Shown: positions 1 through 64,000 of the stretch, piece after piece
Layout: the number at the start of each line of letters is the position of its first letter
Numbering within the stretch: the stretch's first letter is position 1
Source of the DNA: Adineta ricciae
Lineage: Eukaryota > Rotifera > Eurotatoria > Adinetida > Adinetidae
DNA length: 64,000 nt
Reading direction: 5' to 3'
NCBI GenBank assembly: GCA_905250025.1
Contig: CAJNOJ010000003.1
Coordinates: forward strand, 971,032 to 1,035,031
Translations under genes and position numbers: made by a program
Notes under the pieces: generated by a model
Seen by the model: only the letters and a program-made list of their open reading frames with translations
What the model was told of the DNA's origin: nothing
Database searches by the model: none

Positions 1-698
1 CAAAGATACTAAGCGAAGTAGCGCAATATACTGCTAGCTTCCGCTCTCTTCTGCTTGACATGTTTATTATAGATGAGCGCCACAAGTTCAGTGTTGCGGA
101 AATGCAACAATCTTTCGAATGAAAACTAATTTCTTCAGTTGACAAACAAATCACCTACGTACTTTACGTAAGACAGCCGACCGTGGTATTGATCAATGTT
201 GGTTTTCGTACGGGTTTCGTAAACAGATTAGTCATACGATCAAGAAGACGTAGTATTACTTATTTTTAATCTACCTAATTGTTTTTGAGTTTGATATAAT
301 TAAGGGAAAAGCATGGCAAGTCAAAATAAGATAGGTACTGCTTCGAGGAATGCACTTTATTTGGAGCTCTCATAGATAAGTAGATAAATGTCTGACTGCA
401 GTGCTTTCTCTTAATCAGCTAATAGCATCGAATTGCGTCAGCCGGAATCTTTCGAAACAAAAATTATGATATCAGATATTCTACGCATAGGAATGGACCC
501 AGGTGATCTAGTTTCGGTCAAGTAGGCTATGTTCCTAAATAAATGATGTGCTATGAATCGATTTATCGTCTAAGAACCAATAATGCTGAACATGTGATAT
601 TTCATTTATTAACAAAGAGCAGATTTACGTAAATTACAAAATTATATTTTAAAATACAAATCTATGGACACTTTCTATGTACAGATGATGACTCGATT
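1..698. other. Intergenic, no gene seen
   Basis: No open frame with family similarity was found on either strand. A short plus-strand stretch near 65-115 translates to a helicase-like 'FIIDE' string, but it is followed quickly by stops and cannot be supported as a gene. The segment lies downstream of the stop codon of the minus-strand helicase gene. Confidence 0.5.
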
Positions 699-3543
699 TT
701 AACGACATGGTAAATCAACTTGCAAATTATTGGCATCAGAAATCACTTGTTGTCGATGAACATGTGCAAGAAATTCTTTCCAGCTCTCATGTTGACTTGC
801 TAACTGGCTTAAATTACCAAAAACATAGAGGGCTTTCTTTGACCGTGTTAACATAACATTGACGCGATTCATATCGTCTAAAAAGCCGATTGATCCTCCA
901 CTACGTACACACGAAAGTATGACGATATCTTTTTCTTTGCCTTGGGCACTATCGACCGTCATGACTTCGATGTAAGGTGGAAGGTGTTGTCCAAGAAGAC
1001 GAACTTGCGCTTTGTATGGTGTGATAACAGCTATTGTTTTTTGAACGAAAATTGATCGAGGATCGTTATAAGGCAAATGCTGTAGTGCTTGTGGTTGAAT
1101 TTCTTGGTCTCGTAGACTACCATTGTCTGTATTGCTACTGAATGTTGAATCAGATTCCGAGAAGACGCTACACTCACCGTCGTCTTCATCTGTAATGTCA
1201 CTTGATGAATCAGATGTAGATTGCGAAACAAAATATGCGATCAAATTTTGACAAAAGTTTTGGATACATTGAACTTCGTTTACATTGAAAGATGATTTCG
1301 CACCGTCGTATTGATGTGATGAATTCGTTATATTATATGCAAATAAGGGTTTTAGAGGAAAATCTTTCATTTTCTCTTCAACGGAAGAGTCCGGTAATAA
1401 ACGGTTTGAGTAGAAATATTCACTTGGGAATTGACATATATCGGGATGCATTCGATATTGAATATCAAGCATTGTGATTGGACAGTTGGAACTGTTGTAG
1501 AACTGAAAATACAGACGACTGTATAATGATTGAGATAAGCCATAGGCTTTGCCCGCATCACTAAGAACGCACGGTGGCAGTTGTTGAGGATCACCAACGA
1601 GCACAATCTTTTTGCATCTGAATCGAAACGGCAATAGTGAATCAGCTTCTGAACTTTGACATGCTGAAAGAAGTACTTTTTACTATATGCACAATACATT
1701 TCTTTGCTCAGCATACCTTCGTCAATGATGATAAATTCAGTGCATGATTTTAATTGATGCATTCGAGCACTACCGCAATAGTTCAGTGTCGAAACAATTA
1801 TTTTTGCATGCCGTATAAGCCTTGACTCAGTTTCATGCGCAATTTTGGGACTATACTTTTGATCCGTTTTCAAAAAATCGACTATATCCTGTAGAACCAT
1901 AAAGTCGAGAAAATGATCACATAGACTATAATCATCAGGTGGTTGACAACCGATACGAACTAATGTACCTGTTAGAACAGAATTCAATTCGTAAAATTGA
2001 AAGGTTTTTCTTTCAAATTTGAATTACTGACCGCGTTTGTAAGAAACTCCCTGATTAGTAAATTCGTCCAAAACACGACGTGATAATTCATCACATGCGT
2101 TATTGGATGGTGCGCATAAAAGAATCTTGTGTTTACTATCTAACTTTGCAAGTAATTTCAACACGATACCAGCGATGGTCCGACTTTTACCTGTGCCTAA
2201 ATATACCAAAGGAAACACTGGTGTTTTCCAGGAATACGAGAAAGAACTACAACATACCAGGAGGACCATGTATCAAATGCATTCTTTCTTGAATGTCACC
2301 CAGCATACATTTCGCAATGTTAATGGCTTTTGATTGTGCCAAATTGAAGTTATTCTCCGGAGTGGTATAGACAGGATCATATTCTTCAGGATATTGAAAA
2401 TATGGATCGTCGATCGTCGGTTTGAGCAAACTTCGGTACTGCTGCCACTCATTTAGACTGTGTACGGCACTTATGATTCTTCTCGATGATGTTATATTAC
2501 TTAGTTTCTTTATTTTTAATTTTTCATTGTTATTCTGTTCACGATAATTTTCAACAGACTTTGAACATGTTTCTGAAACATAAATACCAATCGTTGTATG
2601 CAAATCAAATTTAAGATTATTGTTATTTGAAATGTCCGACGAAGTGTCATGACCGTTGTAGTCTTTCACTTTAACTTGTTCAACGTGAACAACTATTCCG
2701 AAGTAGCTTCTACCATTGATTGTGATAAGGACAAGATCGAAAAGACCGAGTTTTCTTGTCAAAGGTCTATATCCATCGTCTAGAAGTTAAAAGCCAATGA
2801 AAAAATCGAACATAGCTTGCACAGAAAGACTTACCAAAAGTGACACGGTTTGTTCCAAATATGAGTGCGGCCTGGGTTCGTCCATCGAGCGTTGGGCGAT
2901 CATAGAATAACGTAGCATCGATCTCCGTTTCACGATCTTCGAGTTTTGTCACAACATTCTTACAGTCATTCACTATCTCACTCCATAACTCATGATAGTG
3001 TAATGGGACTAAACACGCTTGATACAATTTAAACGCTTCGTTCACATTATAGGAAAGGACATCAACCGAAGTTTCGTCTGATATAAAAAAAAAAAGAAGT
3101 TCACTCCAGATTATCCTATCATATCGAAACTTACCATAAGTCTTTCGGACGAATTGCAGAGGATCATGTGTTAAGCTCTGATGAAGTTTATTCATGTTGA
3201 TCTTATCATGAAAAATGTAATTTGGTATCCATCGAGTTACAATTCTATCCATGAGCGTGCGGATAGACTGTTGGGCATCATCTGTCCATGAATGACCTGG
3301 TTGATGTTCTCGAGGTTCATCAGGATCGAGATCGATCTTTTTTGAGCCAATTATAATTACACCTTCTGGACGAGAAATTCTCTGAATTGCTCTGTAATCA
3401 AATTTGAATAGATTTAGTGCTGAGGACAACTCCATGTTGAACAGAAACAGTTTTCTAGCTTTTTTCCACAGAGGGCCATCCACTCCATTAAGGTGTTCTT
3501 TGAGCCACGCATGACCCGAATATAAATATTCTCCTTGATCCAT
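699..3543 (-). CDS. SETX: Senataxin/UPF1-like superfamily 1 RNA-DNA helicase
   Basis: This is an SF1B helicase of the UPF1/Sen1 group. Family members unwind RNA-DNA hybrids or RNA in transcription termination and R-loop removal; the exact role here is inferred. Splicing of at least six exons restores all core motifs: Walker A GPPGTGKS (split by the intron near 2200-2255), motif II DEACQ (split near 1664-1709), GDPQQLPP, QYRMHPDIC, SAQGKEKD and a terminal NVMLTRSKKALYVFGN block. The stretch after QYRMHPDIC resembles human senataxin most. An acidic, Ser-rich insertion (about 1130-1230) lies between motifs. The amino-terminal exon (2767-3543) has no domain I recognise. The start at 3543 is uncertain, because a CTTTCAG acceptor lies just upstream; this could mean another coding exon, a 5' UTR intron or a trans-splice site. 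The intron near 3075-3135 has a length divisible by three and no stop. Confidence 0.85.
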
Positions 3544-4452
3544 ATCGACCCCCGCTGAAAGTCAAGATCTCAAGACACAATTAAATACGTATTTTTTCCA
3601 CTTAGTAGTTATCAATAAACCGTAAGATGAAAGATCACAAGTGGTAAAACAGGCAATGATAAATTCAGCGTTTTTTTCTTTGTGGGAAAAAGTTGGCATG
3701 CGCAATAGGTCGTATATTTACATACTTAAAAAATACCCAGTTGGTCACCTGGAAACGTCATATGTGACAGGAATGAAACATGACAAAACATCGAGAGATC
3801 GTGAAATCAGTCTCGCTTTTTCATTCTTGTGTCAACTGAAACATTTTATAACACGTATCTTCTGAGAACAACACAGAAAACATTGTAAAATAAATAATAA
3901 TTGCATATGGGCTTGCCAACAAATATTCTTCTATATGCAAGCGCTTATGTACTGTCTAATTCCGAGAATTTTTGGCATATTTTAGTGGATTAATATTTAC
4001 CAAATGAATTCAATGGCATATACTCCCGTATTCTATTGTTTTTATTTTAAAGAGATTGAAATATGTGAGACACGAGACACATGAAGTATTTTTTGAATAG
4101 CCAATGAGTGTTTTATTTGGGATATTGTACACTTTTTCAAGCGAATATGCGTTAAATTCACCAAGAAAAGAACTACGTGTGTACAGTACAATTACATTCA
4201 TAATTATCTTTTTCTCAAAAGTTGACGGTACATTAAAACATCGCTAAATGTGCAATGCAACTCAACACACCAGACTTTCCCTATGAAATATAAGATTTCA
4301 ACTAGCAATGCAAGGCATATTACATGACATTCACTGATCAACGGAGCGTCGTAAAAGATTGAATATACAACTGTGAATTATGTCACGATTTTAGTACTAT
4401 ATTTTTCAGCGTTTCAGGACGATGAATTCATATTAGATACTCAAGAAGAGTA
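3544..4452. other. Intergenic, about 0.9 kb
   Basis: This separates two minus-strand genes. Short frames occur on both strands but show no family similarity and no splice-consistent continuation. It probably holds the helicase promoter and possibly a non-coding first exon, plus the 3' end of the WD40 gene. No clear TATA element was recognised. Confidence 0.4.
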
Positions 4453-5897
4453 TTAAGTATTTGGTAGCGTTTTTCTAAGTATAGATCGTGTTGTTGATGG
4501 TCGAGATGAAATTGTCGTCGAACTCTTTGCACTACTTTCTCGACTTGCGCGTCGTGATAATGTCGTGCGTTGCTTAGGTATTGATATCATTTCGCCGGTT
4601 GCGGGTTCACGTATGTGTTTTGTACGTTTTCGTGCTTTCGGATGTACACATTGATCGGCAAGTAGTTCATAAACAGCGCCGCCTACCAATAGACCGCCAT
4701 TTTCTGGTAGAAATCTCACGAAGCAGGTCAAATCATTGACAAGCTATTGCAATAAAACATGAACGTACAAGAACATCCTTTTAAACAAAGAAAATCTTAC
4801 CGAAAGTCGATGAATACAATCACCACTTAAGATATTCCAGACACAAACACTTTCGTCATCAACACTCGCTAGTATCGAGCCATCATCATTGTCACCATCA
4901 CGAAATGCTATCGCTTGAATCCATCCAATATGACCGAAAAGACGAGCATGTATTCGGGCACATTCGTTTTGCCAAATAATGATGATTTTATCCCAACCGG
5001 CAGATGCCTTCGAAGAAAAATCCATTCGAAAATAATCGTTTACACAGGGCTAAGAGATACGAACTAAGTAAGGTAACTTGGAAAAAGCCAGCGCACGAAC
5101 ATTTCCAAAATGGCCTTGAAGTATAGCAGGTACTACTGGCAATGGTTTATCAAAATTATACAAAAACACCGTGTTATCATGAGCACCAGTGGCCTGAGAA
5201 AGACACAGTTGCAATCAATCAGATGCAAATCTTTTTAAATTTACCATCAAATTCAAGCTTGGGTGAAAGGTTATTGATTGTACGGCATTTGTATGATGAT
5301 GAAAATCATACATTTGCTCTCCGGTCTATTGAATAAACAGACTGTTTTTACATTAGAATATATCGTTTCGATTTCTCACGATCACATTCCATAGTAATGT
5401 TCGACAATCCCATCCCCCACTTGCTATTAATTGACTATCATTTGAAAAGTGCAGACAATCCGCCGGGTGTGTATGGCCTGTTCAGTATTCAACGAAAAGT
5501 TCAACCGATGTGATACTCAAATACTTTTCTTACCGGAAAATGTGTACAGCAAGCAAGCTGTTCTGGTTTCATACAAACGTACGTTTGTATCGTTGGCCGT
5601 CGATGCGAAATAGCGATCATTATTTGAAATAGCCAATGCTCGAATAAGGCCTTGAGTTGTCAAAGAAAAACAAACTCACGTCGGTTGATTACAAAATTGT
5701 TGTGACATACCTGCATTTTCATGAATTTTAAATGTTAAATGATCGAACACTGTATTCCAAAGACGAATATATCCGTTGATTGACGCCGTCAAAAGTATCT
5801 CGAGATCATTGGAGAAAACAAGACAATTTATTTCATCATCATGTCCACCATATAACGCCAGACTACGGCTTGACAAGAATTTTCTTTTCGATTCCAT
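4453..5897 (-). CDS. WDR38: WD40-repeat protein, WDR38-like
   Basis: Seven WD40-type blades can be read after removing six introns of about 45-65 bp. The blades begin near residue 15 with GGHDDEINCLVF and include GHTHPADCLHF...GGWDCRTLLW, GHFGNVRALAF...SAGWDKIIIIW and GHIGWIQAIAF. The order and wording of the last three blades match human WDR38, which is expressed mainly in ciliated tissues; a ciliary role is inference. The intron between blade halves (about 4990-5045) first looked like a frame break, but a GTTCGT donor and a TTCGAAG acceptor restore 'FSKLPYL-ASAGWDK', so the gene appears intact. The C-terminus is a basic, Ser/Thr/Arg-rich tail of about 60 residues. The first in-frame ATG is at 5897, followed by a short lead-in to blade 1. 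Confidence 0.85.
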
Positions 5898-6152
5898 GTC
5901 TATACGAGTCGATCTGAATTATGATGTTGATTGTTATTTTTGTTCGTCGTCATTGCCGTTTAGAATGTTTTCATTCTTTCGTAAATTGAAGAAAGAGAAT
6001 TTGTGTTATGATGTAAAAAAAAGAGAGACTAGAGAAGTGTTGATTTTTCTTCTTGTTCGTATTGAATGCTTTTTAAGCGCACGTTTTCTCTCTTCATCCT
6101 CTCGGTTTATTTTAGCTTGATTATGTGATCTTTTTACGAAAACAATGTTTTA

Positions 6153-6890
6153 TTAAATAATTCCGTGTTTGACCTCTAGGTCAATTAGTTTATCGTTGAT
6201 ATTGTTGAAATACTGTAATCGTGCAAGAAGTTCTCGAGCTTTGGTTAAATCCATTTGATTCAAAGCAGTAGATAACTGTTTCATATGGTCATCGATCTCT
6301 TGTCGCATTTCGATGGCCAACTCCATCGGAAATGATTCGTTCTTGCTGATAATTTCGGCTAAGTCTTCGTTGATTTCCATAATCCGCATGAGGAAATCTG
6401 GCTCGAGTTGTACAGGCGACTCTTCTAAAGTGATGTTTTCTAATTTGAGTAAATAATGAGCACGTGCTAATGGCGATAGCAAAGTTTTGTACGCTTCATT
6501 CAATAAAGAAGATTGATCTTGAGAGTGTTGTTTTTCCGTCTATAAAATGAACGAGCCTTTCTCTTCTCAGAAGAGACTGGTGTGTTATCAGAATTACTTA
6601 CTTACATCAGATTTATTGGTAAACAGATCAGGATGTAGAAGCTTCATTTTGTTTCGAAAGATTCGCGTCAATTGTTTCGTATCGATTTCGAATGAGCGTG
6701 AGAAGTCAAATAGGCGAAAGTAGTCGAGTTCGGATCGGACTGGCAGTATGACATGTTTTTCGCACGGACAGTGAGTTTGACATTCGCTTCGGTCTACTTG
6801 CCGTTGACACTGCCAACATTGTTCAATCAAGGGTGTGTTCGTATTGAGTGACAATCGTGACGTGAGAAGGCTTGACCGTAAACTTTGCAA
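6153..6890 (-). CDS. HSCB: Mitochondrial iron-sulphur co-chaperone HscB
   Basis: HSCB is a J-protein that delivers the ISCU scaffold to mitochondrial HSPA9 for Fe-S cluster transfer. Two exons (6606-6890 and 6153-6539) join with the intron after KSD to give about 223 residues, close to the usual 230. The N-terminus is basic and Ser/Thr/Leu-rich, as expected of a matrix-targeting sequence. It is followed by a Cys-rich zinc-binding segment (CWQC ... CQTHCPC) typical of metazoan HSCB, then the J domain with the HPD motif in LLHPDLF, and the C-terminal three-helix HSCB domain (LNEAYKTLLSPLARAHYLL onward). Both splice sites fit (GTAAGT donor, TTTATAG acceptor). The gene lies between WDR38 and TRAPPC11 on the same strand. 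Confidence 0.95.
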
Positions 6891-7077
6891 AAGCGAATAT
6901 TCGGTATGTGAAAGACAGTCTGGTGAAAATCTTACCGATTTTGAAGTATTCTAGCAAACATCTAAAAACACATTTGTTCGCATGTTTAATCAAATCGAGT
7001 AAAAAGAGGCAAAATTTTTTATTACGAATAATCAAATCAATAATTTAGACAAAAAAGAACAAGAAACGAGTTGAAAT

Positions 7078-10000
7078 CTATTGGTCAGTTTTCAATGATG
7101 GAACAACAAAGATGTGAGTAGGCAAGGTTCTCTCAATTGATTCATCAATTTCTTGTGTTTGCGGTCGAATCATTGATATTTTAAATTTCGGTAGTTGCAC
7201 AAAGCCGCATAGCGTGGCAACTAATGTATAATTAACATCGGATGAACTATGCGGCGGAACAAGTAATGATGTCTAAAAATAGGCGAGTTTGCAGACTAGA
7301 ACATATTTCTTTGGAATTTCAAAGTTAATTACTAGTGTACTACCGGAAACAGCTACAACTAGATTGATTTGCTCGAGGTTGACTTTGTATTCGTGGACAA
7401 TATTCGAACGATTATGGATACGGTAATTGACTTGAAATGGTTCTTGTAATGGAACATGATTTGGAATTGCTACCTCAATGAAAATTTGTTGCTGTTCAAC
7501 ATTAAAGTCGGATAGAGAAAATGTCGTGCATAGTTCGGGAATTTGCGGATGACTAGATCTAGAATAATGACAGAATGGATGGAGTAAAAAAGCTGAGAAA
7601 TGAAAAGGATGCAACAGACCGTTTCCAGTATAAACTATATTCACCAACCAGAAGATTTTGTACCACAGGTGTAGCGATTGGTTGAGTACGAAGACAAAAG
7701 CCTTCAGTTACTACTTCATCTAGTTTTAATTGAGCTAGAAAAAAAAATGCACGGATGGAAATGGACGCTCAATGATGTGCATAGCAAAGAACACTTACTA
7801 TTGTTGATCTGTGATTCAATGGCGCATTCGTTAACGATGAATTGACTCTAGATGAAAAAGAAGTTGGTCAAAGATTGGGATTCAATTGTTTCCGAAGAGA
7901 AATTTTTACTTACAGGTTTCAAATTACTACTAACAATCGTAATTGGAATTGCTGATGTACATTTTGTATCAATCATTAAAATAAATGGCTCTTGAGCATG
8001 TAAGGACGCTAAAGGTTCCATCTAGAATCACAATATTGACATCGATTTGTCAATATAGTCCTGAAGATCTTTACCATCATTCCCATCGTCTGAAATTGTA
8101 TTGAAAATGGATTAACCACGCTAAGAGGAACAGTTATTTCTTTCATACAATGCAAATTTAATCGTTCATAGGAGAGCTAAAATCAATTGAAGATTTCAAT
8201 GCTCAGTTTCTCATTATCATATCAAACAAACCCGAATAATAATCTCTCGAGAACGATTGCTGTTACATCGAACGTACAAATCTTGTTCGATCTTGAATAT
8301 AGAAGCAAACAAAGATTTGAATGAATGAATGAGCTCTCCTTTTTCATTTCGTACTTCAGTATCTTTATTGATTGTCTCCAATGTCATTGAACAAATGCTT
8401 GTTGTGGTCTCATTGTTACTGTCTGCCGTTGAATAAAAAAGAAAAGCTAGAAAATTAAACAAAATACAAAGATATGAGAGTAAACATTGCAAATGCATAT
8501 TTACTGTCATCCAATGTTTGAGAAGTATCATCTGTATTGGAACAAGTACACGTCAAGCTGCAAAAGAAAATGTTTGTGAGATAAACTTAATTCTGCTGAT
8601 GATTAAAAAGCGCGTTACGTTGCATTGTGTATGTCCACATTTTCATGATTCTTTATACGAATTTTGATTGGATATGATTCGTAGAGTAGAACTGGCAGTT
8701 GATGTTCAATACTCAGCTGTACTTCTGCGGCTCTCATGAGTATACTAAACAGCATTGATGGAAATTGACTATATGTTTGTCTTTTCAATTCTTTTTTCTA
8801 CTTTGTTTTTCGTCGCATTGGTAAATTTTCCCATAAGACATGTCCCGCCTTCGTTCGCCATTTCGGAGTCAATGTTGTTGGTTGGAAAGTTGGAATTGCG
8901 TGTAAACTATTTCGCCATTGTAGATCAATACATGTTTGATTCGCATTTCCATAAATCAATGAAACATATGCAACCTAAATCAAGTTATTAAAGAGCTGGA
9001 GGATTTCTCCCCCGTCCCTCCTGTCTCTCTCTCTTACTTCGAGTGATCGCTGAATATGATCATTCTTCGGGTTGAAATTAAACGATAGAATTCGTTGTTC
9101 ATTTGGAGCGAATGTTAATTGCTTAGGATCTGTCACACAGACGAGTCCATCATATTCTTTTAGACTGAATGAGACTGACAACTGATTGAATTCGATCGGT
9201 AACGGGAAGCCATTTCTACGTTATTTATGTAACAATAGAGGTTATCATCGATAATTTTTATCTTACTTAAGTGCAACTTGTAATGTTATTTCACAATCAA
9301 CTGATACAGCTTCATGAGTGAAGTAGACTTTACATTCGACTAGAACAAAGAATTCGATATGAAATAATCGATTTCTAAAAGATTATATCGTCGTACATAG
9401 TCCTTTGAGTGTGTCAGCGTCAATATTGATCGTTTGTTTGACTAATTGTACTTTCCATTTGTCATCGTTCGATGGTATAGTAGATTCAACTTGCGGTGGA
9501 AGACTCTTTAAATCAAATTTTGAAAATGAAGTAAAAGCGTGAATTTCTTCTTTACCTTCCGAAGCAAATTTTCTAAATTAGTTTGAGTTTGTGTCTTGAC
9601 TTGAACGGGTAAATTGATATCTAGATCAATGAATATATCGTTACCTTTGAATAGAAATAGATATGTTCATACTTGGATTCAGTATCTCCAAACTAAACCG
9701 TATCCAATTCTCTAGATTGGCACTTAAATATGCACATCTTTATTCGAGAAAAGCAGAAGACAAATAAATATTCATGATTCTATGCATATCAATCATAATT
9801 TACTTCAATGCAGATGGTAAGATCGATTTTAGAATCGGCCACCATTGTTCTGCACGATAAGCTTGAACAATATGGTTGTAATAACTAAATAATGAAAGTA
9901 CACGGCGTGTTTATCGTGTTCGATGTCATCACTACTTTAAAGCTTTGTCATAGTCTTTGCTTGAAGCATATTCTTCAGCTAAGTCATACACTAAAAGAAA

Positions 10001-12381
10001 CATTTCGAAAGTTAATGTACAAAACTGAGCAACATACTCAAATAGAGTTTCATTCGATTTGATGAATGCTTTTTAAAATCATTAATTGCCAGAACGAGTA
10101 GAGAAATGATCAATTCCTACAAGAAAAACTCGATCTTCTCCAAACATTCCTATTTCACACAATGTTATTAAACATACGGAATGATTAACACGAGACTCTG
10201 CATCTCGTAATGCAGCCACTGCTTCACGTTCTTTTTGTGCATCACTAATTTCCATACCTTAAAGAAATCATCGAAATCTAAGATTACCAATACTTTCATT
10301 GTAGACGAATCAAGAGAGATACTTAGTAAATAGAATCTTGAACTCACGATATCAGCTGCTGAGCAGAAAAGAAAGCAAACTGATAGATTATGAATAAAAA
10401 CGCAGTTAACACAAAAGCCAAAACTAGATCCGATATCTATTCGAAGGAAACAACGGTTTCCAGTAAACAAGCAAATACAGATAAATGTATCATTTTCAGT
10501 TAGATTGTTATGTCTATACAAAACATAACTAATAACAAGCGTAGATATTCCTTCTCTATCATAGCATTTCGATATTCCCATGCAAAGTAAATTGATAGAA
10601 ATTGTATACGAGTTATATATATAGACATCTCAATCTTCATAAATTCAGTTTAGTTCAGAAGACATTTTTACATTCGTTTTTTAGTCTGCCCGTCACCATT
10701 GTTCAATACATAGTTTATCAGTTTGATTTTTCATTAGTATATAATTGACCACATCTTACCAACCTTTTTGTATTTTAGTTAAAGTTCTACCTACAATAGT
10801 GTGACTATTTCTTTAGCGAATCTCACAAGTTAGATTGTCTGATCTATTTTCTATCTCGAATTTACTTTGATGGTGTTGTCTCCATGGTCGTTGTCCGTAG
10901 AATTCAGTTGGTTTCAGGAATTCACTGGGATCGAAATCAGTTTGTTCAACTCGGCGACATGTGGTCTGCGCAATTTGTTTTCGTGCCATCGATTGATATG
11001 CCGATTCTTGATAATAAAATCCTGGGTGTTGCGTTTGAATTGCTTGTGGACAAAGCGCAAACAAATCACCAAATATTTGAAATCTAAATGAATTTTTAGT
11101 TCGCCTCCTCTCATTGGAGAATGTTTCCAAATGAATAACTACTGTTTTGAGAGCCATGCTTTATGTTCAAATGCTAGATCAACTGGTCCGACTTTACTTT
11201 TGAATATATCGGCATGACGACGAAAGTGATTGATCGCTTCAACTGGCTGGGACAGTTCAAATGAAATTCGACAAATCTAATCGACGAGAAGTTCTTTCTT
11301 TTATCAAAGTCTGGCTCGAACATACTTTATAGGTTAAAAATCCGGCGACCATCTTCATTTCTAATATGTTCGTATCATGAATTCGTGCATTTTCCGTTAA
11401 ATAACTATATGCATTTTTATACGCTTTCAACGCACTTGGAATGTCTTGTTTCAATTCGGAGAAGAAACCAACTTTGAATTGGTGACGAATGTGTAATAAT
11501 TGGTGTGTAATGTTATTCAATGTTTCTTTATGTTTTTTCACACGACGAATCTCGTTCATATAATAGTTTTGACTACTTTCAATGAATGTTTGTTCTAATC
11601 TGAAGAAACACAGCTTCGGATACGAATTTTTTCACTTGCGAGCTTACAAACCTGTCTATCCATGCGGAGAGATTATCCGGTTGTGGAAGAACGGGTAAAA
11701 CACAGAGTGAACGTTTGGGTATATCGAAATAAGTACAAAGTGTATTAGCCATTTGGTCACGTTCAGAACTGTAGACATCATCAACTGAAAGTTTATTTTT
11801 ATTATTTCATAGAAATTTTTATGGGCGCAGATCAATACACATACCAGTTGGAAAACTGTTTTTATTTTGAAGTAATACGACTGATATTGTTGCTCCACGT
11901 CCATCAAGATTCGTTCTAACAACATTGGACAATCGACATCAATAGACATACGCAATTTGAATGACTTACCTAACCATGTCAATTTTGTCCTTTAATTCAT
12001 TCTGTTTTTCTTTGAATAACGGATCGTTCCAATCCAATTCGAAGAATATGACAACTAAGCTTGGTATCAGATGCAGGTGTTTGTGCATCCAGTTGGTTTT
12101 TAGTATTCCTTTTGGAACATACCATTCATATGTTGCACGCTAGAAAGTTCAACTTAACGAAAGAGATGAGATTTCGAATGACAAACTTTAGCTTTGCTAT
12201 GTGGATATTGTTCATCGATGTCGACAAGTCGATAGCATAGAGGAGCATTCGAACGTTCTTTTTCCAGCAGTTCCCAGATCGAACGATGTACAGATTGATG
12301 ACGTGTATCAAGATTTGCTAAACAAACAAGACCTCGTGGAACCACTTTGAGTTCCTCAGGCATAATGCAAGCCCAAGCCAT
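7078..12381 (-). CDS. TRAPPC11: TRAPP complex subunit 11 (foie gras/gryzun)
   Basis: This is a subunit of the TRAPPIII vesicle-tethering complex, acting in ER-Golgi traffic and autophagy. The whole protein can be followed through many short exons. The N-terminus [17 protein letters not shown] leads into [19 protein letters not shown]. The foie gras core follows ([67 protein letters not shown]). Next come the central repeats ([14 protein letters not shown]) and the Gryzun Ig-like C-terminal region, ending in [15 protein letters not shown] and a TAG at 7078-7080. Each block aligns collinearly with human TRAPPC11. Most introns are about 50-60 bp, but one spans 10258-10865. The start ATG at 12381 matches the conserved N-terminus. 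At over 5 kb it is one of the longest genes here. Confidence 0.93.
10258..10865 (-). other. Unusually long intron (608 bp) in TRAPPC11
   Basis: The flanking exons join as WRQHHQ-S-MEISDAQ, which matches the continuous human sequence, using a GTAAAT donor and a TTTAAG acceptor. Neighbouring introns are roughly ten times shorter. A 137-codon open frame overlaps part of it on the same strand, but it has no recognisable similarity and overlaps real exon sequence. Confidence 0.75.
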
Positions 12382-12630
12382 TTCGATAGATATTCGATAT
12401 CAACAGGAAAGATGGTCTTTTTTGTGTAATTCGTTCGTGGGTTTCTTTTCTAAAAAAAGATAATTTTTATGACTCAGTCAAAGACTAATAGTCATTCTTT
12501 TCGCCAATACAAATCTTTCGTCAAAGCGCCATCTTTCACATCGCAGAATCGTTTAGTTTTTCGAATAAAAATAAAAGACAATTACACAGAACATTTCAAT
12601 ATGCAAAAGAAGAAAAAATATCAATGAATG

Positions 12631-14274
12631 TTATTTTTGGGAACGTTCTTCGATTATCACTGCTAACGGATTTTCGATCGGCACTTCCATATCAAGTATT
12701 GTCATGCGTCGATTTGCTCGTGCTCGATATGCTACACCGGTACCAACGGCTAACAACACAAGCAGAAACACGCTCAATCCAACCATAATGCCAATAAATG
12801 CTTCGTTACCCACATTTCGTCCATTCCTATCTGGTTTATCAGGGTTGGGCATAGCTATCGAGCATTTTGATGTACTCAATTGTTCTTGTATATTACAACG
12901 TGTTCGTCTCATGTCATGTAAACATTGCGGCCGTTTCAATGAATCATTTTTAACTATTTGAACGAACTCATCTTGATAGAATAAATCAACAACGCAGTTA
13001 CATTCGTGTGTTTCATCCAATTCTAAGCGTAACAAATTCGGTGACTTGCTAAATACATTAAAATATGAACAAAAATGACTCTCGTGAAGTGTACGACCAA
13101 GTAAACTAACTGCAATGGTTCGATTGGCTGCGTTGCTCAAACATGTCAATAAGTCAATAATCATCTGCTCTGTTAGATTTGTATAGGAAACATTCATTGA
13201 AACGAGGTTTCGCATGGATGGTACGTAAGTTTCGATGAGATCTTCCTGCGTGCTATTCTGAATGAAACTTTCAGAAAAGTCAATGATCTTCAAACGTGAT
13301 AAAGACATTAGCAGTTTTGTTCTAAGGAACAAATCTAATTGTTGTTGTTTTAAAATTAAATGTTTTATATAACTATATGCAAACCAATCATAATTTTCGA
13401 CGATAGAATCAACGGAATTGTTGCTCAAATCGAGTTTTTCCAGTTCCATTAGCACGCCATCGACCATGTTCGATGAAAGGACTTTAAAATTCGGATTATT
13501 TCGAATGGTTAGTTCTTTCAGTACCAGTGACCAAGCTTGAAATGTATGAGAGTTGATCAATTGAAGACCGGTTGTCGAAATTTCCAGCGATTCGCTTGTA
13601 CTGAGAAATGTCGGAAGACTTTTAGCTGTTAACTGTGTGAAGGATGGACATTCACGAATTGATAAACGTTTTACATTAGCTGGTTTCCGTATACTATTCG
13701 AGAAACCTGTCAGACCTGATTGTTGAAAAATCAATTCCTCGATCTCGACTTGTTCACCGAAACAGCTTGTATCAAATATCGGACGGCCATTAAACATATT
13801 TATATTAACAAAACGTAGGTTTTTTAATCGAATATGATTGAATGCATTGAGTCTCAATGCAATACTCGAAGAATTTGTTGATTGTTCAATATCGACAGAT
13901 AGAGTTGAACTGTCCGGAATGATCATACTATTTGAAAAGGCATCGGGATGGATGATTGAAATGTTAATCAAGCGAATTGTGATCGATTGATTTGATGGAA
14001 ATGTGACATTTTCGAAAGCGTTTGGTTGAATTTGTTTAAAATTTGAAAAAATATATTCTTCCATAGGTGGTAAAAATGAAAGTGACGGGAAATATGTATT
14101 ATCCGTTTGATTATCTGAATTGCCATCACATGTGATGGTACTATATGCACTATCACATTCACAGAATTCAATCGATGGGCACTGCGAATCGACTGAATTG
14201 AGTCGCACGACGAAAAGAAGTAAGAAGAAAGAGAACATTGTCATCAGAGATGATGTTGCGTATGAATAGATCAT
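12631..14274 (-). CDS. Single-exon leucine-rich-repeat type I membrane protein
   Basis: One uninterrupted frame of 547 codons. An N-terminal hydrophobic signal sequence (core FSFFLLLFVV) is followed by a Cys cluster CPSIEFCECD resembling an LRR N-cap. There are about 8-10 irregular leucine-rich repeats (for example LEKLDLSNNSVDSI, LRLELDETHECNC), and an LRR C-cap-like CNC...C...C region near residues 425-470. One strong transmembrane helix follows (GIMVGLSVFLLVLLAVGTGVAY, residues about 490-512), with a short basic cytoplasmic tail of about 35 residues. Many Asn-X-Ser/Thr sites support an extracellular repeat domain. It looks like a cell-surface adhesion or receptor protein; no orthologue is recognised. 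The lack of introns is unusual here. The first ATG (14274) is used, but a second in-frame Met lies just before the signal core. Confidence 0.8.
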   Translation of the reverse strand: MIYSYATSSLMTMFSFFLLLFVVRLNSVDSQCPSIEFCECDSAYSTITCDGNSDNQTDNTYFPSLSFLPPMEEYIFSNFKQIQPNAFENVTFPSNQSITIRLINISIIHPDAFSNSMIIPDSSTLSVDIEQSTNSSSIALRLNAFNHIRLKNLRFVNINMFNGRPIFDTSCFGEQVEIEELIFQQSGLTGFSNSIRKPANVKRLSIRECPSFTQLTAKSLPTFLSTSESLEISTTGLQLINSHTFQAWSLVLKELTIRNNPNFKVLSSNMVDGVLMELEKLDLSNNSVDSIVENYDWFAYSYIKHLILKQQQLDLFLRTKLLMSLSRLKIIDFSESFIQNSTQEDLIETYVPSMRNLVSMNVSYTNLTEQMIIDLLTCLSNAANRTIAVSLLGRTLHESHFCSYFNVFSKSPNLLRLELDETHECNCVVDLFYQDEFVQIVKNDSLKRPQCLHDMRRTRCNIQEQLSTSKCSIAMPNPDKPDRNGRNVGNEAFIGIMVGLSVFLLVLLAVGTGVAYRARANRRMTILDMEVPIENPLAVIIEERSQK

Positions 14275-15117
14275 GTCTTCGTCTGTGTCATTATCTTATC
14301 TTGATTTTTAGTGTTGTCACCTGATAAACTTTGGACATTTGAGCGAAAAATTACAATAGTTTGTATTCACAAGACTAATTTTAGAAGGAAAGACAAGATT
14401 TAATTATGGCAAATAATGATTAGAAGTTCTGGAAATGAATGACGATCCTAACTAATCGAAGTGACATTTGCCAGATAGAAATAATCTTTAAAAAGATCAC
14501 GTAGGTGATGTTTTGAACATGTGGTTATTGTCTGTTTGTTTTTGAAATGAATGATGACAAACAAGAGAATGAATTTTCCCATTGATAATGTAGGTGTCTT
14601 TGGAACTCTTTTTTAATCGGCTCAATACATGTCGTCTATTCAGTCTATTTATTCTTTGACACTTTCTTAACACAAGATAATGTTACAGAAAAGAGTGCAT
14701 TGGTTTTATTTCTCAATTTTTCTCGACGTAGATCGCTTTAGTATTGCTGTAGGTAGGAAAACACCAAGAACAACGGAAAAGACTAGTTTCGACTATTGCC
14801 TTTTCTTCTTAATTACTAAGAATTGTTCTCGATTATGCTAAATAAGGATACAATATCTGAGAAATATTTTCTTTTCCGTTCTCTCCATTGAAATTGATTT
14901 TCAATGAGCGTGACAAGTGTACTAGAAAGTCTTTAGACGTAGAAGATCTAAGAAGAAATTGGATAGTCGATATATCACACTAACTGATCTGCCCACGATT
15001 CTAATGAAATTTGGCATCATTTTTCTGCTAATCACGTTCCTTTCTTCTTCATAGATATACACGTAACATATATAAAAGCCATTATATATCCCCCGCAGTC
15101 AAAAGACTTAACTTCAA
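14275..15117. other. Divergent intergenic promoter region
   Basis: It lies between the starts of the minus-strand LRR gene and the plus-strand neuropeptide gene, so it should hold both promoters. The only clear element is the TATA box annotated separately near its right end. No coding potential was found in the remaining 0.8 kb. Confidence 0.5.
15069..15078 (+). promoter_or_regulatory. TATA box of neuropeptide precursor 1
   Basis: TATATAAAAG lies 40-49 bp upstream of the ATG at 15118. The spacing fits a transcription start about 30 bp downstream and a very short 5' UTR. Confidence 0.6.
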
Positions 15118-15565
15118 ATGAGCCGGGTAATACATATACATATCTAATCATCAAGCCAACCTCTGAAATCTTCTGTACTTTTAGCTGAACGCTTCTGTGT
15201 TTACAACTTCATATTTGCAGCTGTGCCTTGCACTTTTTATTCTAATCATTTGTACGAAGACGCATAGTGTATTCGCTAACGATGGTCACAACAAAGAATC
15301 ATGGATAAATTGTGATCAGGAAAAAGTATATGTTTTGAAACGTGATATACCGGATGACGTTCGCTTGACTCGACGTGGTGTTTGGTCTCGATTATTTCGA
15401 CAAGAATACAATCCAACGCGAGGAAATAATCATGTATATTATTCACCAACAGCGCCTGTTCATTTGGGTAATATAAACGTAATACCGTTTGATAAGCGCA
15501 CAATTCCAATTGAGCTTCAAAAAGCTCTCTTTGCTCACGGAATTATCGGTCGACGACGACGTTAA
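15118..15565 (+). CDS. Neuropeptide-type precursor 1 (predicted amidated 16-mer)
   Basis: Two exons, ATG-AGC-CGG (15118-15126) and 15221-15565, encode 117 residues. No ATG opens the second exon; joining the 9-bp exon through a GTAATA donor and TTTGCAG acceptor gives the signal peptide MSRLCLALFILIICTKTHSV. The precursor has dibasic sites at VLKR, LTRR and FDKR. After the last comes TIPIELQKALFAHGII, then Gly-Arg-Arg-Arg-Arg and the stop. Lys-Arg in front and Gly plus basic residues behind are the standard prohormone convertase and amidation signals, so a C-terminally amidated 16-mer is predicted. DIPDDVRLT could be released between two dibasic sites. The family was not recognised. A paralogue at 24361-24852 shares the peptide and the 9-bp first exon. 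Confidence 0.82.
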
Positions 15566-15915
15566 CAAAATTTTGATAAAACAAAAACACATCTCTATCG
15601 AATATTTCACTTTTTATCACTTGTGTTTAAGAAATAAACGACCGTACAGAAAATATCTTGAATAAGTGTTGTTTCTATCAGTGGAATAAATAGTTAGAGA
15701 AGGGAATCTGATTTGCACAAGTGAGCCTAACTGTTCGTTACATCTAATACTGCCACCTATCGAGACGGTATTCATGACAACTTATACGCTGAATGTTTGA
15801 TTATGGCTGTTGACACTTCGTCGTCTCATATTTAGTAGATCTTCTCTTCGAAATACAGAACCCTGGTTGTGACAATGCCTGAAAAGTAAGGTTAATTTCG
15901 CGAGTGTTGCAAAGT

Positions 15916-17759
15916 ATGATTCTGTTCGAAACTGATAGACCCAAATCGCGACCGTTAAGTGCCAGTCGTCAACGACGACAGCGCAATCGTCGTTCAAGCT
16001 TGAATAGTAATATAAGTTCACCAGAAACGATCCAAGATCCTGTAGAACTCCTCCCAGAAAGTACCATCTTTTACGGTGGTTTGGATCTTCGTTCGACAAA
16101 GGAAAAAATTGAAAGTTTGGAAAAAGAAATGGAACTACGAAAAGATGATTCAACGGTATATGTTCTTCTCTTGCCAACGATCATATTGCTTCATATTCAG
16201 TGTTGTAGCTCGAAGAACATCTACAGTCTCTTGTTTTGATGCAATTATACACCAGTCTTGAGTATGGTGAAGCATCTCTAGAAAATGCGCGTGCTTATCT
16301 AAATCTCGGTAGATTTTATTTCGACCAAAGAAGTAAGATTTTCCTTTGGATATATCCGGTAATCTATATTTCGTCTAGATTTACTGCCTCAAGCGAAAGT
16401 TCACATTCTTAATGCTCGTCAAATCCTTGAACAAATGAATATTCAACCAACGAACGATCATCTCGTGTCAAATTTACTTGCATACGAGATTTACTTTCTA
16501 TTAATTAAATATTCTTTACAAGCTAAACAATATCTGTCATTACAACGTGATAATAAAACAAAAAACAAACATATTTTAGCCATTGACACAACCCATATCG
16601 ATCATGATCTCAATCGTCTTGAAGAATATCTTGAGAAGCTACAACCATTAATGAGCTCGTCCGACTACGATGAGAAATATCGCGCATATCTATTCATTAA
16701 ATTTGACGCAGTTACGACTAATACAAAAGAATTTCAATCCAGTGTAATTGAACTTGTCAAAGCTATGATTGAAATTTTGGAAAAATACCCTTCAGAAGAT
16801 CAGATCAAGCAAAAAATCGACATTTATTTGCGTAGTGGATTCTATTTCATCAACTTTAATCATGATGTCAACGAAGGTTTGAATTATTACAAAAGAGCCG
16901 TTGAATTAGCGGAAGAAGAAGAACAGCATGCACCATCGGATGTACATAAATATCAATTAGGAAACGCTTTATTCCAATGGGGAAAGGCACGAGTGAGAAC
17001 AGAACGTTTAACAGGTACCTGCTCAGTTTCTACTTTCGTGTTGAATTGGCAACGATTAATACTATGTAGATAATACGGAAAGAAAATTTCGACGTGCAAT
17101 CGATGTGTATCGACAAGTGAATGGAGAAAATGATAAGAATGTTCTGCGAGTAATCGATGAATTAGCAACTTATTACACGAAAATGGAAAAATTCCAGGTG
17201 AGTTCAATTCATTCGATTTCAGTGTATGCTTTAATTTTGCTTGTTTCAGGAAGCGTTGAATATTCTTTGTGAAAGTCTTCCGGATAAACGAAAGTTATAT
17301 GGCGACTTCTCTGAAGAACTTATTCAAACCGAATCACGTATAGGTGCTATTTATTTACGTGAATGTGAATATTTGAATGCAGCTGAGCATTTGAAAGAAG
17401 TATAGAAGATTTCTTATCGCATTTTTCATCTAGTTTGGTTCGCTTTAGTGTCTTGATCTACAAGAATTTGTCTATGGTCCAAAAGATTCACGTACATGTC
17501 AAACTCGCGATGCAATTGAAATCTTGAAGAAGTAATGCAGTTTGACTTTTACGGGATGTGATCTGTGAGTGTTTATCCTAGGGATCCAACTGTTTCTCGA
17601 ACATTCTTCTCTCGAACTCATGATGGTATTCGGCAGGATCGACCAGCATTTCGCTATTCGAATAAAATCTCGCATGAAAAGCAAGATCATGATCTATTAT
17701 TCACTGTAACAAAAAAGCCACCGAGCGGTTCAAAAAATTCAAGTTTTATTGATAAATAA
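15916..17759 (+). CDS. TTC23: TPR protein, TTC23/TTC23L-like
   Basis: Seven exons encode an N-terminal Ser/Arg-rich segment and an alpha-helical TPR array. AYLNLGRFYFDQRNLLPQAK and LKECLDLQEFVYGPKDSRT line up with conserved parts of vertebrate TTC23. TTC23 acts at the EvC zone of primary cilia in Hedgehog signal transduction in vertebrates; the role here is inference. Introns lie near 16156-16208, 16333-16378, 17014-17070, 17198-17250, 17401-17450 and 17532-17580. The last intron matters: without it the frame ends at TAA 17533-17535, but a GTAATG donor and TTTATCCTAG acceptor extend the protein by about 60 basic residues to 17759, overlapping an AATAAA signal. The start is ATG 15916. The gene converges on the TCAF-like gene with only 75 bp between stop codons. 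Confidence 0.85.
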
Positions 17760-17834
17760 AGACACGTTGTATTACATGAAATTTCATAATGCGGAAATGA
17801 ATAGATTTGGAAGAAAAAAATTCACAGTTTATCA

Positions 17835-20277
17835 CTAAACAGTATAACGTTCAGGTGCCATCTCGATGAAATCATCAGCGATTTCGGGAATAGGGTAATC
17901 GGTCAATTCGTCAATTGTGGATTGAGATATGGGAAAACCCCAAAATTTGAATAATGGAACTAAATTCTGACCTACTTGTTGAGAAAACATCTTCACCCAA
18001 TAATCCATTTTGTCTTCATCAGAGTCAAGATTCGGCTTAGTTTCTTCGTATTTACGAAACACCTCTTTATAACTTTCCCATCCGTATTCGCGAGCTAATT
18101 GAGCATAGATAAATAAAGCTACACCGGGGTTATCTTTCCATTCATTGAAATCTGAGCCATTGTTTATGTATTCTCTTGTTCGATCAATTTGATCCTGCAA
18201 CCAACTATGTATCCATGGTTGAAGATGACAGATCTTATCCATAGCATGCAAAGTAAAGATATTCACTGTCACTTCAGTTGTGCCATCAAATGCTAAAAAT
18301 AGGGAGCAGTTTATTATTCATCGTTCTACTGACAGAGAAAGTCAAATACATACTCCACCAATCTCGTTGTAAATTATGACCGATTTCATGAAATAAACCC
18401 CACGCTCCTTTTTTCTCGAGGTGTACACTGTTGAATATGAAATGTTCAGCTGTGTGATCGCTCATGTCCATGTGCGTGACAATCGGATATCCACTATCTA
18501 AAAGATGACGAAAAACGTTGCTCATGGAAAGGCTGTAGCAGAAGTCAATAGTTTTAGTTCACTTACGCATATAGCCAAGGGACGGTTGTTCGTCACAAAC
18601 AATTCGTTCACGACTAGTCGGTTTCGTTCCGCGTAAGTCATGATGAGCGAGAATAATGGAATCCCAAAATTCTAAAGCTCGATCTAGTTCTGGAGCTGTG
18701 AGATGTAAAACACTTTTCGAAGGTAGATTAAACACAATGTAGCGTCCAGCAATATCAGCCCATAGACCTTGAGCGTGTGAGCGCTTATAATCCCAAGTTT
18801 CGAAACGATTTTGGTCGGTTAAATCGTACATAGGTGATAAGACTACATGGCGAAGATTAACGATGATGGAATTGCATTCACCTTCGGGACTTTGAAGAAA
18901 AAGTAGACCACCGAATGCAGAATTCATTTGTATCCTCCCGGAAGATAATGGTTTGCATATGGAGATGCAAGGCCAACGACGAAGTTCATCACAATTCTAT
19001 CAGTCAACGAAACTCTTTCTTTAGATAACAAGCAAGTAATCATCGACGAAGCTTACTCCAAGGTCGTCACTATGACAGCCGATTCGTGCAGACCAGCCAC
19101 TAGATCCTTGTTGGTCTAGAACATCAATTTGGATGGGAATACCAGCAACGACATAGTACCCTAATTAAGAAGGGTAGAGTTAAATTTGAATTTGACCTAT
19201 GCACATCGTTTTTGCTTTTACCAGTGCAATACCATTCGCTTGCCTTCGATTCAACACGATAGTGTACATCTGTTACAATGTGTGGCGGTCGATCGAAATC
19301 ACCAGGGAAATGTCGAACGCCTACGATTTTGTATGAAACTCTTTGTCACACCAATTGAAGAGAAACTATGATTACCCGGTGCTTTTATGCCTGGCAGACC
19401 ACACATAATTCCACAGATGCCTGTTGTTTGCTGTCGGGATTTCTTATTTTTAACTGGACATGTATTCACTGGAATAATATCGTCGCCGGCACTCATCACG
19501 ATATTATGTAACGTTTCTACTGGCACTCCTGGTAATGTATCGCCTAATTCTTTCACAGCGGATCCGATTATAGCTAAATCTCGGAGATTATTTGGATCAC
19601 GAGCTAGATCTTTGACAACATGATAAACATTTTTGAACTGAACTAAATCTGCTCGAAACTCAATTGGATCCGAACAGTCGGCAAAATTGTCGGTCACTTT
19701 GACACCAATGTAATCGCAGAAACGAGCAAACGGAAAATCAGTTAGAAGTTTGCCACTATTCGTTTGTAACCAGCCCCACGCAGTTGTTCCACAGATCAAA
19801 CCTCCGCCACGTTGAAGAAAATTACACTAAAAATATTCGTTCAAGGAAGATCGTCAGAAATAATCGAAGTTCACTTACCAAATCATTCATGAAAGCATCA
19901 GATTTTGCATTATGTCCATTCCAAACAAGGATTTTGCCGTGTGTAGACATGCTATGCATGGAGTCGGCATCATCGATCGATAGAAACTCAGCATGATGTC
20001 CATGCGCTAGCCATTGTCGGCAATTTTTCACAAAACGCTCATTGCGCTCTTTGACATTGAAGAAAATACTTGGATAACCGTTGTGTGCAAATACTAAACA
20101 ACGTCCGTGGCCGAATCGTGTAGCGACAATAATAACATTATTGGAATCGTTTCCACACAGAACTGCACGAGTATCACTGGTTAATGGAATTAATGTTCCA
20201 GGATACCCAATTTTTTCTATTGAAGATACTCCATCGAAAAGAATATTAGGAACTTTATCAAACTCCTCATCACGCAT
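17835..20277 (-). CDS. TCAF: TRPM8 channel-associated factor-like, peptidase M60 domain
   Basis: Seven exons encode about 700 residues. The N-terminal half has a beta-rich segment typical of TCAF proteins (TRFGHGRCLVFAHNGYPSIFF) and a Rossmann-like part (FLQRGGGLICGTTAWGW). A galactose-binding-like region follows (YYVVAGIPIQIDV, WSARIGCHSDDLG). The C-terminal M60-like metallopeptidase domain carries HEIGHNLQ, with GTTEVTVN downstream supplying the expected third zinc ligand Glu. In vertebrates TCAF1/2 bind the TRPM8 channel; M60 proteins act on glycoproteins. Which applies here is unknown, but the HExxH zinc motif is complete. The ATG at 20277 follows a poly-pyrimidine run. All seven exons join in frame with standard GT-AG sites. 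Confidence 0.88.
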
Positions 20278-21367
20278 GTTTTTTTTTCTTCGAAACAAAA
20301 TGAAACTGATCGAGGAATATATAGATCAGGCAAACCGACGTTTTTTAGTACGATGAATCACTCACTGGTATGCAATTCACTAGTCATATTGTTGAGAAAG
20401 AAAGAAAAAAACAACACCAACTGATACATCACCCTCATTCGCATAGATGTTTTTTCCTTTACTTTTAGGCGTCATAACAGCCGTCATTTGCCTCGAATTC
20501 TAATATGAAACGAATTATGTTCCGAAATAATTTAATCAACGTATGGCGCTCGATTCTGGTCTTTTCTCGACTATAGACCACTGAGTGATTCTCTAACGAG
20601 CCAACTAAAAGTGCATGAATCATTATTTCTCATATCGTATATTCATGAAAATATCATTTAATATCCATTACACGATCGTATTTTTCATATTCGAACCTAT
20701 TAAGGAAGAGGATATGACATATATTGTATCACTTGTATATTTCGTCGTTTGTTTGAATGCATTGACACGTAATTTTCCTAAAATAGCGCATTTGATGGAA
20801 ACATTGCGCTACTATTGCCTAGCAATCGGATAAAATTCAGTTTCAGAATGTGTATCAGTTATGATTGCGTTAAAATATGGTAATAATACATATGTGCTGA
20901 GATTAAACATAATTATACCAATAGAAAATCAATCAAAGAATCAAGTAGAGCATACCCACACAGTTATTCGTTTAACTGATTGTTTTCCTGATCGACCAAA
21001 AAGGAAAATCAGACACCTGTGCAATCTCTATCATTCATAAATGAACTTTCGAATATTTGTTTTCTGTCAATTTATTTTTCGAAGCCATTGCTTTTACCTT
21101 GTTCTTTACGGTCAAAAAATAGAAGTTGAAAAGTTTGCTGCGTGCATATTTCGCATACATCATCATTATTCATCTCGCATTCCTTTTAGATTTCGACAGA
21201 ATCAAAATCAATAATCGACATTCAAAACAAATTTGACTCATTGAAAAGACAAATATACTTTCTAAACCAACAAGACGAATACGGACAAATTCCAAGGACA
21301 CTTATTCATTGCTTTCACTATAAAAGCACGAGCCACTCATCTATATGGACATTCAAACTAAAACACA
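20278..21367. other. Divergent intergenic region, about 1.1 kb
   Basis: Between the start of the minus-strand TCAF-like gene and the plus-strand C2 gene. No coding potential was recognised; the short plus-strand frame at 20615-20833 has no family similarity. A TATA box sits near the right end. Confidence 0.5.
21319..21326 (+). promoter_or_regulatory. TATA box of the C2-domain gene
   Basis: TATAAAAG lies about 45 bp before the ATG at 21368. The position is the same as for neuropeptide gene 1, which supports a short-leader TATA promoter. Confidence 0.6.
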
Positions 21368-21799
21368 ATGCCAAACGGTACGTTAGAAGTAATCATCGTC
21401 GAAGGTCGCAATCTTAAAGATCGTGACATCATCGGTCAAAATGATGCCTATGTGGAAATTTACTTGGACAAGAAGTATCGACAGCGTACAAAAGTGGTGA
21501 AAAATTCTAATAGTCCAGTATGGAACGAACGATTTACATTTAACATACATAAAGGTGATGATACAATACATTTTGCTGTCTACGATGACGATTTAGTTGG
21601 TCGAGATTCCATTGGAAGTGGCAAGGTTAAATTGAAACATGTCTTTGATGATAACAAACATGAGGAATGGGTCAAACTACCAGCCCATCTTGGTTTATCA
21701 TCTCATGGTGAAATTCATGTAATTATGAACTTTACCGTAAGTTGACTTTTACATTTTGTACTAATGTTATTTTTACTTCTCTTTTTCTAGCCATCTTGA
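21368..21799 (+). CDS. Small stand-alone C2-domain protein
   Basis: Two exons (21368-21736, 21791-21799) give about 125 residues consisting almost entirely of one C2 domain. It runs from GTLEVIIVEGRNLKDRDIIG through NDAYVEIYL, NSNSPVWNERFTF and DDDLVGRDSIG to EIHVIMNFTPS. Acidic residues of the calcium-binding loops are visible (KDRDIIGQNDAY and VYDDDLVGRD), so calcium-dependent membrane binding is likely. There is no signal peptide or membrane helix; the protein is probably cytosolic. The domain resembles the single-C2 proteins known from plants and invertebrates, but no orthologue can be named. Retaining the 54-bp intron would give Val-Ser-stop instead of Pro-Ser-stop, so the second exon hardly changes the product. 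AATAAA occurs near 21890. Confidence 0.87.
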
Positions 21800-24360
21800 T
21801 TCATCAGTGAATTTCAAAATGATACATATAGAAACAGTTTGATTGTATTTATAACAAGAATGTGTTGTTTTTCATATCTTAATCATGGAATAAAACAGTT
21901 GTCACATATTCCATTGTCACAGTGGGTTTTGGTGGAAATCTAGTTACTTCTCAGAAGATATAACATTGAGAGTTTCGGCTCTTTCATCAAATGATGCATC
22001 TCTGTGCCTCTTGACTATCCATGAAAACTTCAGTTCAACTGGCTTAATTGTTCAACTACTATGACAAAGATACAGCGCGAAACGCAATGATGGAGTTGGG
22101 ATAAAAGTCGAGAATGGCTTGTTCACTGTTCATTTTTCTGCTAAAGAATAATTCTTTGTGAGAAATGTTCTATACACATTTGGCAGTCAACAGTTTGGAC
22201 TATTCAAAGAGAAGAAGAAAAAAAAGCAAATCCACATGTAGTTTGTACTAGGGACCTGCGTTATCAATGTAATGTGATGATGTTCTCGCAACACGATGAC
22301 GTTTTCATATTTCCTTACACAATGTTCTTTATAAAAGTACGTTCTAGTCATAAAAACAAGTTCATATTCGATCAGCGCCAAAAAACGACATTGATTTCGC
22401 AGAATTATAGGGAAAAATATAAGACTCGAAGTTGTGACCAATATTTGATCAACAATTATGCCGAATTTTCGAAAAAATTCAATTCCCATATTTTTCAATA
22501 TAATGCGATGCATTCGGCGTACCCTTTTTAGTTGATTTTTTATGATTTGATCGTACTTTTGCCAAAAAAAAGTCACGGAATACAATTATGAAAAATGAAG
22601 AATAGGCGTAAAAGCGTCATTGCGTTATATAAAGCCGCCATAAGAGCTTTTCAGGCAAAAGCACATGAATTAGACACCCCGTGAAAAACTAGCTTTAGGT
22701 ATTCTGTTTTCACCATACATAGTTAGCGCGAACGGATTGAAAAAAAAGATATTCATTTTTCCGTTACGGGATGACGTTACAAATTTCGAAGGTTTGATTA
22801 GGCTCGCTGTCAAAAAGTATAGCACATAGAAAAATTGTTTCCCTGCTAAAAGCTACTTCTAGTGTCATAGACATAATTAGTTTTAATCAGTCCTCTATAT
22901 ATCAAACTGTTTGAATACACGAGTGGATTGCTATGCTCTGCAGGATGACAATCGCCAAATTTCAAAGCGACGACTTCAAATCCGCGGTCATTGTGTTGCC
23001 ACATTACATGGATTTACTGATATGTTGAAATACTTTAAATCAAGGAAATCTTCTGTAATCACACATTTTGTTAGCAACTTGCTGATATGATACAGTTTAA
23101 TCACAGACACATAACAAAACGGAAGGATTCTGTCAGCTTAACTTAAAATACTATGTGTTAGATTTCCTTTTAGAGAAGAGTCATGATTTTAATCAAACTG
23201 CAGATGTTCAAGTTTCCTTTTTCTCATTCGTGCAAACATTACTAAGTCAAGCTGATAATGACTGTTGAGATTGGTATCTCTGACGTGTCTGTGTGTATGT
23301 ATATATAAATTAAGAAAACCGAATTATCATCAATTTCATAGACTACATCGAGGAAAATCAAGAGTGGGTGTGCTGTAATTATGGAGGTATGAATGTGGGT
23401 GGGGGGCTGCATTTTTATACTAAGTAGAACCTTTGCTAATTGACACGGCTCATTGCATTTCTCCAGAGGTATTATAATTAAAAAAAGTATTTTTAAGTGT
23501 ACTGATAAATACTGGGCGTAGTAAAAGATAGCTATAGGCTTGAAAATGTTATTTCACATATTTTGATCAAGATCGATAAATTGGGTCATTCTGTTCGCGA
23601 TAACTTTTTTCACGCCGTTAGTAATACAAAGATTGATTAGGAAATAATGCGCTAGAATGTTATTACTAAGCGTTCTCTATATTGTCGATCTCCAGAGATG
23701 AGTTTTGCATTGTTAAAACCACCCAATTGTATTCATTAATTTTCATATAGAAGACAGCTGGTTGAAAGAAATGAGAAACAAAAGAATTATGTCCGTTTAG
23801 GATGTGAACCGAGTTATTATTCACATGAAACTCTCCAGACAGATTCAACGTTGAACTAATAGAAATCATTTGTTGTTTTTTCTTTATAGTCGATATAACC
23901 ATATATCGAATAGATATTTGACATTGTGAGTAGATGAGTGTGTTCAAAAGATATTGAGAAAAAGAATTCGTTACTGTATTTAATTTGATCTTCTTTTCTT
24001 TCTGTAACATTCTCGAGTTAGTTTTTTTTCCAGCCATATGAGGATGTATGCGGGAAGACGAAGGTGGATCTTTTACGACATATAAATATAAGTCTGAATA
24101 GTGTGATTCTTCTTAGATTAACTTGTCAGAGACATTAACTGGTTACGACTTTGCTCTTTCATCAGATTCAAATTTCCTGATAGAAACAGAGAAAAAGTGT
24201 CCACGACATGACACATGTTTCAGATTTATACCTTTAATGCGGATGACGTGCACTCTTTTCTCTTTTTCGTGTTGATCAATCGATCGAAATCATATCCGAA
24301 TGTTATCTTTTCAGATTCAATTATCATCTTCACTGATCTTTCTCGCTCGATACTTTCTCA
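21800..24360. other. Gene-poor region, about 2.6 kb
   Basis: The largest internal gap. Several 60-130 codon frames occur (22187-22585 and 23666-24037, both minus), but their composition is low-complexity and no family or splice continuation was recognised. A TATA-like ATATAAATATAAG near 24080 and an acceptor-like TTATCTTTTCAG near 24311 could mark the promoter and a 5' UTR intron of neuropeptide gene 2. No terminal inverted repeats or transposase were seen. Confidence 0.4.
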
Positions 24361-24852
24361 ATGAATCAAGTAATTCGCTAAAAACTTTTCAGTAAAATAA
24401 ACGTCTTTCTACTATTCTAGTTCATTTCTTCGTCGAATACCAACTACTATTTGTTCACCGTATTTGTCATCACTTTTGTTTGCTTAAATCAGCATCAAAC
24501 ATCAGCTAATCGGTTGCCTAGCAAACCGGATTATCAACAAAATTCATTGGCCTATAATGATCTTTCCTATGAAGATTTAGGTGATAACGAATATCCAATG
24601 ATAACTAATACAAATAACATCTATCCAATTGATTATGAAGAATCCGTCTATTCCAATCCATGGTCGCAATTCTTCCACCAGCGTTATCAACCATCGATGA
24701 TTTTGCCATACTACTCCCCGAGCCTTAAATCAGGCTTAGCATTACGACGAGGCCGTCCCCGTTACGCTTCGTTTCCATATCCAAAACGTTCAATTCCTAT
24801 TGAACTTCAAAAAGCGCTTTTTGCTCATGGTATCGTAGGACGCCGACGTTAG
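24361..24852 (+). CDS. Neuropeptide-type precursor 2 (paralogue)
   Basis: Two exons, ATG-AAT-CAA (24361-24369) and 24421-24852, encode 146 residues; the 51-bp intron has a GTAATT donor and TATTCTAG acceptor. The N-terminus has a hydrophobic signal core (YYLFTVFVITFVCL). A Tyr/Asn/Asp-rich spacer is followed by basic sites (LRRGRPRY, YPKR), then SIPIELQKALFAHGIV, Gly and Arg-Arg-Arg-stop. The predicted product is an amidated 16-mer differing from that of precursor 1 at only the first and last positions, both conservative. The spacers barely align, while the peptide and its processing signals are kept. Eight of 17 codons from the first peptide residue to the amidation Gly differ silently, which points to purifying selection on the peptide. 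Confidence 0.82.
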
Positions 24853-25128
24853 GAAAAAATCCAGATTTTCTCGATTATTAACATTTGGGTTTTTTTCATT
24901 CGCCATAAATTCAATAAAAAGACTGCGCATTCATGAATCAGACAACATTTTGCTCACTCCGATTATATTTGCATAACCGCAAGTGAATTTACCCTATCGG
25001 TCGTTGTTCCATTTTCAAGATTATACGCATCATCTTGAACATCATGTATGTTCCTGACGTGAAATTCAATTCTTGCCATTAGTTAGTAGAATATGAGGCA
25101 GTATATAATAAGAGACTTGGTAATTTAC

Positions 25129-25690
25129 TATAAGTCACTTTTCTTTTCAAGAACAAATTTTGAAGCAGACATAAGCAAACAGAGTATCTCTCATATTGTA
25201 TAAATATGAGAACGTTATAAGTTATGCATGTATAAAAGACGAAAATGAAACGTTTGTTTATAATCTCGTGCAAGATTATTCCAACAACGAAGCATCCGTT
25301 TCTGGTGCGACTGTTCTTGTCGTTCATTAAAATATGACAATTATTCGTCACTCCTATGGCTTTGCGGATATTGAACAGCAGGCACATGTGACACCAAAAA
25401 CAAATATTTGAGAAGACAATCGAATTGGAGAATGATGTTTCCCAAACTACCGGAAGTTACAAAAGATGTGGTGATTCGTCATTTTTTTATTGATACATTT
25501 GGTCTGGTTGGTTAGCAATATGTTGTTTCATCTGATGCTCATGTTTTCGATATTCTTTCGACAGAGAATCTAACACACTTTTCATCGCCCAAATCGAAAT
25601 ATCGTTAAAGCAATAGTGACTACATCCTCCTGACACTATAAATGTACAAAGAGTACCTAGAAGAAATTTTGCGATACAAAAATATACCTC
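25129..25690 (+). pseudogene. Beta-lactamase-family pseudogene, copy of 27580-28770
   Basis: This stretch aligns with the 5' flank and first half of the intact gene downstream (25129 matches about 27459; 25258 onward matches 27673 onward). Compared with the intact copy, a deletion of about 85 bp removes the start codon and most of the signal peptide. In-frame stops occur at 25328-25330 (TAA for CAA) and 25409-25411 (TGA for CGA). A second deletion of about 90 bp removes the SVTK nucleophile motif. The YSN region is corrupted, and similarity fades near 25690. It therefore cannot encode an active hydrolase. Retention of promoter-proximal similarity shows that the duplication included upstream DNA. 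Confidence 0.88.
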
Positions 25691-26201
25691 AGAACACTAT
25701 TCCCATTGAATTTCATATAATGATCGACAACAACTACCCAGTATAAGATGATACTTCATTTCGATAATCTTCTGCCCTAATTTCTCTCTTCATCGTCTGT
25801 TCACCGAAGATCATCAGTAGGACGTCTTTTTGTCGAATGAAAAACTGAAAGCTTTTAAATTGGAATGGATACTGGGTGAGAACAAGTCAATATAGAAGCT
25901 GATTGCTTGTGGTAAGAAAGTCACTACTGAAGAGAGAAAGAACCGCTCTCGCGCCTTAATTTCCATGTCAAGCGGTTTTGAAATGCCAATCATAATTCGA
26001 TCTTTAATTTCATTTTTCCGCAACTGCCAATCATTTCTACAAGAATAAAGCATGCGGAAAAATAATCAAACGCGTTCGTTTCTTCGCGATAATTCTATTT
26101 TCGACGGTACGCCAGTATTCATTCATAAACAAACTTAACGATGACAAAAGATCATCATATTTGTTGACAACGTTAGATATGAACAAAGATTATATGCGGA
26201 T

Positions 26202-27196
26202 ATGCGTATAGATCATAGGTTATTCGCTTTCCAGCGGTCATCCATATTCAACATGGCTGACGCACCTGTTTACATTGTTAGTCTTTGCGATGAACTACTG
26301 CTCACTATCTACAATAGGCCGGATAACGTGAATGTATTGTATTCACTGATCGGTGTAAGTCGAAAAATTGATGAACTGGTTGGCGGCATAACTTTTACTC
26401 AGTATGTTGGCCCATCTCGAATTAATTTTAAAAAAAAGTCAATACTTGATCGATTTTGTCTCGACTTATTACCTAGAGTTCGGCACAACAATCAATCTCT
26501 TACTCTGAATGTATCATTAATAGATCATGTTTTTCGTATTGGATATTATTCGGAACTGCACAAACTTGCTCTTCTCAATGATCAGTGGTATGTGATTTGA
26601 GGTTTATGTTGATTTCCTTTTAGAAAACAATACCTGACCTAAAACGTTTCTCATTGGTTTCAATTCGTCTAGCTAATGAATATGACAGCCAAATGCGACA
26701 ATTAAGTAGAAGATATCACATTATCTCTTATTGTTGACGATCGAGATTTGTTGATTGATAGTACTCATTTGCCTAATGCTATTTTTGATGAAGTGTCACA
26801 TCTACAAGTATCTAATTTCGATGTTATCAGCGAAGATGTCACATTGTAGGAAGAAGTTTTGCCAGCTGTTAATCATAAAAAAAGGTACTCTCATTCAAAG
26901 GGGATTTGGTGTTCGATGTTATTTTGCCGATAATGAATATTCATAACGTCTGTGTCATATTTATTCGCTTCTATTTACTATAGATTGTATGCACGTACGT
27001 TCTCATAGATTTCATGATAGTTCATAATCTATACGCGGAGGATTTCATGCATCCATTTGCGTATGATTTCTTTGTAGTCACTGCGGAAGCTTTTCCATTA
27101 CTAAAGAAATTAACGATAGTTAATCGGTACAAGCAAGATAAACATGAAGTAACAACGGCAACCATTGTGTTTCTTCATCTTATGATTACAGTATAA
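26202..27196 (+). pseudogene. Broken F-box-like gene of bdelloid type
   Basis: The opening frame (from ATG 26202 or 26254) reads CDELLLTIYNRPDNVNVLYS and then LIGVSRKIDEL, an F-box-like start that I associate with a large family in bdelloid genomes. The frame ends at 26600. Similar leucine-rich sequence resumes in other frames (IPDLKRFSLVSIRL near 26640, LPNAIFDEVSHLQVSNFDV near 26770, PFAYDFFVVTAEAFPLLKKL near 27060), separated by stops and shifts that no GT-AG intron set repairs convincingly. It is called a pseudogene, but a poorly modelled short multi-exon gene cannot be excluded. It lies between the two beta-lactamase-family copies. Confidence 0.55.
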
Positions 27197-27579
27197 AAGA
27201 AAGTTCACTTAATTAGATATAAATGATATCTTTTGTTCTCGAAATATTTCCTTTTCGTTCAATTTCATTGTTTTATAAATAACAATGATCACTGATTGAT
27301 CTCAACGGTTGCTGTTCTAAAAAGAATTGGCTTTTTCCTACGAATGAGCAGAAATGGGCAAAGCAAAAGTGGCTTGACTTGGCCGTGCCCGACATCCACA
27401 ATCTCACCTTGAATGACGAAACCGTGTACAAAAGAGACTTTATGATCTCCCATAAATCACCTTTTCTTTCAAGGGCTAATCTTGAAGCAGACATAGACAA
27501 ACAAATCTCCTCTTATCTTGTGTTAATACGAAAACGAGACAATATCATTTGACACGACAATCATAAGAAAAAAATACGT

Positions 27580-28770
27580 ATGGAAGAGAAACATTTGCTT
27601 TTCTATGGACTCCTTTTAAGTTGTCTTCTGTCTATAAGCTATGCATATACGAGAAATGACAATGAACTATTTGTTGATAATCTCATGCAAGATTATTCCA
27701 ACGATGAAACGTATGTTCCTGGTGCGAGTGTTCTCGTCATTCATCAAAATGTGACGATTATTCGACGCTCCTATGGCTTTGCGAATATCGAAGCGCAAAC
27801 ATATGCGACTCCAAGAACAAATTTTCGATTAGCATCAGTGACAAAGCAGTTTACTGCTGCAGCAATACTATTACTCATACAGAATGATTATCAAGCAATC
27901 CAGCTAGACGATCGAATTCGAGAACGATGGTTTCCCGAATTACCCGAAGTAACAAAGGCTATGACAGTTCGCCATTTGCTTACTCATACATCTGGTTTGA
28001 TTGATTACGAAGATATTATTCCACCTGGTACTGATCCTAATTATCAACTATCCGATGCGGATGTTCTTAAAATCCTTTCGACGGAGAATCAGACATATTT
28101 CTCACCACCTGGCTCGAAGTATCTTTACAGCAATAGCGGTTACACCCTATTGGCACTTATTGTAGAACGAGTATCAGGAAAAACTTTTGCAAGCTTCCTC
28201 AAAGAACATATCTTTCTACCGTTAGGAATGAATGAAACGGTAGCCTATGAAAAAGATGTATCCACTGTGTCTAATCGAGCTTTTGGTTATAGTTACCGCA
28301 ATCAACTATGGACTCGAACAGATCAAAGTCAGACAAGTGCTGTTCTTGGTGATGGTGGAATTTATTCATCAATTAATGATTTGGAAAAATGGGATGTTGC
28401 ACTGTACGATAATCGCCTACTGAACAGCGAATATTTACACTTGGCGTTGACAGCAGCAGTACGAACAGATGACCCCGGAACTCAGTATGCGATGGGCTGG
28501 CGTGTAAGTGGAGACATGATATGGCATTCAGGAGAAACCACTGGCTTTCGTAATGTTATTCTACGTTTTCCTAAACAGTACCTCACTGTTGTCATTTTAA
28601 CGAATCGAAATTCTCCTGCACCTTATCAGAGTGCGTTGGTTATTGCTCACCGTATGATGTCTATTATGAATGGTTGCAAACATTCGAACTCAATCTCGTT
28701 AAATTACTCGATAAAACTTTTGGTCTCGTGGACTGTTATGTGTTTATTTTATTGTAATCGACTTCTTTGA
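27580..28770 (+). CDS. Secreted beta-lactamase-family serine hydrolase, intronless
   Basis: A single 396-codon frame in the class C beta-lactamase / penicillin-binding-protein fold. Motifs in order: signal peptide (LLFYGLLLSCLLSISYA), SVTK (residues about 87-90, nucleophile Ser and general-base Lys), YSN (about 186-188) and HSGE (about 310) in the KTG/HxG position. HLLTHTSGL is a further family signature. The C-terminal 25 residues are hydrophobic (LLVSWTVMCLFYC) and suggest a GPI signal or membrane anchor. Animal relatives such as LACTB exist, but the signal peptide, the absence of introns and the bacterial-like motif spacing suggest horizontal acquisition (inference). Its substrate is unknown; family members include peptidases and esterases as well as beta-lactamases. 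A decayed copy lies 2 kb upstream. Confidence 0.88.
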   Translation: MEEKHLLFYGLLLSCLLSISYAYTRNDNELFVDNLMQDYSNDETYVPGASVLVIHQNVTIIRRSYGFANIEAQTYATPRTNFRLASVTKQFTAAAILLLIQNDYQAIQLDDRIRERWFPELPEVTKAMTVRHLLTHTSGLIDYEDIIPPGTDPNYQLSDADVLKILSTENQTYFSPPGSKYLYSNSGYTLLALIVERVSGKTFASFLKEHIFLPLGMNETVAYEKDVSTVSNRAFGYSYRNQLWTRTDQSQTSAVLGDGGIYSSINDLEKWDVALYDNRLLNSEYLHLALTAAVRTDDPGTQYAMGWRVSGDMIWHSGETTGFRNVILRFPKQYLTVVILTNRNSPAPYQSALVIAHRMMSIMNGCKHSNSISLNYSIKLLVSWTVMCLFYCNRLL

Positions 28771-29264
28771 TTGGAAATGTTCGACTTTGGTGAAAAATAA
28801 ATATGAAAAATATCCGATTCCATAAAGTTACACTCATAGCAAATGCTTATGAAATCATCCATCATCATTGAGAGGCATGTCTATGTTATTGCGTAATAAA
28901 TAAGAAAGTCAGTTGAATTTCGTCATTCCAATGGACAATTACAACAATCAGCGCATACAAATGTTACCTTTAATACGTTTTCTGATATAAATCTGTTTTA
29001 CAGCTCACCTAACATGTAGCGAGAATGCAATTATTTTTTATGCAGATGTCGTCGCCTTCCAAAGATCACTCACATCAGTTACTGACTCATCTAAAGTCTA
29101 CATATGATTTGATTTGTTGTTCTCCTCTGTTTCCTTCCAACCTATCCTATCAACTTTCGTTTATTGTAGCATCTAAAGCAATTTGACTCATATAAAACGA
29201 ATTGTGTGGCAATTACCGTGCGTGAACTGATTCATTTCGATATTATCATCTGAAATCTCCCAAC
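28771..29264. other. Intergenic, about 0.5 kb
   Basis: Between the hydrolase stop and the ARIH1-like start. An AATAAATATGAAAAATA stretch just after the stop (about 28795) is a likely polyadenylation region. No coding potential was seen. Confidence 0.5.
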
Positions 29265-30972
29265 ATGCGTAGACATGTTTCCCCAATGACCATTTTAACC
29301 AATGAACAAGCAATCTACTATTTATTATCTGAGAAAGATATTTTAAAAGAAATCCAAAAAATAAATCGAGATGTTAGCGAAATACTCGGTTTACAATCAA
29401 CGACACTAGTGCGTTTACTACTAAGTCATTTCCATTGGGATCAAGATCTATTGACTGGTTAGATGACTTTTTCTAGATAACATACGAAATTTTTGCATAA
29501 TTTGATTGTAGACCGCTATTGGGACGATCCGGATCGATTATTTCTTAAAGCAAAACTGCCTAATCCTAATTCTTCACCAATAGACTTGACTCCTGCATCA
29601 CCCGCGCCAAGTGATGGATCGGATCCTAATCTTGTCACGTGTAAAACGTAGGAATCAATGATCTTCAACAAGTTCAATGATTTGTCTCGTTCTCTTTAGT
29701 TGTTACTCAGACAAACCTCCGAACGAGTTTTACTCTTTAGCATGTAATCATAAGCATTGTTTACCATGTTGGCGGCTATATCTTCAGTCATGTTTGGCAA
29801 ATATTACGAATGTCAAGAAAATTTCGTGTCCATCGAATTGTAATCAAATTGTTGATGATGAAGAAGCTTTGAGATTATTGAAACATGACGAACGACTAAC
29901 AAAACGTTATGAACAAGTTATGATCAATTCGTATGTCGATACCAATCGCTTAACGAAATGGTGTCCCGGTAATTCCTGTTCGACTCTAGTCAGAATCAAT
30001 TCTCACTTGACAGATTGTGCGCAAATGATCTCATGCGATGTGTGTAAAACAACATTTTGTTTTCATTGCTCAAAGCAATGGCATGATCCAATTCAATGCA
30101 GTTTGTTAGTTAAATGGGAGAAGAAAAATCGAGATGAATCAATGACCAGTGAATGGCTGATCGCAAGTAATTAAATCTGTCCGTTAAGATAGAAGTCCAG
30201 AATAAACTTGATTTTGTTTTAGATACTAAAGAATGTCCAAATTGTCATGCAAGTATTGAGAAGAACGGTGGTTGTAACCATATGAGTACATCATTTTCTC
30301 ACTATTATCAAAACGATAAAACTCTTCTTCTTCTATAGCTTGTCGAAAGCCAGGATGTGCTCATGAATTCTGCTGGATATGTTTTGGTATGTATACACTC
30401 ACCGAAAAGTGTCTCCCTTCTTTCTAATATCAGTTCATTTGCTAGGTCCTTGGAAAGATCATGCCACACGCCAATGTAATGTCTTTCGAGAAGATGGCGT
30501 CAATAGCAATCAATTATCAGCTCGCGAAAATCTAGCCCGGTACATGCATTATTTCACTCGTTATCAAGCACACAATCAATCGCTCGAATTAGAGACAAAT
30601 CATTCTAATCAAGTTGAACAACGCATCCAAGAAATGCAAGCGGAATCGAAAACGTTCACCGAGCAACAAGCAACATACAAAGCATTTGATGTTCTTCAAC
30701 AATGCCGTCGAACATTGAAATATACATATGCATTTGCATATTATTTGTATCGAAACAATCAAGCCGAAGTTTTCGAACAAAATCAGGCTGATCTAGAACG
30801 AGCAACCGAAGCCTTGTCCGGTTTCTTAGAGGCCGAAATCGATGCGGAGAAGAATATCTCCATTCAATTAATGGATAAAACTCGATATTGTGATCAACGA
30901 AGAAAAATCCTCATTGATCACTGTAAAGAAGGATACTCCGAGCATTACTGGGCTGGCTTGGATGCTTATTGA
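29265..30972 (+). CDS. ARIH1: Ariadne-type RBR E3 ubiquitin ligase (ARIH1-like)
   Basis: Six exons encode about 475 residues. Order: UBA-like region (LVRLLLSHFHWDQDLL), a Pro/Ser-rich linker, and RING1 starting CKTCYSDKPP and continuing CNHKHCLPCW. The first Cys pair is completed across the intron ending at 29699. The IBR follows (KWCPGNSCSTLV ... CDVCKTTFCFHCSKQWHDP), then RING2 (CPNCHASIEKNGGCNHM ... CRKPGCAHEFCWICF) and the Ariadne helical domain (RYMHYFTRYQAHNQSLELE to the stop). The Cys in NGGCNHM is the catalytic residue that accepts ubiquitin in ARIH1. The sequence around INSYVDTNRLTKWCP favours ARIH1 over ARIH2. In other animals ARIH1 works with neddylated cullin-RING ligases. The start is the first ATG at 29265. 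COX19 begins 189 bp after the stop on the same strand. Confidence 0.92.
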
Positions 30973-31161
30973 CGAATCAAAATAACAAATCATACTCGAT
31001 TTGTTTTCTTTTTCTTATTCCGCAGAATGTTTTCACTCAAAATTGCTTTACATTTTCGAACTGTGATGAGAAGACAAACCCGAAGTCTAGTTTTTTTTTC
31101 CAAATCGAAGAATAAACAATATCTTGCGTGTATATGTACACTTTATTTTTTTTTATTCAAG

Positions 31162-31543
31162 ATGACAAGTTACACACTAGGACAGAAATATATTTCACCA
31201 ACGAAACCAGAACGTGGCGTTTTTCCTTTGGATCATGAAGGTAAACAAGTCCTCTGGAATTCTTGCTATCAGGAAATTGAATATCTCATTTTGAAAGCTG
31301 TTTAGGTGAATGTAAAGAAACCATGTTGAAATATATGTTGTGTTTATCGCGTAATGATAACAAACCCAGTTTATGTCAAGCAGAATCCAAAGATTATTTT
31401 CAATGTCGAATGGATCGGTAAACAAAGAAAAATCTTCCTAGTTCTTTGTAGCCATCAATGTTCATATCTTGTTTAGAAATCTGATGAAAAAACACGAATG
31501 GGAAGATTTAGGATATTCCAACGAACAACAACGAAAGACTTAA
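31162..31543 (+). CDS. COX19: Cytochrome c oxidase assembly factor COX19
   Basis: Three exons (31162-31240, 31306-31417, 31477-31543) give 85 residues. The N-terminal KPERGVFPLDHEGECK matches the conserved COX19 start. The CHCH fold is complete, with twin CX9C motifs CKETMLKYMLC and CQAESKDYFQC. QCRMDRNLMKKHEWEDLGY follows as in other COX19 proteins. COX19 is an intermembrane-space protein acting with COX11 in copper delivery to cytochrome oxidase. Both introns have clean GT-AG sites, and the start ATG is in the conserved position. The short gap to the upstream ARIH1-like gene could mean shared transcription, but that is not shown. Confidence 0.93.
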
Positions 31544-31864
31544 TTGATGTTTCTTGTTTGTTTGTTTTTTCTTACTAAATAGATAGTAGTCTAAACTAAG
31601 CGATTGATTCCATTGCGCCGAATTATTTATCCATATCCTATGTATATATTTATTTATTATGAACTAGAGTACATCAGATTAAAGTAATTTTGCTTGTTTG
31701 ACAAAAAAGGGAAGAAACAATGAGAATAGTCCACACATATATAGAATAAATTAAAACGTAAACGTCGCTAGCAAGATAAAGATGAGAATACATTGTAGAA
31801 GATTTTCATTTCATACAAAAAAAAAATAGAAATTTTCTCTGTGTTCGCATTTGAAGACCACCCC
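31544..31864. other. Convergent 3' intergenic region
   Basis: Between the stop codons of COX19 (plus) and RAD54L (minus). AT-rich, with AATAAA-like stretches near 31745 and a poly-A run near 31820; probably holds both 3' UTRs. No gene seen. Confidence 0.5.
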
Positions 31865-35218
<3,354 letters not shown>

Positions 35219-35453
35219 TCTTTTCACGAATAATGAAATGATCGAACTGATGACTTAGGACAAAGAAAGTACCGCTTGTCCGTTATAACGAGAACATTAA
35301 TGACATCTATGCATGTTTTTCTCTTGATTGGTTGTCAATAGAAATGTTTTTATGTCCTGTCTACACCTCGAGATTTTTTTCTTATCATCGTTGACGAAAC
35401 ATTTCTTTGATAAAACTATAGATATTTTTCTCAAAATTTTCTTCTTTAGAGAG
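35219..35453. promoter_or_regulatory. Short divergent promoter region, RAD54L / TBC1D12-14
   Basis: Only 235 bp separate the two divergent start codons, so the promoters must be adjacent or shared. No TATA box was recognised. The right edge holds a poly-pyrimidine acceptor directly before the TBC start codon. Confidence 0.5.
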
Positions 35454-38107
35454 ATGACATCCACAACATTGGGATATCGATCTCATTCAAGTGAACGTCT
35501 GCCATCGACGAAAAAAACCCTTCCATCAATTCGTTCTTCACAATCCGCATGTGCGATTGATATTAAATCTATAGCATCATCGTCGTCGTCGACATCAACA
35601 TCATCATCTTATTCCCTAGATAATGAAACTACAAACGAAAAAATCATATCGTCAGCTTTGTCCTCCTGTCCACCGAATTCCGAATATTTCCGTAAATCAA
35701 ACTCGTTAGATTCTGGTTACAAAACGTTGAGTGCTGCTAGTCATGGAACATCACACACCGATCCGATCGATGAAGAAAATGAACATCATCATAGTTTTCT
35801 TCAAATCGCGTCTTCACCATCATCATGCTCATCTTCATCATATACCGTATCGAATTCTAATCCGAATCAAAAACTGCATTCGAAAATTGAGTTCGTTGTC
35901 GATGATGAAGATGATGTCGACGACAAACTTCCAAGATTATCACGAAAAAATTCCAAGTCCAACACTGATGGTAAACGATCTGCTTCCTATGTATCTGAAC
36001 TTCATTTTTCGTCTCTTTCAAGGCTTATCAGCAGGTGGTGGCGAACGTCGGTCACGTAAAAACAGTCTTTCGAACTATTCCGTCTCAAATTATAGCGTGC
36101 TTTTGAATGAGTTTTGTTGTGCATCGTCGGATAAGATTGACCAAACGGCAGATGTTGATAAGAGTTATAAAAGAAAAGGTGGTTTTGCCAACACAGTCGC
36201 CACGTTTTTCTCCTCGAAAAAGAAAGAAGATGAACAACCGCCAGCAGTAACACCAACACGAAAAGTCTTTCGATCGAGAAGTGCTTCTGAAGCATCGCTG
36301 GAACGAACGGCTACGATGTAAGTTATATCTTAATAGTCTTCTCTTCTTTCATATCAAATATTCGAAAGAGATAAGAAAGGAAAATCTTTACACCTTTTCT
36401 TATGCTTTGTATTATCGTGAAATTGAGGAAGCTACGTTTGCAAACAGATCAATATTACTCATTCTTATCATGTGATCATGGGAAATCGAATGATTTACCT
36501 TTGTGTTTGATTATTTCATATAATTGTTTGTCGTTCTAGTCAAGAATCAACTGACACAACGCGAACACACACTATTGAAACGGTCGACGATCGTACAACC
36601 AGCGAGGCAACGTCGCATAATCTACCAACTACAACAACTTACGCGGTTCCATCAAAGACAGGAAAGATTTCTACACAATCTCTTCTAACAACATCGTCAT
36701 CATCGACAACTATTACTAACAATAATCATCATTCAGCATCTTCGAGTTGGCTATCTCGTCTTTCAAATCGATTCAATTCATCGACGTCATCTATGAAAGT
36801 AGCAGCGAAATCAAGTAGTACTGGTTTAATCTTTGAAAATCGTCCGACGAATTTACCACCTAAGTCCAATGAAGAAACTCTTAAACACCAAGTTGAATAT
36901 CAAAAAATGTGCTTCGAAGCTAAACGTGCTGAACAGTTATTCAACGAAAAAGAACAACAACGTCAACGGCTCAAACTAAAACGCGAAGAATTCGTTTCGA
37001 AATCGTTGAAGATCTGGACACAAGAGATTTTACCCTATTGGGACAAACACGGAAGTATATACAACTGTTCAGATGCTGCATTAAACGCCAAAGCTCGCAA
37101 GTTATGGTGGCACGGTTTACCACCACGTATGAAAAGAAAGCAACGTAATAAACGTATCTATTTTCGTTGGTTTAGGCGTACGAGGAAAAGTGTGGAAGAT
37201 GGCTATTGGAAATGAACTTGGCATAACATATGAGTTGTTTAGTCAACTTCAACAAATGGCCAAGGAGAAGCTTGAAGAGACGCGACAAGTAATTGGAATA
37301 TCTTCGAGTAAAACATTATTATTTGATTTTTCTAGGCCGAGGATGCTCGAAGTAATCATTCAGCATCTCCTCAATTACCAACGACGGTGTCACATTCAAC
37401 AGAAACGACGAGTTCCTATTTTGAACTGATCCAACTGGATGTCTCACGAACATTTCCTCAGCTCGGTCTTTTTCAACAAAATGGTCCTTATCACGGTCAG
37501 TAAAACGTGCCGTACACCAGCCAATTCGAGCTTCCACTTCTATTTAGAATATCTTGAATTATTGCTTTGTATATATGTATATTTTTGTCCTGAAATCGGA
37601 TACGTTCAAGGCCAAGCATTTCTCGCCGCAATGTTTCTACTAAATCTTGATCTCTACGACTCGTTTATTTGCTTTTCAAATCTAATGCATCGTTCTTATT
37701 TTCAAACATTCTATCGATTTAATAACATGGAGAAGTATTTGGAATTATTCAATCAATTATTGAACTTCCATTTACCTAAACTAAGTGCACATTTCATTGA
37801 GATGTCAATCGAACCGAATTGTTTTGCATTGGACTGGTTTTTTACAATCTATTCGAAATCTTTACCACTGGATGTCGTCTCACGTATTTGGGATATGTTT
37901 TTTCGCGATGGTGATGCATTTATTTTTCGTACGGCTATCGCCATCTTATCTCTCTACGAAGAACGGCTCTGTCAATTAGATACATTTCATTGTTTACAAT
38001 TTTTAACGCGTTTACCTGATGATTTGAATGTGACGTCATTATTCAAAGCAATTGATAAAATCAATTTCGATCACACAAGTTGTGAATTATTTTATCTGAT
38101 TGCTTGA
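35454..38107 (+). CDS. TBC1D14: TBC domain Rab GAP of the TBC1D12/TBC1D14 group
   Basis: Six exons encode about 740 residues. The first half is low-complexity Ser/Thr/Asn-rich with phospho-site-like RSxS patches. A Lys/Glu coiled coil (about 36850-37000) leads into KSLKIWTQEILPYWD and the TBC domain: [20 protein letters not shown] (across an intron), ELIQLDVSRTFPQL, PEIGYVQGQAF and CFALDWFFTIYSKSLPLDVVSRIWDMFFRDGDAF. The catalytic Arg (LDVSRTFP, IxxDxxR-like) and Gln (YVQG) fingers are both present, so GAP activity is expected. TBC1D14 and TBC1D12 regulate Rab11-positive recycling endosomes and autophagy. An acceptor-like TTCTTCTTTAG lies four bases before ATG 35454. A 235-bp region separates it from the divergent RAD54L start. 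Confidence 0.9.
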
Positions 38108-38580
38108 TTTTTCTATTTCTTGCTCAGATAGAACAAAAGAGAGAAAATACCATGCAATAGAGAGAAAATTCATCGTTCTATTTGATTTCTTTTTTGTCTT
38201 TGTGCACGATCAAATGTTTATTTCTACTCTAGTCTTCTTTTTGCACAAATGTGTTCGCATTTACAAACATCACTCACAACGTTTTCTTGTTTTTTTTGTG
38301 AAAAAATTTTCTTCTCTCACGTACGCACGCTCATATTTGATTATTCGTTTTTCCTGCTTCTTCTTTGATGTGATATGATTCTGTTTGTCTCTCTGTCTTC
38401 TATTTTTTATTAAAATATTCACTTGTCCATTGCGCTAATCATTGTACAATTGTTATTTTAGAATGAAATAAATAATTTCAAAGAAAACGAGATGATTGAA
38501 ATATCGAAGTGAAGAGAAAATGAATGAATGAATGAATGATTCGAATTCTTAATTATAGGATTTGTTCTTATTCCAAACAA
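38108..38580. other. Intergenic with T-rich 3' UTR and short tandem repeat
   Basis: A T-rich stretch after the TBC stop, an AATAAATAATTT polyadenylation region near 38467 and the (GAAT)n run at 38519-38538. The remainder holds the 5' flank of the M16 gene. Confidence 0.5.
38519..38538. repeat. (GAAT)n microsatellite
   Basis: Five near-perfect tetranucleotide units lie immediately 5' of the M16 protease gene. Confidence 0.75.
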
Positions 38581-41500
38581 ATGGCTCGTCTGCAGTCGAA
38601 TTTTAACTTCATCTCATCCTACTGCGAACCGACATTTAATGTGGAAAAATATCAATCAAGTAAAACAGGAATGAAACTATACCATATCAAGCTACCATTA
38701 CCATTAATCAAACTTGAAATCTGCGTACAAACGAAACCCTACGATGATACGGGATGTGCGCATACATTAGGTAAAAGAATGTGAAATTCAATGAAAAGTA
38801 TGCTAATTGTTTGATTATAGAACATCTAATCTTCATGGGTAGTCGACAGTATCCTCAGCAAGGTTATCTCGATTATATATCTGCTCAATATTATTCCTTA
38901 GGCACAAATGCGACAACGTATCGTGATATGACAACGTATGAATTAACGACAGTTAACCATCAGTCGTTATTAAAACTTCTTCCTATTTATCTTGATCACA
39001 TATTAAATCCGTTATTAACAAATGATTGCTATTTAACGGAAGTGCATCATATATCTGGTGAAACAGGAGATGATGCCGGTGTTGTTTACAGCGAAATTCA
39101 ATCGAGTGAAAATCAACCGGATGAAATACTTCTCTATTCAGTTTTACGTGATTTATGGTCAGATAAGTCACCGTACTATTATGAATCAGGCGGTCGATTA
39201 GAAGCCATACGGAATGAGTTAACGTTAGATAAAATCAAATTGTTTCATCAGAAATATTATGTCCCGAATAATTTAGCGATTATTCTATGTGGTGGCGGAA
39301 TCCAAATTGATGAGATCTTAGGAGTTTTAAGTAAATTTGAAGACGAAAATTGTTCACAGTTAGAAAATCGTCATCGAATTTCGCTGGACTATTCACTGAA
39401 TGAAAATTTAAGAAAGAAGATGAAATTCAATAACGATAAGTTTCCTTTCATTAAAATCAAACGTGCCAGTCTTGATGAGAACTCGCTCTCATCCGAGAAA
39501 AATGCAGATTCGAACCCTATTGACACAACGAAATTATCTGTTCACTTGACAACAACAGGAACAACTACCGATGGAAACGATTCGTCATTTTGTGACTCGG
39601 AATTGATGGTCTCGCATGAAGATTTGTCTGCTCCATCGTCACCTACAACCTTATGGTCAACAATTGAAGTTGACACTTCCATCAATCACCGTCATATGAA
39701 CGAATATAAGGAAATTTTCTACCCTGTTGAAGACAATGATGAAAATCTTGGTCAAGTTGCTTTCGGTTATCGATTAGAATCGATTTATGAAATGGAAATT
39801 TATACAGCACTGGATGTTCTATTAACAACTCTATTCGACGAGGATATTTCCATTTTTTACAAGGAATTTATGGAGATACCGAATACTTTATGCTCGTCAA
39901 TTGATCACGATTGGTTCAATTACCCGGAAAGAGTTCTAGTTGTTGTTTTCGAAGGTACACATAGACATTACATAAGCATACGATATCACTTTTCATTTAG
40001 GTGTTGAGGTAGATAATCTAACGATGGTTGCAGATAAATATTCATCTGTTCTTTATTCAATAATCGATTGTCAAAGAGATAATGACCAACTCTACACACA
40101 GCTACGACGAAATATAAAGAAGAAAATTGATTTACATTTGAATGAAATCGAAAATGAACCGTACGGCTTCCTGATAGATTTATGTTGTCTCGATCATGTT
40201 TCGGAATTATCCGTACCGAAAACTAACAACGAAAATGACGACGAGCAGCAGTTACACAAATTTTTACAAAATAAAAAGTATTTAGAAAGCTTATTCGAAC
40301 AGCCAATCGCGTATTGGCATGAATTGATTAAGAAGTACCTTCTCGAATGGCCTTCAACGAAAAGAACAGTTATTCTACTCAAGCCGAACAGTGATCTATT
40401 GATTGAACAACAAGGTAATGTAGCGTATTTCTTTCGATTAAGGCACGCTTGTCGTTCATGTGAACTTATTCTTTCAGAGCAAGATGAACAACGAATATCG
40501 GAACGCTTCGTTTCACTCGGTTCTGATGGCCTTCAACGACTGAAAACTGAACTTGAGCAAGCTCGTTTGAATAATAAGCAATCGACATCTCAATGTGCAA
40601 CAATTTCTCATCCATTACTCTCTTTCGACAATCAACTACATCTTCCGCCCATTGAATATGACACCAATGGAAAGCATCTTGATTTATTTCACAGTCCAAA
40701 CAGCCATTTTCTCAAATACACTTTACATATTCCAATCAAACAGCTCGCTTCAGATCTACAATTGTATCTTCCGCTTTTTACCAATTTACTTTTTCATACG
40801 GCAATACGATACGATAATGTTCAACTAGATAAATATCACTTCTGTGAATTGATTTCACGTGATATTCTCGACTACAGTGTTTCAAATGGTCAATCATCTT
40901 CATCGCCAATACAATCTAGTTATATTCACGGACACTATCTCGACATATTCATCGTCTCACTACAATCCTTGAACAATTTCGAAATGTGCAAAAACACGAT
41001 GGATTACTTTCGTTATGCTCTCTTCGGAAGTGTTTTCGATGATTATAAGATCATTCTCGAAGAATGTGAAAAACAATTGAAGAATTTCATCGAAGTATTA
41101 CAAGATGGTCAAACCGTTCATCAAGCATATTTTAATTCCTTGATTCACTCAACGAATACGGAGAGTTATTATCATCAAATGAATATGTTTTTACAAAAAA
41201 ATCTCTTGGAAAAGATTTGTAAACATCCGAACAAGTATCAGAACGAAATTATATCGAAATTGAAACAAATTCAAAAGTTCATCTGGAAGAATTTATCTCA
41301 GATACACTTAACCGTATGTGGAAACGTTGAATTAATCAAAGACAATCGGCAAATCATCGAACAATTTATCAAAGAATGTCATGCAAAGAGTCAAGTCGAC
41401 ATTGAGTCCAGTGCTAACAAGGATACGAAAGGAAAACACATACAGACTGTCTCACCTGCAGCTATTATTGGTAGTCCGCATGAAGAATCTGGGTAATATC

Positions 41501-42158
41501 AGATAGATTCTTACTTTTAGAATGACGTCTATTCTTTGCGTTTAGTTATGTTATCCGTTGGACACGACTTGCAATATCTCAAGCTGATTTCATTCCTTTG
41601 ATGATCTTCTGTAATTATCTCGATATGGAAAACGGCCCATTATGGACAGCATGTCGCACAAATGGTTATGCCTATGGTGTCGCATTTGATTTCGATTTTG
41701 AATCCAACGTAATTCTTCTTTCGATCAATCAATGCTCGCAATTGAACTTGGCGTACTCCAGTGCGATGGAAGCGCTGAAAAATATCGTCGAACACAAGAT
41801 CAAATTAGATCCGGAACGAATATTAGCGGCACGAAATCTAACTATCTGCATGTTCACTGAACATCTCGCCACATTAGGTCGAGTCACCGGTGTTTGCATT
41901 CGTTCATATCTCAATAAGTACTCGATTGAAAAGTATCAAGATTTATTGCACGACATCAATCTCTACAATTATAATGAGACAGTGTTTTTGGAACTGATCG
42001 AAAAGTATTTACAACCGTTGATTGACAATACCCGTTCATCGACATTGGTGCTAGTCAATACAAATAAGATGAAGGAAACACAAGCATATTTACAAAACGA
42101 ACACGACATAAAAACCGTGACAGCAATCAAAGATGTAGTGAAAGCAATATGTCGTTAA
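38581..42158 (+). CDS. M16-family zinc metalloprotease (C05D11.1-like)
   Basis: Four exons encode about 1,100 residues with the two-lobed pitrilysin/insulinase layout. The inverted zinc motif HxxEH is completed across the first intron (CAHTLEHLIFMGS). The distal Glu ligand is expected in the AGVVYSEIQSSEN helix about 75 residues later. YVPNNLAIILCGGGI and later beta-sheet segments fit the M16 fold, and a second, inactive half fills 40000-42158. The length and the opening SYCEPTFNVEKYQSSKTGMKLYHIK resemble the cytosolic family known in C. elegans as C05D11.1 and its fungal relatives, rather than insulysin or mitochondrial PreP. An acidic Ser/Thr-rich insertion (about 39450-39660) is not typical. 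The start is ATG 38581; an acceptor-like TTAATTATAG lies 30 bp upstream. Confidence 0.85.
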
Positions 42159-42270
42159 ATAGAACAACGGACTTTTCTCAACAGTGCTATTTTTCTCTTC
42201 TTCCTTTTTGTCTATACAAATACAAACCCTGCATCTTGAAAAACAAAACTCTATTTTCTGTTTTCTTCAG

Positions 42271-43979
42271 ATGTTTACCAAAACCAATCATTTAATAAAA
42301 GCACTCGCTCAAAGAGGTGATAGGAAAGCTGTTCTTTGAAAACGAACGAATGAAGAAGGTGAAATGTTTTCATTCTAGCCGCTGTCTTTCAACAATGTGC
42401 AATGTCGACGCATATTGGTTCATCTTTAATGACCATTCCAGAATCGCACGAAATGCTCAGAAAAACATGTCGAGATTTTGCTGATCGAGAACTAAAACCC
42501 GTAGCTGCACAGCTTGATAAGTCGCATCAATATCCAATTGATCTTGTTTGTGGATTGTTTTCGTCAAAGAAACGAGTCGGAAAGATTGTCTATTTAGGTG
42601 AAAAAATTGGGTGATCTTGGTTTAATGTGTGTAGAAGTCGGTGAAGAATTAGGTGGTTCAGGTTTAGATTCACTTGCATATGCAATTGCTATGGAAGAAA
42701 TATCACGCGGATGTGCTAGTTGTGGTGTAATTATGTCGGCACATAATGTGAGATTGAATTTTTATCTGAAGTCAACGCGATTTCATGTGGACAATCTTGT
42801 CTTTAGTCGCTATACATAGGTCCATTGGTGAAATATGGAAACGAGAAACAAATTGACCAATTTGTCAAGCCGTTTTTGCACGGTGAACGAGTTGGATGTT
42901 TTGCTCTTTCGGAACCAGGTTTCTTACTCTTGTTTTGTAATTGCTTTTAACCAAGGATTATTGTGTACTGTTTGATAGGCAATGGTTCTGACGCTGGTGC
43001 TGCTAGTACTGTGGTCAAAGAGCATGATCAGTCTACTTATGTCATGAATGGTACCAAAGCTTGGATGTAGGAATATCTCTGAATCGTTATTTGCAGAGTT
43101 AACACTCGTTTTATTGTAGTACCAACGCACACGAGGCGGAAGCGGCAGTCGTCTTCGCCACAACTGATAAATCGTTGAAACACAAAGGCATAAGCGCTTT
43201 CATTGTTAAAAAGGGAACAGAAGGGTTTTCCTTGGGTAAAAAAGAGGACAAGCTAGGTATCAGAGCAAGCTCCACCAGCAATTTAATTTTCGAGGATTGC
43301 GTCTTTCCCAAGGAGAATTTACTTGGCAAAAAAGGCGATGGATTCAAGATTGCAAGTATAACAAACAAACATTTTATTTTTCCCTTTTCTCACTCGAGGG
43401 TGTGTTCGCAGTGACAACACTTGATTCAGGCCGTATTGGTATTGCTGGCCAAGCATTGGGTATAGCCCAAGCGGCACTTGATTGTGCTGTTGATTATGCC
43501 CAAAAACGGCAAGTATTTGGCAAACAATTGACTCAATTACAAGCAATACAAATGAAATTAGCCGGTGTGATTCTTAGAGAGAAAAGTTCAGAATTTTGCA
43601 CACAATACTTTTTTTCTGTACAGATATGGAAATGCGTTTACAATCTGCACGTTTATTGACATGGAAAGCTGCAGCATTAAAATGTCAAGGAGAACCCTTC
43701 ACAAAATTTGCTGCTATGGCAAAACTGGCTGCATCGGAATGTGCAACATTCAATGCTCATCAAGCCATACAAATTTTAGGTGGAATGGGTTATGTGAGCG
43801 ATATGCCAGCTGAACGTCACTATCGTGACGCAAGAATCACCGAGATCTATGAAGGAACAAGTGAAAGTAAAATTTTCGTATGATTGAGAAACGACGAATG
43901 GCGTTTTGATTGAATTTTAGTTCAACGATTGGTCATCGCTGGTAATCTTATCAAAGAATATAGTGCAACATCATCTTAG
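42271..43979 (+). CDS. ACADS: Short-chain acyl-CoA dehydrogenase, mitochondrial
   Basis: This flavoenzyme catalyses the first step of short-chain fatty-acid beta-oxidation in the matrix and passes electrons to ETF. A 46-bp first exon (42271-42316) encodes a basic targeting sequence, [15 protein letters not shown], which joins [12 protein letters not shown] after the intron. The remaining exons give nearly the full ACADS alignment: [116 protein letters not shown] and [14 protein letters not shown]. The Glu of IYEGTSE is the catalytic base. The C-terminus [14 protein letters not shown] comes from a final small exon ending at TAG 43977-43979. The start ATG directly follows TTTTCTTCAG, an apparent acceptor. 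Motif completeness suggests an active enzyme. Confidence 0.94.
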
Positions 43980-45067
43980 AAATCAATGGATTTTATCTTT
44001 TAAAAAATCATTTTAAATTAAAAAACAGATTTGATTTGAAACTCTATTAAAAATTTGTCTTTTGAGTAAAAACATCTACCGGAGAAACGATTGGCGTACC
44101 AGAACATGAAAGTCTACTCGCTCAACAGTTCAGGAACACAAGAAGTAACTTTTAGTGCTTGTGGAAAGGGACAGTTGGATAGACCGTAGTTTCCACGGAA
44201 AATATTAACACCGTATGAAACCATAAATTTGTGTATGTAACATAACAATATTTTTCTTCCGAAGCATGATGTATTCAAGGTAGTCGATTAACAATCGTTT
44301 GTCGTTATTTTGATTAGTTGCTATTTTCACGCTGGTTATTTACCTATCATCAACATGGTTTATATGTGGCTGATTAATGTTCACAAGCGAAGTCGACATT
44401 GAAGTCATTTTCGTTTATGTGATTTTAGAGCTTCTCAACAACATCATCTATATCGAATGACATTAGAGAGGGAAGAAATGAAAGCGAGAGGACGAGAATA
44501 AAGATCAATACATATAAAGGATGATATGACGTCGTTTTTTTTTTCTTCTTGAAAAAACGATATTTGAACAACGTGCGAAGAGTATTATTGTTGTTGTCAT
44601 AAGTGCTATTTTTCGATTATCGATGTAAACCATTCTCTTCTTTGACAACGATTATATACACTTGTATCGTGTGCTCAGCTATGATTAAAAGAGAATTATT
44701 GTAAGAAACTCTTTTAGAAGTTAGTCTTGGATACAAACTCTCTATCTCTGAATGTTACCAAAGCTAATTTTTGGAGACCAGCATCTGCTGTTATTTTTAT
44801 ATGACATGAGGAAAAAACTCAACGGTTAAAGACAAACAACTTTCATCCTACATTCAGGAGGAGACGCATACACACTTGATAAGACCGTGTACTGCATTGA
44901 CAGAGTCAATTAAATTTTTTATTTTTTACTTCTTAAAAAAACGTCTTCTTTATTTGAATTATTTTTACCTCTTTGATTAGGCGTTTATTTTCTTGGCAAA
45001 TTACCACCCTGCTTATGCAAACTTAACAATATCGAAATCAACAACTTTACCGAAATACAACGTTACT
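43980..45067. other. Intergenic, about 1.1 kb
   Basis: No open frame or RNA gene was recognised. It should contain the ACADS 3' UTR and the promoter of the next gene. A TATA-like ACATATAAAGGATG near 44511 is too far from the next start to assign. Confidence 0.4.
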
Positions 45068-46889
45068 ATGGCCGAAAACCAGAAAAGTTCGACTTCTTCT
45101 GTTCGACTAGGCTATCTAAGCGGACGAAAACAACGTATCGAATGTTGGGCATCGCGTAGAACGACTCCGACTCAACATAGCACCGCATCAGCAGCAACTG
45201 CTTTGTTAGGAACAGCTTCTGCACAAAAACGATCTGAGAGTTCATACAAACAGACGAATCGACTGCTCAATGTTCAGCTACTTCAGTTAGGTATGGAAAG
45301 ACAAAACACGATTGATCAACGAACATTCGAACAAAAAGGATTCATTAATAGACAAACCTTGCGACATAAACATAATCAAGCAATGATCGAGTATGATATT
45401 TGTTATTTTTCTAATATGCAACATTCGATTCGTTTTGTTCTAGCATATTGAATTATGTTCGTCAATGTTGTAAATATGCAGATACACATGAGAGTCAAGG
45501 GAGTCACTCAAGTTCAAGTGAACAAACAAAAAGAACGAAACGAAGTCTTTCAAAATCGTCATCATTCACGAGATCGCCGCCGGCAAAACGTAGTTTATCG
45601 GCAAGTCCCTATGTACAAGCAGCTGCTGCGTTGAATCAAGATGAAAATGTGATGATCGAAACGAATGAACCACGTCTGACCACTGAAAATACAGTATGTA
45701 TGTGAAAGAGTCTCTTCTCAAGAGTTCTAATTTGTTATATGATCGTGTTATTACATCTAGAGAAAAATGACCTTTAGTCGTATCATTTTCCTTGAGATAG
45801 ATGTAAAATTTTATGATGTAAATTGTCAATAATGTTGATTACATATTTACTTAGGTAGCTGAGCCGCTGATAGCCAGTGAAATACCGGTAAATGACGACG
45901 ATGATGATGCTCAAAAGCGGCGTGTTCAATTTCAAATGAATACCGATTCGAGTGAAGTTCAGCCAACAAGTTTGCTCCTTGATTCGAGTACAAATGATGA
46001 AATAAAACCAAAGCAACGAACGATAATCTCTGCACCCATTACTCTCTCAATTAATTCCTTGCACAAGGGTCGTTCAATAAATTCAGCACCTTTCACACGA
46101 ACAGTATCATCCGTACCGACATCGAGTCTTAGTCGAAGTTCACAGTCGTTGGTTCCCAAACGACCCCCATCACGATTTATCGTATCGAAGTCGTCTCTTC
46201 GGGATTTTCGGCTTCATCCAGAAAAATATTTAAGTCCTTCAAACTGCTATTTACCACTACTTCGCCGCCAATCCATCGAAACGAAGACAAACGAACGCTT
46301 GCCACGACAGTCAACAAACCTATCGCGATCTACCACAGGTCTTTCACTAGAACTCGATGCACCTTTTGACGATGCCAAGTCATTTCTCAGCGATGATGAT
46401 ACAGGGTTTGTTGCATAGTGATCATTCAAAGTTTCTACCGATTATTTTTCCTATAGAAAGCCTATTGTTCATCCACAACTATCGTCGTCAAATGAACGTG
46501 AACGTAGACACATGAATGTCCCGTTACCTAAAAGAGCTAACCCGATAAATAACAGTGCAAACATTCCTGAGTCACATACGGCAACTATGGCTCGACTTCG
46601 TCAACGTGAATATACTCGTTTAAATAATTTAGTTCGTTCGAAACTGATTGAGAAAGTTATTGCACCGTTATCAACTGTAAAAAACGATGATTGCGACGAG
46701 CAAAGTGTAAAACAAGATTCAATTTTGCATGATCGGCAGTCGTCATTTAGACCAGCTCGAGCACGTCAACTTGCAGATATCTTGCGTTCGATTGATTCAT
46801 TGAACTGCGCAGACAGTGTGGAAAATCGTGCACGAAGAGAAATGGACATAGAAAAGAATCGCGCCAAACTGAGTATTTTAATCTTCTAA
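45068..46889 (+). CDS. Unrecognised disordered, basic Ser/Arg-rich protein
   Basis: Four exons encode about 515 residues. The introns (about 45390-45443, 45692-45855 and 46408-46457) all have usable GT-AG sites and keep frame. The product is mostly disordered: an early helical Gln-rich stretch (LLNVQLLQLGMERQNTIDQR), a Lys/Arg/Ser-rich block (SKSSSFTRSPPAKRSLSASP), an acidic patch (NDDDDDAQKRR), long Ser/Thr-Arg segments, and a C-terminal helical part (MARLRQREYTRLNNLVRSKL ... RARQLADILRSIDSLN). No membrane segment or signal peptide. The abundant RxxS patches suggest phosphorylation and perhaps a cytoskeletal or nuclear role, but no family is recognised. The frame is open before the first ATG (45068) back to a likely acceptor near 44980, so the start could lie upstream. 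Confidence 0.65.
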
Positions 46890-47481
46890 TACTTTAAACA
46901 GAACTCTTTATCCGAAAGTTGTTTTTTTTTTGTTTTAAAAATTATTATTCAAATAAATGTAATCCAGTCTAAACTGATTATGAAGGACACACGTGTATTC
47001 CTGACAGGTTAAGTTGCGTAGGTGTATGAGTGCCATAGATGCGTGTCAAAAGTCATTTTGATACTGCCATCCACAGTCATCGTAGTTTTTGTCTTCCAAG
47101 ATGAGAAACAACTAGAAAGAAGATTACAGTTTTCTCGTGGAATAGGAACATAAGTCTATCAGGTTTGGTATCCAAACGCCGTAAGAACGTTAGTGTTCAT
47201 TACGCATTTTTTGTTAGAGCGATATTTTTAGAGTACTATTGTTATATCGAATTCTTGTTATTTACGTCATTAATCTAATCCTTCTCGAACTGATGAAAAG
47301 AAGATAAACGTTTTTCTTAATGCCAATATATTCATTTTGCATATAGGAATAATCGATCTCTATTAATACCATTTGGACGACGGAAACGCGTCCGACGATG
47401 ATCGACTCGGCAATAGGTAAATAGTGCTTTTCATTTAGACATCCGGCTTTCTAAATCCAAGCTCATTTACATTCTAATCAG
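46890..47481. other. Gap upstream of the SLC6 gene; expected exons not found
   Basis: The 590 bp between the disordered-protein gene and the first recognisable SLC6 exon should hold the exons for transmembrane helices 1-3, but no frame here encodes them. The only ambiguous base in the window (N, 47507) lies just downstream. The region may be misassembled, or the transporter truly truncated. Confidence 0.5.
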
Positions 47482-49520
47482 TATCGTTTAAACGAAGAAG
47501 GAAAANCTTTAGGTCATCGATGGAATACGCCCGATTGTTCGACAGTCGATACACGACGTCATTTTCTGGAAAGATGCATCAATCAATTGAATGAAACATT
47601 GAATGATACAATGGCTTATTTACCAATCAATTATAATGAACAAACATCGTTTGAGGGAAAGGCACTCTATGAAAATTGTTCGGAAAAATTAACCCAACAA
47701 CGAATCGTGTCACCGTCGCAAGAATATTTCCAGTAAAGAGAGATCCATTGCTTGGATTTGAAATGATGGAAACGAATTGTCTTTTAGTTTACAAGTGTAC
47801 CGTCTGAATCAAACACGTAATCTGACTTTAGAACATCCTGGCAATGTTAACTGGGAAAATGTCGGATGTCTTGCTTTGATCTATCTGATCTGCTATTTTT
47901 CAATGTGGAAAGGAGTCAAAACATCAGGCAAGGTACGTTTGCCAACAACTAAACATTCGTCTCTTAAATTTTTTTCTCGCTCAACTCATCGAAATTCTAT
48001 TCTTCAAGGTTGTCTGGTTCACGGCACTGTTTCCCTATGTTGTATTGACAATACTGATGATACGTGGTCTTTTCCTGAATGGATCAATGAAAGGCATCGA
48101 ATATTATATACGTCCGGATTTAAGTAAACTCAGTGAAGCATCAGTCTGGGTTGATGCCGCATCACAAACATTCTTTTCTTTGGGACCTGGTTTCGGCGTC
48201 CTAATGGCATTTGCAAGTTACAATGATTTTCATCATAACGTTTTTCGGTATGAAAGAACGATTGGTTTCTCGCGAAATAGATGCACCATTCATTTTTAGC
48301 GATGCAATGATCACAGTTGCAGTCAATAGTTTAACAAGTTTTGCCAGTGGCTTCGTCATCTTCATGTTTCTAGTAGGAGAGATTCTTATTTGCAAAATTT
48401 TACTTGGAATTCGTTTTCCTTTGTCAAGGGTTACATGAGCGAAATCTCTGGACGAGCCATAAAAGATGTTGCTGAACAAGGTTCGACCCTTGTATTTATT
48501 GTCTATCCGGAAGCGATCGCTACAATGCCATGGGCGCCTGTTTGGGCGGTATTCTTTTTCTTAATGTTATTAACACTTGGTTTAGATTCATCGGTGCGTA
48601 TTATGTTGTGTCTTGTGAATTGAAAACGCTTTGTTTGGTCTTTTCCTGATTTCTAGTTTGGCGGAAGCGAGGCAATAATAACTGCCTTGAGTGACGAATT
48701 TCCGGTTCTCCGACGACATCGAGAATGGTTTGTTGGTATATTATTTTTCTTCTATTTTCTCATTGGAATACCGAGTTGTACTGACGCTGGAGTTTATTTC
48801 GTCGAATTACTACAAAACTATGCTGGTAACTAAAAGCGAAAGCTTGAAACACTACTTTTCTGTTTACATTCGTTCTGTCCTTGACTTTCAGCATTTTATT
48901 CCATCATCATTGCTGTCTTTTTCGAAGCTATAGCGGTATCTTGGCTCTATGGAATACGGCGTATAAGCGAGGATGTCAAACAAATGCTCGGCTCCAAACC
49001 TGGACGATTTTGGCTGGGAACATGGTGTATTGCTGCACCTGTTTTTCTTGGAGTAATGATGATCATCTACCGAAACTTTCTTGCGTACTAAATTTCTTCA
49101 CATTAGGGTATCATTTTATCGGGCTTAATCCAACACAGTAGTCCGACATATGGAAAACCAACGGATCCGTTTTTCTACGAGGTTCGTACTTTTCTTTATC
49201 TCCGAACTGTATGAATTCACGAGTATGTTGTGTCTAGTATCCGACATGGAGTCATTTACTTGGTTGGATGTTTGCTTTATCGTCGGTAATATTTATTCCA
49301 GCCGTTGCTATTTATCAATTATTAATAGAACAAGGAAGTTTAGCTAATGTAAGAATAGACTTTCTTGAATGAGTCGATATGCATTTTCCTTCTTTCTAAA
49401 TTCATTTAGAGATTTCATATGGCAATTACACCGTGGAAAGAACGAGCAAATGCAAATCAAGATGTCCTAGTTAGTACCAATCATGTAGCAACAAAATACA
49501 TTACGGAAGAAACGATTTAA
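47482..49520 (+). CDS. SLC6 neurotransmitter transporter, monoamine-type, 5'-truncated
   Basis: Na+/Cl- coupled plasma-membrane symporter family. Readable exons begin in extracellular loop 2 ([12 protein letters not shown], Asn-glycosylation sites, EYFQ) and continue with [116 protein letters not shown] and [18 protein letters not shown]. The last helix and tail end in [15 protein letters not shown] and a TAA at 49518-49520. The closest matches from memory are the dopamine, noradrenaline and serotonin transporters. Helices 4-12 are present and GT-AG introns keep frame. Helices 1-3, which hold the sodium sites and the amine-binding Asp region, are missing from the window, so no start codon can be given. 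A single N at 47507 lies in the first exon. Confidence 0.85.
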
Positions 49521-50184
49521 TAGATATTTTTTTAGAATATTTTGCCTACTCCAACTTTATAATAATCTTTTTCTCTTCTCGTTTTCTTATCATTCTTTGT
49601 ATCTGTTGTTTGTATACGCGTCTATTTCTTTTCTCCTCTGAACACCAACTCTCATTCTCTCATTTCACATTAGCATATTTCAATTTCGGCAAGGTCATTC
49701 GTATACGTCATTGATCTCTTTTATTTTCAAAGAAAACTCGCACTCGAATTCTTCTCTTTACTAATCTCGGCTAATACAGGGCCGTGCGAAAAAAAAAGAA
49801 CTCGAATCAAATCCTTGCCTAAGGTTATCACTCTTTTGTTTGATTACTTATGTCATCTTTTCTCAATCAAACACAACGTCTTGTATCATCATTTCAACTA
49901 TGTTAACATTTGAACAGGATCAACTTGTGCATACATTTCGCATTCAATCGATCGACCTACTTTGCATAAGATGAAAAAAGATCGCTGATCATTGTCATTA
50001 AAATCATTTGAGAAAAAATACGTCTTTTGAGTAGGAGAAGTTCTGTTTTATTCACCGATGAAGGTAAGGCAAATTGATTACGCTTGAAACAATGAAATTA
50101 TGAAAGAAGTACAATTTAGATTTTTCTATTTCTTGCTTGCCTTCATTTGCTTTGTTTTTCTTTGATCAATGCTGGTAAATAAGA
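49521..50184. other. Intergenic, about 0.65 kb
   Basis: T- and pyrimidine-rich sequence after the SLC6 stop, with no coding potential. It contains the promoter of the EGF-Hint gene; no definite TATA element was recognised. Confidence 0.45.
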
Positions 50185-52528
50185 ATGTTCAGGAAGTGGC
50201 TTTTCTTGTTATTGTTCTCTTTTCTTGAAGACTTTTGCGAAACAGACGACTGTCGTCGTGGTGATTGTGAATTAGTACGGCAACCTACAGGTTTAATAAA
50301 GAAAAATTGTCATTGTGCAAAAGTAAATAGTTCAACCGGATTTTGAGGTCATCGATTGAGCTTTATTGTCTAGGGTGTTTGTGGTGAGACATGCCAACGT
50401 TTGTGTAATACTACATCCGCATGTGATGCGAATCCATGTTGGTTTGGTGGTATTTGTGTTGACGTTGCCAATTTCGATCATGTTTGTCTCTGTCCACCGA
50501 ATCATTCTGGTAAAGACTGCCGAGTTTTACTTTCGTGCCAAGCCAACAGTTGTTGGAACGGTGGTATCTGTATCGAAACTGGTCTGTGGAAGGAAACGTG
50601 TCCTGTTAAACATGAACATATGCCCGTTTCTCTTTTAGCGTATGGTGCACGTTGTAACTGCTCGGGTGGCTATTCGGGTGAATATTGTCAATATAAAACG
50701 GCTAAATCAACATCAGCACCAAAACGAAATGGAACATTACCACGTGTTGAATATAAGCAATTTGACGCGGAAACATTAGCAGTCATTGCGACTTTAGGAA
50801 ATGCAGCTAATGATGAACCAGCACAGCGAACTGGTGATTTGAGTGAAAATGTAGTTGTTGCGTCGGGTAACCATTCGCAATTTGTTTTCTGCTTAACTAA
50901 TCCATGTGAAAATGGTGGAACTTGTTTTGTTACAAACACCGCAACAACCAAAGTGCGATTTTCTATACAGAGAGAGAGAGAGAGAGAAATTAGAATGTTT
51001 GTTTTTGTTCTAACTTTTGCTAGGGCATTTGCGTTTGCCGTGATGGTTATGTGGGAGATTATTGTGAAGTGTTGTTTAATACGACATCTCCGACATTTCG
51101 ATTTCCAACCGGTTATTGTTCATCGAGTCCATGCTTGAATGATGGCTCTTGCGTTGAAGTCGGAGAGCTTCAAGGTTACTGTCGATGCACAGCTGAATAT
51201 CGAGGTCTCTACTGTGAAATATCGGTTCGAGCTGTGAGCTGTAATCCAAATCCTTGGTAAGAAACTACTTCTAATAGAGTGATTTCCGAATTCGTACATT
51301 TTACTGTAGTAAAAATGGTGGAACGTGTGTTCTGTTGGAAAATAATCAAGGTAAGGAATGAAATATGTTCAGATGTAATTCTTATTGAAACTTTGCTTAG
51401 CACAATGTCTATGCACGCCAGTATTTCGTGGTTTAACTTGTAATCAATTTAGTTACGTGCCTTGCGGCGACGCCACATGTCACGGAACACAAGTAAGATA
51501 AGAAATATCGTGGAAAAGATTTGCTTAAATTTTCTTCTAGGGCGTTTGTGTAGCTAATAAGTGTATCTGCAAAACAGGTTTTGCTGGGCCAAGATGTGAC
51601 TCAACAGACTTTTGTTCAGCATTTCCGTGCTTGAACGGAGGTTTGCTTAATTTCAAATAGATATGAAATATCACAATATTCTCATTTTTAGGTACTTGTA
51701 TTCGAACAAATGAAGAACCCTACGGCGGTTGCAGTTGTCCACCGGAATTTTCCGGACCTACGTGTAGTAACGATCCATGCACCCCATCGCCATGCTTGAA
51801 CGGCGGTTATTGTATACGAAAACCAGATAATCAATTTTACTGTCAATGTCGAAATAAGAATAAAGGCGTTTATTGTGAACGTACGTTACTTTTGAGTATA
51901 ATTGAGTTACAATCTTTTCTATTTAGAGGTGGAATGTTTTCCATCGGATGCAACTGTCGACGTTCTGAACAATGGCAAAGTTGCCTTGTCATCTTTACAA
52001 GTCGGCACACAAGTTCGTGTGATCAACAATCAAGGTCAAATCAGTTATTCACCGATTATTGCTTTTCTTCACCGTGATGTCAATGAACATGCGCTGTACA
52101 AACATATTCGTACGAAGACATCGTTCATCGAATTGTCACGACGTCATCTCATTCATCGTCGTAAAGACGGTTTCGTTTGGGCAGAGAAATTAGCCGTAGG
52201 TGATGAAATTCTCGTTTCCACATCTTCACATACAAACGAAACTCAATGGGAGGTGATTAATGAAATCAATGATGTCGTCAAACAAGGTCTTATGGCTCCG
52301 TTAACTGAACAAGGTACAATCATTGTGAATAATGTTCATGCATCTTGTTATGCACTGGTCAAATCACATCAAGTCGCCCATTTTGCATTGGCACCCTACC
52401 GACTCTACCATCGATTGTTTGGTTCTCTCTTACAAAGGCATCCAATGACGACGCCTATTCTTTCTTATGCAAATGTTCTCCTACATTTCTTCAAGAACTT
52501 ACCTGTTGCAAAAGACCTGATATTCTAA
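50185..52528 (+). CDS. EGF-repeat protein with C-terminal Hedgehog-type Hint (Hog) domain
   Basis: Nine exons encode about 630 residues. ATG 50185 starts a signal peptide (MFRKWLFLLLFSFL). After a Cys-rich lead come eight EGF-like modules of Notch/Delta type, such as CDANPCWFGGICVDVANFDH, CLTNPCENGGTC, CSSSPCLNDGSC, CSAFPCLNGGTC and CTPSPCLNGGYC. Between EGF modules 3 and 4 lies a non-EGF linker of about 60 residues. The last 197 residues (from Cys 51935-51937) form a Hint domain of the Hedgehog class: CFPSDATV, VGTQVRVINNQGQISYS, SRRHLIH, APLTEQGTIIVNNVHASCYA and VAHFALAPYRLYHRLF. Hedgehog's own N-terminal signalling domain is absent. Hedgehog Hint domains cleave themselves off and attach cholesterol to the released part; here the EGF region would be the cargo. 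Residue 46 is His instead of Asp, and residue -1 is Glu instead of Gly, so the chemistry may differ. All introns are about 50 bp with GT-AG ends. Confidence 0.9.
50969..50987. repeat. (AG)n microsatellite in an EGF-Hint intron
   Basis: About nine AG dinucleotides lie inside the intron between EGF module 4 exons, close to its 5' splice site. Confidence 0.8.
51927..52528 (+). other. Hint/Hog autoprocessing domain exon
   Basis: This exon supplies the whole Hint domain plus the two residues before it, so exon and domain borders coincide, as expected for exon shuffling. Nucleophile Cys at 51935-51937; His at position 46 (52070-52072); Ser/His of the T-x-x-H-like motif at 52136-52138 and 52145-52147. 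The sterol-recognition-like tail is shorter than in Hedgehog, with SYANVLLHFFKNL in place of the usual HWYA-containing helix. Confidence 0.88.
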
Positions 52529-52770
52529 GCGATTAAATCACTCGTAGAGATATAACTATTACCGATATACACACAGACAAAACACAAAACAGTAGTCGTA
52601 GACATTGTTTGCCATTAATCACCATATGTTGTTTGAATCTTTTGTTTTTTTTTTCAATTAGAATTAATAAATCATTTTGATTTTTGCAAAATCATTCAAA
52701 TGTCTTACTTATCTTCATTTATTGAAATAGTCATCATAATTAAGTCGTACGGAATGAACTGGCATGAATA

Positions 52771-53640
52771 TTAACGTCTGCCATATATCAGTTGATGTTT
52801 TGGTGATAACTTATTTTTGCTAGTACGATAGTTTTGACGATTCGATTGTATCCATACAAAGGGATTCTTTGTTCTGGGTGGACAAAATGATAATTCCTCT
52901 TTTAATGCATATATTTCCATTTGCGTCTGGCGCCATTCAGAAATCTGTCTCGATACAATTTCAGTTAGTGTTTTACGCACTCGGTCATGAATCTCATCAA
53001 TCACTCTTAAATCGCTATGAATTTTTGTTATAAATTTTTCATAAAATAATGCACTTTTTCGACACAGTTCGAAAGTTTAACATATGGTAATAGCGTGGAG
53101 GTGAATAATACAACATTTCATTCTCTAGCGTTTCCGGTGTTGATGTGAGCGCTCGAATATTTGACAACAGTTCTTGCATTTCCAGCATTGTTTCATTACG
53201 TTTCTTTTGTAGTTTCGATACTAGTACCCTTAGTTCTTGTTCTATAAGTGCACGTGTGATTTGCACTATATAAATTATGTAACGAATCTTTTACCTTCAT
53301 TCGCAGCTTGCAAGGTATTTTGTTCGTATTTACATATGTCGTTCTAAAAACGAGCGTACATGACCGCTTGCACATATTTTCGAATTGGAAAAAGGAACCT
53401 TTCCTCGTCAGATCTTGCCGAATTAGTAGCCTTGCTAATGGGTTGGCTGTAGTTAGATGGTTGTTCCAAGGACCGTGTTATGTCTTTATTCGCTACAGAG
53501 TTTTTTAGCGATGAGTCGTTAATTCTTTTTGCTTTGGTCTCAAGTCTATGCATAATTTCGTTCAGAGGCGTCAGAAGGAATGGTTGGCATGTTGAAAAAC
53601 AATACTCAGCAATCTTATATATATATATGATGACGAAGAC
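52771..53640 (-). CDS. Coiled-coil protein, model incomplete
   Basis: Coding-like helical sequence appears in at least two blocks on the minus strand. An upstream block contains LNEIMHRLETKAKRINDSSL, and a downstream block ALIEQELRVLVSKLQKKRNE ... MLEMQELLSNIRALTSTPET ... VIDEIHDRVRKTLTEIVSRQ ... ISEWRQTQMEIYALKEELSF, ending at a stop at 52771 after a basic tail. Heptad-like spacing predicts a coiled coil; no signal peptide or membrane helix. No family was recognised; a ciliary or centrosomal coiled-coil protein is possible. The junction near 53260-53360 (NDICKYEQNTLQAANE) would need introns of about 30 bp, shorter than others here, so the model is uncertain and partial decay cannot be excluded. 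Confidence 0.5.
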
Positions 53641-53664
53641 GCGGCGCAAATAATTTATGTGCAC

Positions 53665-54416
53665 TCAGAATAAACATAATGAACCAATAGACTTGATCGA
53701 TTACATCCGTTTTGGTTAAATCATATGTTTCCTTTATCATACCTATTGCCAATCGAACAGCCATGTCTTAGAGATCGACTGGTCTGATTATTAGAAAATA
53801 TCCTATTAACATAGGATTGTAAGCCATTGTAGAATGAATTAACGGTACACATTTTTGATATAGTACATGCTAAATAATCTTCTGGTGGCACATGAGTATT
53901 CAGTGTAACGCGTACACTTTCGTTTTATGTAGAACTGTGGAAATAAATGCCTCTTCAGCTTTCGTTCTTTCACGTTATATCATTGTAATTTCCCAACAAA
54001 TACAACACACATGACTCAGCCGTGGTCTTTCACCAATGCATCTGTCACCCTTCTCCTAAGGTTTCTGACGTAATAAAACAATGTATTGTTCGATAATTTC
54101 TGTCAGTGAACATTCGCTTACTGATACACACGCACTTTTCTTCAGTTTTCATGCTGCATGAGAGCAGAGTTCTTCGTAACAACAATGAATATAAATACGA
54201 ATGCATACACATATCTCGTTCGTTTCTTTATTTCTGTTAGAACAAATGCATCTATCATGGGCAAGTGTCTATTAAGCGATAAAAGAATAAGAATAATATG
54301 CACAACTGTCTGGGAGATATATGTACGTCATCACCTTCTCTACAAATACAGATATAAACAAGTGAAAGCTTCTAGTCTGCTTTATAATCTATTCAACCAG
54401 GAAAAGGAATAAACAA
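53665..54416. other. Intergenic, about 0.75 kb
   Basis: Divergent spacer between the coiled-coil gene and the secreted-protein gene. A TA-dinucleotide run lies just to its left at about 53615-53628. A TATA-like TTTATAATCT near 54380 is about 35 bp upstream of the ATG at 54417. The 84-codon plus frame at 54158-54412 has no similarity. Confidence 0.45.
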
Positions 54417-55293
54417 TGTGGTCTCGACAATTGTTTCTTGTTTGGATCTTAGCTGTAACTGTTCTTGCAACACAAAGTCACGTTATTCATGTACACTTCG
54501 TATCAGACGAAAAGTATTTTTTTCAATCTAGTTGTATTTTTCACTTAGAAACGTGGTCTTATTTCAAAATTATTCGGTGGTAGTTCAAAATCCACTAAGG
54601 ATATCGATGCGAATATGTCACCACGTGAACGATCGAAACTTCGTGAATTATTGAAGAATCCAGTCGTGATCACCATGCTCAGTAAATTCCATCGCAAATC
54701 TCCTCTTTCTATTTGCAATTTTTGGTCTCGAAATACTTTTAGGTGCTGCCATCGGCATGGTTGTTCAACAAGCACTAGCTGCAAAGAACATGGATGACGT
54801 CTGTGAAAATAAATACGTTAAAATGGCGTACATGGCTGGCGGTGTCAATCCCCAAATTCAACAGGCTTTGAATTTACTTGGTTGTAATGGACCTAATCGC
54901 AAATTTGGAGGTGACAAGAATAAATCAAAAGATAAGTACGGTGTCACAACAACTCCAGCGAATCGAAATGCTCAGGGAGAGGATGAAGATGATGATGATA
55001 ATGAAGGTGCAGCTGATAATCAAGATGACGATCAAGAGGAAAATGCTGGTTTACAAAGCGGTCTTCCACCGGAGAAACAATCGAAATTGACTCAATTGCT
55101 CAGTATCGCGCGTGGCGAAAAAGGTGCCAAACGCAATTTTGTCAAGGGCCTTTTTGGTTTAAATAAGAAAGACAAAACATTCAAGAAAGGGCAGAAATTG
55201 CCAGCATCAACATATACATTAGATAAGGACGATGCTAATTCATTGAAAGATTTGGAAAATGAAATCGAAAAAGCAAACAAAGGTATTCACTAA
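54417..55293 (+). CDS. Secreted protein with Asp/Glu-rich linker, unrecognised
   Basis: Three exons encode about 240 residues. Exon 1 (from ATG 54417) gives a signal peptide, MWSRQLFLVWILAVTVLATQ. Exon 2 starts KRGLISKLFGGSSKSTK, so a dibasic site follows the signal region directly. It continues SPRERSKLRELLKNPVVITM and joins through the intron near 54685-54742 to SAAIGMVVQQALAAKNMDDV, with two Cys further on (VCENKY, LLGC). The middle is acidic (EDEDDDDNEGAADNQDDDQE). The C-terminal third is Lys-rich and helical, with FVKGLFGLNKKDKTFKKGQK echoing ISKLFGG near the N-terminus. The exact donor of intron 1 is uncertain (GTTATT or GTACAC). AATAAATTC follows the stop closely. No family is recognised; the two amphipathic basic segments could act on membranes, which is speculation. 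Confidence 0.7.
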
Positions 55294-55550
55294 ACTTCTT
55301 GTTTTGCTTAATTGACTATGTATCTGATTCTAATAAATTCAAATAAATTCGAATTTTTACAGCAAACTGTTTTTTCATCTCTATTCGCATTCTATCGAGG
55401 AGAAAAAGAAAACGAGAGATTCATGTATATCATCGAAAGAGAGAAGAGAAAGTAGATACATCAACACTAGGAGAGACAATATCTACCACTTTCGAATTCA
55501 TAACTGACAACAACGATATTCTTAGAAGCAGCAACAAAAGAGAAACAATC

Positions 55551-55809
55551 ATGAGTTCATCGGCAGCAAGTCAGTATCTTGAGTTTCGAATTCTGTATTG
55601 TTCGATGGAAACTTTCTTTTCATTTAGCTGATAAAACCGTGACAGCAGCTGACATTGCTGATGCCAAAATCGCTGGTAAGGAAACTCCAGCAAGCGACCC
55701 ACACAAGAAAGCGGATGCTGAAAATCAAGGCCAACTTTCAGGTGATCAATCAACTATTCGGGAAACGCCTGTTGCTCCAGTGGGTGCAACGACTAAATCA
55801 GCGAAATGA
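55551..55809 (+). CDS. Small hydrophilic LEA-like protein
   Basis: Two exons (55551-55569, 55628-55809) join as MSSSAA-T-DKTVTAADIAD and encode 66 residues. The product is rich in Ala, Thr, Lys, Asp, Gln, Gly and Ser, and lacks Cys, Trp, Phe and Tyr, so it should be disordered and highly soluble. DKTVTAADIADAKIAGKETP has some likeness to the seed-maturation-protein type of LEA repeats, but one short segment does not prove the family. In a desiccation-tolerant rotifer a protective role is plausible; this is inference from composition. The 58-bp intron has a GTCAGT donor and TTTCATTTAG acceptor. The gene is in line with its plus-strand neighbours. Confidence 0.65.
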
Positions 55810-56301
55810 GAGATTATCATGCTGATGAAATTGATGCATGAGTGTGCATGTAGTTTGACCGATATCTTTACTATGATTTCAAATATTCAAGCTGTATTCT
55901 TAATCCAGCAATGGCGCGATAGAATTATTTCATTTCTGAATGAATAAATAAACTTTTTTATATTGTGAAATAAAAATGAACTCTATCAGTTTATAGAGTG
56001 TTTTGTTGCGACAAAAAGGCGATTTATCATTTGTGACATGCAAGCAGATAAAGCTTGTGTTGATAGATAGGATTGATACAATGATGATATCGATATTAAC
56101 TTGTTTGTACAAAAAGGACCATAATGTCAACTGAGTAGTGTTCTATGCTTGTCGAATAATGTCGACTGACAGTTAGCGCAATCTATCATGACGTATCAAT
56201 AGATTCGTTCATTGATGAATGAATAACAGCTGACAAGTGAAAATAAATAACGTAGTTAGTCTTAGTCTATTAGACTTTCGTTTACGTACAATTTTATATG
56301 C
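55810..56301. other. Intergenic, about 0.5 kb
   Basis: Contains an AATAAATAAAC polyadenylation region near 55943 for the upstream gene and the 5' flank of TM2D1. No coding potential seen. Confidence 0.5.
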
Positions 56302-57022
56302 ATGCTGCTCCGTATTCTATGTTTATGTCTATTAATCGTAAATCCAGTTGATCTATCCAATATCGAACAAGAGCAAATAACTCGCCTTAAATGTAGTGAT
56401 TTGTTAGTTGGTCAATATCGTTGCCAACATCCGACAATAGATGAATCTACTCAAGAACCACGAGGTTGTAAACGATACAATTATACTTGGAATGATGAAG
56501 TGAAGTTCGTTGATATGGCTCCTATTCAGTGCTATACAGCACCAGGGATTGTTTGTGACGGTGGTGTTTACAATGACACACTTGATGGATATGTATTCGA
56601 AAGAAATACATCGTGTCGATGGACAAATGGAAAATACTATCGAACAACGTTGGCTTTGTCATTATTTCTCGGTATGAAGTTTCTTGTTTCGATGGCAAAA
56701 CTAAAGATTTTCATTTTCGATTAGGTGTTTTTGGTATTGATCGTCTCTATCTGGGATATTATGTCACTGGTTTATTGAAACTATTCACGTGCGGTTTTAT
56801 GTTAGTAGGTGCTCTAGTCGATTTTTTGTAAGTAGAACAAGATTTTTAATGATTCGATCAAAATGTTCTGTTTTGTTTTCTTGCTTTCGATAAAGATTGA
56901 TTGCACTTCAAGTTTTGACTCCTGCAGATGGTTCGCATTATATTATTGATTATTACGGACCACGTCTACTTTGGACGGAGTTCAACGAAACTCGAACTTA
57001 TTTAAAACCGCAACATTATTAA
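56302..57022 (+). CDS. TM2D1: TM2 domain protein 1 (beta-amyloid-binding protein family)
   Basis: Three exons encode about 200 residues. A signal peptide (LLRILCLCLLIVNPVDL) precedes a Cys-rich ectodomain: CSDLLVGQYRCQHPTIDEST, QEPRGCKRYNYTW, IQCYTAPGIVCDG and TSCRWTNGKYYRTTLALSLF. The TM2 domain proper has two membrane helices around the conserved loop GIDRLYLGYYVTGLLKLFTC, then GALVDFLLIALQVL, followed by ADGSHYIIDYYGPRL as in TM2D1. The DRF-type motif is DRL here. TM2D proteins of flies (almondex, amrita, biscotti) support Notch signalling at the surface; the molecular role is unknown. Introns near 56673-56724 and 56829-56895 restore LGVFG and FLLIA. The start ATG 56302 directly opens the signal peptide. 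Confidence 0.92.
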
Positions 57023-57302
57023 TCCAGTTGCTTTTTGTACATATCTTTCTTTTCTTGTTAAATCTATTTTTGTTCACATTCTCGTCTGTCATACGAAAAA
57101 TGCAAGTCAGGTGTTCTTGATGATTTTTTTCCAACGATAAAAGCATTCTAAATACAACTGTTTATTGTTTGTAGATTGTCAATACTAAGATAGACAGTGC
57201 ATCTATCGTGAAATTCTAATGCTTGTCAAAATAAGAAAAAAGCGGCTCACTTTTCCCACCATGTTATTCGATATTTCCCTTTCTAGATATAAAGTTTCAT
57301 CA

Positions 57303-58617
57303 ATGCGTATGATTCCTGTCGTCGTAGTTTTTCTACTCACTGTTCTTACGAAATCTTCTCATTGCTCGGTTCCATTCGTGATCAATCCCGGTTGTGATTT
57401 ACCTGAATGTTTACTTCCAGGTTATCCAGCTATATTCTATGCATATCATTATCTTGCCGATGTTACGATTCACATTCTGTATTCGTCATTGGATGAACTA
57501 ACGATCAGTATTATTCAAACGAAGAAAGGTTACGGTCCACATTTGAATTACACAGCTTTGTTTTCGGGAAATTATTCGGGCGCTATTTCGTTTGCCGACA
57601 CAGTTCCACTCAATTCGTTCTCACTAATCGCTCGACGTTTAATGCAATTCGATGATAAAAACGACACAGGCATTTTGAATGAGAATGATGCGTCGATACA
57701 ATCCTATTGGTTAAATGATTTGCATACAAACCTGACTCGTGATAATAAGAACGTAACGCAACCATCATTTCAATTACCATTGAAAAATGTAAATCTAGAA
57801 TTTTCATGAAACAAGAGGATAGCACATTTGGTTTAGATAACTGGCTTATTGACGATTGATATCAACTATCCCGGTGAGGACACACGTGATACTAAATTTC
57901 CAAAACTACGTTCTTCACCCAAAAGTTACTTTCTAAATATCGCTCTACAGGCTGATAACATCACGTCAAAGAACACACGATTTGCTATGGAATACTATCT
58001 GATACAGTTAGGTGTCGAAGGTACACAACTGTCAACATCAAAGTATATCGATGATCAATATACACCGGGTAAGCACTGCTCATAATTTCACTCGTTCATC
58101 ATATTCCTTCTAGGTATATTCAATGTCTGGCAAATCAAATCTCGCAGTCCAATATACTCTTCATCGATGTTATGGAAACCAGTTGTCTATCAAAGCGCCG
58201 ATCGTTCTATCGAGAAGAACACACTAATGACGGTATATGATCTAAAGAATAACATCAGCCTCGACCAATCAATTGATCAAGGCATTTTCAAAGCTCTTTA
58301 CAACAAAACATACGTATCAGCATTCAATGTTTCACTCGGCCGAGCAAATGACGGTTTGTTCATATGGTTTCTTCCTCCGTCTATTTATATTTGTTTTGTT
58401 TACAAAAGGTTTTTTCGTGAAATCTAATTATTCGTTTATTCAATTCACAGCTGGCCTAGATATTCTCGAAATGGATTCGATCAAGCAATTTGTTACGCTC
58501 GCACTCGTTTTCAGTCTTCTTCTACCATGTTTAGTCGCCTTCATTGCATTGATCTTTATTATGAAACGTCGGTGTTCACGATCGAATACCGCAGGTTATG
58601 ATGCTATTGATGATTAA
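57303..58617 (+). CDS. GLMP: Glycosylated lysosomal membrane protein (GLMP)
   Basis: GLMP is a heavily glycosylated lysosomal type I membrane protein and partner of the transporter MFSD1. Four exons give about 380 residues. A signal peptide (MIPVVVVFLLTVLTKSSHC) is followed by a luminal domain with many Asn-X-Ser/Thr sites and the conserved blocks NSFSLIARRLMQFDDKNDT, KYIDDQYTPGIFNVWQI, MLWKPVVYQSADRSIE and YVSAFNVSLG. One transmembrane helix near the end (FVTLALVFSLLLPCLVAFIA) is followed by a short tail, SNTAGYDAIDD. GYDAI in the tail resembles the Tyr-based lysosomal sorting signal YxxI of GLMP. The blocks align in order with the human protein. An in-frame ATG exists at 57219, but a CCCTTTCTAG acceptor lies between, so ATG 57303 is preferred. 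Confidence 0.88.
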
Positions 58618-59046
58618 AATACATTCATTCCCAATACTGCGTGTTAACTTATGATATTTCAAAGCGAATTTTCTTTTTTTTTTACTATGCAACTAGCCAA
58701 AAGTTGGATTTTTTATGTTAATAAAACAAGAAAAAGATCTGTTTATATAATAAGACTATTTATACATTGGCGAGGGATCGAATTGATCAAGATAGAACCC
58801 AAACAACTTGAGTTGAATATTGTTAAAAGACAATTATTTTTCCGTCGAGAATAGAAAAGAAATGCTCATGTCACGATCTACCTGGTGCATATATTGAAAA
58901 ACATCTCTCGTGAGTATTTCATGCATTCTTTCTCAATTAATACATAGATCAAAAGCACACAATAAAATAAACCAATTAACTGCCACATTTGTACTTTTTT
59001 ATTTATGAAGATTTGTAATTCATTTGTTGTGAGATATCGTGAATAA
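58618..59046. other. Convergent 3' intergenic region
   Basis: Lies between the GLMP stop (plus) and the stop of the unknown minus-strand gene. AT-rich; short frames only, with no similarity. Probably the two 3' UTRs. Confidence 0.45.
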
Positions 59047-60012
59047 TTAAATAATAGACGTGGCACTACGTTTGTAAGTCGGCAATGGCCGTATGCGGCA
59101 GGCCACTTGTGGATTTTGTGTCCATAGATATCGATGGAAAAGATCTTGTTTAATTTGCTCGAACTCTTCGTATTTCTCCACGATTTTATTACGATTCTCC
59201 TCCGATCGGGGTGGTTGTTTGGCTGATGTAGCTGTTCGATAGCGTGACGTTCGTGGCAGATTAAACTCATGAGCAAAATACTCTGGTCCCAACATGACTA
59301 AGTCAGATAGGAGATAATCTTTTTTCCGCGAACGAGATGATTTATATGTTGACGTGAATGGAAGTTTCCGATGAGTCGGTGAAGATACTCGTGAGAATAC
59401 GTCGAAATTTGATTGATGCGATATAGTCTCTTCACGTAATAAAGGAGATTGGATGGAATCACATCGTACAGTTGGATTTGCTGTTTGCACATCGCTTGTT
59501 TCTTCGGAAATATTTTCAGCGAGAGAAAAACGTGATTGAATTGATGGATAACGCATACGGACGGCGCTAAGAATGGAAAAAGCAGTTGTTGCTAAGGAAA
59601 TGTTACTTGTTTGACTGACACGTATCCCTGTCGGCTGTTGAGTTGAACTTTTTCGATGAAATGACTTCATTGGCGAATGATGAGGAAAACTATGTTCTCG
59701 GGGATGATTACTCGTTATTTGTCTACTTCCAGTAGGTATCGATATGCCATGTCCAGGCTTGGAAACATACACGGAGTTTTCACCTGGAAATTCGATGATG
59801 CAATCTTCAACGCAATCTTCGATGATTGATTTAAATACTTTCGAACATTTCCCATTGACGATGAGTATTTTGTCTGGTGTATGTACCTTCGCTTGTTTAG
59901 CTTCTTGAAAATCTGTTGTTGATGATCGACGTCTTGTCATACTACTCGATCGTGATCGATTGGGTAGATTTAACAAATGAGAACAAATTACACTTTCATG
60001 ACGTGATGACAT
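59047..60012 (-). CDS. Unrecognised Ser/Arg-rich protein
   Basis: A long minus-strand frame gives about 320 residues from ATG 60012. The frame is open a little further, to an acceptor-like CTCGTAG near 60035, so an upstream exon is possible. The N-terminus is Ser/Arg-rich (SRSSSMTRRRSSTTDFQEAK). A compact middle segment carries a possible folded piece (DKILIVNGKCSKVFKSIIED ... CVEDCIIEFPGENSVYV). The C-terminal 100 residues look most conserved: LLSDLVMLGPEYFAHEFNLP, RNKIVEKYEEFEQIKQDLFH and RYLWTQNPQVACRIRPLPTY. No family was recognised. The short aromatic/basic C-terminal motif pattern resembles microtubule-associated ciliary proteins, but that is only an impression. No signal peptide or membrane helix. 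Confidence 0.6.
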   Translation of the reverse strand: MSSRHESVICSHLLNLPNRSRSSSMTRRRSSTTDFQEAKQAKVHTPDKILIVNGKCSKVFKSIIEDCVEDCIIEFPGENSVYVSKPGHGISIPTGSRQITSNHPREHSFPHHSPMKSFHRKSSTQQPTGIRVSQTSNISLATTAFSILSAVRMRYPSIQSRFSLAENISEETSDVQTANPTVRCDSIQSPLLREETISHQSNFDVFSRVSSPTHRKLPFTSTYKSSRSRKKDYLLSDLVMLGPEYFAHEFNLPRTSRYRTATSAKQPPRSEENRNKIVEKYEEFEQIKQDLFHRYLWTQNPQVACRIRPLPTYKRSATSII

Positions 60013-60841
60013 ACTTGATGCCGATTCAGATAAAACTACGAGAAGCAAATAGTACAAAGAAGCAATTCTTCACTTCTGTCACTCATGTAAGGTGTGAACA
60101 GAAAAAAAAACAACACAATCATATATCATTGTCGTCATTCAACTACTTGTTATTTGATAGTTAAATATACACGTTAATATTAGTCAAATACTTCATCAAT
60201 TTTTTTTCTTCCTACGTATTTTCCTTTTCAGGACATCGGAAACGTGAGAATATTCATTAGCTGTCCCCGGTCTGTCTCAACTAATTTCCCTAAAGTTCAG
60301 CGAGTATCGTTCAAATTTCAGTCTCGTTTTTCTTTCAGTGTTTTACACTTGGTTAAAAACGGAAATCGATATTCTACGTAATTATTCATCATCTAATGAA
60401 TCCGATATCGGATTACATAGAGAAGAAGAAAAAGAATGTTTTACCTTCGTCATCCACCACATTGTTGTTCATCTTCTTCTTCTGTTTGTCATCACAATCA
60501 TTCTCCATGCTTTCACTGAAGTACAATTTGAAATAAAAGAGAATTCCTTCGTACATACATTGTTCCGATGCATGCATATAAAGTTGATAATCGAGGCCAA
60601 ATAAATGTATGTAAATGTAACAAAAGGACAAACTTCTCTTTATTAAATTTATTTATTTGCAAAGAAGAAAGACAGTACAAAAATTCATTTTGAAATAAAC
60701 ACGCATGTACGTAGAGAGATCATATGATGAAGTGAAATCAATGCGGTTACATAATCTGTTCGAAGTCGAATATTCTCGAAAATTCTACCAATAAGTGGTC
60801 AAATTTATGCAATCAAAAGCGAAGCAAAATGGCGTTTTCAT
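60013..60841. other. Intergenic, about 0.8 kb
   Basis: Between two minus-strand genes. The 88-codon plus-strand frame at 60338-60604 has a hydrophobic stretch but no family similarity, no TATA and no supporting splice structure. It is left unannotated. Confidence 0.4.
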
Positions 60842-61486
60842 CTATATACAGCAATATTTATGTTTCTTCGGTGATGCGTCCTTTCCAGTTGGAGTTTCTT
60901 GCCACATCGTTAAATAGTGCATCGTAAAAAAATCATTCTGTATCCAAAAGAACTTATTTACTGCCATGATAGTTTTTTGCCGAATTTTATCATCGATATG
61001 TTCATCATTCCATAGTGCTTCGATTAATAACTGTTCTAAGTAACCGAGTAAAGCGTTGATATGAATATAATCAACATTGATGGACGCTGAACCTGCTTGA
61101 TTAGTGTGCATTCGTCCAATATGCGATAAATACTGCAGAAAGGTATCGTTCCATTCACACTGAGTTAATACACGTTTGAGGTACATGCTTAACATGTCTT
61201 TGCGAAAGCTCATTTGTGCGGATTCTAAAGAGACACCGTGTGATTTCGTCGGCAGGAAACCTTCGAAACCTTCGGTATTGATCATGAAGTATTGTTTTGT
61301 TATGTCGAATGAAAAGAGCTTTCGATAGACTTTATCAGCGATCACGGGAATACGTGGAAATAGTATCGGTGCGAAACCGTTTAATAGTGCAATGTCATCG
61401 GACGCGAAATTGAGAAATTTCGAGAGGTATTCGAAGCGATAGCGAAGGTCAGTGTTGAGCCGTTTGTTGTCGATACGTTCGGTCAT
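60842..61486 (-). CDS. Protoglobin/globin-sensor-type globin
   Basis: One uninterrupted frame of 214 residues with the Protoglobin fold (the globin group of archaeal protoglobins, bacterial globin-coupled sensors and some fungal proteins). Typical blocks are FLNFASDDIALLNGFAPILF, IPVIADKVYRKLFSFDITKQ, FRKDMLSMYLKRVLT, YLSHIGRMHTNQAGSASINV and IHINALLGYLEQLLIEAL. The His in HIGRMHT is the predicted proximal haem ligand. No second signalling domain is attached, so it is a stand-alone globin. The C-terminus KKHKYCCI has a basic patch and two adjacent Cys, suggesting lipid attachment to a membrane (inference). The lack of introns and this family's rarity in animals raise horizontal transfer as a possibility. 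The start is ATG 61486. Likely roles are O2, CO or NO binding or sensing. Confidence 0.85.
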   Translation of the reverse strand: MTERIDNKRLNTDLRYRFEYLSKFLNFASDDIALLNGFAPILFPRIPVIADKVYRKLFSFDITKQYFMINTEGFEGFLPTKSHGVSLESAQMSFRKDMLSMYLKRVLTQCEWNDTFLQYLSHIGRMHTNQAGSASINVDYIHINALLGYLEQLLIEALWNDEHIDDKIRQKTIMAVNKFFWIQNDFFTMHYLTMWQETPTGKDASPKKHKYCCI

Positions 61487-64000
61487 TGTATTTTGGTTAA
61501 TTAATTACTTAAATGAAGAAAGTACAAATTTTCTGAAGATTTCCTTCTTCAATTGCAATAAATAAGAGAAAAATAAGGCACCGAAAGAACGAAGAAAACA
61601 ACCACACAAGAAAAGAGAGAGCGATAAGATTTACTATTTATCCTTCTAGAATGTCAGTCAGATATGTAGTGAGAAAAAGAAAAGAATCATATATGTGGAA
61701 TACTTTTGTCATATAATGACTTCCGTTAAAAGATGTTTTATTGTATTATTCAGGCGCAGAGTTATGTATGTTAATCTACAGTTGAAAAATAAGCTCGTTC
61801 TTGATTCAACCGAAAAAAAAGTATCGCTAATAGAAATTCATTAAATCTAAAGATTAGAATGAGTCAGTTTATCTTCAAGCATTAAACCGAGCGCATTATA
61901 TGAAACACCGTGTCAACATATGTCTTCAAGAAAGCGTGATGATCCAACAGACTAAACGTGATATTTCGACTTTATATTTACTATTCCCAAAAGACATTTC
62001 TCGATCTGGATATTAGTCTGTCGATTAAGTCGAAGTAGCATCTTGTATTAGTTTACATAGAGAATGAGTACGTTTTTAACACTTACTATTGATCTATTCT
62101 GCACTACGTCTTTTTCGATCCGACGAGGAAGAGAAATGTTTACGTGATGAATATTTATCCAATAGCAATGCACCATCTGCCTACTGCTGATTGTATTTAA
62201 TGATCAGGAAATATTTTTCTTTCTATATGTTTTACATTCTCGTACTCAACCTTCTTCTCTTCTGCTTGATAGCTAATGATAACAGTTCGACTGATGCAAA
62301 TTTAACACAGTTCACCGAAAAATAATCCTGTATTTCTTTGTTATTAAAGCAAGCTTTTTAATGAAGTATCCGAGATAGATCTATGTAATGTCGCGTGGCA
62401 GTATATGAATGTTTCATATCTACGTCAATACTCAGAAATGTCAGCAATATTCCATCATGGTCGAATTGTCTATAGATACTTCCGTTACATATCTACACAT
62501 ATATACAAATGTCACGAAGTTATAATTAGACAACAAACTTCGCATGTAATGCTATCAACAAACTGGATTGATAGCTGATCTAGGGATATACAGTCAATTA
62601 ATTTAAATAATGTCTGCTAAATAGTTGATGGTTCCTTGTAATGCAACTCGTTTTTTTTTGCCCGTAAGATAATTTCTGACTCTTCTGTTCATTTACAAAA
62701 TGACATGCTAAATGATCTGTGCCATTAAAAAAAAGGAGATGACCTTCGTGATAGAACTATCAATCAACAAACAAAAAAAAGCAGCTTAGATCATTCTGAA
62801 TTTCTGATAGACATCGTCGATATAGTTCGAATAAATCTCGGTTAAACTAACTTGACAGATGGTAAATCGAGGAAACGTGGTTTTATAGCATGAGCTAATA
62901 AATAAATTGATTGGGAAGTAGTTGTTGGCACTGTTTTCTAAAGTACTATTTCCTGCTCTAAGTTCTTTGGAGCCAGATTCACTGCGTTGTTCTTTGGCTT
63001 CGGTAATTAGCCAATTATAGGTTCAATTCTCAACGAAAGGCTTCTAAGTAAACTATTGATTCATTTGGTATAACACACGAGAAATTATTACGGAAGTTAT
63101 CTCTTCCGGGGGACCTAAGTAGTTCGCACTACTATACACAGGATCTAACCATAGACTATATAATAGATTAGTACAATAACAAAAAAGAATACAATTAAAC
63201 CTTATTTTAGTTCGAGCTCGATCTGTTTTTCATTTATAAATAAACTCACTTCGGAATGAGATAAAACTATGCATTTAGTTTATGGAGAATGTCGACAATG
63301 ATCCTCTAAATACGTCGGCCGATCTCTTTCGTTCCATCGACAGAATTGATTGTTACCCTTTAAAGATCATTAATTTACATGATATTGTTTTTTTTCTGAA
63401 GGTAAAATGCACCTACACATTTCATGATTTTCTAGGACTTAATAGTAAAGTCATACGTAAAGATACAATGAGTTCTCATTCTTAAATGAATTTCCAGCTC
63501 GAAGCAATGAAGTATTCACGCAATTATGTCTGAGAATAGGTGCAACAAGGGAAGTAAATATATTTAATAGAAAGTTTCCTTTCTATGTAAATTATTTGTT
63601 ATGCATATAAATAGAGAATGAATACTAATTGATTTCTGTATTTAAAGGTTATTATAAAATTTTATTCGCGCATATTAGCCTATATGAGTACAAAGACAGT
63701 TGAGAGATTGTTCCGGACAGGAGATCATTGATTATTTATTTGACTGAATTGCAAAATTTAGAAGATTGTCCAAATGAGAATCGTTGAGAAGTAATATGAA
63801 TAATTATGTTAACTATGCTGTCAGTGATGTTTTCTTTTAAGAGATAAATCATATGTTCCTAATTATCTATCCATCTTGAAAATATCGACAGGATACGTGT
63901 CTGATGACAGGAGGTTAGTTTTCTGGTCTGTTCCAATCATAACTTCGTAGCTAATACGTCCGCTTACAAATATGTACTAAAATATTTAAACAAGAACTTG
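61487..64000. other. Gene-poor right end, about 2.5 kb
   Basis: No frame with family similarity, RNA gene, transposon end or tandem array was recognised. The longest plus-strand frame near the edge (63282-63485) starts MENVDNDPLNTSADLFRSID but has no partner exons that I can find. It should contain the globin promoter. Confidence 0.45.

Follow-up and report, generated by a model that had tools for sequence, protein, structure and literature searches.

Lipid attachment by a Hint domain is a known step in Hedgehog production. In the stretch of Adineta ricciae DNA analysed here (the window, 64,000 nucleotides), a string of EGF modules precedes a Hedgehog-type Hint domain, which raises the questions of whether one gene encodes both and what such a protein would do with its Hint domain.

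Domain architecture of the window protein

By reading, the encoded protein opens with a signal peptide and a Cys-rich module, followed by eight EGF modules of six Cys each, the residues E-Q-V-E and Cys1 of the Hint domain. A linker devoid of Cys separates EGF 2 from EGF 3, and four residues separate the last Cys of the EGF array from the predicted cut. Pfam analysis bore out the fusion of an EGF array to a complete Hedgehog-class Hint domain proposed in the original prediction: Hint (PF01079) matched residues 439-631 with 147.7 bits (E = 4.7e-43), and EGF (PF00008) scored 90.8 bits, seven stretches having E values within the limit of 1. The predicted motifs CFPSDATV and HASCYA are both present, and the eight EGF modules counted there agree with the eight regular six-Cys modules in our reading, an extra Cys-rich module preceding them. 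Seven non-overlapping EGF patterns were found in the protein, and shuffling its residues 2000 times never yielded more than four; across 2000 shuffles of the Hint part, the top family-profile score was 8.7 bits.

No Hedge domain (HH_signal, PF01085) was detected in the window protein by Pfam at E up to 1, as had been claimed, and reading alone revealed no transmembrane anchor besides the signal peptide. Intein splicing is defined by a C-terminal His-Asn and a C-extein; by reading, the window Hint differs from inteins in having neither, its SCYA motif is present and its tail ends in LIF followed by the stop. The protein has the features of a Hog protein, namely a Hedgehog-class C-terminal Hint domain with Cys1, SCYA (motif J) with an SRR-like tail, and a signal peptide with a non-Hedge N-terminus, but not those of a Hedgehog ligand, since it lacks Hedge and carries Glu rather than Gly at position -1 and His rather than Asp at position 46.

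Gene model

In the corrected spliced model, 11 exons separated by GT-AG introns encode a protein of 643 aa (Table 1). The window protein is 97.98% identical to P0066, a public Adineta ricciae protein, over 643 positions without gaps. The signal peptide, MKIFLFLACLHLLCFSLINA, recognised by eye and through its match to P0066, had been correctly anticipated, but its start had been wrongly set at 50185; placement of P0066 located it in exons 1 and 2. The original exon layout was thus wrong in its first exon, and its second exon contains an intron, but the join between the last EGF module and Hint had been placed correctly. A phase-1 intron sits three residues ahead of Cys1, and Hint and tail lie in a single terminal exon, the pattern expected if the EGF gene acquired its Hint exon through exon shuffling, as may have been the case.

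Table 1 Features of the window EGF-Hint gene, its upstream neighbour and the second EGF-Hint type
Feature	Position	Strand	Content	Basis
SNF exons	48009..49520	+	sodium:neurotransmitter symporter, separate neighbour gene upstream, same strand as EGF-Hint	P0071 residues 1-303 match 48009-49472; stop at 49518-49520; PF00209 in P0071
Exon 1	50058..50063	+	start ATG AAG; donor gtaagg	join yields MKIFLFLACLHLLCFSLINA, resembling P0066 start
Exon 2	50120..50174	+	remainder of signal peptide	tblastn, P0066 residues 3-20, 88.9% identity at 50120-50173
Exon 3	50231..50322	+	bulk of N-terminal Cys-rich module	P0066 placement and spliced model
Exon 4	50374..50581	+	Cys-rich module end, EGF 1, EGF 2 start	P0066 placement and spliced model
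Intron	50582-50638	+	separates exons 4 and 5; overlooked in original prediction	
Exon 5	50639..50952	+	EGF 2 end, Cys-free linker, EGF 3 start	spliced model
Exon 6	51024..51256	+	EGF 3 end, EGF 4, EGF 5 start	spliced model
Exon 7	51310..51350	+	EGF 5 middle	spliced model
Exon 8	51401..51492	+	EGF 5 end, EGF 6 start	spliced model
Exon 9	51541..51640	+	EGF 6 end, EGF 7 start	spliced model
Exon 10	51692..51880	+	EGF 7 end, EGF 8; last residues GVYCE	spliced model
Exon 11	51927..52528	+	QVE, complete Hint domain, SRR-like tail, stop TAA	
Predicted scissile bond	51932..51937	+	Glu(-1)/Cys1	by hand from spliced model
His46 codon	52070..52072	+	Asp46 in fly Hh, D243 in SHH	by hand
Block B	52136..52147	+	S-x-x-H (T-x-x-H in Hh)	by hand
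SCYA Cys	52346..52348	+	C143 in fly numbering, C363 in SHH	by hand
H-P-R motif	52379..52402	+	first SRR helix	by hand
Second EGF-Hint type	L022, ~4300-7550 of its reverse strand; L034, the same on plus		two genome copies	

Conservation of the fusion

EGF and Hint occur together in seven public relatives (P0066-P0072, seven of 539 candidates), from A. ricciae (two), A. steineri, Rotaria sp. Silwood1, Rotaria sp. Silwood2 and Didymodactylos carnosus, with P0067 as the seventh, and all seven cross the EGF 8-Hint join (51880/51927) without a gap. Judged by these sequences, the fusion defines a gene family conserved across three named bdelloid genera rather than a single odd model. The two sets of exons could belong to different transcripts joined by gene predictors, which do fuse neighbours here: P0071 and P0072, both partial, combine the upstream SNF transporter with the EGF part, probably wrongly (PF00209 in P0071). 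We give this explanation hardly any credence, in view of the identical join in all seven relatives, its position at a phase-1 intron so close to Cys1, and the Hint frame (51902-52528), which has no Met before Cys1. In addition, P0067 is encoded by one uninterrupted 639-aa frame on a single 2064-base contig; with 1920 bases coding, no more than 144 would be left for ten introns, so a spliced transcript is the very probable source of this contig. It is thus very probable that the EGF and Hint exons are joined in one gene. The SNF transporter lies upstream in the window too, so the neighbourhood is conserved.

A second genome copy, L009 on contig C8, groups with P0069 in the tree. Its Hint exon shares 66.7% amino-acid identity with that of the window, with a synonymous difference of 0.77, which is saturated, and a non-synonymous difference of 0.215; the Hint exons are under purifying selection. 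In the tree of 44 rows, the window-type EGF-Hint rows form one clade of eight rows with support of 100/99; fly Hh and the second EGF-Hint type sit on long branches of unsure placement, and P0090 and P0091 are thinly filled. The named organisms among the matches are all bdelloids, many rows carrying no name. Because the searches (65 of 121, 7 of 539 and at least 25 of 7989 scored candidates) rely on shared exact words and length limits, absence outside bdelloids does not follow. Public entries for these proteins read 'unnamed protein product' or 'EGF-like domain-containing protein', and among the openly available papers listed by the literature searches none was recognisably on EGF-Hint or rotifer Hint proteins. 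The window gene is real and conserved, combines Hog-class membership with a new cargo and, as far as these searches reach, had not been described.

Active-site and tail residues

Residues were counted in an alignment of 66 rows, comprising the window protein and 65 public proteins found among 121 candidates, each count taking the rows with a residue at that position. Cys1 is conserved in 50 of 50 rows, His46 in 61 of 61, the block-B His in 65 of 65 and the SCYA Cys in 63 of 63, while the block-B Ser is Ser in 64 rows and His in one, and position -1 is Glu in 49 rows and Ala in one. Both exceptions come from P0065, a distant row. The Glu at -1 and the His at 46 go beyond what had been noticed in the original prediction.

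A second alignment, A1, contains the window protein and 51 of the 65 proteins, and 51 rows remain when P0065 is set aside. In these, the block-B S and H, SCY (including the SCYA Cys), and the H, P and R of H-P-R are each conserved in 51/51 rows. The equivalents of SHH L242, H270, L271, L348, S362, C363, Y364, H374, P379, R381 and Y435 are invariant and SHH-like, whereas Glu at -1, Ile at L239, His at D243, Ser at T267 and Leu at H433 are fixed but unlike SHH. At the W372 equivalent, all 51 rows carry V, I, L or A, and W434 is also replaced; the L382, L386, L390 and I442 equivalents vary in the family, the first three all being Leu in the window protein. For the second tail helix we assume a pairing of SHH HWY with window L-S-Y, made by eye, in which Tyr alone of the hinge is retained.

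SHH numbering of the first tail helix was taken from the aligned SHH residues and the accessible text of PMC7906309. According to the same text, SHH cholesterolysis in cells needs H374, P379, F380, R381, L382, L386 and L390, and likewise the interface residues L239, L242, L271, L348, Y364 and I367. The window protein has these residues except at L239 (Ile), I367 (Val) and F380 (Tyr). The top match to the predicted fold is fly Hh D46H (PDB 6tyy), tied with the wild type, and this mutant resembles the window protein in its His at position 46 as well. The outer tail is poorly modelled, with pLDDT falling from 65 to 49 in blocks from residue 161 on, so the sterol site is not seen in the model.

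The His of fly Hh D46H was engineered in the laboratory, and the mutant is active with widened sterol use (Zhao et al. 2019, cited in PMC8529194, accessible part); that of the window family is natural. It is common in other Hint loci of the same genome, and the idea that a natural His46 is unique to the window gene was rejected. Apart from the window and fly Hh, position 46 is covered by 17 rows of the locus alignment, with His in 16 and Asp in the partial row L031; 14 of them are other Hint loci of the genome (13 His), the rest being P0058 and L009 (both EGF-Hint) and P0065. This count omits ten rows lacking that half (L014 and L016, twice each, L017-L021 and L029). Among 25 proteins (at least 25 of 7989 scored), a set holding neither Hh nor nematode Hogs, His46 occurs in seven (P0065, P0073-P0075 and P0077-P0079), and the other 18 have Phe or Tyr in that column and His two residues later; in their relatives L027 and L028 the later His falls in register in the locus alignment. 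The loci L013 and L015 have His46 but lack the Pro of H-P-R, so His46 alone is no sign of sterol transfer. The seven proteins with His46 are 289-293 aa long and also carry His at the block-B Thr position.

Proposed mechanism

Because a string of EGF modules is joined to a Hedgehog-type self-cutting, lipid-attaching engine, bdelloids probably cut and lipid-tag an EGF protein as is done with Hedgehog. We consider it fairly probable that the window protein is a secreted Hog-family precursor that cuts itself at Glu-Cys1, its EGF part being esterified with a sterol or similar lipid alcohol. In this pathway, the signal peptide would be removed and the EGF part would fold, followed by attack of Hint Cys1 on the Glu-Cys bond in an N-S acyl shift aided by the block-B His, forming a thioester directly behind EGF 8. 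The SRR-like tail would hold the sterol or similar lipid alcohol, and His46, in place of Asp46, would activate it. Resolution of the thioester by the lipid alcohol would free the Hint-tail part and leave the EGF protein with an ester on its C-terminal Glu, possibly as a membrane- or matrix-bound adhesive protein or short-range signal.

Lipid tagging is plausible because the H-P-R of the sterol helix is invariant. Against it count the Glu at -1, the reduction of HWY to L-S-Y, the loss of the W372 equivalent and the variability of the L382, L386 and L390 equivalents within the family. The Glu and the incomplete hinge make hydrolysis the main rival: water, possibly helped by Glu -1, would resolve the thioester and yield a soluble, lipid-free EGF protein. 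In inteins, acidic -1 residues favour side cleavage. The near-constant Glu departs from the Hh cleavage site, G-C-F (accessible text of PMC9695228), and this, like the changed hinge and W372 equivalent, is in keeping with hydrolysis, but hydrolysis alone should need none of H-P-R and the L348, Y364 and Y435 equivalents, all of which are invariant, and we regard it as unlikely. That Hint is catalytically dead, a mere C-terminal appendage of a secreted EGF protein that stays uncleaved, seems more improbable still; the non-Hh residues at -1, 46 and block B (Thr to Ser) would fit, but Cys1, the block-B His and SCYA are invariant in the rows covering them, the fly mutant with His46 is active (cited in PMC8529194, accessible part), and the Hint exons are under purifying selection.

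Esterification thus remains our preferred reading, and the released EGF part of the original prediction stands as far as predicted cleavage before the Hint Cys and plausible lipid tagging are concerned. Its description as Notch-ligand-like was rejected, because no DSL family match was found in seven proteins by Pfam at E up to 1; where the EGF part matches Delta and Notch chains, this in our view reflects generic EGF-module similarity.

Comparison with known systems

The window protein shares with the Hog domain of Hedgehog (Hh, SHH) the Hint fold, Cys1, the block-B His, SCYA, H-P-R and the Tyr of the second tail helix, and differs in the absent Hedge domain, Glu for Gly at -1, His46 for Asp46, Ser for Thr in block B and L-S-Y for HWY in the hinge. 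Its tail start aligns with those of SHH and fly Hh; for the tail motifs K and L, occurrence mainly in Hh proteins has been described (PMC2362128, accessible text). In the same text, nematode and cnidarian Hog proteins (warthog, groundhog, quahog and others) likewise combine a signal peptide and a non-Hedge N-terminus with a C-terminal Hog domain (PMC2362128), and many Hog proteins have private N-termini (Bürglin 2008, PMC2362128). The N-terminus of the window protein is instead a recognisable EGF array, which sets it apart from the nematode Hogs as there described. For other distinct N-terminal domains the accessible text names GmGIN1 and Hoglet alone, among lower eukaryotes, and it mentions EGF twice, for a Hedge-VWA-cadherin protein without Hint (PMC2362128). 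Lophohog of molluscs and annelids is also a spiralian Hog protein without Hedge, but is distinguished by a unique N-terminal domain in the available parts of PMC9695228 and PMC5103448. Hedgling resembles the window protein in having EGF modules within a Hedgehog-related protein, but is the reverse combination, in which Hedge is joined to VWA, cadherin and in some cases EGF and Hint is absent (accessible parts of PMC2362128 and PMC4054682).

The EGF-Hint family offers a clean test of Hint lipid tagging, with well-understood cargo modules, catalytic residues fixed in the rows and the sterol-helix motif kept. Its putative general base is the same His that was placed in fly Hh in the laboratory, where sterol use widened (cited in PMC8529194, accessible part). 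The family bears on whether nature uses His46 chemistry and whether Hint lipid tagging in animals extends beyond Hedgehog.

Other Hint loci of the genome

A search of the 130 Mb genome (1033 contigs) gave 79 Hint matches in about 55 loci (hand count), some as tandem pairs (contigs C104, C191, C208 and C273). No genome match to Hedge was obtained at E up to 10, a weak result, as control genomes likewise gave none, and there were 18 matches to Patched-class proteins, a class broader than Patched itself. The Hint surroundings were covered for about 34 loci (33 in 29 regions, plus the window). A Cys-pattern scan showed EGF modules running into Hint at four of these (the window, L009, L022 and L034), and at L030 EGF modules lie about 4.5 kb upstream of Hint. 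L022 and L034 represent a second EGF-Hint type. Each has 17 or more short EGF modules followed, by predicted joins, by a divergent Hint in which CYF, MMH and T-x-x-H are present and the SCYA Cys is missing. More tentatively, loss of the Hedgehog ligand in bdelloids may have been accompanied by retention and multiplication of its C-terminal engine, and bdelloids may have come to lipid-anchor EGF-array adhesion or signalling proteins by means of a broad-sterol His46, with EGF-Hint fusions arising at least twice in this genome.

The other Hint genes that were read encode either a signal peptide and a brief Cys-containing stretch or a membrane segment and a Thr-rich stalk. L027 and L028, like P0076 and P0093, place Hint behind a membrane segment and a Thr-rich stalk, which is long in these proteins (topology by reading). 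P0088, from Rotaria sp. Silwood1, is a predicted fusion of PF08022, PF08030 and Hint, which may be a prediction error.
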